Part shown: piece by piece, positions 1-64,000 of the stretch
How the letters are laid out: the number at the start of each line of letters is the position of its first letter
Numbering within the stretch: position 1 is the stretch's first letter
IMG/VR virus record: IMGVR_UViG_3300032050_000075
Coordinates: 1-64,000 of that record
Length of the DNA stretch: 64,000 nucleotides
Reading direction: 5' to 3' (one strand)
From: a virus
Notes under the pieces: model-generated
Told to the model about the DNA's origin: nothing
The model's input: the letters and a program-made list of their open reading frames with translations, nothing else
Database searches by the model: none
Translations under genes and position numbers: made by a program

Positions 1-138
1 ATCATCAATGCCATTCTAGACCATCGCCGTTATGGATATATCGAATTTGACATTTGGTTATCCCTAACATCTGTTTATTTCATATCTTGTGTTATGGTCC
101 TTTGGGGCTATACAAAAGATTATGGCAAACTCAAGTGA
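1..138 (+). CDS. C-terminal part of a small putative membrane protein (5' end outside window)
   Basis: An open frame enters from the left edge and ends at TGA 136-138, giving 45 visible residues. The stretch from about residue 19 to 36 is hydrophobic (Leu, Ser, Val, Tyr, Phe, Ile, Cys, Met, Trp) and looks like one membrane-spanning helix, followed by a short charged tail ending in KLK. The start is not visible. The next small frame begins inside its last codons (ATG at 122), a close packing typical of the operon that follows. No family is recognised; calling it a gene rests on frame openness, composition and context only. Confidence 0.45.
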   Translation: MINAILDHRRYGYIEFDIWLSLTSVYFISCVMVLWGYTKDYGKLK

Positions 139-238
139 TCTTATTTTTATATACTGGGATGATGTTCCTGTATCTAAGTCAATTCAAGAAAAACTAATAC
201 AATCTTTTAATGATCAAAATGAGCAACAGCCCGGTTAG
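122..238 (+). CDS. Hypothetical 38-aa protein
   Basis: A short frame from ATG 122 to TAG 236-238, overlapping the partial gene before it by 17 bases and the next frame after it. The peptide is soluble-looking and acidic (MANSSDLIFIYWDD at the start, DQNEQQPG at the end). There is no recognisable domain. The overlap pattern matches other small genes here, but a 38-codon frame can arise by chance, so support is moderate to weak. Confidence 0.35.
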   Translation: MANSSDLIFIYWDDVPVSKSIQEKLIQSFNDQNEQQPG

Positions 239-476
239 TGTAACCGAGGTATATGAGGGTACCATAGAATTAGATCGTAAATATGTATTTACAGTAGAGA
301 AAACAATTGTAGATAAGCCAGTTCCGGCTGATTTTCAACCCTATAATGTTAAAAATGTGTATTGTGTAGAGGATTGTGATGGAGAAATTGCTCCTGATGT
401 ATTATTTTTAATAGAAAGAACAATAATTAACTGGGGTAAAAAGAATGGAATCGGCAAATCAACTAAGGACGAATGA
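210..476 (+). CDS. Hypothetical 88-aa protein (or 85 aa from ATG 219)
   Basis: A small soluble protein with regular beta-type alternation (VYEGTIELDRKYVFTVEKTIVDKPV) in the first half and two Cys near residues 51 and 55 (YCVEDC). ATG codons at 210 and 219 are both possible, and neither has a clear ribosome-binding site. It overlaps the preceding 38-aa frame. No family is recognised. It sits in a run of small accessory genes upstream of the replication block, so a host-interaction role is possible, but nothing in the sequence shows it. Confidence 0.55.
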   Translation: MIKMSNSPVSVTEVYEGTIELDRKYVFTVEKTIVDKPVPADFQPYNVKNVYCVEDCDGEIAPDVLFLIERTIINWGKKNGIGKSTKDE

Positions 477-534
477 TCCTAATGAAACCAAACCTCCTGT
501 ATGGGAGGATCTAGGTTACGCAAATTTTGAATAG
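445..534 (+). CDS. Possible 29-aa peptide
   Basis: ATG 445 to TAG 532-534 encodes 29 residues (MESANQLRTND at the start, WEDLGYANFE at the end), overlapping the end of the preceding gene and stopping one base before the ATG of the next gene at 536. The stop-to-start adjacency is the main reason to keep it, since it would fill an otherwise 59-base gap. There is no domain and no clear ribosome-binding site, so it could be noncoding. Confidence 0.25.
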   Translation: MESANQLRTNDPNETKPPVWEDLGYANFE

Positions 535-535
535 T

Positions 536-919
536 ATGAGTAAAAAAACCAAATTGCTTAAAGATCTATTGGTCTTACTAGCTGACCCAGATATTTACCA
601 TGTATACTCAGATTCAGGTGATGGGTTTAGACATGAGTATACTATTAAAATTAGAGAGACTGAGTCTGGTACTATGTATAGTATGGAGTACTCTGATACT
701 GGTGAATGGTCTGAAGAAATACGTGGTGTAAATGTATTTCATATACTAAATACCGGCAGTGGATTCAGATGGGTAGATACACTACCCGAGTTAGTCTTAG
801 AATATGACCAAATGTATCAGTTACAAGTCTTCCTGAGATTCATTCAGGATATAGAAGCCAGTGGTAACTATACCACTAAAGTTCTAAAAGTAGAAGAAGT
901 ATCATCTTATAAATTTTAA
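536..919 (+). CDS. Hypothetical 127-aa protein
   Basis: A small acidic, beta-rich soluble protein with no recognised family. The open frame can be read from a TTG at 527, but ATG 536 (MSKKTKLLKDLL) is the likelier start because it gives a normal Met-Ser-Lys N-terminus directly after the previous stop. The N-terminal 20 residues look helical. The middle holds repeated Asp, Ser, Gly and Tyr in beta-hairpin-like spacing (SDSGDGFRHEYTIKIRETES). It is followed 7 bases later by the signal-peptide gene at 927. Confidence 0.6.
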   Translation: MSKKTKLLKDLLVLLADPDIYHVYSDSGDGFRHEYTIKIRETESGTMYSMEYSDTGEWSEEIRGVNVFHILNTGSGFRWVDTLPELVLEYDQMYQLQVFLRFIQDIEASGNYTTKVLKVEEVSSYKF

Positions 920-926
920 CCAACAA

Positions 927-1439
927 ATGAAAAAAGTATTTATTGCTATGGCAATGGCTTTGCCTTTCCTATCCTTTTCACAACACTGTATTGTAAAAGA
1001 CTGTGATGAGATGACTGAAATATGTTATTATTATCCCAGACACAATATCATTTTTGCTAATGATGCTAAGACTCAGGGTTTTACAATGGATGCCCGGATT
1101 GTAGAAGATGGAGGTCAGTTATCTATTGCAGATATTATGATTACTAGTGTCAATATTGGTAACTGTAATGAGAATGATAAATTCATTATCATGTTTGACG
1201 ATAGCACTAAACTTTCATTAGTAAGCTGGAATAAGTTTAACTGTGAGGGTAATGCATGGTTTCATCTTGACTCTTCTGATATTGCTGCTTTAGCATCGCA
1301 TAAAATTATAAAAGTATACTTCCAGAATGGTAGAAGCTATGATTCATTTACCCGTCCAGTAAAGGCAGATGACCAAGCATACTTTATGACCATCATTGCG
1401 GATTGCAGAGAAAATAAATTTACAGTTAAGCCAAAATAA
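927..1439 (+). CDS. Putative exported protein with signal peptide
   Basis: The 170-aa product begins with a classic signal peptide: two Lys, a hydrophobic core (VFIAMAMALPFL), and a SFSQ junction, so cleavage is expected after about residue 18 with Gln as the first mature residue. A Gln after the cut site is common in Flavobacteriia secreted proteins. The mature part has Cys at about 21, 26, 33, 79, 111 and 158, which could pair in the periplasm, and a beta-rich core. No enzyme motif is seen. A phage protein sent to the periplasm could act in superinfection exclusion or envelope change, but that is inference. It starts 7 bases after the previous gene. Confidence 0.7.
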   Translation: MKKVFIAMAMALPFLSFSQHCIVKDCDEMTEICYYYPRHNIIFANDAKTQGFTMDARIVEDGGQLSIADIMITSVNIGNCNENDKFIIMFDDSTKLSLVSWNKFNCEGNAWFHLDSSDIAALASHKIIKVYFQNGRSYDSFTRPVKADDQAYFMTIIADCRENKFTVKPK

Positions 1440-1440
1440 C

Positions 1441-1605
1441 ATGTGTCCAGATATCTCAATGTGTTCAGGGGGTGATTGCCCCCTGAAACACTCTTGTTAC
1501 AGACATACTGCTACTCCATCAGAGTTTAGGCAGAGTTATTTCTTAGGAATACCACTAGAAAAAGATGGTACATGTAAATATTATTGGGAGGATACAAATG
1601 AGTAA
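1441..1605 (+). CDS. Small Cys-rich protein, 54 aa
   Basis: The chosen start is ATG 1441, right after the stop of the exported-protein gene; a longer in-frame reading would run back into that gene. The N-terminal half carries Cys 2, 8, 13 and 19 in the pattern C-x5-C-x4-C-x5-C, followed by SEFRQSYF and a further Cys near residue 46 before the Tyr-Tyr-Trp end. The four-Cys pattern suggests metal binding. Similar short Cys-patterned proteins are familiar as unnamed proteins in Bacteroidota phages, but no function is known to me. It overlaps the next start by 8 bases. Confidence 0.6.
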   Translation: MCPDISMCSGGDCPLKHSCYRHTATPSEFRQSYFLGIPLEKDGTCKYYWEDTNE

Positions 1606-1858
1606 ACAAACAGCAGTAGAGTGGTTAGCTGAAATGAATACTGATATGAAAAAGCAAACAGCAGTAGAGTGGTTATTTGCACACCTATTACCTTTCCTTG
1701 AGTTCTCTGACTTAAAGGAAAGAGAGCATTTTAGAAAATGCTTATCTGAAGCCAAAGCAATGGAGAAGGAGCAGATTATTAATGCTTATGAGGTTAGCCA
1801 TATATCAATGATGACCAGTGAGCAATACTACAACGAAACATACGGAGGTGACAAATGA
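1598..1858 (+). CDS. Hypothetical 86-aa protein with duplicated QTAVEWL segment
   Basis: ATG 1598 is preceded by GGGAGGA in the end of the previous gene, which decides this start over an upstream in-frame option. The protein opens with KQTAVEWL twice, at residues 4-11 and 20-27, encoded by a 21-base exact repeat 48 bases apart. The rest is helical and charged, ending in NETYGGDK. Short QTAVEWL proteins recur as unnamed small proteins in Bacteroidota phages and prophages; the in-frame duplication of the N-terminal element is specific here. Function unknown. Confidence 0.7.
   Translation: MSKQTAVEWLAEMNTDMKKQTAVEWLFAHLLPFLEFSDLKEREHFRKCLSEAKAMEKEQIINAYEVSHISMMTSEQYYNETYGGDK
1607..1675 (+). repeat. 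Two 21-bp direct repeats encoding QTAVEWL
   Basis: The 21 bases at 1607-1627 recur exactly at 1655-1675 (start CAAACAGCAG, end GTGGTTA), 48 bases apart and in the same frame. This looks like a short tandem duplication of the N-terminal coding element of the 86-aa gene. Confidence 0.9.
1845..1851 (+). promoter_or_regulatory. Strong Shine-Dalgarno site (first copy)
   Basis: GGAGGTG upstream of ATG 1855 complements the 16S rRNA 3' tail. The same site recurs at 2045 and 2505. Most other genes in the window have A-rich leaders without such a site, so these three stand out. Confidence 0.75.
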
Positions 1859-2058
1859 ATAAATGGTTAGATTATCTATGGTTAAATAGATTTCAATGGT
1901 ATCGTAAATGGAGAAAAGGTACTTGGTATAAACATCAATTCACAGTAGATGCACAACAAATTTCTCTAACTTTTATCGGTACTTGGTGGGCAAGATATGG
2001 TTATTTAAATAGATATTCAATTGTAATTGACAACGAAACATACGGAGGTGACGAATGA
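1855..2058 (+). CDS. Hypothetical aromatic-rich 67-aa protein
   Basis: The start at ATG 1855 overlaps the previous stop (ATGA) and has a perfect GGAGGTGA site 6 bases upstream. The product is unusually rich in Trp and Tyr (eight Trp in the first half) and basic (RKWRKGTWYKH), suggesting a small membrane-surface or nucleic-acid-contacting protein. The C-terminus is the shared NETYGGDE stretch. No family recognised. Confidence 0.6.
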   Translation: MNKWLDYLWLNRFQWYRKWRKGTWYKHQFTVDAQQISLTFIGTWWARYGYLNRYSIVIDNETYGGDE

Positions 2059-2144
2059 TAATCTTAGCAGCAGTTATTGTAAGCCTATCAATATGGTTAT
2101 GTGCACTTGAGTTAAATGAAATCAATAAAAAATTAAGGAAGTAA
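2055..2144 (+). CDS. Small single-span membrane peptide, 29 aa
   Basis: ATG 2055 to TAA 2142-2144 encodes a hydrophobic segment (ILAAVIVSLSIWLCAL, about residues 3-18) followed by a charged tail (ELNEINKKLRK). The gene is too short for most gene callers, but the perfect GGAGGTGA site, the 4-base overlap with the previous gene and the clear one-helix topology support it. The tail should lie in the cytoplasm by the positive-inside rule. Function unknown; tiny membrane peptides of this type are common in phage accessory blocks. Confidence 0.6.
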   Translation: MIILAAVIVSLSIWLCALELNEINKKLRK

Positions 2145-2147
2145 ACA

Positions 2148-2519
2148 ATGAATAAAGAATTTATTCCATACGAACAAGCATTAGAACTCATTAAACTTGG
2201 GTTTGATGAAAAGTGTATAGCTTGGTATCCAAATGACTCAGCCGCATTATCCATTGATGGTGTTTATCTTGGTGAAAGAAGATCTGGTTCGTATAAATTA
2301 CTTGCATATGCACCACTATACCAACAAGCATTTAGATGGTTCAGAGAGAAGTATAAAGTAAGGTTTTTTATTCAATCAGGTATGTCAGATTTGGGAGAGT
2401 TCTTTAAGGTTATATTTCCCGATGGTGAGCAAAGGGGTATGAGCTATACTACCTACGAAGAAGCAGAGTTGGAATGCCTAAAGAAACTAATTGAAATAGT
2501 AAAAGGAGGTGACAAATGA
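2148..2519 (+). CDS. Conserved-type hypothetical protein, 123 aa
   Basis: The protein starts NKEFIPYEQALELIKLGFDE and has the core PLYQQAFRWFREKY at about residues 56-69, followed by a beta region and a helical C-terminus. This layout is familiar from unnamed proteins in Bacteroidota phages and prophages; I know of no demonstrated function. The start ATG 2148 lies 3 bases after the preceding stop. Its last codons (GGDK) form the ribosome-binding site for the next short frame, as in the two repeats upstream. Confidence 0.75.
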   Translation: MNKEFIPYEQALELIKLGFDEKCIAWYPNDSAALSIDGVYLGERRSGSYKLLAYAPLYQQAFRWFREKYKVRFFIQSGMSDLGEFFKVIFPDGEQRGMSYTTYEEAELECLKKLIEIVKGGDK

Positions 2520-2560
2520 GAGTTTATCTTTTTTTAATAAACTTAATAAACTTGTTATAA
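2516..2560 (+). CDS. Possible 14-aa hydrophobic peptide
   Basis: ATG 2516 sits behind the third copy of the strong GGAGGTGAC site and opens a 14-codon frame (MRVYLFLINLINLL) that stops directly before ATG 2561. The strength of the site and the TAAATG junction suggest ribosomes start here and re-initiate on the next gene. The peptide may be only a translational leader or a remnant of a lost gene. Confidence 0.35.
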   Translation: MRVYLFLINLINLL

Positions 2561-2782
2561 ATGAGTAAAGTAACACTAGAGTTTAATCTTCCTGAAGATG
2601 TAGATGATTTCCGACATGCTGTCAATGGACAGGAGTACTACATTGCTCTGCATAATATCAGAGAGGATGTTAGACAAATCTGGAAGTACAGAGAACTCAG
2701 TAAAGAAGAGTATGCTCTTGTAGATGAGATTTACCAAATGATTAATCAAAGAATTAATGAAGGAGAAAGAGCCAATGATTAA
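2561..2782 (+). CDS. Hypothetical 73-aa protein
   Basis: A small acidic helical protein that opens with a beta strand (VTLEFNLPED) and continues through an amphipathic region (EYYIALHNIREDVRQIWKY). Short proteins with this LEFNLPED opening are frequent in phages of Bacteroidota but remain unnamed. The start follows directly after the TAA of the 14-codon frame, and its end overlaps the next gene by 8 bases. Function unknown. Confidence 0.65.
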   Translation: MSKVTLEFNLPEDVDDFRHAVNGQEYYIALHNIREDVRQIWKYRELSKEEYALVDEIYQMINQRINEGERAND

Positions 2783-3068
2783 AGAAGGTGATCAAGTAGT
2801 ATGTATAGATGATGTATTTGATCCCCGGTCAATTGAGATTATCCCTAATAGACCTATTAAAGATAATATCTATACTGTCCGAGAGATGAGATATTATGAT
2901 ATGCATGATAAAATGGGCATTACTCTAATGGAAATTAAAAATCCTCTTATTGTAAGAGACACATTTGGTAGAAAACAAGAACCTAGTTTTAACATTATCC
3001 GGTTTGCTCCGTTAGATGAGGTATTAGATAGTATTAGTATAGAAGAACTACAAGAAGAACTAGTATGA
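2775..3068 (+). CDS. Hypothetical 97-aa protein
   Basis: ATG 2775 is preferred to an upstream ATG at 2757 because AAGGAG at 2759-2764 lies at a usable distance before it. The product reads like a small barrel: KEGDQVVCIDD at the start, a middle YTVREMRYYDM strand and an acidic helical tail (EELQEELV). The opening resembles small beta-barrel phage proteins with a GDxVxCID strand, but I cannot name a family. The end overlaps the radical SAM start (ATGA). Confidence 0.6.
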   Translation: MIKEGDQVVCIDDVFDPRSIEIIPNRPIKDNIYTVREMRYYDMHDKMGITLMEIKNPLIVRDTFGRKQEPSFNIIRFAPLDEVLDSISIEELQEELV

Positions 3069-3928
3069 GTAAAGTAAAATTAGTTACCCGGAAGTCTATG
3101 CAGATCAGACCTTCGGGTAGATCTACTGACTTCATTGCACCCAGTTTTGGGTATGGTTGTATAGGCTTTAATTGTTCATATTGCTACATGAAAAGACATA
3201 AGCCAGAAGGTCTAACAGTAGCTAAGAATATACATGATGTTCTTACTGCCATTGATCATCACTCTTGGTTTGCAGATGTAGATAAACCTAATCAGACTCA
3301 TAAGCATTATGTAACTTATGATATAGGTTGTAATGAAGACCTAGCACTTCATCATAAGTATTATGACTTTGATAAGATAGTTAGGTTTTTTAAGACTCAT
3401 GGAAAAGCATTTGGTTCATTTGCTACTAAATATGTAAACCGCAAATTGCTAGATTATGATCCTGCTAATTCTATGAGGATACGATTTAGCCTCATGCCCC
3501 AGAAATATGCTGATTTATTAGAGCCAGGGACTAGCAAGATATTAGATAGAATTATTGCTATTGATGAGTTCTTAGCAGCTGGTTGGGATGTACACATAAA
3601 CTTCAGTCCTGTAATCGTAACAGAAGGATGGGAACAAGAGTATGCAGCACTATTTCAGCTAGTGGATAAGTATGTTACTACCAAGCACAAAGTAAAAGCA
3701 GAGGTAATCTTCCTTACCCATAATGCTGATAAGCATAAGTATAACCTGGATCATGGTATACCTGGTGAAGAACTATTATGGAGACCAGATATTCAGGAAG
3801 ATAAAGTATCCGAATATGGGGGTAGGAATATTAGGTACAAGCACGACCTAAAAAATGATTATATCTATCAGTTTAAAATGTTGCACGATTTGATAATCCC
3901 TTGGAATACAATTAGATACATTTTTTAA
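3065..3928 (+). CDS. Radical SAM protein, spore-photoproduct-lyase-like
   Basis: The 287-aa protein has a Cys cluster at C32, C37 and C40 within GYGCIGFNCSYCYMKR, fitting a 4Fe-4S radical SAM site, but with spacing C-x4-C-x2-C rather than the usual C-x3-C-x2-C. A Tyr follows the last Cys as in spore photoproduct lyase-type enzymes. The remaining blocks (TYDIGCNEDLALH, KAFGSFATKYVNRKLL, RIRFSLMPQ, WDVHINFSPVIV) match the lyase-like partial TIM-barrel layout, and similar proteins are present in other crAss-like phages. A DNA repair or base-modification role is likely, but the substrate is unknown. It overlaps the previous gene by 4 bases and lies in an operon with small genes. Confidence 0.75.
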   Translation: MSKVKLVTRKSMQIRPSGRSTDFIAPSFGYGCIGFNCSYCYMKRHKPEGLTVAKNIHDVLTAIDHHSWFADVDKPNQTHKHYVTYDIGCNEDLALHHKYYDFDKIVRFFKTHGKAFGSFATKYVNRKLLDYDPANSMRIRFSLMPQKYADLLEPGTSKILDRIIAIDEFLAAGWDVHINFSPVIVTEGWEQEYAALFQLVDKYVTTKHKVKAEVIFLTHNADKHKYNLDHGIPGEELLWRPDIQEDKVSEYGGRNIRYKHDLKNDYIYQFKMLHDLIIPWNTIRYIF

Positions 3929-3929
3929 T

Positions 3930-4244
3930 ATGACTGATGAGGACAAACTAAAAGTTATTAATCTACTAATGCTTCTGCAGATATGTGTATATGCAGCTGA
4001 TGAAACTACAACTATCTCTTGGTTCAATAAACAGAAAACTAAAAATGTTCTAAATACATTTCTTGATATCATTATTAAGGAGCACGGACACGTAATAAAA
4101 AGTTTTTGGGATATTCCTGAGATGGATATGGTGGAAATTACCAAAGTTCTTAGTAACTTTGGCAAAGCTGCCGGATCATTAGAATACTATGATCTAGTAG
4201 AAGTAACTAAATTAATTAACGATTATAAAAATCAAAAATCATGA
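3930..4244 (+). CDS. Hypothetical helical 104-aa protein
   Basis: The sequence is almost entirely helical (DEDKLKVINLLMLLQICVY and a second half with EYYDLVEVTKLINDYKNQ). There are no Cys clusters and no membrane segment. It starts one base after the radical SAM stop and overlaps the next gene by 4 bases, so it belongs to the same transcript. No family recognised. Confidence 0.6.
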   Translation: MTDEDKLKVINLLMLLQICVYAADETTTISWFNKQKTKNVLNTFLDIIIKEHGHVIKSFWDIPEMDMVEITKVLSNFGKAAGSLEYYDLVEVTKLINDYKNQKS

Positions 4245-4645
4245 GTTGTTTATTCACTTGTTTGTTATTTGCAATTGGCGGTGCCCTTGCATCAGGTATT
4301 CTTGTTGATCTTAAATGGAAAGATGCTGCAAAAAAACTGATTGATAGAATCAGTTCTCTTGAAAGCGGTCTAAGCATTAAGCAATCAGAAATCAATAATT
4401 TAAATTCAAAATTGATTGCTGCTAATTCACGAATCAATATGCTTGATGTCAGTCTTTGTGCAAAAGATAAAGAACTTAGCGAACTATCAAAGACAGCAAA
4501 GCAGTCTGAAAAAACAGAAACTAATCCTAACGTTACTCCTGTAAATCCTCAACAAGGTTTGAGTAAAAAACGCGGTCCATATAAAAAGAAGAAGAATTAT
4601 GGCAGACCAGCTTCCAATAACAATTCAGCTAAGAAAACAGAATAA
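4241..4645 (+). CDS. Membrane-anchored coiled-coil protein with basic tail
   Basis: Residues 1-22 (MSCLFTCLLFAIGGALASGI) form one hydrophobic segment. Residues about 30-90 have heptad-like Leu and Ile spacing (LESGLSIKQSEINNLNSKLI), typical of a coiled coil, and the tail after residue 105 carries KKRGPYKKKKNYGRP, resembling a basic DNA- or RNA-contacting segment. The topology (short N-terminal anchor then a rod) resembles inner spanin subunits, but there is no lysin nearby and the basic tail is not typical of spanins. A membrane tether for DNA or the replisome is an alternative. Function is inferred only. Confidence 0.6.
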   Translation: MSCLFTCLLFAIGGALASGILVDLKWKDAAKKLIDRISSLESGLSIKQSEINNLNSKLIAANSRINMLDVSLCAKDKELSELSKTAKQSEKTETNPNVTPVNPQQGLSKKRGPYKKKKNYGRPASNNNSAKKTE

Positions 4646-4976
4646 AGAATTAGTCATTGTACATGACATGAGTAGATCAAAATTAGATCTATTTGTAAAA
4701 TCATTAGAGGAAGGACAGGTTGTTGCAGTTACTTACGAAGTAATTAGCGCAGATAAATCTTATGCTCAGTTATCTAAATTGATGAAATGCATAAGAGAAG
4801 TAGCAACCTATACAGGTGATACATTTGAGAGTGTAAAACATGAGGTAAAAATCCGGTCTGGACTATGCATTGATGGAAAATGCAAGTCGTTTGCTGACTG
4901 CTCAAAAGATGAGATGAGTCTAGCAATACAGGCAATAATTGAAATAGGTGATATTGTAGGATTTAACCTACATTAA
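4599..4976 (+). CDS. Hypothetical phage protein, 125 aa
   Basis: It overlaps the coiled-coil gene by 47 bases when read from ATG 4599; a later Met (residue 24) is possible but would remove the first beta strand (LPITIQLRKQNKELVIVHD). The second half is helical, with VKIRSGLCIDGKCKSFADC and SKDEMSLAIQAIIEIGDI, a layout seen in NinB-like and similar recombination-associated phage proteins. The likeness is weak and I do not assign it. Its end contains a small hairpin, and it converges with the minus-strand gene at 5004. Confidence 0.6.
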   Translation: MADQLPITIQLRKQNKELVIVHDMSRSKLDLFVKSLEEGQVVAVTYEVISADKSYAQLSKLMKCIREVATYTGDTFESVKHEVKIRSGLCIDGKCKSFADCSKDEMSLAIQAIIEIGDIVGFNLH

Positions 4977-4990
4977 GACCAAAAAAGTGA

Positions 4991-5018
4991 GATAATGTAG
5001 GTTTTATCCTACATTATC
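4991..5018. terminator. Hairpin between convergent genes
   Basis: An 11-bp perfect stem (4991-5001 with 5008-5018) and a 6-base loop. On the minus strand it is followed by TCACTTTTTT, and on the plus strand by TTCTTTT, so it could stop transcription from both sides. The stop codon of the minus-strand gene (5004-5006) lies in the loop. Confidence 0.65.
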
Positions 5019-5363
5019 TTCTTTTGCAGGACCATCAACTGGTGTTTTGGTTTGTGTTGCAGGATCGTATTCAACCCAATGCAGTTTATCTTGTGTTCTT
5101 GCTGCAGATTCTACCAAAGTAAGGAATGCAAGAATGGTTTGGCAATGGTATGTAAAAGCATCATCAATAGTGCCTTGACCAATCTTTTTCATTACCTCCG
5201 TAAAATGTTCTTGGTCTTTGAATGGTACAAATTCCAATAGCATTTGATTAAATCGCATAACGTAATCTACAGGAAGTTCAATAGCAATGCTAGTATTTTC
5301 CTTATATACCTCAGCTCTTACAGGCTTGAGGTCTTCTACTGGGATTGTTGTTTCTTCTGACAT
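5004..5363 (-). CDS. Lone minus-strand hypothetical protein, 119 aa
   Basis: The only clear minus-strand gene in the left 22 kb. The product is acidic, with a helical central region (DYVMRFNQMLLEFVPF, then AFTYHCQTILAFLTLVESAA) and an unstructured Pro/Asp-rich tail. Proteins of this general type (a helical bundle of about 110 residues) are frequent unnamed proteins in Bacteroidota phages. It has its own promoter-like site (5383-5390, minus) and a hairpin at its 3' end, so it is likely an independent transcript, perhaps expressed at another time from the + strand operon. Function unknown. Confidence 0.7.
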   Translation of the reverse strand: MSEETTIPVEDLKPVRAEVYKENTSIAIELPVDYVMRFNQMLLEFVPFKDQEHFTEVMKKIGQGTIDDAFTYHCQTILAFLTLVESAARTQDKLHWVEYDPATQTKTPVDGPAKEDNVG

Positions 5364-5382
5364 GTTGATTTTATTTAATGCA

Positions 5383-5412
5383 CAAATATAAATGAAAGAT
5401 ATAAACTTACAA
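5383..5412 (-). promoter_or_regulatory. Bacteroidota-type promoter for the lone minus-strand gene
   Basis: On the minus strand, TATATTTG (5390-5383) matches the TAnnTTTG -7 box of Bacteroidota housekeeping promoters. A CTTG lies 19 bases further upstream (5413-5410), close to the -33 TTTG element. Expected start of transcription is about 5376, 13 bases before ATG 5363. The promoter overlaps the 5' end of ung. Confidence 0.6.
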
Positions 5413-6096
5413 GAAATAAAAGAAAAACTGTTTCAAAAGTTGAAGTCAGCTGGTTGGGGACCAGCAACTGTAAATTTTATTATGTCATCAGACTTTGATA
5501 ATATATTGGAATTCCTTTATAATGAATCAGTTAACGGTAAAAAGTGGACCCCACAGATAAAGAATCTATTCAGAGCATTTGAGGAATGTACATATGAAAA
5601 TACTAGGGTTGTAATACTTGGCCAAGATCCTTATCCCCAAGTAAATGTAGCAGATGGCATTGCATTTAGTTGTAGCATGTACGGCACAATAGAGAAGTCC
5701 CTAAAGTATATGTATGATTCTATAGAAAGGACCACAGATCAGCAGCTAGAAAGATCAGCAGACTTAACAAAATGGGCTAATCAAGGAATGTTAATGCTAA
5801 ATAGTGCATTGACTACGACAATAAATAAACCTGGGTCTCATCAGCTAGTATGGAAACCGTTTACTGCAGCAATTATTGATCATCTGATTTGGAATAAACC
5901 AGGTCTAATCTACGTATTTCTTGGTAAAAGAGCACAGGAATATGCTGATATGATACCAGATAATCATTACAAAATTTTTGCTACGCATCCTGCAAGTGCA
6001 GCTTATACTGGACAAGCTGAATGGGATTGCAATGATTTGTGGAATAAAATAAATAAAGAACTAGAAAGAAATGGGAAGCAGAAAATTAACTACTAA
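5392..6096 (+). CDS. ung: Uracil-DNA glycosylase
   Basis: A 234-aa family 1 uracil-DNA glycosylase that removes uracil from DNA. The water-activating loop is at residues 77-82 (GQDPYP, catalytic Asp79), with the downstream block ADGIAFS. The uracil-binding Asn lies in the MLMLNSALT strand and the His loop is at about 199 (HPASAAY, in place of HPSPLS). Pro instead of His after GQDPY, and Ala-Ser-Ala in the His loop, are deviations from bacterial Ung. Length is normal for the family. It opens the replication block, where it could act in repair or in removing uracil during replication. The start leaves only 28 bases to the divergent gene. Confidence 0.92.
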   Translation: MKDINLQEIKEKLFQKLKSAGWGPATVNFIMSSDFDNILEFLYNESVNGKKWTPQIKNLFRAFEECTYENTRVVILGQDPYPQVNVADGIAFSCSMYGTIEKSLKYMYDSIERTTDQQLERSADLTKWANQGMLMLNSALTTTINKPGSHQLVWKPFTAAIIDHLIWNKPGLIYVFLGKRAQEYADMIPDNHYKIFATHPASAAYTGQAEWDCNDLWNKINKELERNGKQKINY

Positions 6097-6388
6097 AAAT
6101 TATGTACCACTACCTGAAAAAATATCTATCCGTGGATATTTAGATTACAAGTCTGGAGAATTCACATTTATTGTTTTTAGCAATAAAAGATATGTTCAAG
6201 CAAAAGGATTGTATGATGCTCTTTCTATATTTGGTATCAATTATGACAAAGCAAAATTGATTGTTGCTGAGATGTCTAATGAGCTAGATACTACTCATAA
6301 ATTCAGAACAACAGAAGCTAACTATACTCAATTTGCCTTAGACCAAAGATTTCTTTATGATACTAATACAGTTTTACGATATCCTTGA
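6071..6388 (+). CDS. Hypothetical 105-aa protein
   Basis: It overlaps the end of ung by 26 bases and the next gene by 32 bases. The first half is basic and beta-rich (YVPLPEKISIRGYLDY, FTFIVFSNKRYVQAKG); the second half is helical. No motif is recognised. The tight overlap with ung and the following gene places it in the replication operon. Confidence 0.6.
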   Translation: MGSRKLTTKNYVPLPEKISIRGYLDYKSGEFTFIVFSNKRYVQAKGLYDALSIFGINYDKAKLIVAEMSNELDTTHKFRTTEANYTQFALDQRFLYDTNTVLRYP

Positions 6389-6935
6389 TGAGCTGGATGT
6401 AACTCCCAATGCATTTCACATCTTATGGTGCATTGCTAATAAGCGCAGACCTAAATCTGTAAATGCACATACTGAATTAAGAAATCTTAATGCAGCTAAA
6501 CTTATAGATGATAAGTATGCAATAACCGAGGAAGGTAAAGCAGTATTGAAAAAGGTTGAGGATATATTCCAGGAAAAAATAGTAGAAGAAAAAGCTACTG
6601 TATCTGAAGATTATATTACTCAGTACCTTAATCTATTCCCTAAAGGTAAATTACCTAGTGGTAAATCAGCTAGAGTAAACCGTAGAGATATAGATAAAGC
6701 CTTTAAATGGTTCTTTCAGAACTATGACTATAGTTGGGATACAATTCTTAAAGCAACAGCCTACTATGTAGATAGTTTTGAGAAACAGAAGTTTATGTAC
6801 ATGAGAAATTCACAATACTTTATTGGTAAAACTAACCCAGACAAGACAAAAGATTCAGATCTTGCTAGTTATTGTGAGATAATTTTAAATGGTGGTTACG
6901 AAGAAGAAACCACATTATCAGAAAAAGTAGTATGA
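6357..6935 (+). CDS. Putative replication-initiation or helicase-loader-like protein
   Basis: The 192-aa protein has an N-terminal winged-helix-like region (residues about 5-70: DELDVTPNAFHILWCIAN, then LRNLNAAKLIDDKYAITEEG, with the wing AITEEGKAVL). A helical C-terminal domain follows, with DKAFKWFFQNYDYSWD and YMRNSQYFIGK. Proteins with this C-terminal block commonly lie just upstream of phage helicase genes, here 230 bases before a DnaB-like helicase. A loader or initiator role is therefore plausible, but it is inference from architecture and position. Confidence 0.6.
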   Translation: MILIQFYDILDELDVTPNAFHILWCIANKRRPKSVNAHTELRNLNAAKLIDDKYAITEEGKAVLKKVEDIFQEKIVEEKATVSEDYITQYLNLFPKGKLPSGKSARVNRRDIDKAFKWFFQNYDYSWDTILKATAYYVDSFEKQKFMYMRNSQYFIGKTNPDKTKDSDLASYCEIILNGGYEEETTLSEKVV

Positions 6936-7129
6936 AGTATAAAAAGTTGGCAGCCGTTGTAATGATGTTATCCATCATGCTCCTGTTACATGTAATTGTT
7001 TGGAGGGTTAGTACTGATATACTACACATTCAAATTAGTTTTCTGCAGATAATTTTTATTAACATTCTCTTGGAATTGTTGAGTAAAGGTTATAGTTTTA
7101 TATCCCGGAAAGTCCTAGAATCATTCTAA
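6932..7129 (+). CDS. Small membrane protein with two predicted helices
   Basis: The 65-aa protein has hydrophobic stretches at about residues 6-23 (LAAVVMMLSIMLLLHVIVW) and 35-50 (ISFLQIIFINILLELL), with basic residues at the N-terminus and before the end (KGYSFISRKVLESF). That predicts a hairpin with both ends in the cytoplasm. It overlaps the previous gene by 4 bases, so it is co-transcribed with replication genes; it could anchor replication at the membrane or be an unrelated accessory. No family recognised. Confidence 0.6.
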   Translation: MKYKKLAAVVMMLSIMLLLHVIVWRVSTDILHIQISFLQIIFINILLELLSKGYSFISRKVLESF

Positions 7130-7164
7130 GTTACTGCTCCGGTAACAATCTCATTTTCAGTATA

Positions 7165-8154
7165 ATGGTAGAAAAAAAGCATGCTTGGAAAGGGCAGAAA
7201 GATGGTTTTGTCCAAGCACTAGAATACATGAAAGGAAGGCGAGAAGGTAAGATACGTAGTATCAAAACACCTTGGCCTAAATTTAATGATGCATCTACCG
7301 ATGGTATAGAGTGGAATACTCTAACTGTTATTGCAGGTAGGTCTGGTGCTGGTAAGACTTTAGTAAAAGACAATATTGTAAATAACGCATTTGTACTGAA
7401 TAAAGGTGAAGAATTTAGGATATTAGAATTTCAGTTCGAGATGCTTTCCAGAGTAACAGCATTACGTGAATTCTCTAGTGTGGTCAATAGATCATACAAA
7501 GATTTGTGCAGTGCTAATGGTCAGCTAGATGATGAAACTCTTTTAAAATGTTATGACTATGCAAAGATTAGAGTAAAGTATCCTATCGATGTAGTAGAAA
7601 CTCCTATGACTGTTAAAGAGATTGAAGATGTAATTATTGATTACATGGAAAGTCACATTAATACAGAAGGTGAAGTTCCAAAATACGTCAATACGATTAT
7701 TACTCTTGACCATTCATACCTGCTTAAGGTAAATAATGGACAGAATAAGCAGGATATGCTTTATGAATTTGCAGAGACTCTTACAAAACTTAAGAGAAGA
7801 TATCCTATTGCGTTTATTATTTTAAGTCAGCTTAACAGAAACATTGATAATCCAGAGAGAAATGAAGATGGTAGGGCTGGTAACTATATCTTATCTTCAG
7901 ATCTTATGGGTGCCGATGCTTTGCTTCAGCATGCTGACGTTGTTGTTGGTCTCAATAGACCAGGGTATTTCAAGATTCGGTACTACGGTCCTGAAAGATA
8001 TATCATTGATGATGAACGAGTTATGGTAATGCACTTTCTGAAATGCAGAAATGGTGATACCAGAATGAGTTTCTTCAAAGGTAATTTTGAAAGTATGACT
8101 GTGGTAGAAATACCGACACCACCGAAACAAGAAAAACGTTTAAATACAAAATAA
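7165..8154 (+). CDS. DnaB-like replicative helicase (RecA-fold domain only)
   Basis: A 329-aa RecA-fold ATPase. Walker A is GRSGAGKT at residues 58-65, the Walker B-type strand is IITLDHSYLL at about 179-188, and the block FIILSQLNRN matches the DnaB H3-type motif (LSQLNR). The N-terminal helical domain of full-length DnaB is missing, so this is a short helicase of the kind seen in several phages. It should unwind DNA ahead of the polymerase encoded at 18069. The next gene starts at its stop codon. Confidence 0.85.
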   Translation: MVEKKHAWKGQKDGFVQALEYMKGRREGKIRSIKTPWPKFNDASTDGIEWNTLTVIAGRSGAGKTLVKDNIVNNAFVLNKGEEFRILEFQFEMLSRVTALREFSSVVNRSYKDLCSANGQLDDETLLKCYDYAKIRVKYPIDVVETPMTVKEIEDVIIDYMESHINTEGEVPKYVNTIITLDHSYLLKVNNGQNKQDMLYEFAETLTKLKRRYPIAFIILSQLNRNIDNPERNEDGRAGNYILSSDLMGADALLQHADVVVGLNRPGYFKIRYYGPERYIIDDERVMVMHFLKCRNGDTRMSFFKGNFESMTVVEIPTPPKQEKRLNTK

Positions 8155-8699
8155 TGATTAAGACTCAAGAAAAGAAGAACCTGGTTGATAAGAAAGCTAG
8201 GATGCAAAATCTTGTAGATTATCACCAGAAAACTTTTGAGGCACTTGGTATAGATGATCCTTTGTTTGTACCTACAATGGCTTATAAACCGTATACAAAG
8301 AATGAATTACATGTTAGTTTATTTCCAAGTCAGCTAAAGAAGGGACAAGATATCTACACAGAGTTTGTAAATAAGGAATTTGAACCTGAGACTGAGGAAA
8401 GAACCTTGTATAAGTGGAAACATAACAAGTATTGGGAAGAAGAATATGATTCTGTTGAACTAGAAAACAGCAGTGATCGCAGATATCTAGTACCCGTAAG
8501 TGAACTAGAAGTTATAGTTGCTCCAGTTAAAAAGGAAACTGCTGATTCTCAGATAATTATGTTTGATACATTTGATGAGATCATGGATCCAGATGAGGAC
8601 TGTCCTCTAGATAGAATTACTCTTAGAGATTTAGCAGCAATCATGTTGCAAAAACCTGTAAGTAGGAAGAAGTGGCTAAATCAAATAATTAAATCGTAA
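8154..8699 (+). CDS. Hypothetical protein between helicase and Sak4-like gene
   Basis: The 181-aa soluble protein is charged and mostly helical at the N-terminus (TQEKKNLVDKKARMQNLVDY), with a very acidic middle and C-terminal section (FDEIMDPDEDCPLD). The start shares a base with the helicase stop, and the stop shares a base with the next start, so translation is likely coupled. No family recognised. A helper of replication or recombination is suggested by position only. Confidence 0.65.
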   Translation: MIKTQEKKNLVDKKARMQNLVDYHQKTFEALGIDDPLFVPTMAYKPYTKNELHVSLFPSQLKKGQDIYTEFVNKEFEPETEERTLYKWKHNKYWEEEYDSVELENSSDRRYLVPVSELEVIVAPVKKETADSQIIMFDTFDEIMDPDEDCPLDRITLRDLAAIMLQKPVSRKKWLNQIIKS

Positions 8700-9442
8700 T
8701 GGAAATAGTACTGCCAACAAAAAAACAGAAGCCTGAAACTACAAGTCCAGAGAATCTTGTAATCTTTAGTAAGCCTAAGGTAGGTAAGACTACCTTGTTT
8801 GCTGACCTACCTGATTGTTTGATTCTAGATTTAGAATCTGGTTCTAAGTATGTTGAGGCTTTAAAAATTGGTGCTGCCAATGTAGATGAGATTAAGGCAA
8901 TCGGTAAAGCAATTAAGGATGCAGGTTATCCCTATAAGTACGTAGCCGTAGATACAATTACTGCTTTAGAAGAAATTTGTGTCCCATTTGCTGAGGAACT
9001 TTATTCTCAATCTCCCATGGGAAAGTCCTGGTTTTCAGAGGGTAAGGTTAAATATGGTAGCATACTTAACATGCCTAATGGTGCCGGCTATCCTTGGCTT
9101 CGTGAGGCTTTTTCAACTATTATTGCCTATATTAAGAAATGGGCACCAAGAGTTATTCTTGCTGGTCACGTAAAGGATGTGTTGCTGGAAAAGAATGGAG
9201 CTGAATTCACATCAATGGATTTAGATCTGACAGGTAAACTTAAGAGAATTATCATGCAGCACTCTGATGCAATAGGTTATTTATATAGACGAGGAGATAC
9301 TAACATTCTTAGTTTTAAAACTAAAGATGATGTATCTTGTGGTGCTAGACCTATTCATTTAAAGAATAAAGAATTTGAAATTTCAAAAATTAACGAGGAC
9401 GGTAGCGTAACAGTTGACTGGTCTCAAATCTTCATCGACTAA
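8699..9442 (+). CDS. Sak4-like RecA-family ATPase
   Basis: A 247-aa RecA/RAD51-like protein of the phage Sak4 type. Walker A is SKPKVGKTT at residues 24-32, immediately followed by LFADLPDCLILDLESG, a combination characteristic of this family. The Walker B-type strand is YVAVDTITALEEI at about residues 81-93, and VILAGHVKD follows near 155. Members bind ATP and assist single-strand annealing with a phage SSB. The gene directly downstream is an SSB-like protein, matching the known Sak4-SSB pairing. Confidence 0.82.
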   Translation: MEIVLPTKKQKPETTSPENLVIFSKPKVGKTTLFADLPDCLILDLESGSKYVEALKIGAANVDEIKAIGKAIKDAGYPYKYVAVDTITALEEICVPFAEELYSQSPMGKSWFSEGKVKYGSILNMPNGAGYPWLREAFSTIIAYIKKWAPRVILAGHVKDVLLEKNGAEFTSMDLDLTGKLKRIIMQHSDAIGYLYRRGDTNILSFKTKDDVSCGARPIHLKNKEFEISKINEDGSVTVDWSQIFID

Positions 9443-9452
9443 ATTTAAAACC

Positions 9453-10142
9453 ATGATTAGTACAAAGAACATTAAAGAAAACGGTTCATCATCATCAGTA
9501 GCAAAGACATTGTCCCCAGGAAATGCCTCTGTAAAAATTTATAATATCCGACTTGAAGCAACACCTTATAATAAGGAAGCTTACAATATCATTCTAGATG
9601 TTGAAGGTCCTGCATTAGGTGATGACTTTGAGGGATTTTATGTTGACAAAGACAATCCAGACTTGGGTCGTCATCAGGGTCAGGTAGGCCGTGTTAAGCT
9701 TACTGAGTATCCATTTGCTGATGCAACAACTCCAAAAGGAAATGTAATTGTTCGTGATGAAGAGATTCTTAAAGCAATCAAGAACCTGTGTAAAGAGACT
9801 AAGTCACTAGCCTGGTTGGAATCACAAGATGAGAAGCATGATACTGTTGACTCATTGGTTAATCAATTTAATTATGATAAACCATTTGCCAATAAGTTCC
9901 TGCGTGTATGTATTGCCGGTAAGGAATATCAGAATAAGGCTGGCTATACTAACCACGATTTGTATTTTCCTAAATGGTCTAAGGATGGTATTGCATACGA
10001 AAGTGCTGAGGTTGATGAAGTAAAAAGCAAAGTAGTTAAGTTCAATCCTGAGGTCCACATTAAGAAAGGTAAGACCGTAGAGGTTAAAACATTTGGAGAA
10101 AGTACAACAAAGAAGTCTCTGGCTGATGACTTTGAGTTGTAA
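9453..10142 (+). CDS. Putative single-stranded DNA-binding protein
   Basis: The start used is ATG 9453 (MISTKNIKENGSS); the frame continues upstream to 9414 inside the Sak4-like gene without a better start. The 229-aa product has an OB-like strand-rich core (ASVKIYNIRLEATPY, YNIILDVEGPAL, FANKFLRVCIAGKEY) and a short acidic, aromatic C-terminal tip (ADDFEL), as SSB proteins use to recruit partners. The position after the Sak4-like ATPase supports it. It ends just before a terminator-like hairpin. Confidence 0.7.
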   Translation: MISTKNIKENGSSSSVAKTLSPGNASVKIYNIRLEATPYNKEAYNIILDVEGPALGDDFEGFYVDKDNPDLGRHQGQVGRVKLTEYPFADATTPKGNVIVRDEEILKAIKNLCKETKSLAWLESQDEKHDTVDSLVNQFNYDKPFANKFLRVCIAGKEYQNKAGYTNHDLYFPKWSKDGIAYESAEVDEVKSKVVKFNPEVHIKKGKTVEVKTFGESTTKKSLADDFEL

Positions 10143-10162
10143 TGTTTAAAGGTTAAACTATG

Positions 10163-10200
10163 AAGGGGGCAGAATTAACTGTCCCCTTTAATTTTTTATA
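10163..10200 (+). terminator. Rho-independent terminator or attenuator after the SSB-like gene
   Basis: A 10-bp stem (10163-10172 with 10179-10188, one G-T pair) with a 6-base loop is followed by TAATTTTTTATA. It lies inside the + strand operon, just before the primase start at 10203, so it may reduce read-through rather than end the operon. Confidence 0.75.
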
Positions 10201-10202
10201 GC

Positions 10203-11171
10203 ATGCTTAGTACAAGATCAATAGTAGTATCAATAGATGAGGTTCCATCTACTTGGATATATGAATATTATTGTAAGCTAACCGAAAAGCTTACAGGTCA
10301 GAGTGTTAAGATGAAATCTTTGTTCAATCATAAAGACACTAACCCTAGTTTCTTTATCTATTACAGAGATGGTAAATACAAATGGAAAGATTTTTCTACC
10401 GGTTATGGTGGTAGTGATGTAAATCTAGTATCTGAATTATATCATCTAGAATATCCTGAAACCGTTCAGCTGATAATGAAAGACTATTCGGTATTCCTAG
10501 AGAAGAATAAAAACGGATATACTCTCAGCCCCATAGTTGAGGAAAATAAGTATGAGCTGTCAACAGTAGTAACAAGATCTTGGAATAATCTAGATGCAAG
10601 TTACTGGCTACAGTATAACATAGGCTCCGAAACATTAGAAAAATTTAATGTAAGGCCTATTGAATATTATGCTTTTACTTGCACTGACAAACCGGGTTTT
10701 GATGTGCGTAGTAATTATATGTATGGTTATTATAATTCAAATAACCAGATATGTAAAATCTACAGACCTAAAAGTCAAGACTATAAATTCATAAAGGTCA
10801 GAGATTATTTGCAAGGCACAGATCAGCTAGAGTTTAAGAAACCATATCTAGTAATATGCAGTTCTTTAAAGGATGCTATGTGCATAGATTCTATGGGGTA
10901 TCCTGTAGAAGTCGTTGCACCAGACAGTGAGAACAGTATAATCCGCAAAGAGATAATAGATTTATATAAAATAAAATATAAAGCTATTTGTACTTTACTT
11001 GATAACGATAAGGTTGGTATAGAAGCAATGGCAAAATACAATGCGCTATATCAGATTCCGGGTATACATCTGAAGTTAGAAAAGGATTTATCTGATTCAG
11101 TTAAGGTACATGGTGTTGAAACTGTGGATAGAATTCTTAGACCGATTCTTAAAAATATTTTACTAAGATGA
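10203..11171 (+). CDS. DnaG-type primase
   Basis: The 322-aa protein has a DnaG layout: an N-terminal zinc-domain-like region (SLFNHKDTNPSFFIYYRDG, then KWKDFSTGYGGSDVNLV, residues 39-76) that lacks the usual zinc-binding Cys/His set, and a C-terminal TOPRIM-like region. In the TOPRIM region the first block reads VICSSLKDAM at about 218-227, where the usual catalytic Glu is replaced by Ser, and the second block is LLDNDKVGIEAM, retaining Asp-x-Asp. It should make RNA primers for the polymerase. It overlaps the next gene by 4 bases. Confidence 0.78.
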   Translation: MLSTRSIVVSIDEVPSTWIYEYYCKLTEKLTGQSVKMKSLFNHKDTNPSFFIYYRDGKYKWKDFSTGYGGSDVNLVSELYHLEYPETVQLIMKDYSVFLEKNKNGYTLSPIVEENKYELSTVVTRSWNNLDASYWLQYNIGSETLEKFNVRPIEYYAFTCTDKPGFDVRSNYMYGYYNSNNQICKIYRPKSQDYKFIKVRDYLQGTDQLEFKKPYLVICSSLKDAMCIDSMGYPVEVVAPDSENSIIRKEIIDLYKIKYKAICTLLDNDKVGIEAMAKYNALYQIPGIHLKLEKDLSDSVKVHGVETVDRILRPILKNILLR

Positions 11172-11590
11172 GTTGGTTATATAATGGTACCGTGTTTACT
11201 GAAGACATGATACCTGAAAATGCCGTTGGTTTTATCTATATTATGGGAGCCATAATTGACGGTAAATCAGTAAGTTACGTCGGCAAGAAAAACTTTTATG
11301 CAGAAGTAAAAACAAAGCTTAGTAAGAAGGCAATGCCTACAGACAAACGTAAAAAGACGTACAAACGTGTACGGAAATGTACGTATCAAAATTATTTTAG
11401 TAGCAATGAGATACTAAAACAAGCTCATAAAGATGGTGTACATATCAAAAGAGAAATCATAAAGATATGTTATACTAAGTCTGAGCTATCATACCAAGAA
11501 GTAAAGTACCAATTTATGTTTGGAGTACTTGAATCTGAATCTTGGTTAAACGGAAATATTCTCGGTAAATTTTACAAACAAAACAAATGA
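11168..11590 (+). CDS. GIY-YIG-like putative endonuclease
   Basis: The 140-aa protein has GFIYI at residues 21-25 and YVGKK at 37-41, the spacing of the two strands of a GIY-YIG nuclease. A basic stretch (KRKKTYKRVRKCTYQNYFSS) follows, resembling the WxxYYGSS block found in related phage proteins. Embedding in the replication operon between primase and a DUF6878-like gene suggests a DNA-processing role, such as junction resolution, rather than a parasitic homing gene, but this is inference. It overlaps both neighbours by 4 bases. Confidence 0.65.
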   Translation: MSWLYNGTVFTEDMIPENAVGFIYIMGAIIDGKSVSYVGKKNFYAEVKTKLSKKAMPTDKRKKTYKRVRKCTYQNYFSSNEILKQAHKDGVHIKREIIKICYTKSELSYQEVKYQFMFGVLESESWLNGNILGKFYKQNK

Positions 11591-11952
11591 CTGAAGCAGA
11601 AATCATGGCAGCTATGCTGTCTATATGCGAGCAAGGAATAGAAATGGTAGAAGTAGACTTCTCTGGATCAGGAGATAGTGGTGATATAGATGAATGGAGA
11701 TATCTTGATGCTGATAATGATGAAATTGATATCGATGATAAGTCAGAGGCAATAATAAAAATGATTGGAGAAGAAATTATTAATCATAATTATGGCTATG
11801 ACTGGTATAATAATGAAGGTGGTCGTGGTACATTGTATATGAATCTTAAGAAAAAGACTTGGAACATAGAAGGTGTTCAGTATGTAGAAGAACCTAATAG
11901 TGAAGAAGGAGACCTTGTAAATATCTTAAGTAAGCTAAACGTAAATTCCTGA
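11587..11952 (+). CDS. DUF6878-like protein
   Basis: The 121-aa acidic protein contains the block VEVDFSGSGDSGDIDEWRY at about residues 22-40 and the late block WYNNEGGRGTLYMNLKKKTW at about 77-96, a layout I associate with DUF6878 proteins in phages and plasmids. The Gly/Asp-rich segments may bind a metal or a nucleotide. It overlaps the GIY-YIG-like gene by 4 bases and the DUF6915-like gene by one. The family match is from memory and should be tested by profile search. Confidence 0.6.
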   Translation: MTEAEIMAAMLSICEQGIEMVEVDFSGSGDSGDIDEWRYLDADNDEIDIDDKSEAIIKMIGEEIINHNYGYDWYNNEGGRGTLYMNLKKKTWNIEGVQYVEEPNSEEGDLVNILSKLNVNS

Positions 11953-12293
11953 TGGCACATCCCCATGAACATGCAAAAAGTTCTGTCAAAAAATGGGGTG
12001 GTAAACTAGAAGATTACACAGACATTCATAACTGGTTTGATGAGACTAAGGGCTGGTATGGTCATAGTATGCATCGTCTATTCCGTCATCACAGTGAGGG
12101 AATATTTGAATGTGAAAGAATCTTTGGTGCTTCCTTCATCAATTCTGATGGTAAGAAAGTTTACACCCGTTATGTTGGAGAACAACATGTAAAAGAAGAT
12201 TGCAATGGTTATATACCAAGTGCAAGAGAATGGATATTATTTATGAATAATCCACAAAAGTGGATGCTTAAAACACTGGATATCAATGACTAA
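11952..12293 (+). CDS. DUF6915-like His-rich protein
   Basis: The 113-aa protein has the sequence AHPHEHAKSSVKKWGG at the start, then DIHNWFDETK, HRLFRHHSEGIFECERIFG and YVGEQHVKEDC. This pattern matches the DUF6915 family as I recall it. The conserved His (residues 3, 5, 7, 25, 38, 41, 45, 46) suggest metal coordination or a catalytic centre, but no activity is known to me. It overlaps the next gene by 8 bases. Confidence 0.65.
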   Translation: MAHPHEHAKSSVKKWGGKLEDYTDIHNWFDETKGWYGHSMHRLFRHHSEGIFECERIFGASFINSDGKKVYTRYVGEQHVKEDCNGYIPSAREWILFMNNPQKWMLKTLDIND

Positions 12294-12732
12294 TCAATTA
12301 GAATTAACGTCAGAGATTTGTGATAATATGCTTAAAATGATGCAGTCAAGTGACAAGGATAACTTGACAGTTGCTGCAGAAACAATTAGACATATAGATG
12401 TAACTGAAAATCTACCTTATCTATTAATCTTATTTAAAGAATCAAGTGCAGAAATTCGTACTGCTGTATTTACAGAAACTATGATGGAGGATAAGTTAAA
12501 ATTGATATGCAAGCATATAGATTTTGATGCTCCAGTTACCTATAACGCCATATACAACGAGATAAAACATCACAATGTTTTGCAGGAAGCTTTAGAGTAT
12601 TTTCTAAATAAGTTTTCTATTTCCATAAAAAGAAACATGATGGAGTGGGGATTCAGTTTCCTGAGTGATTTTAATCTAAAACTAATACCTATTAAGAATG
12701 AATCATCAAGATTCACTAGCAAAGACCAGTAA
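12286..12732 (+). CDS. Hypothetical helical 148-aa protein
   Basis: Almost the whole protein is amphipathic helix, including a HEAT-repeat-like section (DNLTVAAETIRHID, PYLLILFKESSAEIR). No family is recognised. It overlaps the metallopeptidase-VWA gene by 35 bases, which favours coupled expression, so it may work with that protein, though nothing else shows this. Confidence 0.6.
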   Translation: MTNQLELTSEICDNMLKMMQSSDKDNLTVAAETIRHIDVTENLPYLLILFKESSAEIRTAVFTETMMEDKLKLICKHIDFDAPVTYNAIYNEIKHHNVLQEALEYFLNKFSISIKRNMMEWGFSFLSDFNLKLIPIKNESSRFTSKDQ

Positions 12733-13900
12733 AGAACTAATGCTGAAAGAACCATTCTATGGTTTATTTCTAATTAGTTTGAATAAGATATGGTCTGATA
12801 GAGTACCTACTGCAGGTGTCTCTAAGAATAATATAAATTATCAGCTCGTGGTTAATCCTGACTTTTGGGGGTCTCTTTCTGATCCCCATAAGTTGGGACT
12901 ATTAAAGCATGAGCTGTTGCATATTGCATTCTTTCACATTTGTTCTGAGAATCTTGGCTATGACAAGAAGCTTTCTAACATTGCAATGGACCTAGAGATT
13001 AATCAATACATTGATGGTATTAACTTACCAGATGGTGGATGCACAATCAAAACGGATCCATTTGTACAATTAAATCTTCCTGAAAAAGCTGGCTGGCATA
13101 TCTATTATGACCTTATCAAGGATGAACTTGATAATAATCCTGATAGCGAATCTAGTCAAAGAATTCAGCAAATGATTGATGATCAAGGTTCTGGAGAATC
13201 CCATACAAAAATGGGAGACTTAATACCTAATCACGAATCATGGGGTGAATTTGAAAATCTCAGTGATGCAGAAAAGAAACTAATTGAAAAGCAAACAGAA
13301 CATATCTTATCTGAGATCCAAGACCAAATAGAGAAATCTAGAGGTGTTATACCTGGAGAACTTAAGAATATTCTAGGAAGACTTAATATAAAAGAACCAT
13401 CGAAATTTGATTGGAAGGGATATCTAAGAAGATTTGCCGGTGGTTCTCAAAAAGTCTTTACTAAAAAGCTAAGACGTAAGTTCAATAAAAGGTTTGAGGA
13501 AAATCCAGGTCTTAAGATTAAACAGAAACGACATGTACTTGTAGCTATTGATACTAGTGGTTCTGTTTCAGAAAAAGAATTAAAGGAATTCTTTCATGAG
13601 ATAGATCATATCAATCGTACAGGTAGTGATATCACAGTAATTCAATGTGATACGTCTATCAGTTATATTGGAGACTATAAAAAAGGACAAGAACTAGTTA
13701 TTCACGGCAGAGGCGGTACTAGTTTTGATCCTGTTCTAGAGTATTATAATGCAAACGTTGGAAAATATACATGCCTTATCTATCTTACTGATGGTGAGTG
13801 TGATACAGACATAAATGTAAAAGGTAAAATGCTTTGGGTTATATCAACCAGAGGTAGCATAAATAAATCATTAAAAGGACCACAAATTAAATTGAATTAA
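12698..13900 (+). CDS. Metallopeptidase-like and VWA-like two-domain protein (DUF2201-type)
   Basis: The 400-aa protein combines an N-terminal region with a zinc-site motif HELLH at residues 71-75 followed by NIAMDLEINQYI at about 94-105, and a C-terminal VWA-like domain with a MIDAS-type DTSGS at 285-289, a Thr in RGGTSFDP near 341 and Asp365 in YLTDG. This is the DUF2201 architecture. The start ATG 12698 is kept rather than Met15 because residues 5-20 form the helix that opens the domain. The adjacent AAA+ ATPase is its expected partner. It may bind metal without peptidase activity; the phage role is unknown. Confidence 0.75.
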   Translation: MNHQDSLAKTSKELMLKEPFYGLFLISLNKIWSDRVPTAGVSKNNINYQLVVNPDFWGSLSDPHKLGLLKHELLHIAFFHICSENLGYDKKLSNIAMDLEINQYIDGINLPDGGCTIKTDPFVQLNLPEKAGWHIYYDLIKDELDNNPDSESSQRIQQMIDDQGSGESHTKMGDLIPNHESWGEFENLSDAEKKLIEKQTEHILSEIQDQIEKSRGVIPGELKNILGRLNIKEPSKFDWKGYLRRFAGGSQKVFTKKLRRKFNKRFEENPGLKIKQKRHVLVAIDTSGSVSEKELKEFFHEIDHINRTGSDITVIQCDTSISYIGDYKKGQELVIHGRGGTSFDPVLEYYNANVGKYTCLIYLTDGECDTDINVKGKMLWVISTRGSINKSLKGPQIKLN

Positions 13901-13901
13901 G

Positions 13902-15071
13902 ATGGCACAAGTAAATTTAAATACTTCAGAACTTAAGGGTTTTATTAATCATATTGTATCTAATAATAGATATCTTCAGCAGAATGGAAAGATTCCAGTA
14001 GCTGTTGCTGTAGAGGGTGAAGCAGGTATCGGTAAGACAAGTACTATTCTAGAAATAGGTAAAGAACTAGGTCTGCATGTTGTAAAGTTAAATCTTGCAC
14101 AGATAGAAGAGATCGGTGACTTGACCGGTTTTCCAATGAAGGAATTTGAGATTAAGAAAGATGATGTAACTAAATGGGTTCCTGAGAATACTTTGCCTTT
14201 GTATATCCAGAACAAGTATATTCCAACAGGTGAAAAGAGAATGACTCATGCTGCACCAGAATGGATTCAAGGCAAAGGTGAGGGTGGTATTCTTATCTTA
14301 GATGACTATACTCGTGCTGATTCTAGATTCCTACAGGCTTGTATGGATTTGATTGACCGTCAAGAATATATTTCATGGAAGCTTCCAAAAGACTGGCACA
14401 TTATCTTGACTACGAATCCTGACAATGGTGATTACAATGTAACATCTATTGACGTTGCACAAAAGACTCGTTTCATTACAGCTAATCTTAAGTTTGATAT
14501 TGATTGCTGGGCTAAATGGGCAGAGTCTGCAAACCTAGATACTCGTTGTATCAATTTCTTACTGCTAAATCCAGAGTTGGTAAACAAAGAAACCAATGCT
14601 CGTAGTATTACTACATTCTTTAACTCTATTAGCAGCTTTGATTCTTTTGAGAAAAATCTTCCAATGATTCAGTTTATTGCAGAAGGTTCTGTAGGAGATA
14701 CATTCGGTACAATGTTTACCATGTTCATCAACAATAGACTTGACAAGATGATTTCTCCTAATCAGATTCTCCTGAATCAAAATTGGGATACTGTAAAGTC
14801 TGAGTTGTATGAAACAATCGGTACAGGTCCTGGATATCGTGCTGACATTGCAAGTGTTCTAGCTACTCGCCTCATTAATTATACTGTTAACTATAGTAAT
14901 ACAGAGGCAATAACAGATAAGATTCTAGAGCGCGTAAAGAATATTGTAACGTCTGATGTATTTACTAATGACATTAAATATCACATCATCAAGAATGTAA
15001 TTAATGGCAACAAAACCAAGTTTACTAAGCTGATGATGGATCCTGAAATTGTTAAAATGGCTGTAAAATAA
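13902..15071 (+). CDS. MoxR-like AAA+ ATPase
   Basis: The 389-aa protein has Walker A GEAGIGKT at residues 39-46, Walker B-type ILILDDYTRAD at about 127-137 and a sensor-1 strand IILTTNPDN at about 168-176, in the order expected of a MoxR-type AAA+ ATPase. It starts one base after the VWA/metallopeptidase gene. In bacteria such ATPase-VWA pairs act as chaperones that load metals or remodel protein complexes. Here a replication-complex or host-protein target is possible. Confidence 0.82.
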   Translation: MAQVNLNTSELKGFINHIVSNNRYLQQNGKIPVAVAVEGEAGIGKTSTILEIGKELGLHVVKLNLAQIEEIGDLTGFPMKEFEIKKDDVTKWVPENTLPLYIQNKYIPTGEKRMTHAAPEWIQGKGEGGILILDDYTRADSRFLQACMDLIDRQEYISWKLPKDWHIILTTNPDNGDYNVTSIDVAQKTRFITANLKFDIDCWAKWAESANLDTRCINFLLLNPELVNKETNARSITTFFNSISSFDSFEKNLPMIQFIAEGSVGDTFGTMFTMFINNRLDKMISPNQILLNQNWDTVKSELYETIGTGPGYRADIASVLATRLINYTVNYSNTEAITDKILERVKNIVTSDVFTNDIKYHIIKNVINGNKTKFTKLMMDPEIVKMAVK

Positions 15072-15077
15072 TAAGCT

Positions 15078-16166
15078 ATGCAGAGAAGCATAAAATTAAC
15101 AGAAGAACAATTAGATAGATTAAAGTTTATTGAAGGGTCTGGCCTATTGGTCAGACCCGGTAATTATTATAATATCCACTTTGTTAATGGGGATACTTAT
15201 AGTAAGATATATAAAATGTTTACGGCGTATACAGACATAAGCAGTATACCTAAAGATGCAAAAGGATTTATCCTACCAAAAAATAACCTTAAGAAGGATG
15301 ACATCAAAGAAATCTGTAAGCGTTATGATTTGAAGATTACTACTGATATCAGCAAAGCAGATTTCTTTATTGGCAATGATCATGTATCCGCATATTGCTC
15401 AATGTATGACTATACTGTGGATTCTAGGGCATTGATGTGTCAAGCATATATTAATCTGTTTGATTATGAGCATTGTGGTCCTAAGATAAAAAATGAGTTT
15501 ATAAACTTCATGTCATCATTAGCAGGAATAACTCCCGATCTTCTTAATGAGCAGACTTCTATTGCATATACTAAAGAAATCAATACCAGATATGAAGACT
15601 GGACTATGTATGCTACTGAAGGTAAAAGTAATTATATTACGGATGAGGGTATTTATATTCTATATAACATGCTCTCTAGAAAGGTTCCAGTAGTAAGCGT
15701 AGATAGTTTGTTCAAGGGTATAGATAAAGTTACTATAGATAAGGACATCTATGATACGTTAGTTATGATGTTTAAAGGAACAGATGATGATAAAGCCGTG
15801 GCAATCAACATGTTATATAATTGTAACATTGATGCTTCTCTCTATTATATCTGGAAATTAATAAATGATTTGTCATATGTTATTGTGTATTATAAACATC
15901 GTAATACTAAGGCGCATAAGACATTCATGGAATCTATTATGAAGCTTCAGCATTTAGATAATATAGAAGCAATAGCTTTATTTAAAGAAAAGAATTGCTT
16001 GACTAAAGAAATCTATGAGGATCTGTCTAGCAAAATACTTAACAGAGTTAATAGCTATGGTATAATTGAGGAGACAAAACGTAATAATGTTTTGAATATA
16101 TCAATTGATATTATACCATACGAAATCTTTATGGAAATAACTAAACCCGAAGAAGTAGATGTTTGA
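15078..16166 (+). CDS. Hypothetical 362-aa protein, possible BRCT-like segment
   Basis: No family is clearly recognised. Residues about 60-96 (AKGFILPKNNLKKDDIKEI, then KRYDLKITTDISKADFFIGND) have the strand-helix-strand-strand spacing of a BRCT-like domain. The remainder is helical, with a middle region (ITDEGIYILYNMLSRKVPVV) and a long helical C-terminus. It follows the ATPase by 6 bases and overlaps the PDDEXK nuclease by 8 bases, so it may link the AAA+/VWA pair with recombination. The BRCT idea is tentative. Confidence 0.6.
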   Translation: MQRSIKLTEEQLDRLKFIEGSGLLVRPGNYYNIHFVNGDTYSKIYKMFTAYTDISSIPKDAKGFILPKNNLKKDDIKEICKRYDLKITTDISKADFFIGNDHVSAYCSMYDYTVDSRALMCQAYINLFDYEHCGPKIKNEFINFMSSLAGITPDLLNEQTSIAYTKEINTRYEDWTMYATEGKSNYITDEGIYILYNMLSRKVPVVSVDSLFKGIDKVTIDKDIYDTLVMMFKGTDDDKAVAINMLYNCNIDASLYYIWKLINDLSYVIVYYKHRNTKAHKTFMESIMKLQHLDNIEAIALFKEKNCLTKEIYEDLSSKILNRVNSYGIIEETKRNNVLNISIDIIPYEIFMEITKPEEVDV

Positions 16167-17118
16167 TCCACAAGCAGAAGAAAGATTTTATGAGAACAGG
16201 TTTCATTTCAGTTATTCTGGATTAAATAAGTTATTGTATTCACCATCTATATTCTATAAGCATTACATTCTAAATCAGCAGGACGACAGAACAGATACGC
16301 ATCTTGTAGAGGGCAGGCTATTGCATTGCCTTCTGCTTGATGCAGAATCATTCAATAAGCAATTTATTCTTGCTTCTGGTTCTGTACCTACAGGTCCAAC
16401 CAAACAGGTAATAGATCGTGTATTTAGAAGTGCTGTAGAGCAGAGACGTGCAGATGAATCAATGTCAAGTTTTCAGAGCGAAATACTTGACATATTGAAA
16501 GACATTAACTTTCATCAAAGACTGAAGACTGATGAACAAAGACTGGAAAAAATCCTTACCGAAGATGCAATTGCATATTTTGAATTCCTGAAGAACAGAT
16601 CAGGTAAGGATATTATTGATGAAGATATGTACACCAAGGCTAAAGAATCCGTTGAGATGATTAGAAATAATCAATTAGCAATGGATGCTTTGTCTGGTGA
16701 CCATGTAGAAAGCGAGGTCCCGTTAAATTGTACAATTAATGATTATCCCTTTGGTATTAAAGGTATTGTAGATAGAATTATAATAAGGGATTCTAAGGTC
16801 ACAATTTGCGACCTTAAAACTACTGGTAAGACTGTTAGTGAGTTTGCAGATACTGTTGATTACTATAACTATTGGATGCAAGCAGCAATGTATGTGGAAC
16901 TAGTTGCCTGCACAAAGCAAATAGATCCAACAGAAATTGATTTCAATTTTTTAGTAATTGATAAATATCAGCAGATATATGTGTTTGATGTTGAAAAAAA
17001 TACTATGTTATTATGGAGAGAAAAACTTAAAGACAAACTTGAAATAGCTAAATATCATTATAATAATAGATATTACGCTTTACCATATGAGTTTGCAACA
17101 GGTAAAATCACCCTATAA
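16159..17118 (+). CDS. PD-(D/E)XK family exonuclease
   Basis: The 319-aa protein shows the phage RecE/Cas4-like PDDEXK pattern: FSYSGLNKLLYSPSIFYKHY near residues 17-36, GRLLH at 52-56 with His56, Asp205 in GIVDRI, and Asp218-Leu-Lys220 in ICDLKTTG, followed by YYNYWMQAAMYVEL. The enzyme probably degrades one DNA strand to make single-stranded ends for the Sak4-SSB system encoded upstream. The start overlaps the preceding gene by 8 bases. Confidence 0.82.
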   Translation: MFDPQAEERFYENRFHFSYSGLNKLLYSPSIFYKHYILNQQDDRTDTHLVEGRLLHCLLLDAESFNKQFILASGSVPTGPTKQVIDRVFRSAVEQRRADESMSSFQSEILDILKDINFHQRLKTDEQRLEKILTEDAIAYFEFLKNRSGKDIIDEDMYTKAKESVEMIRNNQLAMDALSGDHVESEVPLNCTINDYPFGIKGIVDRIIIRDSKVTICDLKTTGKTVSEFADTVDYYNYWMQAAMYVELVACTKQIDPTEIDFNFLVIDKYQQIYVFDVEKNTMLLWREKLKDKLEIAKYHYNNRYYALPYEFATGKITL

Positions 17119-17120
17119 AA

Positions 17121-17672
17121 ATGGTAACTAAACTGTATACTGAATATATCCAAAAGTCTAGATTATTTATATATCCTCTTTTGGATATTAGAAAAGGTTC
17201 TGAGGCTGTTCCAATTGAGAGTTATATCAGTTGGACTGGTCTTCATGATCCTGAAGATATGAAGTTTGTATGTGTATATCACTTGAGGGACGATGATGTA
17301 TTTAGAAGATTTGAAAAGAATAAACTTACCAGCAATAAACTTTTCCATTCTTTCTACGAAACAACAAACGATGAGGGTGTGTATGTTTTTGATATGTCTA
17401 GTTATAAATATGACTGGGAACAATTCTTAGCCGGTCGGTATTCTCATATGACTACTGATACTAAGAATAAAGTACTTAAGTTTTTTATGGCTAATAAGTC
17501 TAATTATCATCAAATAAACAGCTATCTAAATCCCGAAATTTACTATGAGCAATATGCTAACTTACTGAATGTCAGTGAAAAGATCCTACGTGATGTTGGC
17601 GAGTTATGTTCAAAGCCAGATTTAAAGAAAGAAAATTTGAAAGCAAAGGTTAAATCTATATCTTTGTTCTAG
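17121..17672 (+). CDS. Hypothetical 183-aa protein
   Basis: Starts 2 bases after the nuclease stop. The first two thirds mix strands and aromatic residues (YIQKSRLFIYPLLDIR, MKFVCVYHLRDDDVF, VYVFDMSSYKYDWEQF); the last third is helical and basic. No motif or family recognised. It is co-linear with recombination and replication genes and ends at TAG, 18 bases before the next start. Confidence 0.6.
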   Translation: MVTKLYTEYIQKSRLFIYPLLDIRKGSEAVPIESYISWTGLHDPEDMKFVCVYHLRDDDVFRRFEKNKLTSNKLFHSFYETTNDEGVYVFDMSSYKYDWEQFLAGRYSHMTTDTKNKVLKFFMANKSNYHQINSYLNPEIYYEQYANLLNVSEKILRDVGELCSKPDLKKENLKAKVKSISLF

Positions 17673-17690
17673 TATCCTTAAAAAACCAAC

Positions 17691-18062
17691 ATGAATAATA
17701 TGATGTTATTTACGTCTAGTTGGAAAAACAACCAGACGTTTAAAATGATTCCTGCAACGGAAGACTGTCCATTTGTAGAATGTATCTTTGATTCACAGCT
17801 AAAAGTCTTGGCTGTTATCGGTAAGAACAAGAAAGATCAATTCCATTTAATCACAAAGCTAGATGCTAATGGTGATCCAGAACCTAGGAAGAATCCTAAG
17901 TCTGCAGATAAAATGGTTAAAGAAGAAAGAAGAACTCTTGAAACATACCAAGAGTATTATTTAGAAGAGAGATCTGATATTGAAGCATTTGTAAATCATT
18001 TTGCTTTTAACTCAGACAAGTATGACTTTAAAAAGTTTTTTGAAACAGCGGTAACGGAATAA
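17691..18062 (+). CDS. Hypothetical 123-aa protein
   Basis: A mixed alpha/beta protein with strands in the first half (FVECIFDSQLKVLAVIGK) and a charged helical second half (KEERRTLETYQEYYLEERSD). It sits 6 bases before the DNA polymerase gene. No family is recognised; a polymerase accessory role is possible from position only. Confidence 0.6.
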   Translation: MNNMMLFTSSWKNNQTFKMIPATEDCPFVECIFDSQLKVLAVIGKNKKDQFHLITKLDANGDPEPRKNPKSADKMVKEERRTLETYQEYYLEERSDIEAFVNHFAFNSDKYDFKKFFETAVTE

Positions 18063-18068
18063 TAACTA

Positions 18069-20057
18069 ATGAATCATTGGATTATAGACTATGAGACATT
18101 AGTAGATTGTACTGTTTTATGTGCTCAGCACTATAAAGATCCTGAAGATTTAAGGGTATTCGTTGTATCTAGGCTTCGTAATGATATACAGAAGCTATAT
18201 CTATTCCTTGTAGATAATGTACTTGATGACGAGTTCCATATCAGCTTTAATGGTATTGGATTCGATAATCAGATTACTTCATTTATAATGAACCGTTTTG
18301 GTATTGGTATTTATGATACCATGAACGGTGAACATATAGCTGCTGAAATATATGAAGAGGCACAGAGGATAATCACTGAACAAGATTTTAAGCCGACTTG
18401 GAAGAACAATGTAATTAATACCATTGATCTATATAAGTTGAATCACTGGGATAATCCTGCAAAGAAATCTAGTTTAAAGTGGATACAGTATAGCATGGAT
18501 TGGTATAACATTCAAGAGATGCCAATTCATCATACAACGTCTATAACAAAACAAGAACAGCTAGATACTATTATTCAGTATTGTATTAATGACGTTAAGT
18601 CCACTACTAAGATATATCAGCTTAGCAAGAGTCAGATAGCTTTACGGAAAGCACTGACAAAGGAATATGATATTGATATGTTTAGTGCTTCTGAACCTAG
18701 GATTTCTAAGCTTTTATTTATGCACTTCTTGAGTAAGAAGACTGGTATAAATAAGTATGAGCTGAATCAACTTAGGACAAGAAGAGAAACAATACGGATA
18801 GGTGATATCATACTGCCATACATTAAGTTTAAACATCCTGAATTTAAGAGTGTGCTAGATAAGTTTAAATCCATAGTTCTTGATACAAGAAATACAAAGG
18901 GTGGATTTAAATATTCTATTACACATAAGGGTGTTAAAACTGACTTTGGTCTTGGCGGTGTTCATGGTGCAACATCTCCAGGTATCTATGAGGCTAAAGA
19001 TGGGATGATTATAATGACGTCAGACGTTACTAGTTTCTATCCTAATCTAGCCATCATGAATAAATGGTCTCCAGCACATCTACCTAAGGAAGAATTTTGT
19101 GAGCAGTACCAATGGTTCTTTGAGGAAAGGAAAAAGATACCGAAGAAAGATCCTAGAAATTATGTTTATAAGATCATTCTGAATAGTACCTATGGTCTTA
19201 GCAATGACGAGAATAGCTTTTTGTATGATCCTGAGTTTACTATGCGTATTACTGTAAATGGCCAGCTTTGTTTGACCATGTTATATGAAATGCTTAGCAC
19301 TGGAATTCCCGGATCAATTCCTATTATGCAGAATACAGATGGTCTTGAGATGATGATACCAGCACATTACAAAGACAAGTATCTAGAAATCTGTGCAGAA
19401 TGGGAGAAACTAACGAAGCTAAGTCTAGAGCATGACCAGTACAATAAACTGATTCTTGCTGATGTAAATAATTACATTGCTGTACATAAAACTAAATCAT
19501 GTTCCAAGGAAGAGTGGGAAAACTTGAGGTCGCAAAGTCCACATTATATATTTACCCAAGACAAAGATTGCTATTATTATAACGCAACTAAGTGCAAGGG
19601 TAGATTTGAATTTTCGGATCTAGCTCTTCATAAAAACAAAAGTTTCCTGATTATTCCTAAAGCTATTTATTATTACTTCGTTCATGATGTACTACCAGAA
19701 CATTATTTACGGGACAATAAAAACATATTTGATTATTGTGCAGGTGTAAAGGCTAAGGGTGACTGGAAGTTTATTGAGACCTGTATCGTAGGGACAGAGA
19801 AAATAAGCAATGAGCTACAGAAAATAGTACGCTACTATGTATCAAATAAAGGATGCAAAATAGTAAAGCGTAACACTATGGACGGTAGAGAAATACAAAC
19901 AGAATCAGGCAGATGGCAGCAGAAAGTATTTAACGAGTATGTAGATCTTCCCTGGTCTGATTATGATCTAAATGAAAAGTATTATATAGATCGTATCTAT
20001 AAAGAGATTAGTAATGTTACTAGTTCTCAAAACCAATATCAATTAACACTTTTTTAG
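18069..20057 (+). CDS. Family B DNA polymerase
   Basis: The 662-aa enzyme contains exonuclease motifs IIDYETL (Asp7, Glu9), FNGIGFDNQ and YCINDVKSTT, and polymerase motifs A (SDVTSFYPNL, Asp319), B (LNSTYGLSND, residues 371-380) and C (QNTDGLEMM, Asp424). Motif C has NTDG rather than the common DTDS, so one of the two usual Asp is replaced by Asn. The protein is short for family B. It replicates the phage genome with the helicase and primase encoded in the same operon. The stop TAG is followed one base later by the next ATG. Confidence 0.9.
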   Translation: MNHWIIDYETLVDCTVLCAQHYKDPEDLRVFVVSRLRNDIQKLYLFLVDNVLDDEFHISFNGIGFDNQITSFIMNRFGIGIYDTMNGEHIAAEIYEEAQRIITEQDFKPTWKNNVINTIDLYKLNHWDNPAKKSSLKWIQYSMDWYNIQEMPIHHTTSITKQEQLDTIIQYCINDVKSTTKIYQLSKSQIALRKALTKEYDIDMFSASEPRISKLLFMHFLSKKTGINKYELNQLRTRRETIRIGDIILPYIKFKHPEFKSVLDKFKSIVLDTRNTKGGFKYSITHKGVKTDFGLGGVHGATSPGIYEAKDGMIIMTSDVTSFYPNLAIMNKWSPAHLPKEEFCEQYQWFFEERKKIPKKDPRNYVYKIILNSTYGLSNDENSFLYDPEFTMRITVNGQLCLTMLYEMLSTGIPGSIPIMQNTDGLEMMIPAHYKDKYLEICAEWEKLTKLSLEHDQYNKLILADVNNYIAVHKTKSCSKEEWENLRSQSPHYIFTQDKDCYYYNATKCKGRFEFSDLALHKNKSFLIIPKAIYYYFVHDVLPEHYLRDNKNIFDYCAGVKAKGDWKFIETCIVGTEKISNELQKIVRYYVSNKGCKIVKRNTMDGREIQTESGRWQQKVFNEYVDLPWSDYDLNEKYYIDRIYKEISNVTSSQNQYQLTLF

Positions 20058-20058
20058 A

Positions 20059-20946
20059 ATGAGCAGAACATTGCCAAGTGGTATAACCCGTTCCTTCTTG
20101 GAGCAGGTTGCAATACCGAATCATGGGGGTAGGTATACTCCCATTAGCCATAAGTCAATTATTGACAAGAGTCTTGAAACAATTGTAAATAAAGGCTTTA
20201 ATATTAAACAGGAACTGTATGCATCTAATGCATCCGGTACTGTTGCTATGGGTAAAATTTTATTGGATTACGGAAGTGATCCAGATTTGAAGATGATGTT
20301 TGTATGGGGTAACTCATATGATAAGTCAACAAGATTTAAGTGCGGCATCGGTGCATATATTGAGAGAACTAACTCTTACATATTTGCAGGACATCTATCC
20401 AACTTTGCTAGAAAGCATACGGGTAATGCTGATCAATTAGCTGTAGAGATGATTGAAACACAATTGAATCAGGCTAATATGTTCTACAATTACTTGTGTA
20501 ATGGTAAGAACCAAATGATTGCCAAAGAGCTTACTGTTAAAGAGATGTCTGAGATTACTGGTAGATTGTTTATTGAAGAGCAAGTTCTTAATAAAGAACA
20601 AGTATCTATGGTAAGGGATCACATTGTTAATGAGGTAGCATTATTTGAAGAATACTCTAAAAATAATTTGTGGAACTTCTATAACAGTATCGGTTATGCA
20701 TTGAAGCATTCTCATCCTAAGACCTGGTTTGAAGATCAGAGCAAAGCATACAGCCACATTCTAAATAATGTTATCAATCAACCTAGTGTTGCAGTAAACA
20801 TTACTCCGTCTGAGACTGAAGAGCAAGTGCCTGATAATCAAATGAATATATTTGATGTCATTGATGAAGCGGAACCTGTTACAAATTCTGATGAGATTCT
20901 TAGTATCTTTGACGATAATAGTCCATTAGAACTTCCTGAACTTTAA
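20059..20946 (+). CDS. DUF932-like phage/plasmid protein
   Basis: The 295-aa protein has the pattern VWGNSYDKSTRFKCGIGAY near residues 83-101, then IFAGHLSNFARKHTG. This matches the DUF932 (phage/plasmid-like) layout, where an NSYDGS-type block precedes a Gly-rich strand and a Lys-His pair. A Gln/Asn-rich helical region follows, and the last 40 residues are acidic and probably unstructured (LSIFDDNSPLELPEL). The role of DUF932 proteins is unknown to me; they lie near replication genes in many phages. Confidence 0.6.
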   Translation: MSRTLPSGITRSFLEQVAIPNHGGRYTPISHKSIIDKSLETIVNKGFNIKQELYASNASGTVAMGKILLDYGSDPDLKMMFVWGNSYDKSTRFKCGIGAYIERTNSYIFAGHLSNFARKHTGNADQLAVEMIETQLNQANMFYNYLCNGKNQMIAKELTVKEMSEITGRLFIEEQVLNKEQVSMVRDHIVNEVALFEEYSKNNLWNFYNSIGYALKHSHPKTWFEDQSKAYSHILNNVINQPSVAVNITPSETEEQVPDNQMNIFDVIDEAEPVTNSDEILSIFDDNSPLELPEL

Positions 20947-20953
20947 TTAACCA

Positions 20954-20978
20954 GGGGAGGGGCATGAAATCCCTCCCC
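20954..20978 (+). other. G/C hairpin holding an in-frame ATG in its loop
   Basis: An 8-bp perfect stem (GGGGAGGG at 20954-20961 with CCCTCCCC at 20971-20978) and a 9-base loop that contains ATG 20964. It lies between the DUF932-like gene and the DUF1599-like gene. There is no U-tract after it, so it may stabilise the mRNA end, pause the polymerase, or hide the ATG. Confidence 0.7.
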
Positions 20979-20993
20979 ATACCTTTAACTGCT

Positions 20994-21404
20994 ATGAACT
21001 TCGAAGATTTTGAACAGATGTCATTGCATAGTCTTGCTGAGATTATGGAAAGATTTCACAAGAAGAATGCTGAATATGCATCTATAGATGATGTATTTTC
21101 TAATTTTAAAAGAGCGGCAGGAGGACTGTCGTACCATTGTAAAGCTGAACAGGTAGCATGGGAATATGCTGTTAAACACCTGCAGTCTGTAAAAGATATG
21201 ATTGCATCAGAGACATCAACGGCTGAGGCAATAGATGAAAAGATCGGTGATGTAATTGCTTATATGCTAATCATAAAGGGTATGTTGTATAAAAGGATTA
21301 ATTATAATCCTAATTATCCGAACTATGAAGGTGGAAGTGATAATCTTTGGAGTATTACCGAATCCTTGCATGATAGATTAATTTATACCCTTAAACCTGA
21401 GTAG
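20994..21404 (+). CDS. DUF1599/MazG-like nucleotide-metabolism protein
   Basis: The start is placed at ATG 20994 rather than ATG 20964, which lies in a hairpin loop and would add ten residues (MKSLPIPLTA) unlike the family. The 136-aa helical protein reads FEQMSLHSLAEIMERFHKK, then NAEYASIDDVFSNFKRAA and IDEKIGDVIAYMLIIKG, the order seen in DUF1599 (nucleotide-modification-associated) proteins, which relate to all-alpha NTP pyrophosphohydrolases. It is paired with a second such gene 5 bases downstream. Confidence 0.65.
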   Translation: MNFEDFEQMSLHSLAEIMERFHKKNAEYASIDDVFSNFKRAAGGLSYHCKAEQVAWEYAVKHLQSVKDMIASETSTAEAIDEKIGDVIAYMLIIKGMLYKRINYNPNYPNYEGGSDNLWSITESLHDRLIYTLKPE

Positions 21405-21409
21405 TAGAT

Positions 21410-21790
21410 ATGAGAGATTATATTCAAATGGTTGGTGACTTCCATACTGTATTTGACCAGAAAGATGGAAACAAACCTAGGCTGATCAGCGCTAATGAAG
21501 GTAAGTTACGATACTCCTTACTTGCAGAAGAGAACAATGAGTACCTAGAGGCAGTAGAAAATGATGACCTAGTTGGAATTGCTGATGCCCTAGGAGATCA
21601 GCTTTATATTATCTATGGTACAATACTAAAGCACGGTCTTCAGCATAAGATTGAGGAAGTCTTTAGAGAAATTCATAGATCTAATATGAGTAAATTGGGT
21701 GCCGATGGTAAACCAATTTATAGAGAAGATGGTAAAATATTAAAAGGTCCTTCGTATTTTCGTCCTGATATTAAAAAAATAATCCAATGA
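21410..21790 (+). CDS. MazG-like / PRA-PH-type NTP pyrophosphohydrolase
   Basis: The 126-aa protein carries LLAEENNEYLEA at about residues 37-48 and IADALGDQLYIIYGTI at about 57-72, the metal-binding Glu-x-x-Glu and Asp-x-x-Asp patterns of all-alpha NTP pyrophosphohydrolases. A flexible C-terminal segment (KLGADGKPIYREDGKILKG) matches Cof-like phage members. It probably cleaves nucleoside triphosphates and so alters the host dNTP or alarmone pool. It overlaps the next gene by 4 bases. Confidence 0.75.
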   Translation: MRDYIQMVGDFHTVFDQKDGNKPRLISANEGKLRYSLLAEENNEYLEAVENDDLVGIADALGDQLYIIYGTILKHGLQHKIEEVFREIHRSNMSKLGADGKPIYREDGKILKGPSYFRPDIKKIIQ

Positions 21791-22071
21791 AAGAACCAAC
21801 AATCCAAATCCATGATTCAAAGAGAAGAATCATGGTAGCTAATGAAGAAACTGGTGAGAAAGAAAGAACAACTGTCTATGGCTATGTTGTAAAAACAGTA
21901 GCTAAAAATGGTCAGATTCTTCAAGTATCCGAAGTATTTAATGACATCAAAGCAGTTAAAACGCACATCAAAGCAATGATGACTGCTTGGTGTTCAGATG
22001 AACTATCTATCACAATCGTTGACAAAACCAAAGAAACTAAGTTTAGCAAGTTTGCTACAACTTTAGTGTAG
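21787..22071 (+). CDS. Hypothetical 94-aa protein, last gene of the + strand operon
   Basis: A basic, beta-rich small protein with segments IQIHDSKRRIMVANEETG, TVYGYVVKTVAKNGQILQVS and a helical middle (IKAVKTHIKAMMTAW). The start overlaps the MazG-like gene by 4 bases. It ends at TAG, 33 bases before a terminator stem that closes the + strand unit. No family recognised. Confidence 0.6.
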   Translation: MKEPTIQIHDSKRRIMVANEETGEKERTTVYGYVVKTVAKNGQILQVSEVFNDIKAVKTHIKAMMTAWCSDELSITIVDKTKETKFSKFATTLV

Positions 22072-22104
22072 TGTTTTAGTTTGTTATTATTTGATTAGGA
22101 GAGG

Positions 22105-22131
22105 CCCCGGGTAATACCGGGGTTTTTCTTT
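22105..22131 (+). terminator. Terminator closing the + strand operon
   Basis: CCCCGG (22105-22110) pairs with CCGGGG (22117-22122) around loop GTAATA and is followed by TTTTTCTTT. It marks the switch between the plus-strand DNA module and the minus-strand virion module. The stop of the minus-strand 47-aa gene lies at the end of the T-tract. Confidence 0.85.
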
Positions 22132-22273
22132 ACCTACCCTGACCGCGATATTTCTTCTTGTAGTTTTTACTGGACTTTAATCCACTGTTTCTACTCTTAG
22201 CTACTACACCTGGTCTTTTTTTTCTTGTGCCTTTAGGTGCAAAGGCATTCTTTACTGATACTGTTTTTGCCAT
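22130..22273 (-). CDS. Small basic protein, 47 aa (last gene of the minus-strand module)
   Basis: ATG at 22273-22271 to TAA at 22132-22130 encodes a very basic peptide: KNAFAPKGTRKKRPGVVAKS, then a Ser/Asn/Lys region, ending KKKYRGQGR. About one third of residues are Lys or Arg. Small proteins with this KKRPGV...KKKYRGQGR layout are familiar from other phages of Bacteroidota, near structural genes. It probably binds nucleic acid or packaged DNA, but this is inference. It is 4 bases downstream of the 1910-aa gene, so it is co-transcribed. Confidence 0.8.
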   Translation of the reverse strand: MAKTVSVKNAFAPKGTRKKRPGVVAKSRNSGLKSSKNYKKKYRGQGR

Positions 22274-22277
22274 TCTA

Positions 22278-25200
22278 TTATCTCCAATTTGATGATTTAA
22301 CCCAGTTAGTTGTTGCTTGTGCAGGATCTAATGATTTACCTGTAACGCCAAATGATCTAAAGAAATAACTTATTGCTTTACTTCCTTCTTCTCCTTCTTG
22401 CATCCATGAGTATGGTCCTTCTCTCTGATCCCAATATGCTTTAGTGTCATCTATTCCGAATAGAGCATTACCTGCCACAAGACCTAATGCACCACCCATC
22501 TTCTTATAGTTATCTAAAGTATTTTTCATTGCTATGGCATCTAACTTGAGAATCTCTAGATAGTTATCTGCACCTAGTCCAGGCAAAGGTAGCCATTGAA
22601 CCGTTTCATTTTTAAGTTGCATTGTCATAAGAAGTGCATGGTTAGTTAACCATCCTCCTAATTTAAAATCAGCTTCATTCTCACTTACCCCAAAGAAGGG
22701 CAATGGTCCTGATCTATTTCTAAGTTTCTCAAATTTATCTTCATCATCTTCATCAAATCCGAAGATCATTGAGATAGCCATGCTAAATAGAATAAGATAT
22801 GCTACATCGGCAGTTGTCTTGTATAATGCAGCCTTCTCTGATGGTGATAAGAAACTAAAGTATTCTCCTCTGCTTTGTATTCCTCTGAAGAGTGCTCTCA
22901 TTGCTTCAACATGGAATCCCATTACAGTATCTCCAACAGCAGCATCATATCTGTATTTAGGATTACGTATACTACCTCTAAACTGATATCTGTTCAAGAA
23001 CATTCTAATAAACCAGCGCTTAAAGGCTATTATAAATCTGAAGGCCATAAACTTATCGGCCTCAGCATAATCAAACTTAGCAAAAGAACCGTTCAGGTTA
23101 TTGTTTACACCCTGTACCTTATTCTTAAATGCTTTAAACTTAACTCCATTAATCCCCCATTCAGGGTCTACACCTTCTTTTAATCTTATTTGATTGTCTA
23201 CTGTTTCCCATGCATCGATATATGCAATTCTTTTAGTAACTCCATTAATTGTTTGGGTTACATTTTTCTCGTGATGCATCATTGCACCGAATATAGACAA
23301 TGATGAATTTAATTCTGTCCATTTACGGAAGCTAGTCATCCAAGTTAGTCCACCAAGTGCATCTTTAGTTAACGATCTTGAACCATGGTCTGCAAACTTT
23401 TCCTCAAATCTACCCTGATATGCATCAAATATTTCAACAAGCTGTTCGTCATGTGACTTAGGTCCAAACTTATTTACGTTAAGACTTATCTCCCACATTG
23501 TTTTATTTGACCATGCTACTCCTTTAGCATAGTTGGTCATGTTGTAGTATTGACCTCCAGCTGCTTCTTGAATACTCTGGATTCTAGCAGAAAAAGAGTT
23601 CTTAAGTGCACTAGGTACGTCCATAGCAAAGTATCCAAAAGCGGATAACTTCATAATGTTATCTACGGCTTTGTTAATCCAGTGATTGTCCTTATCCTTA
23701 CCTAGAACACCTTTACGTACTACTCCTTCAAATTCTCTTTCTATAAAGTTATCTATTGCTGTTTCTCTTATTGATTTCCCTTTACTCTTACCTAGTGTTG
23801 TTTTTTCTCCAACAAGACTCCAGGGACTATTGTTTTTCTGTGTTCTTTTATTAATGTTTTTAAATTCATTAATAGCATCTTCGGAACCTCTCATTACCAT
23901 CTGTAGTGCCCTAGCCATTGGATTCATCTCAACAAGCTTTCTCTGCTTTTCAGATGCAATCATAAATTTTAACATACCATAAGTTAAATCTAATGACACA
24001 TCATCAGCTTCTAGAGCAGATAGTCCAGTGATTGGAATTCCGGCATTCTCATCATTGTATACTTCGCCATCCATCATCATCATCTGATCTTTGAAGTTGT
24101 ATCCTTCGTCAGCATCATCAGCTGCAGGTTTCCACAGTGATCTAATTCTTCTCCACCACCTAGATATTGGATTTTCTAATTTACCTTCAGCAGTAAAGTA
24201 TTCCATTCTAGACTCATAACCTTCCTTTCTATATCTAGGTATATCAAAACCTAATTTAGAATTATTGGGACTGTTTTCCTGGAAGGTAAAATGCCATTTA
24301 GTTAAGGCAATAATAGCATTATACAAGTTCTTATCCGTGTTGCGGATATTAAAGAACTTTTCATTTACATATTTCTTATCGTCAATGTCTAATCTAGGTA
24401 ACCAGTTACCTTTATTATCTATGTTGGCCTTGGTGATATCTCCCTGTTCAATTGCCTCAAGTACAGATACAGGCTTCGTAACAAACTTCTGCCTTACAGT
24501 TCTCTCATAGTAAAGGTGATTAGGCATACCTACAATTGCCTCGTCCTGACCTAATGAGTTAGTAAAGCTAAATATTTCATAGTACTGTATGTTCTTGGGT
24601 CTTACTACACTCCAAGCTTTTACACGTTCTATCTTTCTAGTCTTTACCCCAAATTTATCGGTAACTGTTTTGATAATATGATTTTTATCAAACCATTCTT
24701 TAAATTCAGGATTAGTACTAACTATAGTATTATAGAAGTCCATGTTCAACACTCTATCTGCAGTATCCATTGTAAGATCTTTCATGTCAAAGTTTGACTC
24801 TAAAAGATTCATATCAACAAGGCTCAGATAGTTATTGAACATATCCATGTAATAATCTGTTGGATATGATTGCTGTAATTCTCCTAGCTCTGAGTATAGC
24901 TGGTACAGTTTAGTTTTATCTTCTTTAGACAAACCAAACTGTGATTTCTTATCTAGTAATACTTTTACCTCATCTCTTTCTTCTTGAGTAACTGGCTCCC
25001 CCTCAGATAATTTTTCATAGTAATTACTAAGGGTAACATGTTCCAATTCTGTTAGACCAGTAAGCTTGGGTAAATTTTCTTTTGCAAGATTAATTAACTC
25101 CTGTGTTTCCTTTATGGCCTCGATGTTACGTAGGTCCATGGCTGTAGCTTCAGGCTGGTTATCCTCATCTCTATAGGGATTCATCAGCTGCAAAAGCTTT

Positions 25201-28010
25201 TCATAATGCTTGCTTATATCATAATCAGCCTGTAAGTTTTTGGGAAGTTTACTAGTTATCTTTTTAATTTCATCTGTAATTCTTTTTTGTTCAGCATAAA
25301 AGCTATCCTTAATTACAGTTCTAGTATTCTTTTCAATCCACTTATTTCTAAGTTTCATAAATGGTACACCCCATTTCTCGTAGCCTTGGTCAATAAGTGA
25401 CTGCTCATATAGAGCAAGAGAATTAGTAAATAGTTCTGGAATTAGAGTATTATCATACAAGTCCTTAGAACTATTTCTAAACTCTCGTAATCTTTCTGCA
25501 ATTTTAACTCCTTCCTCATCTTTTAATTGACCTGAAGAAGTATAGTTAGAATGCAGCTGTCTGTATTCTCTCCAAAGATTTGCTAATTCATCCCTAGTAT
25601 CAAAGTTCTCATTTGTTGTCGAGATACCAATTGATGTGGTAAGATTTTGAATTCTTGACAATAACTCGTTTCTAGCAGCTTCTGCTTTTGCACCGATAAT
25701 ATCCCCAGGACCTTGATTAAAGATATTAAATCTCTTATAGTACTCCTCCGTATATGGCGTATGAAAATACTTTTGTTCGTAGTCTCTTTTTTCTTTCTTA
25801 AGTCTTAGAACCTCATCATTGTTTCCTGATGCATATGCCACCTCAGTTGCTGCTCTAATTTCAGATTCCAGTCTAGCAATGTCAGATCTATAGTCTTTCC
25901 AAGGATTAATAATAGTATTTACATCTTTAGTAACGTATTTACCATCCTTATCTATGCCACCTTTCTTATCTCTAAAGGTTGCTCTTCTTCCAAATGCAGC
26001 AGGATTAGATTGGTTATAACCAGCAGCCTCAAGTATAGGTTTAACCTCATTAAGGAATGTATTACCTTTTCTTTGGGATGAGGTAAATACTTCAGTAAGA
26101 TTATTCTTTACCCATCCAGCAAATCCAAATACAATTGGATCTTGGTTATATACAAAAGCTTCCATAAAGGAATTAAGGGCATGACCATCACCAAGTCTAC
26201 CGGTCATTAAGTAATCAATCTTCTCATCGGTAAGATATGCACCGTCTCTATAGCTTTTCATTTTTAGAATCTCATAGTTGTGAGATTCAATAGAAGACAT
26301 TGGTAGTCCTTTATCTTTCTTATTTTTAAGATCAAGGAATTCAGAAAGTTCTGGTCCTTCAAGACCCCAATAGTCTTTTTGTTTCTGGGCTATAATACTT
26401 GCAGGAGCATTTCTTCTACGGAGATCCTCCATAATCTGGTCATACTTATCATCAATAGCAGTTTTCATCGGTGCTATCTGAGACTTGAGAACCTGAGATA
26501 CACCTTCAGTATATACTTTGTTTGCTGTCTTCTGTGCGTTGGATATCTTTCTTCTGATACCTCCGACTAAGGATATAATAGGATTATCAGGTTTAATTGC
26601 TCCTGCCTGTAGTTCATTGTTAATGGTAGTCTCCATACCATTTAAGAACTCATCCCATGAATTCATAATGTTGTTAAAGTAAAATACCTTAGCTACATTA
26701 TCTTGGGAATTCATATCCTTCACAAGATTGATGAGTTCAGTATGCACTCTATCAGTCATTACATTCAGACGCAATAAACTATCAAGAAATGCTTTAGTGT
26801 GTTGCTTAGCAAATTCAGCATCCTGTTGAAGTCTTGTCATTTCATTTACCAAGTATACATTCTTACTTTGGTAAGGTGCTAAGCTTTCGTAAATCTCCCT
26901 AAGGTCAGACCTCTGGTACAAATCTTTAAGGATTTGTTCCATTGCCTTATAATCCTTATTATTTTTTATAAGCTGGATATGACCAGAGATCATACTAAAT
27001 AACTCATCAGTTGAGTTTTGCAAAGTATTCTGTGATACTTTTTCCATTGACTCAATCAAGTTATCATACTCGGTCATGTAAGCAGCTATGTCTTCACGAG
27101 TAATAGATTTTGTATCTATATCAAACTCTTCCATCATCAGCATATCTGCAAGCTCCCCAATAGTAGTATTAGGATTAAGTTTTTCAACTTTTACTTTTCC
27201 GAATACTCTACGTAGAAGTTGCTTGATTGCATACAACAGATTGGAAATGAACTTGTTAAATGCAGAATCAGATGTATCTGTTGCTGCCTGAGTTAAAGCC
27301 ATAACCAATACTTCCTCCATTATGATTGGATCATTTGGTGCAGCAGAAGGATAAGCTTTCTTTGAACGGTCAAGTAATTCTTGACCCTTCGATGTAGCCA
27401 TTACCTGTTTATAGAGGCTATTAAATAGTTCAGGATTGGCTGTTGCAATTGCTCTTACTAAAGGATGAGCAAATTCATGGAAGACAGACTTCTCTGTTGC
27501 TAGTTCTGGTAAGATATAAATGGTATCTCCGAAATAAAATGCAGGTTGTCCAGACCAAACATTCACATCTTTAGTAATCTCTTGTGCTTCAGCAGCAGTA
27601 ACAAACTGATAGGGTACGCCTAAATTACTACTTAGTTTTTCTGCAATAGCATTTATAATGGCACGACCTTTAAGATTTGACTGAGATTCAGTGTCAATCT
27701 GCAGACCTTCTCTTATAACCTTATACCAAGGGAATGCATTCTCTATATCAACAAAATAATCCTTAGAACCTACCGGAGCTTCTGTCACGGTTTGCCTATC
27801 AGGAGAGTTAATGAAGATATTATAATCATCCATTATTTTATTGAACTCATCACTAGTCGGCATAGTAGGTTCTTCCCCTGGCTTAAGGCTAGAGTTATGA
27901 ATCATATATGCTCTCAATGCCTGACTTACAGCAGATCTTTCAGGTATACCTACGGATATAGCATGTTCTACTAATGGTTCAAATTCTGATGGTATCGGAC
28001 AAGAGTTCAT
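22278..28010 (-). CDS. Giant virion protein with zincin-like motif, 1910 aa
   Basis: The protein has a HExxH motif at residues 178-182 (HEFAHP), preceded by a strand with YILPELATEKSVF, consistent with a zincin-like metallopeptidase region. Long helical, charged regions fill residues about 300-1100. One hydrophobic stretch near 1731-1750 (YLILFSMAISMIFGF) may span a membrane, and it is followed by an acidic FDEDDEDKFEK. It starts on the stop of the RNA polymerase gene (TAATG), so the two products are probably made in fixed ratio. In crAss-like phages such giant proteins are packaged cargo. Cleavage of itself or of the polymerase is possible. Confidence 0.8.
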   Translation of the reverse strand: MNSCPIPSEFEPLVEHAISVGIPERSAVSQALRAYMIHNSSLKPGEEPTMPTSDEFNKIMDDYNIFINSPDRQTVTEAPVGSKDYFVDIENAFPWYKVIREGLQIDTESQSNLKGRAIINAIAEKLSSNLGVPYQFVTAAEAQEITKDVNVWSGQPAFYFGDTIYILPELATEKSVFHEFAHPLVRAIATANPELFNSLYKQVMATSKGQELLDRSKKAYPSAAPNDPIIMEEVLVMALTQAATDTSDSAFNKFISNLLYAIKQLLRRVFGKVKVEKLNPNTTIGELADMLMMEEFDIDTKSITREDIAAYMTEYDNLIESMEKVSQNTLQNSTDELFSMISGHIQLIKNNKDYKAMEQILKDLYQRSDLREIYESLAPYQSKNVYLVNEMTRLQQDAEFAKQHTKAFLDSLLRLNVMTDRVHTELINLVKDMNSQDNVAKVFYFNNIMNSWDEFLNGMETTINNELQAGAIKPDNPIISLVGGIRRKISNAQKTANKVYTEGVSQVLKSQIAPMKTAIDDKYDQIMEDLRRRNAPASIIAQKQKDYWGLEGPELSEFLDLKNKKDKGLPMSSIESHNYEILKMKSYRDGAYLTDEKIDYLMTGRLGDGHALNSFMEAFVYNQDPIVFGFAGWVKNNLTEVFTSSQRKGNTFLNEVKPILEAAGYNQSNPAAFGRRATFRDKKGGIDKDGKYVTKDVNTIINPWKDYRSDIARLESEIRAATEVAYASGNNDEVLRLKKEKRDYEQKYFHTPYTEEYYKRFNIFNQGPGDIIGAKAEAARNELLSRIQNLTTSIGISTTNENFDTRDELANLWREYRQLHSNYTSSGQLKDEEGVKIAERLREFRNSSKDLYDNTLIPELFTNSLALYEQSLIDQGYEKWGVPFMKLRNKWIEKNTRTVIKDSFYAEQKRITDEIKKITSKLPKNLQADYDISKHYEKLLQLMNPYRDEDNQPEATAMDLRNIEAIKETQELINLAKENLPKLTGLTELEHVTLSNYYEKLSEGEPVTQEERDEVKVLLDKKSQFGLSKEDKTKLYQLYSELGELQQSYPTDYYMDMFNNYLSLVDMNLLESNFDMKDLTMDTADRVLNMDFYNTIVSTNPEFKEWFDKNHIIKTVTDKFGVKTRKIERVKAWSVVRPKNIQYYEIFSFTNSLGQDEAIVGMPNHLYYERTVRQKFVTKPVSVLEAIEQGDITKANIDNKGNWLPRLDIDDKKYVNEKFFNIRNTDKNLYNAIIALTKWHFTFQENSPNNSKLGFDIPRYRKEGYESRMEYFTAEGKLENPISRWWRRIRSLWKPAADDADEGYNFKDQMMMMDGEVYNDENAGIPITGLSALEADDVSLDLTYGMLKFMIASEKQRKLVEMNPMARALQMVMRGSEDAINEFKNINKRTQKNNSPWSLVGEKTTLGKSKGKSIRETAIDNFIEREFEGVVRKGVLGKDKDNHWINKAVDNIMKLSAFGYFAMDVPSALKNSFSARIQSIQEAAGGQYYNMTNYAKGVAWSNKTMWEISLNVNKFGPKSHDEQLVEIFDAYQGRFEEKFADHGSRSLTKDALGGLTWMTSFRKWTELNSSLSIFGAMMHHEKNVTQTINGVTKRIAYIDAWETVDNQIRLKEGVDPEWGINGVKFKAFKNKVQGVNNNLNGSFAKFDYAEADKFMAFRFIIAFKRWFIRMFLNRYQFRGSIRNPKYRYDAAVGDTVMGFHVEAMRALFRGIQSRGEYFSFLSPSEKAALYKTTADVAYLILFSMAISMIFGFDEDDEDKFEKLRNRSGPLPFFGVSENEADFKLGGWLTNHALLMTMQLKNETVQWLPLPGLGADNYLEILKLDAIAMKNTLDNYKKMGGALGLVAGNALFGIDDTKAYWDQREGPYSWMQEGEEGSKAISYFFRSFGVTGKSLDPAQATTNWVKSSNWR

Positions 28011-31000
28011 TACGCTAATTTACAAGATTTTTTAAGGTCAAATATTTCTTCATCTGTTACAGGCTGCCTAGACTGTACAATTCTTCTACCCTGAAGTGTC
28101 TTTAAGTAATTAGGATTTAGGTATCCGAATTTCTCAAATAACTGCTGCGAAAGATAGTTAAAAGTTTCTGGAGCTGATGGTTCAAAATCTGGTTTTTCTT
28201 TAAGCGGTAAGTACTCATTATATCCAGCCATATATTGACCATAACCGTTAGCATCAAATAATAATTCATAACCCTCAGCTTGCTTGCTTTTTAACTCATT
28301 GATCATTGCATCAATCATTTCCTTGTTTTGCTCTAGGGTATCGTCAGTAAACATTAGTTTTTTGTCTTGTTTACCAGCACGAGTAGTAGGCATTGAACCT
28401 TTTTTAGTTATAATACCGTAGGCATATTCTCCCATTGCTCTATAAGCTGAGTTGTTGCCCTGTGCATTTTTAGTTCTTCCGTCTATCTCATTAAATACAA
28501 CAAGTTGTTTATCAGTGCTTTGTGCAAGAACACTAGCAAACTCCTTCATTATAGCTTCCGTGAGATTTTTATCTCCAGTTGAAAACTGTGTACTATTAGT
28601 TAAGTTATCTTTTACTAGTGTAAATTTATCTAATTCAATACTCATCTTTCCACTAGGAGCATCAAGATCAATATACTCTTTTGTGTATCGTCGATATGTG
28701 GTTATTTCATCAATAGATTTAGCAAAGGCTTTTACTTTTACCTTCAGAGCCTTATTACCTTCTTCAGAATACTGTGCTTCAAATAAACTATCGTATAAAT
28801 CTAATGGGCTAGCATCAGGATTAGCTAAGAACTGCTCATATGGTTCCTTAACTAGATTAAGATAACTTTCGTTTGATACAAATGGAATCAGACTAAATGT
28901 GCTTGCAGTATCAATACCGGACTGAAGTAATGCAAAGTGTGTCATTTTCTGAAACAAATTGCTTAGTAGGGCATTTTCAAAAGAATCTTTTACCTTTCTT
29001 ACTGTAGCATCTGAAAGCTCTTGTAGATTGTCATACAGTCTTTCTATATCTTTTCCTTTTGGTCTTCCCCCAATTCTAAGGTTAGATATTTCTGTATTTC
29101 CGTATCTAGTATTAACAATCTCCAAGTCACTAAGGAACTGGTACTTTTCAAACAGTTCTGGATTAGTATCTTTCAGAGCCATGATTTGCTTAGCATATGC
29201 TCTCTTGCCAAAGAACATATGCCCATGGTAATTCAAACCATCTAATGTTCTATCTCTAAGAACCATCTCATATGCTTTGAAATCTGCATTTGCATCCCCA
29301 GTAAATTCTTTTTTATACTCAAAGAATTCTTTGGTCTTAGATATGTTTTCAAAACTATTAGTAGCTATTGATCTATTGATCTCTCTTTGGTATGTGTACT
29401 TATAATATAATCCCTCTGCAACATCTTTATCGTATAGAGATAAAACTGTTGGATCTATAGGTGCAATTGCATATCCCCAGGCTTGTCCTGATTTATATTT
29501 TTCAGAATTAAATATCTCTTTAATTTTTGCCCTATCTACATAAAGTACACCGTCCTTTACAAAAGCACCATTATTAAGTGATTTTACTTCTTGAATATCA
29601 TAAGTAAGATCTACGCCATTATATGTTTTTGCATTTGGGTCAAACTTATAGTAGTTCTGCTGAAAGATAAACGAAATAAGATCTGATCTATATTTATTGA
29701 TTACATCCTCATCATCTGCCATACCTATTCTTTTCTTGAGTGTTGACAGCTTTTGTCTAAAATTCTTATCCCGTGCCAATAAAGCAGAAGATATATGATT
29801 ATTTAATTTGTCACCATCTCTTAGCGGGAATATATCTTTGAAAACATCAACAATAAAATCTTGAATTTTAAACGCACCCTTAGGAGAGTTATTGATTATC
29901 ATGTCAATAGACTCCTGTGATATGCCATTTGCCAGGTCATTTAATTCACTGAGTTTTGTTCTTGCTTCAAACAGTGTAGAGGTTTTACTAGTATCAAAGT
30001 TTAACTTCTGTGTAAGATTAGTAACCCCATTTGCCATCTCTTCTATTTCTAGATAATGTGCAAACACTGCTCTATCTACATCTGTATACTCTTTACTTTT
30101 AATATTATCCTCAAGTGCTTTTTCTGAGAAAAGATTTTTGTCCGCACTTTTAGCAATTCCTTCAATTGTTGGCCATAGCATCCATTTCTTTACCGTACCA
30201 TCTTTTTCGTAATCTTTTTTAACTAGACCAAACCCAAACTCCTCATCAAATAAAATCTGATCTCTTGCCGTAATTCTATAGTATGTGCCTGGATCTTTGA
30301 TACCAAGCGGTTCATTGAATTTACTACGAAGCATTTTCTGTTTTCTAATGTATTCTCTAATTATGGGCTGTGACATAAACAGTGCAACCTGTTTAGCAGG
30401 TACACCAGCCTGAATCATAAATACAATTTTAGAAATAGCCTCTTTATCAGCCTGCAAATCAAAGATCCAATCATCCTTAGCAACGTCTACAGAACCATTA
30501 ATCATTTGACTAATTAAGTCTGAAATTTTATCAATACCATCAGCAGAGTATAAACTAGACAATGAGATATTACCATCTATAGTATTGTGTGGTAATTCTA
30601 GGGTTTGTCTACCATATACATTTCCTGATTCAGTACTTGTTACAACTCTTTCAGGAAGTAAGACAAGACCTGTTCTATTAAATATTGTACTGAAGGTATT
30701 ATTAACTGCAATAATTCCTAGAATCATCTTACCAATATTGTTGGATTGATGCTTCTCCAGGTTAACCTCTGATTCAAAAATATCTGTTGCAGATCTCTTT
30801 TGTTTTTTACCTTTTAGTTTTTCAGCAATCTGTTCTGCAATATCCTTTAGAGTGATTGTTGTATTAGGAGTTACAAGAGAAAGGAAGTTATCTTCTTTCT
30901 CCAAAATTTCTTTTGTAATAAATAAGATATCATTTTCAACCCCATTGATTGTATCTCCTGTTTCAATCTGTGCTACACCATCCTCGTCAACTTTAATATT

Positions 31001-34000
31001 TGGGAATAGCGTAAACATCTTATCAATGTCAAAGTCACCACCAGTCTTACCTACAATTTCTGCGGGGAGTATAATGATATTACCAGATGATTCGGGTAAG
31101 AATTCGGCAATCTCCATAAACTCCATTGAGTTTAATCCCTGAGTCGGAATCCTTACTGCAACAGATGTAATAAGGTTTCTATTATTATTTACCCATTCCT
31201 CATCCTTAAGGCGCATATTTAATGCATCTAATGGGGATATATCTTGTTCTCTAGCCAAGGTTCTTACATCCTCTAGTCTAAGGAGTTCTTTAAACTTACC
31301 CTGCATTGCAATTTTTATTTGCATTGCCTGTGTTTTTCCATCCTTTAGGTCATAGAATCTCAATCCTCTTTGGCCATATTTTTTTGCTTCTTCTTTAGAC
31401 GGCTTACGGAAATTAGCTTTTTCAAATCCAGTACCTGCAACTTGTACAAGACTTTCACCATTTACTTTTTGGTTTATTAAGTTCTTTTGTACAACAGCAA
31501 CAAGACCTCTCTCAATGCTATCTGCCATTAGAGAAAGATCTAAGCTATTCTTGAATTTATTCTTTTGCTCATCAAAATCTACAAATTCAATACTATGTTC
31601 GGCCATTTCTCTTCTAGTAAGTTCCCTTCTAATGAACTTAACTAGATCTATTGGATTGGTTCCAATTTCTTTTTGTAGCTTTTGTTTTTTAAGTTCTACT
31701 AACTTTTTTAGTCTAGACTCATATAAGTCAAGTAATCTGTAGTTATTTGAACCTCGCTTATTAGTCTCTTCTTTCCACTGCTTAATTCTTTCAAACTTAT
31801 CCTTAAGTTCTGGTTTCCAGTCAGTTGGAACACCATTCTCCATAAGACCTTCCTCAATCAATGTTCTCAGCTGAGTTGGGAATGTTACATATCCTTTGTA
31901 TGCATCATTTACTTCAAGTTGATCTTTAAAGTAATCAAGGAATATATTGTTTTTAGTAAAGGTGTAGGCAGGATTAGCAAATGCTACAGACTGATCTTTC
32001 TCATTAGTATTATCATTATAGAACTTATCTACAGCACCATTATCAGTAATTGTATTGATCTTAGACCCGGATTGGAACATTGCGTAGTCTACACCTTGTT
32101 CCAACATTCTTTGCTGTAGTATCTCCATATGAGTATCTACAGTAATGTTAGGAATCAAAGGCATCAAAGAATACTTATGGAATCCATAAACAGGAAGACC
32201 ATCTGTTGCAAGTGGTCCCCAGTATTGCATCTTTTTAACAGGGAAAAACTGAAGTAATTCTCTTACATCTACCTGTTCATTATTTATCACCTTAGAATAA
32301 AGCTGTTCCTGATAATGTGACCATTTATTAAGTGATAACAGTAAAGATCTATATGCATCGAAGTTGATCCATCCTTGGCCATCACCTTCTTTCATAGAAG
32401 CATAGGCATCATTAAAAATATCCTCAGTCTTTTTTAATGCCTGATTTATTGTATCCTCAGATAAGTTCAGGTCTCTTAGTCTTGCCTCTTCTTTTTCTTT
32501 GGCATACTTAAGATAATCATCTAGATATAATGATCTGGTTGCTGTATCCTGCATTACTGCAGCAGACATAATTTTGCCAAATGACTTAGGTGTAATACCT
32601 AATTTACCGGCTAAAGAATCCTCCCTAAGTTTTTGATTGATGTACTCAATCATATATTTATCTGTACGAGGAATGTCTCCTGTAGCAGAGAAACCAGCAT
32701 TTCTTTTAAAGAATTCGTCTTTACTATGATCATATAATGCAGGGTCACCATAGAACAAAAGAGTAGACTCATATTTATGTAGCCAGTCATTTGCTGTATA
32801 AGCAATAGCTATTGAATCTACAATCTCCTTCTTTCTGTCTCTAGATAGGGTTGTAAGGGTTTCTGATTTCTCATATCCCTTTTTCTTAGTACGAAGCATT
32901 CTCTTAACAAGCTCATCTACAAGCTGATCATTCTGAAAGAAGTTTACTTCATTTAATTTTTCAGTAATTATATTGCTTCTGCTAAATATATACTCCGTAA
33001 TTTCTTTTTCAACTGTATTTTTAAGGTCTCGGTTAATTGGGTCATTCAGGTATCTGTAAAAATTTTCGGCAGTTCTAATACTATTTTCTTTAGCACCTCT
33101 AAATGCTTTTAATTTATTCTTAGTAGTATCAGATAAAATTTTATCAAAGATTGCAAACTGAGTACCTGTCTTGTAATAATTAGATTTACCTACGGTAACT
33201 GTTCCTGCAGAATCTCCATCTTCTAGTTTTTGAATACGTTCATATTCACTTGCCAAATATTGTACAAGTTGGTTTACGTATTTCTGTACACCTGTAGACA
33301 TATTTTCTCCAACCGCATCAGAAAAAGAAGCAATATCAATTAAATGAACATTACCTTCTTCATCTACAACTTTATATAAGTATGTAGTAGACTTATCTGC
33401 GTGACGTGTTGCTTCATTGACGCCATATAGCATCATCATAAGCATGTCTTCTAGCCTCTTAGTAACAGCATCTGCACTAGATGATGCTACTCCAGAATTC
33501 TCAACAATACTTTTTACGTTTACTAACTCCCGGCTTACTCCTGACATATTCATCAGTTCTATTCTAGCCGTAGTCATCTTATTGTTTACAATACCAGTTT
33601 TCTTTTTCCCGTTCTTATCAAACAGTCTTCTGAAGAAAGCTGATGTCTTTACAAACGGATTACGTCTGCGGGACAAATGATTCATACTTAAATCATCTGC
33701 ATTGGTCACACCATCCTGAGTAAGTTCAGTTTCAGTATTAGCAGCATTTAACTTAGAGATTGTCTGAGAAGCTGAACTTCTTAATGATCTTTCGTACTGG
33801 TTCTGGTTCTCCGCATTAGATACAGTAGTGTCAGAAAAGTCGTCAGACCATTTCAATTGAAACTTCTGAAGATTATTAAAAGTAGCTGTACTTCCTCCAA
33901 GTTTTATCTGCGTACTTATTGCTCTTCTTTTTTCAGAATCAGAAGCACCTGGATCCAGACTTATTTTTACTTTAAAGTCTTTTAGAATTTCAGATGGTTT

Positions 34001-37000
34001 AGTAATTACCAAACGTTTAGTGGGGGAATATTGATTATGATATTCCTGAATTCCCTTTAGCGTTGTATGAATATTACGAACATCAACAAGCATGTTAGAT
34101 TCTCTAAATGCTTTCTCGGCAACCTTAGTTGATTCTAACGGCATACCTACGGCCTCCATAAACCTGTCAGCATTATCAAATGTAACAACTGGAAAATCTG
34201 CTAGTACCTTATCTATATTAAGAGTGTTGACGTTATTCTCATCTACGGTAATATATGGACCTGTTGCAATAGCAAATTGGCTATCCCATTTTTTACCAAC
34301 CTTAGTATATTCTCCAGTAGCCTGAGTAGCCGTTAGGATAACCGTCTTTTTAATCTTATCAGAACCTTCGGGTTTACTATTTTCTACCTTTACTCTAAGG
34401 CTTACAAGACCAATGCGAGGCATGGTCATAATCTTTTCTATGTCTGACCAAAGTCTAACAGAGGAGTTCTCCAGATTAGCAGGACTACCTACCTTATCAA
34501 TAAACTGTTTTATAATAGGGTAATCAGCAGATGCATCTTGAAGCTTCTTATAGATATCATCTACGTTGTTAGACCCTTCAGTAATATTAGTAATCCTATT
34601 CCAGCTTCTATTAAAGTCAGCAAGTTTCGGGAAACCAAGCATGTTCTTTTCTACATTACCATTAGAGTCATGTGAATGCAGTGTCTTTATAGTATAGAGT
34701 AGAGAAGTACCTGCTAATGCCTTCATAGCAGTTTCGTTACCAGCCTTACGGTCAAATTCATTACGTTCGTATACATTGACATCCTCAGGCATATCACCAA
34801 GTCTATCCTCAAATTCCAAGAATTCTGAAGTCTGACCGTGGTATTTTACAAGACCGAATGTGTTGAAGGGGTTGTTACTATCACCAAAGTTGCGTAATGC
34901 ATATGCAAGCAAACTAATCTTATAGTCAATCTCCTGTCTATCAGCATTAGCATCCATAGCATTATGCTCTAGTAGGAGTTCTTCTAGCTTATTAGTAAGC
35001 TGTTCCTCTACATACTTATATGCAAGGGTTCTTCCTTCCTTATCTAGTAGCAGTGCTCTAGTAAATGTCTTAGTATTCTCTGCCTGGTTTAGTTTATCAA
35101 TCAGTTCCCCGATTAATGCATCTGTGCTATCTACTAATAGTTTTGCATCCTGCCTAGAGATAGTTCCAGGACCATCCATCAAAGGATCTAATGGTTGTAT
35201 AGTACTATTAAGTAAAGAGAATTCAGCATTAGCCTGATTAAAGGTGTACTGATTTATATCTCCTACTCTTAATTTCTCAAACATCTCACTAATAACAGGG
35301 TTACCCATGCTATTATCCTGTACATCCTGTACACTAGTCTTACCAAACAGATAGTTTAGTATATCTAATAAGAGTTGGAATATCTTGTTTCTTACCGGAG
35401 TCTTTTGATTTACCTTCTTACCTTTAGATAGCATAAATTCTCTAAAGTCTTCGGCCAGTTTCTCTTCTAGTTCTTCTCTGGTAGCATTAGCATATGATAC
35501 TTCTCTTCCTCTGAAACTCTTAAAGGTTCCTTTATTCTTTCTAGCCTCAGCATATAATGAATCTCTTTGTTCTTTAGTCAAGAATGTCTGAGTAAAGCCG
35601 TGCCATGCTTCATGGTATAGATCTGAGTAGTTAGACCCTTTGTATAGGGTAATGCCGTGCACATCCCAGGTAGCAATAGATCCTCTAGTCTTAGTATTGA
35701 CTACATTAAATGCTACAGTAAATGGGATAAACTTAGCAAGAGGACTGTTTTCATACCATTCTTTGGCCAGTTTTATCTGCTCTGCAGTAGCCTTGACATT
35801 GGTTTGGTCATCAAGTTTGTTACGCAATCTCTTAAGCAAATCATTATTCTTAAGGATCTTACTTATAGTATCTGCATCACTTGATGATTTACCTTCTTGT
35901 TCTTTTACAATTGGTTCAGCCTTTGCAATAACCTCTTCAGTTTTTTTAGGTTGTTTAAAGTCTGTCTCCTGAATATTTCCTACATACTTATCTCCGATGT
36001 ATACTTCTACAACATCAAAGAATTCTCTCCCATCCTCAGTAACAACTCTATCTACAAGCTTTAATGTAGCTTTCTTACTAAGGTCTGATTCATTTATAGG
36101 CTCTGCATTTCTATTATAGAAATTAACTACAGTACCATCAGCCTTTATAAATTCAAAACGAGTAACACTGTTCTGTGGTCTCTGGATATCTCCTATTACT
36201 TCCTCACCTCTAAGTAACTGATCAACTATTGTATCTTTCTTTTCTCTAACTGTAGAATAAGTTGTAGGTTCTTCTGCTTTAAGTATAGTTTTTCCAATAC
36301 TCTCCGGTGTAGAAACCAAACTAAAGTATGGATTGTACTGCTTTATAGTTCCATCAGGAGCAAGTTCTGTTTTTACTTCTGTGACATGGCTCATGTATTC
36401 AATAGGAGACATGGCCTTTACTCCAGAAATATATGCGCCACCAGTTCTTTCATCGATTTCTACGGTATAAAAAGGAACTGCTTCTTCGCTATTAAACTTG
36501 TTTGTCAGGAAAGTATATTCACGAAGATTGCCGGTCTTATCTTTTGTAATAGCATTCCTTACGGCCTGCTCATTATCCAAATCAATAATTTCATTTTTAT
36601 ACTTAAGTACTAATCTATTCTTTTCTGAGTCAGTAGATATGCTTATATCATTAGCAGACATCTTAATATATGTCTGAATGATATTCTTTCTAGTCTCAAG
36701 AGATACAGGTTGACCTGCCTGATTAGTAATACTTTTAGTAAGTACATTATAAATAAGATTAGTATCTGAATCAGATAGCTTCTTATTCTTCATATACATT
36801 AATCCTTTTCCAGAAACAGAAAGATAGAATCCGCCCTTAGAATTTGAAGAACCGGTTGCCTCAACAATCTGATTCTTATTAAGCAGCATTACCTTCTTAG
36901 CAGCACCCTCAAAGTCAATAGTTTTAGGATCTACAAAAGCGGCCTTTTCGTTTACTATTGCCCCATAGCTTCCACCTGAAATTGAAAATAAAATCTTCTC

Positions 37001-38017
37001 TTCAGGATTAGATTTAAGATAGGAGTATGATTGCTCTAATGCTGTAAACTGCGCATTCAAAAGCTTCTCAGCTTCTAATTCAGTTATGTTAAGATTTTTA
37101 GATAGTTCAGTAGGATTCTGAACGTTCTTAACATTTGTTAAAATAAATTTTCCGTCTCTTTTTGCAGGTAGGAATCTGGTATTATAATAAATCATTTTAC
37201 CAGATAACGAAACATTGTAGTCCTGATCAAAAATTACCGGATTACCTTCACTATCAGTTATCGTATAAACAAAACCGTTATCATACAACTCTTTATCTTC
37301 AGGTCTATTAAGATCCATCTTAGAGTGTAGCTGTGCTGCAGGTATTTGATTATACCGCATCATTGTAACAAATAGGCCACCGTATACTCCTGGATAATAG
37401 ATACCAGACAATTCTGTGGCCCCTACACGCTTACCAATATGATTTCTAAGGATCTCATGAACAAATTTTGTGTAGTACTGCATTCCTGGGTCAGCCCCAA
37501 GACTTGGATCATCTGGATCTACTAATTCATTTATAGTAGTAGATATTGCTGTTTGTGGACGTAATCTTGCTAACTGAAATGTATTTTCTGATATTTTTTG
37601 CTCAACTTTTTTTTGTTGTATTTCTTTTTCTTCTTCCTTAAGAATATCTTCTACTACATCTTTAGAAACAATAGGTGCAACATATTCACTTACAAGATTT
37701 AATCCATTGACTGGATCTGCAAACTCAATGTTTTTCTTCATTAACTCATTGAGATCCAAACCTTTAAACAGAAGCTTGGCAATATCATTCGGTCTATTTG
37801 TAGTCAATTGTGATATAATCACAGATCCCATCCTTGCATAGTCTAATGCAAGATTCTTATTACCGTTTGATCCGGCTTCAATAAGATTATAAAGATCTTT
37901 CAAGTATGACTTAACGTCAAACTGTGATTCTGAACTTGTAAGTATATCTAACAAGTCACCTGAAATCTTTACTCTAAGGGTTCTGATTTGATCAGGCGTG
38001 AGACTACAATTTATCAT
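28010..38017 (-). CDS. Giant virion RNA polymerase fused to a zincin-like region, 3335 aa
   Basis: The active-site signature is GGDFDID with D2328, D2330 and D2332, preceded by RIPTQG at 2289-2294. This is the two-barrel (YonO/QDE-1-type) RNA polymerase motif known from crAss-like phages, whose polymerase is packaged in the virion and transcribes early genes. Upstream lies a second enzyme-like motif, HEAWH at residues 802-806 (zincin type), so the N-terminal 1000 residues are an extra module compared with the roughly 2200-aa polymerase of phage phi14:2. A large helical region separates the two. The product may be processed into separate chains. The gene starts 2 bases after the upstream gene. 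Confidence 0.88.
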   Translation of the reverse strand: MINCSLTPDQIRTLRVKISGDLLDILTSSESQFDVKSYLKDLYNLIEAGSNGNKNLALDYARMGSVIISQLTTNRPNDIAKLLFKGLDLNELMKKNIEFADPVNGLNLVSEYVAPIVSKDVVEDILKEEEKEIQQKKVEQKISENTFQLARLRPQTAISTTINELVDPDDPSLGADPGMQYYTKFVHEILRNHIGKRVGATELSGIYYPGVYGGLFVTMMRYNQIPAAQLHSKMDLNRPEDKELYDNGFVYTITDSEGNPVIFDQDYNVSLSGKMIYYNTRFLPAKRDGKFILTNVKNVQNPTELSKNLNITELEAEKLLNAQFTALEQSYSYLKSNPEEKILFSISGGSYGAIVNEKAAFVDPKTIDFEGAAKKVMLLNKNQIVEATGSSNSKGGFYLSVSGKGLMYMKNKKLSDSDTNLIYNVLTKSITNQAGQPVSLETRKNIIQTYIKMSANDISISTDSEKNRLVLKYKNEIIDLDNEQAVRNAITKDKTGNLREYTFLTNKFNSEEAVPFYTVEIDERTGGAYISGVKAMSPIEYMSHVTEVKTELAPDGTIKQYNPYFSLVSTPESIGKTILKAEEPTTYSTVREKKDTIVDQLLRGEEVIGDIQRPQNSVTRFEFIKADGTVVNFYNRNAEPINESDLSKKATLKLVDRVVTEDGREFFDVVEVYIGDKYVGNIQETDFKQPKKTEEVIAKAEPIVKEQEGKSSSDADTISKILKNNDLLKRLRNKLDDQTNVKATAEQIKLAKEWYENSPLAKFIPFTVAFNVVNTKTRGSIATWDVHGITLYKGSNYSDLYHEAWHGFTQTFLTKEQRDSLYAEARKNKGTFKSFRGREVSYANATREELEEKLAEDFREFMLSKGKKVNQKTPVRNKIFQLLLDILNYLFGKTSVQDVQDNSMGNPVISEMFEKLRVGDINQYTFNQANAEFSLLNSTIQPLDPLMDGPGTISRQDAKLLVDSTDALIGELIDKLNQAENTKTFTRALLLDKEGRTLAYKYVEEQLTNKLEELLLEHNAMDANADRQEIDYKISLLAYALRNFGDSNNPFNTFGLVKYHGQTSEFLEFEDRLGDMPEDVNVYERNEFDRKAGNETAMKALAGTSLLYTIKTLHSHDSNGNVEKNMLGFPKLADFNRSWNRITNITEGSNNVDDIYKKLQDASADYPIIKQFIDKVGSPANLENSSVRLWSDIEKIMTMPRIGLVSLRVKVENSKPEGSDKIKKTVILTATQATGEYTKVGKKWDSQFAIATGPYITVDENNVNTLNIDKVLADFPVVTFDNADRFMEAVGMPLESTKVAEKAFRESNMLVDVRNIHTTLKGIQEYHNQYSPTKRLVITKPSEILKDFKVKISLDPGASDSEKRRAISTQIKLGGSTATFNNLQKFQLKWSDDFSDTTVSNAENQNQYERSLRSSASQTISKLNAANTETELTQDGVTNADDLSMNHLSRRRNPFVKTSAFFRRLFDKNGKKKTGIVNNKMTTARIELMNMSGVSRELVNVKSIVENSGVASSSADAVTKRLEDMLMMMLYGVNEATRHADKSTTYLYKVVDEEGNVHLIDIASFSDAVGENMSTGVQKYVNQLVQYLASEYERIQKLEDGDSAGTVTVGKSNYYKTGTQFAIFDKILSDTTKNKLKAFRGAKENSIRTAENFYRYLNDPINRDLKNTVEKEITEYIFSRSNIITEKLNEVNFFQNDQLVDELVKRMLRTKKKGYEKSETLTTLSRDRKKEIVDSIAIAYTANDWLHKYESTLLFYGDPALYDHSKDEFFKRNAGFSATGDIPRTDKYMIEYINQKLREDSLAGKLGITPKSFGKIMSAAVMQDTATRSLYLDDYLKYAKEKEEARLRDLNLSEDTINQALKKTEDIFNDAYASMKEGDGQGWINFDAYRSLLLSLNKWSHYQEQLYSKVINNEQVDVRELLQFFPVKKMQYWGPLATDGLPVYGFHKYSLMPLIPNITVDTHMEILQQRMLEQGVDYAMFQSGSKINTITDNGAVDKFYNDNTNEKDQSVAFANPAYTFTKNNIFLDYFKDQLEVNDAYKGYVTFPTQLRTLIEEGLMENGVPTDWKPELKDKFERIKQWKEETNKRGSNNYRLLDLYESRLKKLVELKKQKLQKEIGTNPIDLVKFIRRELTRREMAEHSIEFVDFDEQKNKFKNSLDLSLMADSIERGLVAVVQKNLINQKVNGESLVQVAGTGFEKANFRKPSKEEAKKYGQRGLRFYDLKDGKTQAMQIKIAMQGKFKELLRLEDVRTLAREQDISPLDALNMRLKDEEWVNNNRNLITSVAVRIPTQGLNSMEFMEIAEFLPESSGNIIILPAEIVGKTGGDFDIDKMFTLFPNIKVDEDGVAQIETGDTINGVENDILFITKEILEKEDNFLSLVTPNTTITLKDIAEQIAEKLKGKKQKRSATDIFESEVNLEKHQSNNIGKMILGIIAVNNTFSTIFNRTGLVLLPERVVTSTESGNVYGRQTLELPHNTIDGNISLSSLYSADGIDKISDLISQMINGSVDVAKDDWIFDLQADKEAISKIVFMIQAGVPAKQVALFMSQPIIREYIRKQKMLRSKFNEPLGIKDPGTYYRITARDQILFDEEFGFGLVKKDYEKDGTVKKWMLWPTIEGIAKSADKNLFSEKALEDNIKSKEYTDVDRAVFAHYLEIEEMANGVTNLTQKLNFDTSKTSTLFEARTKLSELNDLANGISQESIDMIINNSPKGAFKIQDFIVDVFKDIFPLRDGDKLNNHISSALLARDKNFRQKLSTLKKRIGMADDEDVINKYRSDLISFIFQQNYYKFDPNAKTYNGVDLTYDIQEVKSLNNGAFVKDGVLYVDRAKIKEIFNSEKYKSGQAWGYAIAPIDPTVLSLYDKDVAEGLYYKYTYQREINRSIATNSFENISKTKEFFEYKKEFTGDANADFKAYEMVLRDRTLDGLNYHGHMFFGKRAYAKQIMALKDTNPELFEKYQFLSDLEIVNTRYGNTEISNLRIGGRPKGKDIERLYDNLQELSDATVRKVKDSFENALLSNLFQKMTHFALLQSGIDTASTFSLIPFVSNESYLNLVKEPYEQFLANPDASPLDLYDSLFEAQYSEEGNKALKVKVKAFAKSIDEITTYRRYTKEYIDLDAPSGKMSIELDKFTLVKDNLTNSTQFSTGDKNLTEAIMKEFASVLAQSTDKQLVVFNEIDGRTKNAQGNNSAYRAMGEYAYGIITKKGSMPTTRAGKQDKKLMFTDDTLEQNKEMIDAMINELKSKQAEGYELLFDANGYGQYMAGYNEYLPLKEKPDFEPSAPETFNYLSQQLFEKFGYLNPNYLKTLQGRRIVQSRQPVTDEEIFDLKKSCKLA

Positions 38018-38018
38018 T

Positions 38019-41000
38019 TTATTTACAGCCTAATGAGTTTAAAAGGTCGTTATCTCTTTGTTCTTTTGTCATGGACTTGGCTTTCTCCACGTCCTCATTA
38101 ATAGTATTTATAAGGTCTTCCTCCGTAGTAACAGTATTCAAATTCTCATTTGACAACTGTTGTTCTTCAGTAGTAACCTCAGGAGTAACCTCTATAGAGG
38201 GAATCCCCGTCTTATATATACTAGCAATTTCGTTAGGTATTTCACTTTCTATAAAAGTTACTCTATCTTCAGTACCGACAGGTTGAACCGTAATGGTTCT
38301 ATTAGCTGCATCAGTCTCAATAACTCTTGCGCGTTTTAATGGGAACTTGCCAGAATCTTTCATTACAAGTACAGTGTTTTCTGTTAACTCTTCAAATTTA
38401 ACTAATTCTGTAGGAACCGCAGTTGCTTTTTCTGATACTTCTGGTCTAGGTGTACTCTTATCTATAAGATTATTCGCAACATTCCAATTATAGATAATGT
38501 TAGCCGCATTAGCAGTTGTTTGAACCCATTTTGCAAACTCAGAATCCATCATGGCTTTCTGACCAGCATTGATCAGATTGTTATTATCAATTCTAAATTG
38601 TGCACGTAACTGAGCAATTAGATCTTTAGGAATATCTCCTACGGCCATATCTGTAGTAACTGGTTTAGTTACAGTAGGAACTTCTGGTTTAAGACTTACC
38701 TCTTCTTCAACCTCAGCAGGCTGTTCTTCTACTACTTCTACAGTCTCTGGCATACCTTCAAACTTATACCCCATAGCCTCTTCAAAGTCTTTGAGATATT
38801 TTATTATGTCGGCATACTTAGGACTATCTTTTTCAACAGCGGTCTTAGTTGCAACATCAATAAAGACAGAAGGCAATGCTTTACCTTTTACAAGATTCTC
38901 AATTTCATCAGGTAAGATGAATACTTGAAACTTATCGTATAGTTCTGCAATTACTTCATTAGAATCCTTCCTACGAATAAACTCAGAATAGGCATCCTCT
39001 AAATACTTTTTACTTACCTCTACAACCTGTCTTTGCGAATCACTAAATCTTCTGGCTGTTTTAAAGAAAAAGTTTGGGTCATTTAATTTATTTACGTTAG
39101 CTGCTGCTACTCGTTTATCATGATCTAATTCATAGTAGTCCTGAAGATCGATAACTAACTTGTTCATAGAAGCATCGTTCTTAGGTAGGTCAGTCACAAT
39201 AGATATATATGCTCTTAAATCTTTTTCAAGTTCATTTCTAGAATATTCCAAATAATCTGGAACAGCATCCTCATCAACTGGAGCCTCTTTATCTACTAAA
39301 CTTTTTCTGTATTTTTCAAGGTCCATACTGTACAAATCAATACTAGCACCTAATGCAGCCAATGCCTCATAGCTTTTCTGCTTTTGTTTTGCTAGTTTCT
39401 TTTGTTCACTATCTCCTTGTGATAACACTACTGCTTCACTTTTTAAAAGATCTAATTCTTCTTTTAGCTGAGTAGTATTAAAGATATTAGTAAGCTTTCC
39501 TGCAATTGCTCCACCTGCAAATCCCCTAGCTTCCTGAAGAATGCTACCCATTCTTTTTTCAGCTTGGTCAAAAGTATATTCATTATAGATGGCAGCTTTT
39601 CTTGCAAGCTCAAATCCCATATAATCAACAATCTCATCTGAGTCTGGATCAAACGGATTCTTTATAGTGCTGTATTTTTGATGACGCTTAGAGATTTCTT
39701 CAATCTTATTTTCAACACCAGTAAGCTTTTCTCTAATTGATTTATTATATTCATCAGCATTTCCATTTTCTTGGCTATAGCCAAATGCCTGGAGTAATTC
39801 ATCATCAGTTAATTGCTTGAAACTTCTAATCTGATCTTTTAATAAGTCTATATAACCTTTATTCAAAAGGAGTTCAACATGTTCAAAGATTGAATCTTGT
39901 GACGCATCCTTATGTTCTTTTTTATTGCCATCAGATTCAGCACGATCCATTGTTGTTGCAAAGTCCTTCTGTGCTTGTAGATTAGCATATACAGAATCAA
40001 ATAAAGTCTTAGGGTCTGCAGCAACATCATTTAAGAAGTTAGTTATCTTTTCTTGCTGTTCTTTTCTTGTTTTTTGTCTTTCAGCATATTTTGTAGGATC
40101 CTTTCTTCTTTCCTGAAAATCTTTAACTACTTGCGGAGCATACTGAAATGCCAATGCTTGTGGCCCTTGAACAAGACCTCCCATCAAGAAACCAGATAAG
40201 AATGTCTCAGCACCCCTACCTGATATTTGATTTCCAAATCCCTCACCTAATGCAGCAGTATATGATAAATATCCTGCTCTTTCAGGATTAAGATACTTTT
40301 GAGTAAAGTAATTTGTTGTTGCTTCACTTACAGCCTCTTGATATACTTCTTGTAAACCTTCTGTAAGGTTGGCCGATAAATAGCGCATGCCACCTTTAAC
40401 TAAGTTTTTAGGCTTAAATTGGTTAGCAATTCTTTTAGCATTTCTTGTAGTAAACCACGTCTTAGGGTCAGCTGGATCAATGAATCCTTCATATTTCTTA
40501 CCCTTACCACCTAATCTCTTTACCATTGTTCCAAGACTACCTTCTCCAACTTCTCTAAATGGTTTAAACCCATTTAATGCTTTATCAAAAACTATCTTGT
40601 TAGAATATACAATGGCCGGCATATTCATCAGTGTAGTTCTAATACCTGCATCTTTTGCTGTTTTAAGCATCTTATTAGCAGCAATGTCATCCGGAGGCAC
40701 TACATTATTTTTATTCCAGTCTTCAATAAGTTTATTAAAGACCTCATTCTGTACAAAACCACCTTCTAATCTTGATTCAGCTAGTGCAGTATTCATCAGT
40801 CGCATATCTCTGAAGAAAGAACCAAATGTTTTAGTTGCCTTAGCTACATCAGTTAGCTTATCAAAACCGTTTGCACCAGTGCGTACATTCTTAATAGTTT
40901 CAGCAGTATCTGAAAAAGGATTTATAAATCCAGCTACCCCATTCCAAAACTTTCTAGCCTGAGAAACATCTTGTACTGAATTAACAGCACTTGTCATTGA

Positions 41001-41885
41001 GGCAGCTTCTGCAACTGTCTTACTTGCTTTAACTGCGTCGGCCGCATTCTCAGCAGCGCTCCCCATAGAGAATAATTTTTTTATATTAGCTCCAGTTCTT
41101 GCTATAGCTGGTGCTGCTAATGCACCTTCAGTTAATGCTGCTGCACCCCATAATGCTACTTCTTCGGCAAGCATTTCCCCCATTACACCGAAGGTATATG
41201 CAGAATTTGCAAATTGGTTAGTCATAAAACCACCAATACCACCTCTTGATGTTGATGCAATAGACATAAGCCTATTCATCTCCCTAGCATTTTTGGTATC
41301 TCCTGCTGTATTTAGAGTAAACAAATCATCCCAGTTTTGGGCAGTTTGTTTAAATCCTAAACCGGCAAGTTTACCCCACTGATTCCATGCCCTACTAAAA
41401 TCATCTGTCCAAGAACTATTAGCATTATAGATAGATTCATTATCTACATATGGATTCCATCCCAATTGTTTGAATGAGGGATGTGCATAATATCTATCAA
41501 AATTTAATTTATTAGGTCCAGCAGTAAATCCAATCTTTCTTGGCCCTATAACAGCTGTATTTTCAGGGATTGCTCCCGGAGCAGATATACCACCAATTAG
41601 TCCTTTTACATAATCAACATTACCTCCTTGCTTTGGTCTAACAACATTAGGCTTAAATGAAGCCATACCGTTGTATGTACCTAATTGTTCGTTTGCTTTC
41701 TGTATATTTCCACCAGTATAGACACCACCATTACCTGGTTTTTGTAATAACAACTGATCAATACCCTGTTCTAATCTAGGTACTGCTTGATCTAAATACT
41801 GTTTAGTTTGAGCAAGAGTATTTAAATATTGATCAATAGGATCGACACCCTGTATGCCAGGAGGTATTTGAAAGTTATCTACCAT
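38019..41885 (-). CDS. Large internal virion protein, 1288 aa
   Basis: Position between the muzzle module and RNA polymerase matches the cargo or ejection proteins of crAss-like phages. The N-terminus is Gly/Asn-rich. An Ala-rich hydrophobic region (VALWGAAALTEGALAAPAIA) lies at about residues 235-260, a candidate membrane-inserting segment. The second half is highly charged and helical, with long coiled-coil-like stretches, and the C-terminal third has acidic Val/Glu/Pro linkers. No enzyme motif is visible. It begins at the stop codon of the upstream gene and is followed after one base by the polymerase gene. Confidence 0.7.
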   Translation of the reverse strand: MVDNFQIPPGIQGVDPIDQYLNTLAQTKQYLDQAVPRLEQGIDQLLLQKPGNGGVYTGGNIQKANEQLGTYNGMASFKPNVVRPKQGGNVDYVKGLIGGISAPGAIPENTAVIGPRKIGFTAGPNKLNFDRYYAHPSFKQLGWNPYVDNESIYNANSSWTDDFSRAWNQWGKLAGLGFKQTAQNWDDLFTLNTAGDTKNAREMNRLMSIASTSRGGIGGFMTNQFANSAYTFGVMGEMLAEEVALWGAAALTEGALAAPAIARTGANIKKLFSMGSAAENAADAVKASKTVAEAASMTSAVNSVQDVSQARKFWNGVAGFINPFSDTAETIKNVRTGANGFDKLTDVAKATKTFGSFFRDMRLMNTALAESRLEGGFVQNEVFNKLIEDWNKNNVVPPDDIAANKMLKTAKDAGIRTTLMNMPAIVYSNKIVFDKALNGFKPFREVGEGSLGTMVKRLGGKGKKYEGFIDPADPKTWFTTRNAKRIANQFKPKNLVKGGMRYLSANLTEGLQEVYQEAVSEATTNYFTQKYLNPERAGYLSYTAALGEGFGNQISGRGAETFLSGFLMGGLVQGPQALAFQYAPQVVKDFQERRKDPTKYAERQKTRKEQQEKITNFLNDVAADPKTLFDSVYANLQAQKDFATTMDRAESDGNKKEHKDASQDSIFEHVELLLNKGYIDLLKDQIRSFKQLTDDELLQAFGYSQENGNADEYNKSIREKLTGVENKIEEISKRHQKYSTIKNPFDPDSDEIVDYMGFELARKAAIYNEYTFDQAEKRMGSILQEARGFAGGAIAGKLTNIFNTTQLKEELDLLKSEAVVLSQGDSEQKKLAKQKQKSYEALAALGASIDLYSMDLEKYRKSLVDKEAPVDEDAVPDYLEYSRNELEKDLRAYISIVTDLPKNDASMNKLVIDLQDYYELDHDKRVAAANVNKLNDPNFFFKTARRFSDSQRQVVEVSKKYLEDAYSEFIRRKDSNEVIAELYDKFQVFILPDEIENLVKGKALPSVFIDVATKTAVEKDSPKYADIIKYLKDFEEAMGYKFEGMPETVEVVEEQPAEVEEEVSLKPEVPTVTKPVTTDMAVGDIPKDLIAQLRAQFRIDNNNLINAGQKAMMDSEFAKWVQTTANAANIIYNWNVANNLIDKSTPRPEVSEKATAVPTELVKFEELTENTVLVMKDSGKFPLKRARVIETDAANRTITVQPVGTEDRVTFIESEIPNEIASIYKTGIPSIEVTPEVTTEEQQLSNENLNTVTTEEDLINTINEDVEKAKSMTKEQRDNDLLNSLGCK

Positions 41886-44800
41886 TATTCTTCAGTTTCT
41901 GATAGTTGAGCTGGATCTTTTACAGAATTATTTCTTATGGAGTTTAACTGATTAATATTAGACTGGCTTACCTGCGCAAAGAAATCCTTGAAGTAACTTG
42001 TAATGCTGTTTAAATCGCTATCAGAAGATCCAAATATTGGATTGCTAAGAAACTTTCCTAGTTCATCAACTGCTTTTGCATGTCCACTATAACTATATCC
42101 GCCAAGTGCATTTCTAGTTACAGTAAGTTCACCAGCATCTTTAAAGCTAGTTATGGTAATTTTACCATCTAGATTCATAAGCATTTCATCATTACTCATT
42201 CTCATTGCTTGAAATGGTGCCGATACGGCTTTATTGGCATCCATAAAGAAAGTAATCTTGGTATCTTTACCTTCTGATAGTCTTTGTTGTAATTTCCAAG
42301 TAGGTCCTTGTTCCTTTTCATTACCTGCATGTTCCATAATCCAGTCAGGAGAAGGATCCAATGTTACAGCTACTTTATTGGCATCATTAGCGGCAACCGC
42401 ATTTAAATAATATATTCCCGTTGGTCTCTTTTGATTTTCACCAGTCTTGCCACCATAATTCATACTAGCTGAAGCAAAAAATGTTTTTAATGCAAGTTCA
42501 GCACTATTATCATGTTGAAAATCCTCAGAAGCATATTCTTCTGCTGTAATGTCGAATCCAGAACCATAAACGACTTTTGCACCATAATCATCTCTAAATG
42601 ATGGAGATGCCATCTTTGGAAGGAAATCTTTTTGAAAAATGTCCATTCCCATTGCATATCCTAGTGTATTATAGTTAGCTGCATCAAATCCATAGATTTT
42701 TGCGTTTGTAAAAAATCTATTTAATCCATCTTTACTGACAAGATTATCATCAAATACTGATTTTAATTTTAAATTACCATCAGGATTTTTAGATAGAGTT
42801 TCATGTGCTTCTTTAAGATTCTCATAAATATCAATTGCATCATCTCGCATATCTGCAATTCTTTCTTCCTCAGAAATGCCATATTCAGTATCTCCACTAA
42901 AGTCAGTACCCATAAAACTTCTAATTCCAGTTTTAGGATAATCCTGCATATTATTTTTATTGGCCTCAATATATGCTGCAACAAATTCATTTTCAGTTCT
43001 AGCACTAGTCATGTCAGGTCTCCAGAATAACTTACTTGTTTCTGCAGTAGTACCAGCTTCATTTGCCATAGCTACACCTATCTGCTGATTGTTTTGAGTC
43101 ATTGTGTTTTTAAGGCTGGCAATTAATCGATTACCATTATCAATATTTACTTGCCTTCCTTCCATTGCAATTTTTGCCTGAGAAATACCATCTTCGTATG
43201 ATGTACCTTTATATAAAGTATGGGCTTGATTGGTGGCATTTAAAACTCGTTTGTTTACTTCATTATAGTAATCAGTAGAACTTGGGTCCGATAAATTTGT
43301 AAGATCACCTACAAGTTGGTATATGCCATTTTGATCTTTTGCTACTAATCCTCTACTCTTTACAGCTCCAGGAACTGTAATGGTTTCTTTACCAGTAAAG
43401 CCTTCTACAATATTTGCAGCACCAGCACCAAGTGCAGCAGTACCAGCAGCACCGATTGCTATTTGTGCTGGCAATGTCGCTCCGCCAGTAAATACAGTAC
43501 CAAGTAATGCCTCTGCCCATGCTCCTACACCAAGTACAGATTGCATGAAACCTTTTCCAACTTTACTCCAGTCAGTCGGAAGATCTTCGCCATCTTTAGT
43601 ATAATCTTGTTGCTTATCAATTATTTGGTATTCTACTACTGCTTCTTTTATATCCTGTTCAGCTTTCTGCTTCTGCTCAGGCGTTGTATTAGGATCAGTA
43701 AGAATGGTATTTTGAAAATCTAAAAATGACTGAATATTTTCTTTTACAAGAGAAGTATTAGTAGTTGTTGTCTGATCCAGGGCAGCTTCATTTTCTCTTT
43801 GAATGGCAACATTTTCAGTCGTTGTTCCACCAGGTCCAGGAATAGCAACATCTGCACCTGTATTAAGTAATGGATTTAATGATCCACCAGGTACTGCATT
43901 TCCTGTTTCTTTAAGTATCTCCGTTGCGATATCCATAATTTTGAGAGTCTTCTTTTTCTCAAAATCATCTTGTTGTAGCATCCATTTATTTCTAAACTGA
44001 ACTGCTTCAAGATCATATGGATTAACCTGAAAATCTACCTTAGCTTTACTAGTAGCATATTGTGATGCAGTAGTAAGAGCAAGATCATCTATCTTAAAAT
44101 AAGATAGTGCATTATCAACTCGGTATCTTAATGACTCACGGTCCAAGCCGTTAATATCAATACCATCTACTTGTGATAATACTTCTTTATTTTTATTAGA
44201 GTCAGCAGCTAATACAGATTGGTCACTAAGAGTGCCTTGATACATTGCAACCAGATCTTTATCTAACTCAGGATCAATACCATAGGTAGCAACTCTATTT
44301 TCAATTACTTTTTTATTTGTATTAGCAGCTTCTAGTTTTTCAGTTGTCTGCTTATTTAATTCCGCATAGTACCGATTAATTTCAGTTACTTTATTTTGCA
44401 AGTATTCCGTTTCAGCAGCAAACTCATCACCATTAAACTTTATGGCATTCTCTTTAGAGTAATTCTTTCTTTCAAGATATGCCTGAGTTTCGGTCATTGC
44501 CTTTACTCTAGGGTCGGAAAGCAATACTGATGAAAATGTATTTTGAAGAGTAGGAATTGCCTGTTGACCATTGGTATGCTTAAAAATAAATCCATTAGAG
44601 AAATCTAGGTACTCAGGATTAATGTTGTTATCTTTAGCAAACTTAAATAGTTTTTCTGTGGTATCAATATACGGTGTATACTCTGGATTTCTATATCTCA
44701 ATGACTCATCATCACTTGATTTAGCAAAATCTTCGGCCTGATAATGTAATGCTGTTACACCTTCATTCCAGTATCTTTCATCATTTTTAGGATTAGGATT

Positions 44801-45181
44801 CCTCTTAAGTGCATCAGCTCTTTGCAGCTGACCATAATACTGTTTTGTAAATGCTATATCTTTTCTGAAATAGTCATTATCAATCAGAGGTTGGAATAAC
44901 TTACTTGCTTCCAGAACATTTTCCTGCAGAGATAAATCCACACCAGAAAGTCGCTTTATATCAGCATCAATTTGTGTAAATAATGAATCCCTTCTATCTT
45001 TATTATCTTGTCTAAGTAGTTCAGAATTAAGCATTTGGCCATAGATAGAACTGATTCTATTATAGCCAGCTTGATACTGCTGCTGCTTATGTTCAAGTGC
45101 AGATTGGAAAAAGTTAAAATCCGGCTTAAACGGCTGGATTTGTGGAATGTAATCTTGTATACCAGGTATGTACGTTGCCAT
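41885..45181 (-). CDS. Large internal virion protein with Ala/Gly-rich hydrophobic segment, 1098 aa
   Basis: The opening IPGIQDYIPQIQPFKPDFNF and the helical region after it suit a structural protein. Residues about 540-590 form a long hydrophobic Ala/Gly stretch (LLGTVFTGGATLPAQIAIGA, then AGTAALGAGAANIVEG), unusual in a soluble protein and suggestive of a segment that inserts in a membrane during DNA delivery. Between about residue 640 and the end the protein is mixed alpha/beta. By its place it is a likely ejected cargo protein. Its stop overlaps the next start by one base. Confidence 0.7.
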   Translation of the reverse strand: MATYIPGIQDYIPQIQPFKPDFNFFQSALEHKQQQYQAGYNRISSIYGQMLNSELLRQDNKDRRDSLFTQIDADIKRLSGVDLSLQENVLEASKLFQPLIDNDYFRKDIAFTKQYYGQLQRADALKRNPNPKNDERYWNEGVTALHYQAEDFAKSSDDESLRYRNPEYTPYIDTTEKLFKFAKDNNINPEYLDFSNGFIFKHTNGQQAIPTLQNTFSSVLLSDPRVKAMTETQAYLERKNYSKENAIKFNGDEFAAETEYLQNKVTEINRYYAELNKQTTEKLEAANTNKKVIENRVATYGIDPELDKDLVAMYQGTLSDQSVLAADSNKNKEVLSQVDGIDINGLDRESLRYRVDNALSYFKIDDLALTTASQYATSKAKVDFQVNPYDLEAVQFRNKWMLQQDDFEKKKTLKIMDIATEILKETGNAVPGGSLNPLLNTGADVAIPGPGGTTTENVAIQRENEAALDQTTTTNTSLVKENIQSFLDFQNTILTDPNTTPEQKQKAEQDIKEAVVEYQIIDKQQDYTKDGEDLPTDWSKVGKGFMQSVLGVGAWAEALLGTVFTGGATLPAQIAIGAAGTAALGAGAANIVEGFTGKETITVPGAVKSRGLVAKDQNGIYQLVGDLTNLSDPSSTDYYNEVNKRVLNATNQAHTLYKGTSYEDGISQAKIAMEGRQVNIDNGNRLIASLKNTMTQNNQQIGVAMANEAGTTAETSKLFWRPDMTSARTENEFVAAYIEANKNNMQDYPKTGIRSFMGTDFSGDTEYGISEEERIADMRDDAIDIYENLKEAHETLSKNPDGNLKLKSVFDDNLVSKDGLNRFFTNAKIYGFDAANYNTLGYAMGMDIFQKDFLPKMASPSFRDDYGAKVVYGSGFDITAEEYASEDFQHDNSAELALKTFFASASMNYGGKTGENQKRPTGIYYLNAVAANDANKVAVTLDPSPDWIMEHAGNEKEQGPTWKLQQRLSEGKDTKITFFMDANKAVSAPFQAMRMSNDEMLMNLDGKITITSFKDAGELTVTRNALGGYSYSGHAKAVDELGKFLSNPIFGSSDSDLNSITSYFKDFFAQVSQSNINQLNSIRNNSVKDPAQLSETEE

Positions 45182-45238
45182 TTCTTATACTAAAATACGA
45201 AGAAATTTATAAAGTTTAATAAACTTCTCAAGTTTAAA
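45182..45238 (-). other. 57-base gap with a short palindrome
   Basis: The gap between the 938-aa and 1098-aa genes holds a perfect 7-bp inverted repeat, AAGTTTA (45212-45218) and TAAACTT (45220-45226), with a 1-base centre. No U-tract follows, and no TAnnTTTG box is seen. It may be an operator or a weak hairpin. Confidence 0.4.
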
Positions 45239-48055
45239 TTATCGTGTATAACCTACTGTATATGCAAATGGAACTAGTCCTCCTTTTTTATAACCCTGTC
45301 CATCGGTATAGTAATTACCAGGTCCAGGATTTTGCACAAACATATCATTAGGTATCGCATTAGAATAGGCATTATAGAAATTCTGTTGCGCTGAATATTG
45401 TTGTGGCTTTAATCTAGAATTTGCGTTCCAAATTGCTACAGCAGATTCCTCAGAAATATCAGGATGCTGATTTTTCCATTGAACAAAGGCATTAGCATTT
45501 TGTGTCATTGCAGATGCCTGTCCAGCATTCTCGTCTGCCATCATCGGCATACCAGATCTGAAGTTCATAAATCCGCCTGTAGATGGGTCAACAATATAAT
45601 TTGGATAGAGTTGATTCAATACCTGTGCCTGTGCACGATTAGTAACTGCATCAATATATGCTTGACGCAGGTTACCTCTTGCCATGCGCTTGGCATTATC
45701 ATAATTCTGATTAAGAGTATTAAACTCATCAACATACTGTTTTGTAAACTGCTGATTCTTGATGGTGGCCTCATTTAGAATATCAGTCTTCTTATAAGCA
45801 AACTCATTAGATACACCAACATTTAAGTTATTATATCTACCCATTGTGTTGGCAATACTTTCAGCAGCAGTTCCTTGTATGGCAGCCAAACGTGCTCCCA
45901 TTGACTGTGCAGATGTACCCATACCTCTAGCTACATCAGCAGCCATTCCAGCCGTTTCCTGAATAGCAGCAATCTCTCTTGATGGATCATAGAATGTAGG
46001 CTGTGGAACGTACGGGGTATATGTAGGTTTGTAAGGCTTATACCTCTTAATGCTATACAGATCTTGAAGTGCGCCAGATGTTTTAATAATATCCTGTAAC
46101 CACCAAGGCGAATAACTACCTGATCTTGTATATTTAGGAGATTCGCCACGGACAACATCTTTAATTTCTTCTTCAGTTGTTACTTCCTCATCAGAAATTT
46201 GGGTAATTGGTTTATCATAGGTAAAGGCATCAGCATGTTCAAGGCCTAGTTTTTTATCTGACCCAAGACTTGGTCTAAAGTCCTCATCTGCAAAATAGGA
46301 TTCTACAGCATCTGCAAAACCAAGACTAGAGTATTCCTTACCATCACGATCCTTTATTACTCTTTTAGGGTCAAGCTTTGCTACTTTTCTACCTGAGATA
46401 AAATCTTTACTGTAAAGCTTTTCTGGATTTTCTATGTTAGCTGCAATATGTGGATCTGAAATATCAAATCCTAGATTGTACAGCATTTCTTTTCTATTCT
46501 TTCTTTTCTCGTCGTTAGTAACAACATTTGGATTATTCCAGTCAGCTCCCGTCTTATCTTGATTCTTAGCTTTCCAGAAACGGTACTCATAAAAATCAGA
46601 GTCAGTATATCCGTAGAATCCAGAGTCACCAGAGCCTTGTAATGAGACATTTAGTTCAGGAGTACCTACACCAATTTGTCCATTAGCCTTACCTACAGAA
46701 AAGAAGTCAGTTAAGAATTCTTTCTCCTCTGTATTTAGTTTACTCTTTGCTGAATCCTTAATTTCCCATCCAGGATTTCTTGTCTCATTCCCTACTTTAA
46801 ATGGTTTATCATGATATACAGCTGCTTTTTGATTCTCAAGTTTATTAAGAATTTCTAATGCTTTGCCTTTATTTTGTTCAAACTGTGCAGGATCAATTTG
46901 CTGTCCTGACTTAGTCGCCCTAATAGGTTTATTAATATCATATCCGCCTATTTGGTAATACTTACCATCTGTTTCTAAATAGATATCACCAGTACTAACT
47001 GCTTTATCTTTAGGTACTACTTTAGTGGGGTCAATATTAGTTGTCTTCTTAGTCGTAACCCGGTATCTTTTACCATCACGTTCAATTATTCTTTCTCCCT
47101 CTTTAGTAGTAGGAAGATTATTTTGTCCGTAGAATGCTGAATCAAAACTCTTAACACGGATACCTCTACCATCTACATAGTAAGGATTACCATTTGAATC
47201 TTGTCTATAGAATATTCCCGTAGATGGATCTGGTTTTTCTTCTTTGGTTACTGTGCTTTCAGATACTACTTGAGTAAGTAAATCTGTATAAAGCTGAACT
47301 AAGTAATTTCTTTCTGCATCTCTTCTTGCTCTTCTTTCTGCTTTTCTAATTTGTCTATTAGACGGCAAAGAATTTAATTCTGCTTCTTGTTCAGGAGTTA
47401 CTTGTCCACCAACCTGATATGTAGACATACTTCCACCATATCTAGCCATTGGCATCTGACCTCCACCAGCTGACTGTAAATCAGTTGGTAAAATCATTGC
47501 AGGATCTATGTTATACTTTGCCAAGTATGGCATAGCAACTAAAGGAATTCCTCCTGGGAATCCTTTCATAGATTCTTGAATCAGTGCTAGTTTTCCAAGC
47601 TTAATCTGAAAGTTTGCAATGTTTAGTTCAGCAGTTTGAATCTGTAACTTATCCGAATCTGGATCTTGCAGAATTCTTCTAAACTTATTTATATCATACT
47701 TCTTAGCAATCTCAGCAGGAGTGTATCCTTTATTGCTTGCTGGCATTCCAAATTCCTTCAGAAGATCTGCATCCTTAATCCTCATACTCTTTGTATCACT
47801 AAATACAAAAGAGTCTGGAGGTATATTCATCGGTACACCACCCTCATAGTGTCTTGGACCGTGAATTCTATAATGTGCTGGCAATCCTTCTTTATCTGGA
47901 AGGAATACAGTTTCACCACCTTCTGTCTCAACATTAGCCATAGACCTGTCTACAGGTCCTAATGATTGGCGTACAGATAACGGCTTTTTAGCTAATGAGT
48001 TTGGGATATATGTTGGGGCCATTTGATAGGCCTGTACAAAGCTTTTATTATACAT
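45239..48055 (-). CDS. Virion protein with Gly-Gly repeats, 938 aa
   Basis: The N-terminal domain (residues about 38-105: NVETEGGETVFLPDKEG, RIHGPRHYEGGVPMNIP, DSFVFSDTKSMRIKDADLL) is a conserved-looking module that I associate with structural proteins in Bacteroidota phages. Residues 203-217 contain MARYGGSMSTYQVGG, and the C-terminus reads KKGGLVPFAYTVGYTR. A central region (SNRQIRKAERRARRDAERN) is a charged helix. A second conserved part at about 690-860 is helical and Ala-rich. It lies after the muzzle gene, so it is probably an internal or tail-adjacent virion protein. Confidence 0.7.
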   Translation of the reverse strand: MYNKSFVQAYQMAPTYIPNSLAKKPLSVRQSLGPVDRSMANVETEGGETVFLPDKEGLPAHYRIHGPRHYEGGVPMNIPPDSFVFSDTKSMRIKDADLLKEFGMPASNKGYTPAEIAKKYDINKFRRILQDPDSDKLQIQTAELNIANFQIKLGKLALIQESMKGFPGGIPLVAMPYLAKYNIDPAMILPTDLQSAGGGQMPMARYGGSMSTYQVGGQVTPEQEAELNSLPSNRQIRKAERRARRDAERNYLVQLYTDLLTQVVSESTVTKEEKPDPSTGIFYRQDSNGNPYYVDGRGIRVKSFDSAFYGQNNLPTTKEGERIIERDGKRYRVTTKKTTNIDPTKVVPKDKAVSTGDIYLETDGKYYQIGGYDINKPIRATKSGQQIDPAQFEQNKGKALEILNKLENQKAAVYHDKPFKVGNETRNPGWEIKDSAKSKLNTEEKEFLTDFFSVGKANGQIGVGTPELNVSLQGSGDSGFYGYTDSDFYEYRFWKAKNQDKTGADWNNPNVVTNDEKRKNRKEMLYNLGFDISDPHIAANIENPEKLYSKDFISGRKVAKLDPKRVIKDRDGKEYSSLGFADAVESYFADEDFRPSLGSDKKLGLEHADAFTYDKPITQISDEEVTTEEEIKDVVRGESPKYTRSGSYSPWWLQDIIKTSGALQDLYSIKRYKPYKPTYTPYVPQPTFYDPSREIAAIQETAGMAADVARGMGTSAQSMGARLAAIQGTAAESIANTMGRYNNLNVGVSNEFAYKKTDILNEATIKNQQFTKQYVDEFNTLNQNYDNAKRMARGNLRQAYIDAVTNRAQAQVLNQLYPNYIVDPSTGGFMNFRSGMPMMADENAGQASAMTQNANAFVQWKNQHPDISEESAVAIWNANSRLKPQQYSAQQNFYNAYSNAIPNDMFVQNPGPGNYYTDGQGYKKGGLVPFAYTVGYTR

Positions 48056-48064
48056 AGTACAAAA

Positions 48065-49981
48065 TTACTTTTTACCTTTAGTTTTCTTAAGCATCTGAGG
48101 TGTCAGAAAAAACAAATCTGCAGTATCATACATCATCATACCACCATATTGTGCCCCTGTATATCCTACAGGAACCATTTGATCTGGCGCAGAATCAGCA
48201 CCTGCTGGATTATTAAATGCGGTCCAACCACTATATTGACCTACATTATTTGCCCATTGGTCAGGACGCATACTTATACGCTCAAATTTCTTCTGATTTG
48301 GAGCCTCAAACATGCTATTTATAACATTAGTTCCTAAATCAACCTTAGGCATAAAATTAGGATCAAAGTTTTTAACTCTACTTACATCATATCCTACTTC
48401 AAATTCTCCTTGATCTGCTGGTTCAGCAGCTTTGGATGGATCAATGTATTGAGATTTACCTTCTGCATTAAGCTTGTAGTTATCCATGTTAACCATGTCT
48501 AATGTTTTCTGCCAAGGTGCTTGAAATCCAGTTTGGCTAGGTCCTGTCATACCTTGATACATTGGCAATACATATGGTCCTCCCATTCTGAATGGAAGGT
48601 TATCTTCGCCATCAGAGAATTCACCAGAAAATCTAGTATCTAGATTTTGCTTAGGTGCGGTTTGATTATCTATATAGGGTTGATTTACAACAGGCTTCTT
48701 CATTGCAGCTTTTTTCTTAGCTACATTAGGATCCATTGAGTTAGTATTAGAAGGTGCTTGACTAGTCCCAGAGTTTCTACCAACCTGCATAGCATCCCAA
48801 TCCTGCATTGCTCCTATTCTATATTTTGCATATTCAACTTCTTTAGGATCATTAGAATTTAATTGCTGAAGCAATCTTTCTCTTTGGGTCATGTTTGTCC
48901 CAATAAACTTTTCATCTAAATCAGGATACTTACTATTTGTAATATAATCAGCATCAGGACTCATAGACGAGGCAGCAGTTCTAGCAGCAGCTTGTTGTGC
49001 AGCAACTTGTGCATTAACACTAGGTGCATTATCAGGACCAAATAGATACTCATTCATGTATGGCCCATATGGACTCATTCCTTGAGTACCTGGTGCTGTT
49101 TGCTGATTCTGAGCTGGAGCAGGAGTAGTAGTTGTTGCTGGTTGACCTGGTACCGTTGGATCAAACCCTTTTTGACCAGGCATTAGATAAGGGGTACCCT
49201 TAAATTCTTGTTGGCCAGGTTGATTCTTAAATTTAATATTTACCTTTTTAATTCTATTTTTAGGGAGTATAGCCGCTCTTGTTTCATAGGAAATATCAGC
49301 AATATTAGCTGCGCCTGTTTTAATAGCTTCTAATTGTTCTGGAGTAAGATCTCCAAGTCCTTTTCCTTTTTGTTCTCTAATATTTCTCCAACTGGTTTTA
49401 TTATTTGGAATATAGAAGTTAAAAGGTTGGTTTCCACCGAATTGACCAACGGCTAATTGCTTCATATCACTTGATGAATCGTCTTCACTATTCATGATAC
49501 CAGCCATTATGTTCTTATACGCAGTTTGACGAAGTTTGTCAAAAAAGTCATTTGTCTTTTGCGTATAGAACGTCTGATCCTTTCCTGGTTCCTGCATCGA
49601 TGATCCACCGTTCTGCATAGCATAAAAAGCAGAACCTCCTACAGGACCCTGTGGATATAATTTAGCTTGAGGATATGCCTCCATATAACTACCACCTACA
49701 GCATAAGCATTATTACTGTTACTATAGACAGGGCTAAAGAACTGTGCTTCAGTCTGGATTTGTGGATATACAGGTCCTCCATAAGCATGAATGGTCGGAG
49801 GCACAGGTACGCCGTAACTAAAGAAGTTATTGGCAGTTGCTATTTGAGGAAATGCTTCAGGTAAACCTCCCATTTTCATTTTATAGGCGGGATAAGCATT
49901 AGTAAATGCTTCTTCTGTAGGATACATTCTATAGAATTCATCCTCAGTAAAACCTGTAAGTTTTAGAATTTCTTTTTTCAT
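48065..49981 (-). CDS. Virion protein rich in Gly-Gly and Pro-Gln motifs, 638 aa
   Basis: The first 140 residues repeat short Gly-Gly elements: MKMGGLPEAFPQ (35-46), HAYGGPVYPQ (66-75), YAVGGSYMEAYPQ (93-105) and VGGSAFYAMQNGG (114-126). Further copies are FRMGGPYVLPMYQG near 490 and AQYGGMMMYD near 618. The middle is Pro/Thr/Gln-rich and probably flexible (TTTTPAPAQNQQTAPGTQ). The short, acidic N-terminus (LTGFTEDEFYRMYPTEEAF) looks helical. No enzyme motif. It is likely a structural or cargo protein; the next upstream gene is 77 bases away, with a promoter-like site between. Confidence 0.65.
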   Translation of the reverse strand: MKKEILKLTGFTEDEFYRMYPTEEAFTNAYPAYKMKMGGLPEAFPQIATANNFFSYGVPVPPTIHAYGGPVYPQIQTEAQFFSPVYSNSNNAYAVGGSYMEAYPQAKLYPQGPVGGSAFYAMQNGGSSMQEPGKDQTFYTQKTNDFFDKLRQTAYKNIMAGIMNSEDDSSSDMKQLAVGQFGGNQPFNFYIPNNKTSWRNIREQKGKGLGDLTPEQLEAIKTGAANIADISYETRAAILPKNRIKKVNIKFKNQPGQQEFKGTPYLMPGQKGFDPTVPGQPATTTTPAPAQNQQTAPGTQGMSPYGPYMNEYLFGPDNAPSVNAQVAAQQAAARTAASSMSPDADYITNSKYPDLDEKFIGTNMTQRERLLQQLNSNDPKEVEYAKYRIGAMQDWDAMQVGRNSGTSQAPSNTNSMDPNVAKKKAAMKKPVVNQPYIDNQTAPKQNLDTRFSGEFSDGEDNLPFRMGGPYVLPMYQGMTGPSQTGFQAPWQKTLDMVNMDNYKLNAEGKSQYIDPSKAAEPADQGEFEVGYDVSRVKNFDPNFMPKVDLGTNVINSMFEAPNQKKFERISMRPDQWANNVGQYSGWTAFNNPAGADSAPDQMVPVGYTGAQYGGMMMYDTADLFFLTPQMLKKTKGKK

Positions 49982-50022
49982 GAAATTTATTTGTAATTAT
50001 CCAACTACCATATGCCTTTTGA

Positions 50023-50030
50023 CAAAGATA
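50023..50030 (-). promoter_or_regulatory. Possible TAnnTTTG promoter box before the 638-aa gene
   Basis: TATCTTTG on the minus strand at 50030-50023 matches the Bacteroidota -7 box, 42 bases before the ATG at 49981. I see no clear -33 TTTG at 19-21 bases upstream, so the evidence is only a short match in one of the few gaps of the late operon. Confidence 0.35.
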
Positions 50031-50058
50031 AGTCTTTATACTTAATATAGTTATAATC

Positions 50059-51642
50059 TTAATAGTTATCTAACCATCCACCTTGTTTTTTTACTGGAAT
50101 TGTTGGGTCAAAAAACTTTGGAATAGGTCTATCATAATCTAGCCCATGCATTCTTTTATTATAACCCCTCCAATAATTTGCTTCATTTCCCCATCTACCG
50201 CTAAGTTCATCCATTAAATACATCTGTTCTTGCTTGTCAAGTTCAGGATATTTTTTTAGGTATGGTGCATTTGCTGTAGAATTAGGCTGAGGCTTTGGCT
50301 TAGTAGAATTAATTATTTGTTCTGTTCCCCTTCTTAATGCCTTTCTTATTTCTGCTAACTCGGTGTCCTTGTTATCTGGTCGATACTGCATTAATTCTAC
50401 AACTGGCTTAGCCGAACCAAGTAATGCGTAATCTATTGGACCTAGAGTAGATTGAATAGCACCGGAAGGCAATTGCCTACTATTTCTTACTGCTTCCTGT
50501 AATTTTTGTTCTTGGAGCAGCTGTGCATTTTTTACAGTAGGGCCAATCTCTGGATTGTATCCTGGCAGATTAGCTTTTACCTGAGTTCCTTCTTGATACT
50601 TATCTAGCCAACCACCATATCTAAAGTTAGGTGCAGGTACTACCTTAGGTGCCTGTTTATATATATCCTCTTCTTTAATCTTAGATAGAACTGCTGCTGT
50701 ATTACTTGGAGGCATATATGTCATAGGCATAAGACCTGTATTCGGCATTTCAAGTCTAGCCTCTCTATATGGTGTAGGTTCTACTTTAGGCTTTTCTTTA
50801 TATACTGGTTTAATTGGTAGGTCAATAGCTTTAATTTTTTTTGCTTCTTTCGTAACCCAAGGATAATCCTCTCTTTCCCAACCATATGCTTTTTCATTTT
50901 CTCTGGCCAGTGCAACAGCAGCATCATATGTGCTCTTTCTGTATCTATCAGGAAGACTATTCCAAGCATTTGCGTTTTGTAAATATTCCTGATATACTTT
51001 ATTATAAGATTGATTAGCTTTTTTAAACTCTAATGGATCATCATAGTATTTTACCTGCTGACCTTTCTGAGCTTTATCTAACCAATTAGGTCTAGATAGA
51101 TCTGGTATAGATATATCTCCGCCGTTTGCATAATTTGGATACCTTAAAAATCCTTCTTTGTTTTCTATAGGAAACCCTAGTTTATTAACTTCTGGATTTA
51201 AACTATACTGTAAAAACTCTTTCCAGGATGTAGGATACCTTTTAGCCTTTAGCCATTCTCCTGTTTCATAATCTATAGATGGTAGATGCCCAAACTCATC
51301 CTCATTGTATAGTTCTTTGGCCCTATTAATATTATATCTCTCATCTTTAAACAGTGCAGAAGTTCCTTCGTACGGAAAACTATCTTCTGGCAATTCCTCT
51401 GCAGATACAATAGATTCTTTTATTTGCTTACCATATTGTGCCATTGGTATTTCATATACCATTTTTCCAGGAAACTGATAGTTACCTCCGGGCTGCATTA
51501 TAATTGGAGGTTGACCAGGTACATATCCCATTACAGGATATGGTACACCTTGCATTGTTATTCTACCATCTTCTGTTGGAACTGCAGTAGGCTGTCCTGG
51601 ATACTTCCATTGTCCGTACTTGCTTACTTTAAACTTTGCCAT
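50059..51642 (-). CDS. Virion protein with Gly-Gly motifs, 527 aa
   Basis: The protein repeats the short motif family of its neighbours: AQYGKQ near 68, YANGGDISIPDLSRPNWLDK near 170-190 followed by AQKGQQV, FRYGGWLDKYQEGTQV near 343-358 and KKQGGWLDNY at the C-terminus. The N-terminus is Gly/Pro-rich (QWKYPGQPTAVPTEDGR, GQPPIIMQPGG). No catalytic motif is visible. Its start overlaps the muzzle gene stop by one base. A role in the tail or in delivery of internal proteins is inferred from position. Confidence 0.65.
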   Translation of the reverse strand: MAKFKVSKYGQWKYPGQPTAVPTEDGRITMQGVPYPVMGYVPGQPPIIMQPGGNYQFPGKMVYEIPMAQYGKQIKESIVSAEELPEDSFPYEGTSALFKDERYNINRAKELYNEDEFGHLPSIDYETGEWLKAKRYPTSWKEFLQYSLNPEVNKLGFPIENKEGFLRYPNYANGGDISIPDLSRPNWLDKAQKGQQVKYYDDPLEFKKANQSYNKVYQEYLQNANAWNSLPDRYRKSTYDAAVALARENEKAYGWEREDYPWVTKEAKKIKAIDLPIKPVYKEKPKVEPTPYREARLEMPNTGLMPMTYMPPSNTAAVLSKIKEEDIYKQAPKVVPAPNFRYGGWLDKYQEGTQVKANLPGYNPEIGPTVKNAQLLQEQKLQEAVRNSRQLPSGAIQSTLGPIDYALLGSAKPVVELMQYRPDNKDTELAEIRKALRRGTEQIINSTKPKPQPNSTANAPYLKKYPELDKQEQMYLMDELSGRWGNEANYWRGYNKRMHGLDYDRPIPKFFDPTIPVKKQGGWLDNY

Positions 51643-54600
51643 TATCTCGGAGAATTTAGAAGCTTGTTGTTGATTACTTTGAGTAGCATTTTTACGTTGC
51701 CTGATATCTTCTTAGTCAGCACTACGTGATTTAAGTAATGTCTAAACTTTTTACGCTGGAATGCTGGTTTAGCATAATTCAGATTATTAGGATTTAGAAC
51801 TCTTATATAACCATTAAGCTCTGTATCCCAGATTGATTGCTGTACAAGTGTACCAGCAAAGAATTCTCCTCTGTCATTCGTAATGTCCCAGAACTGATTA
51901 AATCTAATCTTCTGCTCTTCCTTAGAGTAAAGGATATCTATATTAGATAGATTTACTTTTGGGAATCCTAAAATCATTGGTGCATTATTCTTAGGAGTTG
52001 CATTTAGCCTAAGTACACCAGATGTCTGCTCTGTATTGTAAACAATAGCCTCATCAAAGTTATGATCTAATACTTGGAATCTGTCAATGCCATCTCTATC
52101 GTATACATACGATTCAAGTAAGTATTCTACGCTTCTTGTTGTATTAACTGTTTGACCTGTAGATGATACATAATCAATCTCCCAAGGATATTCAATTCCA
52201 TAAAAACGGCAGAAAGTACTGCTTGTAAAATTAGCATGCTTCCAAATAAAACTATCATAACCAGCATACTTATAGGTAAGGAATCCTCTTGAACTAGCCA
52301 TCACATAATCAGGATGCCAATCATGGAATGATAACCAAGATTTTGTTTTAGTATCAAAACTTACTGTCCATGACACGTCATCAAAATATCTTAAATCTCT
52401 TACAGTAGTTCTTACATTAAGATTAAAACCACGGATTGATATCTGACCATCTCCTAAATAACGTACCCCACCTTCATATTCAGGTTTAATTTTAAAATCC
52501 CGCTTAGAGAAATAAAGTACTCCATTGTCATTATCATATACAACTTGACATGCAATACCTAGTGTTGGATTACCTATCAAATCAAAATCTGGTATTCTAT
52601 CTAATAAAAAGTATTTTAGGTACTTAGAGAACCACCATTTCATACCCATATCGGATATTGCCATAAGGCCATCAGCTACAGTAAATATCTTACCCTGTGC
52701 AGCGCTCATCCAGTAAATACCTGCTGGAGTATTGACAACGCTTAGTCTATCTTGACATGATCCATGTAAGAACTGAGCATCAGCATTATTTAATGTTTGT
52801 AATGGCTGACTAAATAATCCTCCATCACCAATGGTAATTTTAGTTCCAGCAACAGTTTGAAGTTGGTCTACAGCATTAAATAACAGCGGAGTAGAATTCT
52901 CAAATAATATGATTGCCCCGTTCTTATTGATTGATTTAAAGGCAGTTACACGATCTGAAAAGTCATTATAGTTATTTACAAGATAAACTCTCCAGTAATC
53001 TTTCTTATCCTCTTTAGTCTGGGGTAAGGAGTATATTACCCTATTAGGGAAATAAGTAAAGCATGTTTCGGCTACCTCTGGATTATAGGATCTGTCTTGC
53101 AGATTTCCCCAAGATATATAACTATTGTAAATCTTAGAAAGACCAAGAGAAATATCATATTTATAGTAGTTTCCAAACTTAATAATATCTGTATCGAATA
53201 GCTCCCTTAGGTTGCTATAACCATAAGGGTCATATATGCGTTCTTGTTTTATTTCTCCCCAGTCCCTTAAATCAACGTTGTATTCTGATTCTACAAAGAA
53301 ATCTCTTACTCCTGATTGAAATAAATACATGTAACTATTTCTTACCCCAAATCTAAACGTTAGAGTAACAGGCAAGTCTAAACCAAATATAGAAAGACCA
53401 TCCGTATCTAAATTATACTTTGATGAGGGTAATAATAACGATAAGGAATCTATAAATCCAGTAGCGTCATCATCATCAAATATATTTTCAAAAACCTCTC
53501 CAAATCCTTGAAATAAATCCGATCCATCAAATTTGGTAAAATCAGCATAAAATCTTGGGTAATTGATCATATATCTGGTAGTATAATCAATCTCAGTCCC
53601 ATCAGTAACATTGTATAACCAATCAAAGAAATAAAAGAAAGTATTCTTTTCTGTGTATCTTCCAATATAAACATCACCTCCTAATATTACAGATGTAGAT
53701 CTCACCACTACTCTAGCACCAGTCGCATCAGCAAAAAATGATGGTATTTCTTGTCCATTAGAAAAAACATTTACCGAACAACCTGTTGGAATTTGTTTTG
53801 GTGAATCTATCTGACCGTATTGATTTCTATATCTTACTTTTAATCCAGCATAATAACACGAACTTGTTGTTCTAAAATATCCTGAGCTTGGATCTTTATA
53901 TGTAATACCATAGTTTTTGACATAGTCGGAAGTCTCGCCTAATGTTATTACTGTTCCAATTGTTTGTACAGATGCATCAACTAATAATGGATTCTGTACA
54001 TTAAATGGTCCAACTTGCAATCCTATGCATTGGGATCTATATAAATTATTTACTTCTTTATCACCAAGAACACTAAATTGATTTTCTAAATAAGTAGAAT
54101 CAGAAATCGATCTACGGGTATTTCCTAGTTTTACATTACCTGGTTTTATTACAGCAAGATCAATATGAGAAATTGATCTATAGACATAGTCTCTATAGGG
54201 CACTATGGCCCTTACTAAATCTAATACTGCGCTAGTACTTGACCCCCAGTAAAATGCAAATGTTGGGATAGACCCAAGAAGTTGTAAAGCCTGAGGTAAA
54301 TGCTTAAAATCTGAAGATGTAAGTTCTACCGATTGGCTACCTCCTCCAATAAATGCACCTGGAAGTGAGGCAGTTAGATATGTACCATATGCAGCATCTT
54401 CTCCAAAAATGTTACTTGCAAAATTAGCAAAGGTGTTATATGTTTGTGAATATGCTGTAAAGGCTCCTGGGGCATTAGCTTCTATTTTTCTTACATTATC
54501 ACCCCGCATGGCCCTGGCTGCGTAAGCCATACCTACTATTGTTGATATTAGATATGCAAAATTGGTTAGCAGTTTTTGTTTTGGATATCCTGGAACAGGT

Positions 54601-56714
54601 TCAAAACTACCCTTCATGTTGTAGTTATGCCCTAGTTCTCCATATAACTTTAATTCTGATGCAGATAAAAAAGGTCTCTGAAAATTAGTGTCGGGAGAAT
54701 GAAATGTAAAAAAGGTTTGGCTATACGCACTTAACCAATAGTCTGGATCATCTTTTTCTTGCCTAACATTACCACCATAACTAGTAAGAGTAAAATCACG
54801 CCCAAGATAATTTCCAACATAGTTAGGATAAAGTATTTCTTTTGCATCTGGTGATGGTAGGTCAGTTCCAAGATCCTCCCTATAGGATCTCATATTATTA
54901 ACTATACCTTTGGCTACTATGGTTCTATTACCTTGTCTATTACTTCTTAATATTTCATATCCAACAATTCCAGGAATAACTAGACCATTATTATCTACAG
55001 GAGCTTTAATATTTTCAAACTCAACACCTAGTAATCTTATTGCAACTGGTCGTGCAATACCACCTCCAATTGTAGTATCTACCCTTACATGACTATAGTT
55101 TAAATTAGGATATGGATCAATAACCCCCTCACCATCGGAATATAAAAAGTCAGCAGGCATTTTATGGTGCCTAATTGGTAGTCCGCATAAGTCATTAATA
55201 GGGTCACTTGTACCGGCCCATTGATATTGAGTAGCATTCCAAACATTTGGTTTATCAGCAGGATATGATTCTGTAGATTCCCAATATCCCATTTTACCTC
55301 TAGCAATAACATTTCCTACTACTAGAGGTGCGTTATCATTTGGAAGTATATTAGGTAACGATGTAGCATATGCTGTATTTACAACTTCCCAAACTTTTGT
55401 ATCATAGTTAGGATCATTAAACCTTTCTATATTATCTCTATTTATTGCTCCATAGGTAGCTATTTCCCATGGCTGTGCAGCTCTTCCTGGAATATGATAA
55501 GAACTTGATCTTTCTCCAGTATTATAAACCCATCTAATCCAGAAACAGTATTGCTCATCTCGCATGTATCCAGTTTCATTACCACCTTTTTCATAGTAAT
55601 CTGCTGGATATTCTACCATTACCCAATTTGTTCTAATCTGATTAGCCAGTGGCTGATAATTAAAATCAAATCGTCCAGTAGGTGCAGTTCTAATCAAATA
55701 GTTATTTACAGCATATACTGCTTCTGATTTTTCGTATATACCAGATCTTAAAGGAATGTATTGAATGGGAACGGTTTCAAGTTCTGGATTTATATTATCA
55801 AGAGATATGGCATTAGTTTGCGTACTATAATAACCAATAATTCTAGCTACAGTCTGTTGATTAATAGTAGAAACTATAACTAATTGAAACTCGCTAAAGT
55901 TATCTGTATCAAGATTACTAAAATTAATATCAATAGAGCCTTGAAGATTCTCGTGACTAAAAATTGGCTGAACTTGAGAAGGGTTGAAATAATCTGTAAC
56001 ACGTTGTTGATTAATACTATAGGCAACTGTTGCATAATATGATCCATTTGGTAACTGACCGCCGCTGTATCCTTTTTGAATAGTAATACAAGGAATACTC
56101 ATTAAACTGCTTATTCGTGTTCTTTCTACATCTAGAGTAAGCGGTACATTTGGAGTACAGTCTATGCAAGGTCCTGGTAAAGAATCAGTACATTCATATG
56201 GTACACCCGTCCATGGTTCATCATTTAAAACTTCCGGATAATTACCCAATGTAATATCTCCAATGTTTAAAGTCCTATCTGGATTAAGTCCATCTGCCCA
56301 ATAAATTTGATATGTGCAATCAAAATTTGATTTAGCTGCACCAATTATATTATTAGATCTTCTAAAATTCCATTGTGCATCACGACTGATAACATAATAA
56401 CTTCGGGACTTTTCTTTAAATAGGCCTACCTCCGACATTATATCGTCGGTACTAAATAATACCCAATAGTCTTCAATAACAGGTACAGCACCTATTAATG
56501 AATAAGATAGTTGTGTCCAGGGAATGTTTGATGGTTCATTTCCAACAACACCTAAATCACCCTGACTAGAATTATTTACAAGATTTCTTGCGTGGTACCA
56601 TGTGCCTTCAGGCATAAATGACTCAGACATGTCCTTAACCATTCCTTTGTTAAAGGAATTAGTTGTGGCACTAGATGTTTGATCAGATGGTGTATTTTGA
56701 TTTTTCTTAGCCAT
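51642..56714 (-). CDS. Muzzle-like tail protein, 1690 aa
   Basis: Position downstream of ring and hub genes, length, and the N-terminal block NSFNKGMVKDMSESFMPEGT (residues 19-38) followed by WYHARN fit the long muzzle (terminal tail tube) protein of crAss-like virions. Most of the sequence is beta-rich, with repeated Tyr, Asn and Gly in short strands, as in propeller-like or barrel-like tail proteins. The C-terminus is basic. The protein would close the tail tip before DNA ejection. No enzyme motif is visible. The start is 2 bases after the hub gene. Confidence 0.75.
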   Translation of the reverse strand: MAKKNQNTPSDQTSSATTNSFNKGMVKDMSESFMPEGTWYHARNLVNNSSQGDLGVVGNEPSNIPWTQLSYSLIGAVPVIEDYWVLFSTDDIMSEVGLFKEKSRSYYVISRDAQWNFRRSNNIIGAAKSNFDCTYQIYWADGLNPDRTLNIGDITLGNYPEVLNDEPWTGVPYECTDSLPGPCIDCTPNVPLTLDVERTRISSLMSIPCITIQKGYSGGQLPNGSYYATVAYSINQQRVTDYFNPSQVQPIFSHENLQGSIDINFSNLDTDNFSEFQLVIVSTINQQTVARIIGYYSTQTNAISLDNINPELETVPIQYIPLRSGIYEKSEAVYAVNNYLIRTAPTGRFDFNYQPLANQIRTNWVMVEYPADYYEKGGNETGYMRDEQYCFWIRWVYNTGERSSSYHIPGRAAQPWEIATYGAINRDNIERFNDPNYDTKVWEVVNTAYATSLPNILPNDNAPLVVGNVIARGKMGYWESTESYPADKPNVWNATQYQWAGTSDPINDLCGLPIRHHKMPADFLYSDGEGVIDPYPNLNYSHVRVDTTIGGGIARPVAIRLLGVEFENIKAPVDNNGLVIPGIVGYEILRSNRQGNRTIVAKGIVNNMRSYREDLGTDLPSPDAKEILYPNYVGNYLGRDFTLTSYGGNVRQEKDDPDYWLSAYSQTFFTFHSPDTNFQRPFLSASELKLYGELGHNYNMKGSFEPVPGYPKQKLLTNFAYLISTIVGMAYAARAMRGDNVRKIEANAPGAFTAYSQTYNTFANFASNIFGEDAAYGTYLTASLPGAFIGGGSQSVELTSSDFKHLPQALQLLGSIPTFAFYWGSSTSAVLDLVRAIVPYRDYVYRSISHIDLAVIKPGNVKLGNTRRSISDSTYLENQFSVLGDKEVNNLYRSQCIGLQVGPFNVQNPLLVDASVQTIGTVITLGETSDYVKNYGITYKDPSSGYFRTTSSCYYAGLKVRYRNQYGQIDSPKQIPTGCSVNVFSNGQEIPSFFADATGARVVVRSTSVILGGDVYIGRYTEKNTFFYFFDWLYNVTDGTEIDYTTRYMINYPRFYADFTKFDGSDLFQGFGEVFENIFDDDDATGFIDSLSLLLPSSKYNLDTDGLSIFGLDLPVTLTFRFGVRNSYMYLFQSGVRDFFVESEYNVDLRDWGEIKQERIYDPYGYSNLRELFDTDIIKFGNYYKYDISLGLSKIYNSYISWGNLQDRSYNPEVAETCFTYFPNRVIYSLPQTKEDKKDYWRVYLVNNYNDFSDRVTAFKSINKNGAIILFENSTPLLFNAVDQLQTVAGTKITIGDGGLFSQPLQTLNNADAQFLHGSCQDRLSVVNTPAGIYWMSAAQGKIFTVADGLMAISDMGMKWWFSKYLKYFLLDRIPDFDLIGNPTLGIACQVVYDNDNGVLYFSKRDFKIKPEYEGGVRYLGDGQISIRGFNLNVRTTVRDLRYFDDVSWTVSFDTKTKSWLSFHDWHPDYVMASSRGFLTYKYAGYDSFIWKHANFTSSTFCRFYGIEYPWEIDYVSSTGQTVNTTRSVEYLLESYVYDRDGIDRFQVLDHNFDEAIVYNTEQTSGVLRLNATPKNNAPMILGFPKVNLSNIDILYSKEEQKIRFNQFWDITNDRGEFFAGTLVQQSIWDTELNGYIRVLNPNNLNYAKPAFQRKKFRHYLNHVVLTKKISGNVKMLLKVINNKLLNSPR

Positions 56715-56716
56715 TA

Positions 56717-57622
56717 TTACACAGCATTATTTACTCTCAAGTTTGACGTTGGATAAGGATATGACTTAAACATATCATAGTACTTACCATACATTGCTTT
56801 TCTGTTAGCAGCCCATAATTTTTCCATTTCAGAGAAATTAGGAGTATTAACAACAGAAAGAGCATTGTTTCTTGCGGCTCTGTATTCCTGCATTACCAAC
56901 TGTAACTGGGCAGTTACATTACTGCCATCCATTAAAAGATTTTCTAAAATCCTTTTCTTTAGTGCGTACTCATAGTACTCATTAAGGTAAGGATGATCTG
57001 GTACCATAAGATTACCGTCTTCATCCTCAAGCGTTCCCTGGTAGTTTATATATAAGTTGCCTTCCTCAAAATTTGTATAAATCCAACCGTCTTTAATATA
57101 AGCCTCGTCCTTTGCTATGTATCCTAAGCTAGGACAGTCTTTATCAACGTATTGCGAATTTTTAAATCTAATTGGTGTAAAATGAGAATACGTTCTTGTC
57201 TCAGTATTAACTACTTGAATTAACTGATAACTTGATCCGCACTGAGTTAAACATACTGGCTGTTGAGGTAATGACACATTGGAACAATAGTTCTGCTCTA
57301 CCCAAGGTCTCCATTCTGGTGTAACCTGTTGAATATTAGTACCTTGTGGTGGTGTAAATGTATATGTTGCATCTCCACAAAGAAGTGCAAAGTTCATTAC
57401 ATAAAAATCATCTGGTAACTTAACGCGACTCTTGCATACCTCTACAAGACGTTCTTTGGTCATATAGATTCTTAGACCAAGGTCATAATTTACACGTATT
57501 GCAACTTTAAGAAGTTGGGCAGGATCTACAGTACCGTCAGTTGCTAAACTTCTAAGATCAAGCTTAACATCCTCAAGTAAGGAATCAAATGACCGGTATT
57601 TAAGAGTATATGCAATGTCCAT
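56717..57622 (-). CDS. Tail hub or ring protein, 301 aa
   Basis: The N-terminal block FDSLLEDVKLDLRSLATDGT, then AQLLKVAIRVNYDLGLRIYM, and the later EYYEYALKKRILENLLMDGS suit a helical-plus-barrel tail adaptor such as those that form rings below the portal in crAss-like phages. The middle is beta-rich with several Cys (residues about 85-125). It follows the homing endonuclease gene by one base and precedes the muzzle gene by 2 bases. The exact ring position is inferred from gene order. Confidence 0.65.
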   Translation of the reverse strand: MDIAYTLKYRSFDSLLEDVKLDLRSLATDGTVDPAQLLKVAIRVNYDLGLRIYMTKERLVEVCKSRVKLPDDFYVMNFALLCGDATYTFTPPQGTNIQQVTPEWRPWVEQNYCSNVSLPQQPVCLTQCGSSYQLIQVVNTETRTYSHFTPIRFKNSQYVDKDCPSLGYIAKDEAYIKDGWIYTNFEEGNLYINYQGTLEDEDGNLMVPDHPYLNEYYEYALKKRILENLLMDGSNVTAQLQLVMQEYRAARNNALSVVNTPNFSEMEKLWAANRKAMYGKYYDMFKSYPYPTSNLRVNNAV

Positions 57623-57623
57623 C

Positions 57624-58316
57624 TTAGCGTTCTATTATATAATTAGAATAATTGATTTTTTTAAGAATCTGTCTAGGCTTGCCATAATAAAACTTATGGA
57701 TCAAAGTATCTCTTTTGATGTTTAAGAAATCTTCAACTTCTCTCTTACTATTAAATATAGTAACTTCTCCTGTTATTGTATTAGTAAGAGTTACTAGTTT
57801 TCCTTTTTTTCTAGATCCTATTGATTTTTTTCTAGCTTCTTTTATAGCTTCAATATGAGATTCGGTATAGTTTCTTTTTTGCCCTATAAGTTTTTTTGTT
57901 CTTGCGGCAACCCATTCCTTAGGTTGTTTCTTTCCTTTTAAAGATGAAGATTTTCCTATTCTGTTTAATCTTTTACGCTCTTTAGCTTCATTTGTTAAAG
58001 AACCTAAATCTTCTCCACCATGCGTAAGATTATAACCTTTATCTCTATTACATGTTTCATAAGAACTTATCCAAAACATTTCAAATTCTTTAAGTTCTTC
58101 CTGCAAGCATTCCTGAACTAGAAATGCAACAAAAGGAGATTTTGAATATGCTGCTTGAAGATATTCATTGTAATGCTGCTTCCTTACTAAATCTTTTGTG
58201 TGTTGATTTATTCTGCTTAGTATATTTCTGGAAAGTCCAATATATTTCTTACCATTGCTTTTATTCAAAAGACAGTAGATACCGCATGTATTATTTTTTA
58301 TGTTTAGTATTTCCAT
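57624..58316 (-). CDS. GIY-YIG homing endonuclease with NUMOD-type repeats
   Basis: The 230-aa protein has GIY at residues 12-14 and YIG at 25-27 with Arg30, the catalytic layout of a GIY-YIG nuclease, then a helix (EFEMFWISSYETCNRDKGYNL) with the usual Glu. The C-terminal half contains KGKKQPKEWVAARTKKLIG and SHIEAIKEARKK, NUMOD3-like DNA-binding repeats, and a NUMOD1-like end (FNSKREVEDFLNIKRDTL). It sits between ring and hub genes with a TAATG overlap to the former. It is a mobile gene that probably cuts relatives lacking it. Confidence 0.88.
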   Translation of the reverse strand: MEILNIKNNTCGIYCLLNKSNGKKYIGLSRNILSRINQHTKDLVRKQHYNEYLQAAYSKSPFVAFLVQECLQEELKEFEMFWISSYETCNRDKGYNLTHGGEDLGSLTNEAKERKRLNRIGKSSSLKGKKQPKEWVAARTKKLIGQKRNYTESHIEAIKEARKKSIGSRKKGKLVTLTNTITGEVTIFNSKREVEDFLNIKRDTLIHKFYYGKPRQILKKINYSNYIIER

Positions 58317-58981
58317 TATCTAAGAACGTTTTGTTTATCAGAAATAAAAGTATCCTGAGGTATTTGAGCAGACTTCATAAAGTCATTTACAACTTGCTGC
58401 TCTATTTCTGCAAATAATTCTGGTGGAATATTCATAGCCTGATCTTGTATTGCAGTACATGGATCATCGCAAGTATATCCTGATAGGTCACTATCAAAGA
58501 TACCTTCAACCAACACAGAATCCCATTCAATACCTGGAATATAAATGTATCCATCCATAAACCAGTAGTACTTATTCTTATTGTATTTAAACGCACTAGT
58601 CTTGGTCATACTAGTATATAGTGCTGGAGTTGTTCTATACACCTCTATAGAGTTATCCACAGAACTTACAGAACGTAGCAACGGTCCCTGTATTCCTTCC
58701 ATTACACCAGGTAGTTTTTCTCTGGTTCTCATTATCTTACAACCAGAAGACACATTGCAACAGGCCTCAACCTTATCTACCTCAATTAGTTCAATGCATG
58801 GTAGTTTTCTAAACAGGCTTCCAAACTTTGCTCTTGTAGCAATGCCGTCCTGTCTTTTAATATACATCTTTGCATACTTCTGAATAAGGCTATAAATAAC
58901 CCTGTCTGTAACAAAGGCATCCATAGTTACAGCCTTGATTATATTTCTTACTCTTGATATTGATTCGCCTATAGTAGTCAT
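58316..58981 (-). CDS. Tail ring (stabilisation) protein, 221 aa
   Basis: The N-terminal helical block TTIGESISRVRNIIKAVTMD, then RVIYSLIQKYAKMYIKRQDG, resembles the P22 gp4/T7 gp11-type tail adaptor proteins that form rings under the portal, as found in crAss-like phages. The middle is beta-rich with five Cys, and the C-terminus is helical (PPELFAEIEQQVVNDFM). It begins at the stop base of the IHF-like gene and ends in TAATG with the homing endonuclease. The fold assignment is inferred. Confidence 0.65.
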   Translation of the reverse strand: MTTIGESISRVRNIIKAVTMDAFVTDRVIYSLIQKYAKMYIKRQDGIATRAKFGSLFRKLPCIELIEVDKVEACCNVSSGCKIMRTREKLPGVMEGIQGPLLRSVSSVDNSIEVYRTTPALYTSMTKTSAFKYNKNKYYWFMDGYIYIPGIEWDSVLVEGIFDSDLSGYTCDDPCTAIQDQAMNIPPELFAEIEQQVVNDFMKSAQIPQDTFISDKQNVLR

Positions 58982-59565
58982 TAGTCTATATCAAATTCGT
59001 TATACTCATTAAATTGCTTTTCCCGTATAGTATCAAAATAATCTTTTTGTCTCATCTTTTTATACATTTTTGATACTTTCGTAGTATTATCAATTACAAG
59101 ATATTTTCTCCAGTCTTCCTTAAATGATTTTGTCACTGCTCTTTTAAAGTACCTTGCGCCATTAAAGGCCCATATACTTCTATCCCGTAATTTATATTTT
59201 GCACTGTAGTTACTGTAGAATATCTTCCCTAGATAACCATCAGTGTCATAGTTCTTATGCGTAACGGCCATACCGTATTTAATTGATTTACCATAATCTA
59301 TGTTATCTTTTTTAACATATGGACAGGCACCAATAAATACGTATCCTAATCCTTCAGGTAGCTCTACACCATCTCTATTATCTATAATTGCTTCCCAAAG
59401 AAAACCGTTAAACTTCCTTACAATATCTTTTATATCTTTTTTCTGATACTTGGATAGTTCAGGATGTCTAGAACAAAACTCCTCCATATAGTCATCAGTT
59501 ATTATATTCTTTTTCTTGACTCTATATCTAGGGGCTGATAAATCTGGTTTTCTAAACTCGCGCAT
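58981..59565 (-). CDS. IHF/HU-like DNA-binding protein, 194 aa
   Basis: Residues about 38-80 (SKYQKKDIKDIVRKFNGFLW, then GVELPEGLGYVFIG) match the N-terminal helical pair and the LPxGxG strand of HU/IHF subunits, extended at both ends by basic regions. Crassvirales carry such an IHF-like gene just before the tail ring genes, as here. It is longer than host IHF (about 95 aa), with extra N- and C-terminal regions (KYLVIDNTTKVSKMYKKMRQ). It may bend or organise DNA at the portal or in the packaged virion. Confidence 0.72.
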   Translation of the reverse strand: MREFRKPDLSAPRYRVKKKNIITDDYMEEFCSRHPELSKYQKKDIKDIVRKFNGFLWEAIIDNRDGVELPEGLGYVFIGACPYVKKDNIDYGKSIKYGMAVTHKNYDTDGYLGKIFYSNYSAKYKLRDRSIWAFNGARYFKRAVTKSFKEDWRKYLVIDNTTKVSKMYKKMRQKDYFDTIREKQFNEYNEFDID

Positions 59566-59615
59566 AGTACAGTTATAATTTACAAAATATTACTTAAACT
59601 TGTGTATACTAGGTT

Positions 59616-59623
59616 CAAATATA
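59616..59623 (-). promoter_or_regulatory. TAnnTTTG promoter box before the IHF-like gene
   Basis: TATATTTG on the minus strand (59623-59616), 51 bases before ATG 59565 and directly after the terminator of the upstream fibre genes. It could start the long structural transcript down to 22.1 kb. The -33 element is not clear. Confidence 0.5.
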
Positions 59624-59627
59624 AGTA

Positions 59628-59659
59628 AAATACCCCTAAGTCATTACCTAGGGGTATTT
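59628..59659 (-). terminator. Terminator after the Cys-rich gene
   Basis: An 11-bp perfect stem (59628-59638 with 59649-59659) with a 10-base loop. On the minus strand it is followed by AC and a T/A-rich run. It lies about 30 bases after the stop of the Cys-rich gene and would end transcription from the fibre genes. Confidence 0.7.
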
Positions 59660-59690
59660 AAGGAGTCACACAAAAACCAACAAATGTGGA

Positions 59691-60401
59691 CTAATCATTC
59701 GGTATACAGTCTCCTACTTCAGTTATACTGAGTATAAAGTCATTGTCTGTTTTATTTACTGGCCAAACACTATTCTCAGCAGCACATACTGTGACACCAA
59801 CTGGATCATCAGATACAGAAATAACATCAATTGTTTGATTGCAGTCTGTGTAATAAATATCAATTGGACTAATTACAGTTACTTGGTATAACTTACATAC
59901 ACAACAAGATGTCTCAGCAAACGTAATTGAATATCCAGCCCCAATAGGTCCATCACCACCAGAACATACACTTATATAAGTAACGGAACCAGGATCAGAT
60001 CTTAATTCGTATTCTGTTCCATCATCCTCACCATTACAATCTGTAACAGTAAAGGTTCCACAGTCTGGATCTGAACATTCAACGAAATATGATGTACATG
60101 GTGTTGTCTCTGGGAATGGGGTAACAAATAATACCTTGTTCTGATTTGAATTTATATCAGAACAACATGGTTGTATATATCCTGTAACTGTAACAGCAAC
60201 ATCGCAAGTAGGCAAATCGGTGGGGATATCTACTAGGCAGTCTACATAATCTGAAAGTAGTATCTCAACCGTTTTTGCAGTGTTTATTACTGAAGGACTA
60301 TCATCTTGGTAGCAGCAATACTCAGCGCCTGTTGTTTTAAAACATATTCTATGACATCCAGAATACCTTGGAGTATATGTAACAACAATAGTTGGGATCA
60401 T
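59691..60401 (-). CDS. Very Cys-rich exterior virion protein, 236 aa
   Basis: The start is ATG 60401 (MIPTIVVTYT); the open frame reaches 60440 but that would overlap the previous gene. By my count it has 19 Cys in 236 residues, including CC pairs (CCYQDD, PCCSD, SCCVCK), with beta-rich sequence between. No signal peptide is visible. Such a density of Cys suggests metal binding or extensive disulfides in a surface-exposed virion protein. It follows the FnIII gene by 2 bases and precedes a terminator. No family recognised. Confidence 0.7.
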   Translation of the reverse strand: MIPTIVVTYTPRYSGCHRICFKTTGAEYCCYQDDSPSVINTAKTVEILLSDYVDCLVDIPTDLPTCDVAVTVTGYIQPCCSDINSNQNKVLFVTPFPETTPCTSYFVECSDPDCGTFTVTDCNGEDDGTEYELRSDPGSVTYISVCSGGDGPIGAGYSITFAETSCCVCKLYQVTVISPIDIYYTDCNQTIDVISVSDDPVGVTVCAAENSVWPVNKTDNDFILSITEVGDCIPND

Positions 60402-60403
60402 GA

Positions 60404-60682
60404 TTAAAGTGTGCTTTTTAAAATTGTAGCAGAATAGCATGAGGTACCAATACCGCAGAGTGTATTTACTCTAAACAAGTACTCGGTTCCTGATGTTAAA
60501 CTACCAACAATAGCAGAAGTAGTTGTTTGTTGAGGTAGTAAAGTATATGTAGTAACAAGCGGATTATTTACTTTATATTCAACTTGATACCCGGTTGCAT
60601 CTGTAACAGTACTCCAACTAAGTGTTACTGTTGTACTAGTTACATTAAGTGTAGTAACCGGAATTGTGGATAAACAAGGCAT
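60404..60682 (-). CDS. Fibronectin type III domain protein, 92 aa
   Basis: The whole protein is one FnIII domain: VTTLNVTSTTVTLSWSTVTD at the start, ATGYQVEYKV, SAIVGSLTSGTEYLFRVNT, and Cys at 3, 75 and 81. The Trp, Tyr and Leu positions follow the family pattern. It is a small stand-alone domain placed directly behind the 854-aa fibre gene, so it probably decorates a tail fibre or the capsid surface and may bind host carbohydrate. Confidence 0.85.
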   Translation of the reverse strand: MPCLSTIPVTTLNVTSTTVTLSWSTVTDATGYQVEYKVNNPLVTTYTLLPQQTTTSAIVGSLTSGTEYLFRVNTLCGIGTSCYSATILKSTL

Positions 60683-60695
60683 ATTATTATATCAA

Positions 60696-63260
60696 TTAGA
60701 TTTGACAAATTTTTATGGTAGAACTAGAGTCTCTATATAAAGCATACTGTGGTACTCCTGCTCCACTAGCTGCAGTATCGTCAGCATATGGTCCAGGTAA
60801 GTTTTGTGGGAATCTAATTGTTTGACCTGTACCAACGGAAACCATGGTAAGTTCTGTTCCAGATTCAACAACATTTATTTTAAATAATGCGTCCCTTGTT
60901 GCAGATGTTACATCAGTATACTCATAAGTAAGACTACCTGCGGCATTTGCATTGCCAGAATCGTCTTCTATAGTAACACTTAATCCAGTTCCAATACCTA
61001 TAGCGGCAGTACCTGTTGTAAGTTTTACAAATCGTAATGCAGTCTCAATAGTATTAGTACTTTGATTTCTTGTAAGTGATGCTGCTATATTTCCAGATGA
61101 GGTTGCTTGTAAAGCAATTCCGGATGTTGATGTTGCAACAACACCAGCACCTGAGTTTGATATACCTTGAACTGCAGTACCACTACCTGCATTACCATAC
61201 ACAGAAACAGTACTTACTGCACTAGAGGAAGCATATATTGCAGAACCACTAGTTCCATTTGTTGATACCCTTAATGCTGTAGAATTTGTAGTACCTGCTG
61301 TATTATCAATTGTTAATACAGATGCACCTGAACCGTTCTGTATACCAGATAATGTAATGTCATATGGGCCAGTATTGATAAACCTGTTTCCAGTTAAATC
61401 AGCACCAGCTGATAATGTTGAATAACCTAATTCAACCTGACCAGGTGTTGCACCAATTGATAAACCTTCGGCTGCACTAACAGTAATACCTGACGCTGGT
61501 TCTGTAATTACATTTCCAGAAGCATCAAATCCTAATAGACCAACAGCAGTTCCTGCAAATGATGATGTTGCAGTATATTTATTTAGTACAAGCTGACCAG
61601 TTCCAAGTAATTCTAAATTACTTACAGGGTTAATATCACCTGTATTTTTAGTTGAGAGTGTTAACTTAGTTGCACCTGTCCCAGTTGTAACATCGGTATA
61701 AGATGATGTAATAAAACTAGAGTACTGTAAACCTCCAGAAGCAACAAGATCGTTTAGAGTAAATGATAATTGAGCACCATATCCAACTATTGGAAGTGAT
61801 GACAAATATGGTGACCTGATACTTAATACTTCCCTTACTCCACCTGTATCATTAACTGTAGATATGTATGAAGGTCCACCGGTTTGTTGCGCTTCAAATG
61901 CAACAGTTTGTGAATCAATTAAAATACCTGTACCATTAGCAGTAATATCAATTGCTCTACCTAAGGAGTCACCAGACAACTGGTTAATTTTAATTACTGT
62001 ACTGCTATTATTACTATTTTCAAGTTGAAGTACTTCTCCGGCTCCGGTTGATGCAGTTAGGTTTAAAAAGAATCCAGCAGTATCGATATATCTATCCTGA
62101 GTAAATGTTGCTGGTGTAGCTAATGTACCGCCTAGCAATGTTTCATTTGGATTTAAAGGATTGATTGTCAAACCTTCTGCTGCAGAAATTGAAGCAATAA
62201 CGGGTTCCCATTCTGCTTCACCTGTAAGTGCTTTCAGGGTAAGTACTTGATTTACAAGTGCAGTACCAGCATCAATTTTAGGAGTATGTATAATAATTTC
62301 ATTATCAGAAGTCCCTTCATTAACCTCAAGCCAAGCATCCCCATAAGGAGAAGATACATACATTGCACTGTATAAACTGCCGATTTCTAGACCTGTAGAT
62401 TCAATAGCACTTGCAGAATCTGTATATACAAGTGATGCAATATTCTGGGCAATATTCAGCTCAGTTTTATCTGTTGCAAACTCAGTTTTAATATTAGTAT
62501 TTACACTTGCAGAACTAGAAAAACTATCTAAATCATCTAGCGCAAGACTATATGCATTAGAGTCACCGTCAATTGTAGTATTCTGAAGCAGTGTACCTCC
62601 GAGCCATACTTCCTCATCATTTAATGGATTTTTACTAAGTCCATTATCTGCAGAAATAACCACATTTATATCTGTATCTAGGATACCTCCGGCAAAAGAA
62701 AGATTAGGACCAATAGTTACATTAGTAAATTTACCAGCACCATCCCCCATTAATACAGATGAACCCGTAGTAAGTGTAGGAATATCATCAATTACTAATG
62801 CTCTAAACTGTGGTGTATCATCAGGTCCAGAAACAGGCCCTGCAAATACAGTATTAGATGGCTGATCCTCTAATGCAAGAGTCAAATTTCCACCAGGCGT
62901 AGTTACAGGAACAATAGGAGTAACAAAGATATTTGTTGGAACATCAACACCTACTTCTACAATACCGCCACCAGCAAATGGTAATTCATTTCCGATACCT
63001 ACACCAAAACCTCCAGCATATTCAACACAAAGAGGATTTGTAAGAATCATCGCAATTCTTTGTAGAATACTATCTAATGTTTCTCCTGGTTGAATACCAA
63101 GATCATTAATACCATCAGAAAGTACAATACATGCCGCACTCATATATTCTGAGCATCTTGGTGGACATGCTGGTAAACATGTTGTTACAACAGGAGTTGT
63201 ATAAGCGGTATCTTTACAGCCGCATACTTTACTTCCACTTGCACATTTTTTACAACTCAT
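60696..63260 (-). CDS. Tail fibre-like protein with Cys-rich N-terminus and repeated modules, 854 aa
   Basis: The N-terminal 35 residues hold nine Cys (MSCKKCASGSKVCGCKD, then CLPACPPRC). The next block LSDGINDLGIQPGETLDSI matches an attachment domain seen in other crAss-like fibre proteins. The body is beta-rich with at least three related modules starting at about residues 200, 357 and 602: ISADNGLSKNPLNDEE, ISAAEGLTINPLNPNE and VSAAEGLSIGATPG, the first two followed by LGGTL. The C-terminus reads PQYALYRDSSSTIKICQI, a likely trimerisation or tip segment. This is a receptor-binding or appendage candidate. Confidence 0.8.
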   Translation of the reverse strand: MSCKKCASGSKVCGCKDTAYTTPVVTTCLPACPPRCSEYMSAACIVLSDGINDLGIQPGETLDSILQRIAMILTNPLCVEYAGGFGVGIGNELPFAGGGIVEVGVDVPTNIFVTPIVPVTTPGGNLTLALEDQPSNTVFAGPVSGPDDTPQFRALVIDDIPTLTTGSSVLMGDGAGKFTNVTIGPNLSFAGGILDTDINVVISADNGLSKNPLNDEEVWLGGTLLQNTTIDGDSNAYSLALDDLDSFSSSASVNTNIKTEFATDKTELNIAQNIASLVYTDSASAIESTGLEIGSLYSAMYVSSPYGDAWLEVNEGTSDNEIIIHTPKIDAGTALVNQVLTLKALTGEAEWEPVIASISAAEGLTINPLNPNETLLGGTLATPATFTQDRYIDTAGFFLNLTASTGAGEVLQLENSNNSSTVIKINQLSGDSLGRAIDITANGTGILIDSQTVAFEAQQTGGPSYISTVNDTGGVREVLSIRSPYLSSLPIVGYGAQLSFTLNDLVASGGLQYSSFITSSYTDVTTGTGATKLTLSTKNTGDINPVSNLELLGTGQLVLNKYTATSSFAGTAVGLLGFDASGNVITEPASGITVSAAEGLSIGATPGQVELGYSTLSAGADLTGNRFINTGPYDITLSGIQNGSGASVLTIDNTAGTTNSTALRVSTNGTSGSAIYASSSAVSTVSVYGNAGSGTAVQGISNSGAGVVATSTSGIALQATSSGNIAASLTRNQSTNTIETALRFVKLTTGTAAIGIGTGLSVTIEDDSGNANAAGSLTYEYTDVTSATRDALFKINVVESGTELTMVSVGTGQTIRFPQNLPGPYADDTAASGAGVPQYALYRDSSSTIKICQI

Positions 63261-63273
63261 TTATTTAATTTTT

Positions 63274-64000
63274 TTAGTTCGGAACTCGGATTATATCAGT
63301 TTCACAAGAAATCTCCTTAAGACCATACTGAGCACTTGATTGCTGTGACACAACTTTTACTTTATATCTGTTATTTACAGAGTATAAACCCGGAAACACA
63401 TATGTTCGTGCTCCGCCATTATATGTAACTTGGTCAGTAAATATTACCGATCCCCATGCATCATTAGGGACATATTCATATAACGAGATATTGTAAGTTG
63501 TATCTGCACTTGCAGCATTCCAGGTTAAAGTAAGTCCGCCACTAACATTAGGATTAACATTAGTACCTATCAATGCAAAGGACCTATCCTGACACCAGTT
63601 CTCATTATAGAATTCATACTGAGCATTATTATTACAAGTTAAACCAGTATCTGTAGTTACTTGCAGATTTGCTCCAATAGCATACCATACTGACTGTGCA
63701 AGAACAGGACCGATTGCGTTACCAGATATATCAACTGAGAATACTGCACCAGAGTTAATGCTAGTAACTATATCTGGATTAAAAGCAACACCAGTGTGAC
63801 CAAAAGCATCAATAATGGCAAATGGTTGTGGTGTGCCAGCGCCACCAGCAATAGTAAATTCAGCTGGAACATCACCTGAAAAATAAATATCTATAAATCT
63901 TCCTGCCCTTACTCCTGACGCTGTAAGACCAAAATCTACATCACTGCAGTTAGGTCCACAACATGAAAGGTTAGCTGCTTGAAGTGTAATTAGTGCTTCC
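63274..64000 (-). CDS. C-terminal part of a virion appendage protein (5' end outside window)
   Basis: The frame is open from the right edge to the stop at 63274, with no stop codon in the 242 visible codons, so it is a longer gene cut by the window. A TTG at 63573 is not a needed start. The visible part has a beta-rich region (ITLQAANLSCCGPNCSDVDF and FGLTASGVRAGRFIDIYFSG) and a C-terminal FnIII-like section (LTLTWNAASADTTYNISLYE, YKVKVVSQQSS). Probably a fibre or decoration protein next to the 854-aa fibre gene. Confidence 0.75.
   Translation of the reverse strand, partial: EALITLQAANLSCCGPNCSDVDFGLTASGVRAGRFIDIYFSGDVPAEFTIAGGAGTPQPFAIIDAFGHTGVAFNPDIVTSINSGAVFSVDISGNAIGPVLAQSVWYAIGANLQVTTDTGLTCNNNAQYEFYNENWCQDRSFALIGTNVNPNVSGGLTLTWNAASADTTYNISLYEYVPNDAWGSVIFTDQVTYNGGARTYVFPGLYSVNNRYKVKVVSQQSSAQYGLKEISCETDIIRVPN

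Follow-up and report, generated by a model that had tools for sequence, protein, structure and literature searches.

In lambdoid phages, short conserved boundary sequences between modules target homologous recombination; we know of none that fuses a block of C-terminal codons to a near-perfect Shine-Dalgarno (SD) sequence, or that is shared as widely as the element described here. The PeSL cassettes of T4-type phages are reportedly composed of a promoter and a terminator hairpin at gene borders (work said to be that of Arbiol et al. 2010 and Comeau et al. 2014). In the accessible part of the source, PeSL of T4-type phages are linked with modular gene shuffling (PMC4503421). The SAS of Cluster K mycobacteriophages is a directional, asymmetric 13-bp sequence, GGGATAGGAGCCC, which typically lies 3-7 bp upstream of a start codon (Pope et al. 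2011, PMC3203893); according to the portion of that paper available to us, it accompanies non-structural genes of different families, is rare elsewhere and has a proposed role in translation initiation.

We compared these systems with a repeat found in the window, i.e., the whole 64,000-nucleotide stretch analysed here (positions 1 to 64,000 of the 80,959-base IMG/VR record IMGVR_UViG_3300032050_000075; hereafter G000). This repeat, which we call the linker, is a dispersed element of ~39 nt that encodes EQYYNETYGG(D/N)K and a stop in frame and then provides an SD and the next ATG, with stop and start overlapping. Like the SAS as described in the available text, the linker is a short directional repeat just before the starts of genes of different families. 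The same text has the SAS essentially confined to one phage cluster, whereas the linker is present in more than one phage lineage: a terminase like that of Flavobacterium phage 11b was found in 14 of 44 records and is absent from G000 and G024. The linker is also coding, with a stop/start overlap, while the portion of PMC3203893 available to us describes the SAS neither as the coding end of an upstream gene nor as tied to gene exchange, and the SAS-defining 13-mer does not occur in the linker consensus, which has only SD-like letters in common with it. With the PeSL, the linker has in common that it recurs at gene borders as a regulatory element and appears to mediate modular shuffling; the PeSL reportedly combines a promoter and a hairpin, whereas the linker, judged by its consensus of coding sequence plus SD, appears to be translational (tail codons, SD, ATG), and a repeat listing gave no local inverted repeat in 1830-2519. 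Like the lambdoid boundary sequences, it would be a short conserved border sequence targeting recombination. In our analysis, T4 PeSL cassettes and Cluster K SAS are the functionally nearest known systems. From the sequence comparisons below, we consider it quite likely that the repeats are SD-carrying mobile gene joints, which would make small accessory genes exchangeable and ready for translation.

The initial annotation had placed three 15-nt copies in the window, each ending a different protein and starting the following gene, and this description proved exact. The sequence GGAGGTGAC(A/G)AATGA occurs at 1844-1858, 2044-2058 and 2505-2519, and a scan of the whole record revealed no further exact copy; the copies end ORFs 1598-1858 (...YGGDK), 1855-2058 (...YGGDE) and 2148-2519 (...KGGDK), and the ATGs at 1855, 2055 and 2516 fall inside them. 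When up to 3 mismatches to the 15-nt motif were allowed, the window held 7 matches (2.07 expected; 7 reached in 0/100 shuffles), and GGAGGTGA occurred 4 times (0.84 expected; 4 reached in 1/100 shuffles), the fourth occurrence being on the minus strand at 53674. A 29-nt direct repeat, ACAACGAAACATACGGAGGTGAC(A/G)AATGA (1830-1858 and 2030-2058; 28/29 identical; 200 nt apart), includes copies 1 and 2 and has weaker relatives at 1579-1606 and 2129-2156; taken together, members of this repeat family border the small ORFs 1598-1858, 1855-2058 and 2055-2144 as well as the start of ORF3 at 2148 (Table 1). Copy 3 has only the SD/stop/start part in common with copies 1 and 2, and it pairs with the 16S tail over 11 bp, compared with 8 bp for copies 1 and 2. 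ORFs were called greedily as the longest ATG ORF and some starts are therefore wrong (ORF1 was called from 1565, not 1598). The start of ORF1 contains an internal 30-nt duplication (1598-1627 and 1646-1675, 90% identical), because of which the protein begins with MSKQTAVEWLAEMNTDMKKQTAVEWLF; the ORF1 relative in L002 starts at MNTDMKKQTAVEWLF.

Table 1. Coordinates of the small-gene array and of two candidate recombination genes in the window.
Feature	Position	Strand	Description
Left outer junction	1576..1601	+	End of gene 1441-1605, GGGAGG SD, ATG 1598; repeat family D1/D6
ORF1, 86 aa	1598..1858	+	KQTAVEWL...AKAMEKEQI...EQYYNETYGGDK; the linker derives from the native tail of this family
Linker copy 1	1819..1858	+	C-terminal codons, SD GGAGGTGAC, ATGA stop/start overlap; -15.2 kcal/mol; 29-nt repeat proper 1830-1858
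ORF2, 67-aa cassette gene, 204 nt	1855..2058	+	Between copies 1 and 2
Linker copy 2	2030..2058	+	Tail NETYGGDE, SD and ATG of 2055; -15.2 kcal/mol
29-aa membrane-like micro-gene MIILAAVIVSLSIWLCALELNEINKKLRK	2055..2144	+	Belongs to a cluster of 6 linker-led downstream proteins
Right outer junction	2129..2150	+	Weak SD-like AAGGAAGTAAACAATG, ORF3 start; repeat family D1; -5.9 kcal/mol; right insert edge
ORF3, 123 aa	2148..2519	+	Widespread phrog_25117-like family, elsewhere mostly without SD ends
Copy 3, SD-only junction AAAAGGAGGTGACAAATGA (KGGDK-stop)	2494..2519	+	-17.9 kcal/mol, 11 bp
14-aa micro-ORF MRVYLFLINLINLL	2516..2560	+	Started by copy 3; conserved in L233
Sak4-like ssDNA annealing protein	8699..9442	+	phrog_124, 9.3e-25; PF13479; candidate recombinase for short homologies
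Exonuclease VIII-like nuclease	16159..17118	+	phrog_412, 3e-26; PF12705; candidate partner of the annealing protein

An exact-pattern scan of viral contigs located the linker in at least 119 IMG/VR stretches, a raw count inflated by selection through the linker itself, with most records being fragments and some contigs recurring among the loci (L001/L055, L002/L066). Analysis of all matches listed for these 119 stretches gave at least 121 unique sites; duplicate windows were removed before site, tail, SD and dialect counts. Among the matches listed, the consensus is AACGAAACATACGGAGGT(A/G)ACAAATGA, and conservation spans GAACAATACTAC to ATGA with background on either side (84 unique windows from 80 of the at least 119 loci). 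A second scan with the peptide-level consensus YYNETYGG and its GGNGG, in which the ATG was not required, brought the pooled set to 168 unique sites. The first glycine codon is GGA in 167 of these 168 tails, some of which came first from a stricter pattern that fixes GGAGG; in ORFs of 200 aa or longer, GGA makes up 29% of the glycine codons. GGAGG stands 5-6 nt before an ATG at 152/168 sites, and of the 160 sites for which an ATG was identified, 124 have the ATGA stop/start overlap. Several dialects occur (YGGDK, YGGNK, YGGGEQ, YGGQDE), with YGGNK and YGGQDE pairing more weakly (-10.9 and -10.7 kcal/mol).

Among the matches listed, 115 downstream proteins fell into 66 clusters, and 96 of the 112 upstream proteins (35 aa or longer) belong to one ORF1-like family after tail trimming; the remainder form 12 small clusters, which include probable distant ORF1 relatives, leaving only ORF2 and the NGDVFDIGQ family as clearly unrelated. 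Examination of the stop-bounded upstream frame in the same matches showed that at 7 of 114 sites the linker does not end an ORF of 35 aa or longer: 4 lack any ATG ORF, and the other 3 correspond to micro-ORFs (MELYYNETYGGNK twice, and MTNETYGGNK). The stand-alone micro-ORF MELYYNETYGGNK, in contigs L037 and L088, amounts to the linker and little else, and a linker-led 268-aa ORF in L072 (13141-13944) has many CSSCRSC-type repeats. Pfam assigned the DnaA C-terminal domain, DUF7446, HTH_39 and MarR_2 to one member each of the 66 downstream cluster representatives; named PHROGs were few among them, and PADLOC returned 0 matches. Since searches with the 39-nt consensus gave only chance matches in the phage collection (E 0.6 or higher) and no match in the plasmid collection, we found no isolate with the linker; the phage collection likewise yielded no ORF1 relative. 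A scan of GTDB genome contigs gave 14 matches, of which 13 were chance and 1 was a true linker (L138, a 4.5-kb contig binned as Flavobacteriaceae). The linker-bearing uncultured viruses, many of them unrelated, probably infect Bacteroidota. We found no description of the linker in the literature searched, which comprised few subscription journals.

A first case of apparent exchange at the linker is that of ORF2. Its 204 nt are 100% identical between near-copies of the window (L001/L004) and L002/L003, and in L005 the DNA is 100% identical up to a fusion point at which the downstream linker is replaced, the protein being identical over 65 codons. The flanks on both sides are unrelated between L001/L004 and L002/L003/L005, and the switch from identity to background lies inside the linkers on both sides. 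L002, L005 and L033 carry a terminase type other than that of the window phage; the one in L002 shares 47% identity with the terminase of Flavobacterium phage 11b, and 1 of the other 44 records encodes a relative of the G000 major capsid protein. The linker tail of L005 and L006 continues in frame into a HIVNTNE... module, the same module that follows the ORF1-family tail in L002, and so the joint also makes protein fusions.

A second case was provided by a sister phage, G045 (locus L233; 123,735 bases), whose capsid protein has 99% identity with the G000 protein. Around the array, its genes follow the G000 order (65-98% protein identity for genes matched over most of their length), with gene 1441-1605 followed directly by ORF3: a 550-nt, three-gene segment (1598-2147) is missing. 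The empty site is an SD junction, GGGAGG/GGAGGT adjoining ATG, and in the empty-site alignment the left outer junction is the left edge of the insert; neither an ORF2 relative nor an exact GGAGGTNANNAATG site (0) was found in G045. The difference may reflect either a gain by G000 or a loss by G045. Variation in small-gene content between copies, which the initial annotation had proposed to look for in relatives, was therefore found in a sister with 99% capsid identity. Its suggestion of a cassette array copied by recombination, or of imported small genes, is supported by segment 1598-2147 and by the ORF2 that is identical in another lineage; copy 3 has a different history, and the dispersal of the linker over many phages goes beyond that suggestion. 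The copy 3 junction in L233 is AGAGGTGACAAATGA, and since both this junction and the 14-codon ORF are common to the two phages, copy 3 is older, and was probably inherited rather than recently moved; copy 3 as a recent duplicate of copies 1 or 2 was dropped on the strength of the junction common to the sister phage. The 14-codon ORF MRVYLFLINLINLL follows the strongest SD of the array, differs by one conservative change in L233 and is likely an expressed micro-gene or leader peptide. The 29-aa micro-gene is also present in L232 and L303; in L232, the 29-aa gene and the beginning of ORF3 are close to the window, the upstream sequence is different and identity stops at the linker.

Alignment of 132 loci all-against-all, the loci being mostly chosen for the linker and the contig pairs non-independent, placed 192 of 1740 internal alignment ends at most 8 nt from a linker in both loci (random positions: ~0.009%). 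As the linker served to select these loci, a fairer measure is how often a junction loses the homology of its neighbour, and we determined it for tight junctions and genes of at most 150 aa as per-junction means. Homology of the neighbour was lost at linker junctions in 0.73 (downstream; 44 junctions) and 0.76 (upstream; 67), at SD-only junctions in 0.62 (27) and 0.73 (24), and at plain junctions in 0.39 (322 downstream, 321 upstream), values in which paralogues of the ORF1 family could mimic neighbour turnover. The contrast was smaller at a flank identity of 90-98% (linker: 0.53/0.68; SD-only: 0.45/0.51; plain: 0.35/0.34). Of 5180 fully internal blocks, 22 had SD junctions at both ends in both loci, and 12 of these come from the single ORF2 event in duplicate contigs.

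Strong SD sites are otherwise rare in G000, as the initial annotation had held for the window: 2 of 67 called genes pair at -8 kcal/mol or stronger, and mean pairing at gene starts (-1.7 kcal/mol) is weaker than at random positions (-3.0 kcal/mol). Across the 119 linker loci listed, genes of at least 250 aa had no SD excess (16 vs. mock 17 of 227) and genes of 110-250 aa had a weak one (58 vs. mock 31 of 604), while genes of less than 110 aa had an SD in 190 of 1010 (mock 64), with 66 pairing at -13 or stronger (mock 3). At ORF3-family loci chosen by protein, outside linker contexts, an SD preceded 7 of 319 genes of less than 110 aa.

If the peptide were what is spreading, (E)QYYNETYGG(D/N)K would be a functional C-terminal tag (for localisation, degradation or partner binding) spread by selection, with the SD secondary. 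YYNET(Y/F) does occur in ORF1-family members without SD: among 68 unique ORF1 relatives chosen by their N-terminal part, 22 have an SD-type tail and 46 have no SD end, many of the latter carrying YYNET and ending YYNETFKSE-stop or similar; the tail is also found on the clearly unrelated ORF2 and NGDVFDIGQ proteins. Yet the linker sites that are not the tail of any ORF of at least 35 aa (7/114 among the matches listed), and the tail that sits inside a longer protein in L005, speak against a tag. As neighbour turnover is similar at SD-only joints, which lack the peptide, and as the SD glycine codon is fixed as GGA (167/168), we rejected a protein tag as prime mover and regard this explanation as unlikely. 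Site-specific or transposition-like movement by a dedicated recombinase, which would recognise the linker as integrases recognise attC in integrons, could account for the sharp boundaries, the conserved motif and the single-gene cassettes in head-to-tail arrays. An attC site is an imperfect palindrome used by a tyrosine recombinase, whereas the linker is asymmetric, not palindromic, and the one inverted repeat that involves it is a short 15-nt pair whose other arm lies far away; several dialects with differing 3' ends coexist, and at the empty site an SD meets a diverged SD-like sequence, the kind of junction that homology or micro-homology would be expected to leave. No integrase was seen among the window genes scanned near the array, and for this reason and the asymmetry attC-like cassettes were rejected, such mobility being in our view highly improbable.

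A more ordinary possibility is that these are operon junctions, with independent SDs at stop/start overlaps, an inherited ORF1-family tail and non-specific mosaicism, in agreement with the single family, natively tailed with the linker, that supplies 96 of the 112 upstream proteins among the matches listed. Against this, the 29-nt repeat is present in the window ORF2 but the ORF2 relative in L008 has a different end, and ORF3 relatives chosen by protein mostly end VKNK-stop or similar, 4/60 unique sequences having an SD within 20 nt upstream of the start; several ORF3 relatives in linker contexts end KGGDK or KGGEQ. The excess of breaks at linkers also speaks against ordinary operon junctions. 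Convergent SD sites alone were rejected because turnover at linker and SD-only joints exceeds that at plain small-gene joints and SDs are at mock level in the large genes of linker phages; we give this explanation very little chance. The simplest reading of the ORF1 and ORF3 tails would be that the SD/stop/start block was grafted onto the ends of genes previously without it.

If the repeats are mobile gene joints, each would open with the final codons of the gene before it, continue with an SD formed by a pair of glycine codons (GGA GGN), and close with a stop codon that overlaps the ATG of the following gene. The same joint of ~30-40 nt recurs in different phages, and homologous recombination or strand annealing between joints during co-infection could therefore replace, insert or delete a small gene without a frame break. 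The incoming gene would at once acquire a ribosome-binding site coupled to its neighbour, and the upstream frame would stay closed. Candidate joining enzymes are the Sak4-like protein and exonuclease in G000, a RecE-like nuclease in L002, and a Sak-like protein with an exonuclease in L011. The SD would presumably be used in the host for initiation or for stop-start reinitiation, with a presumed benefit. Such joints would answer how small phage genes with no assigned function swap between unrelated phages yet keep their expression, the recombined joint being what ends one gene and starts the next, and the linker could serve as a marker for accessory-gene islands and for micro-genes missed by annotation.

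The SD-led genes stand in phages whose other genes avoid SDs, in what is probably a host phylum, Bacteroidota, with ribosomes that are reported, in the accessible part of the source, not to recognise SDs (PMC9976891); the large genes of linker phages show no SD excess, as in Bacteroidota. The question of when Bacteroidota ribosomes read SDs therefore becomes testable in infection. The available portion of the same source describes rpsU (bS21) of Flavobacteriales as having an exceptionally strong SD (-14 to -21 kcal/mol) in an otherwise SD-avoiding genome (PMC9976891). Copies 1-3 (-15.2, -15.2 and -17.9 kcal/mol), likewise in an SD-avoiding genome, are within this reported range; unlike rpsU, by that account a single autoregulated host gene, the SDs here lead many phage accessory genes. 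A phage-encoded bS21 as the cause of the SDs was dropped, the gene being present in 0/44 linker-phage records, fragments included. From the pairing energies and SD avoidance alone comes the idea, which we hold to be rather doubtful, that shuffled small accessory genes with rpsU-strength SDs form a second translational class read mainly by ribosomes with an exposed anti-SD. Such ribosomes might be, for example, bS21-depleted and made or enriched during infection, while structural genes would keep the normal SD-less route. If true, the linker would be both a recombination joint and an address placing any incoming gene in the SD-led class.

The phage in the window is, by our inference, crAss-like, with a host that is probably a member of Bacteroidota. 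Its capsid protein (in L151) matched by tblastn the uncultured gut phages cr55_1 and cr1_1 (E 2e-6 and 5e-6) and the Cellulophaga phages phi4:1 and phi17:2 (3e-8); we take cr55_1 and the Cellulophaga phages to be crAss-like, which makes the major capsid protein homologous to those of Crassvirales. The closest match was Leptolyngbya phage Lbo-JY46 (1e-50), a reason for caution. G000 encodes a DNA polymerase and a DnaB-like helicase in addition to the annealing protein and nuclease of Table 1. A spore photoproduct lyase-like protein is encoded at 3065-3928 of the window (PF20903, 8.4e-21), and also in L007 and L233. An inverted repeat at 4940-5028 (36-nt arms, 81% complementary), between the convergent genes 4599-4976 (+) and 5004-5363 (-), is likely a bidirectional terminator. 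Among the structural genes, ORF 57624-58316 begins with GIYCLLN...KYIG, which we take to be the motif of GIY-YIG endonucleases, and is a probable homing endonuclease. The structural region in L151 contains, on the minus strand, tandem similar ORFs at 1831-5307 and 5320-8781 (1158 and 1153 aa), in which a VWA-like stretch was recognised by eye.
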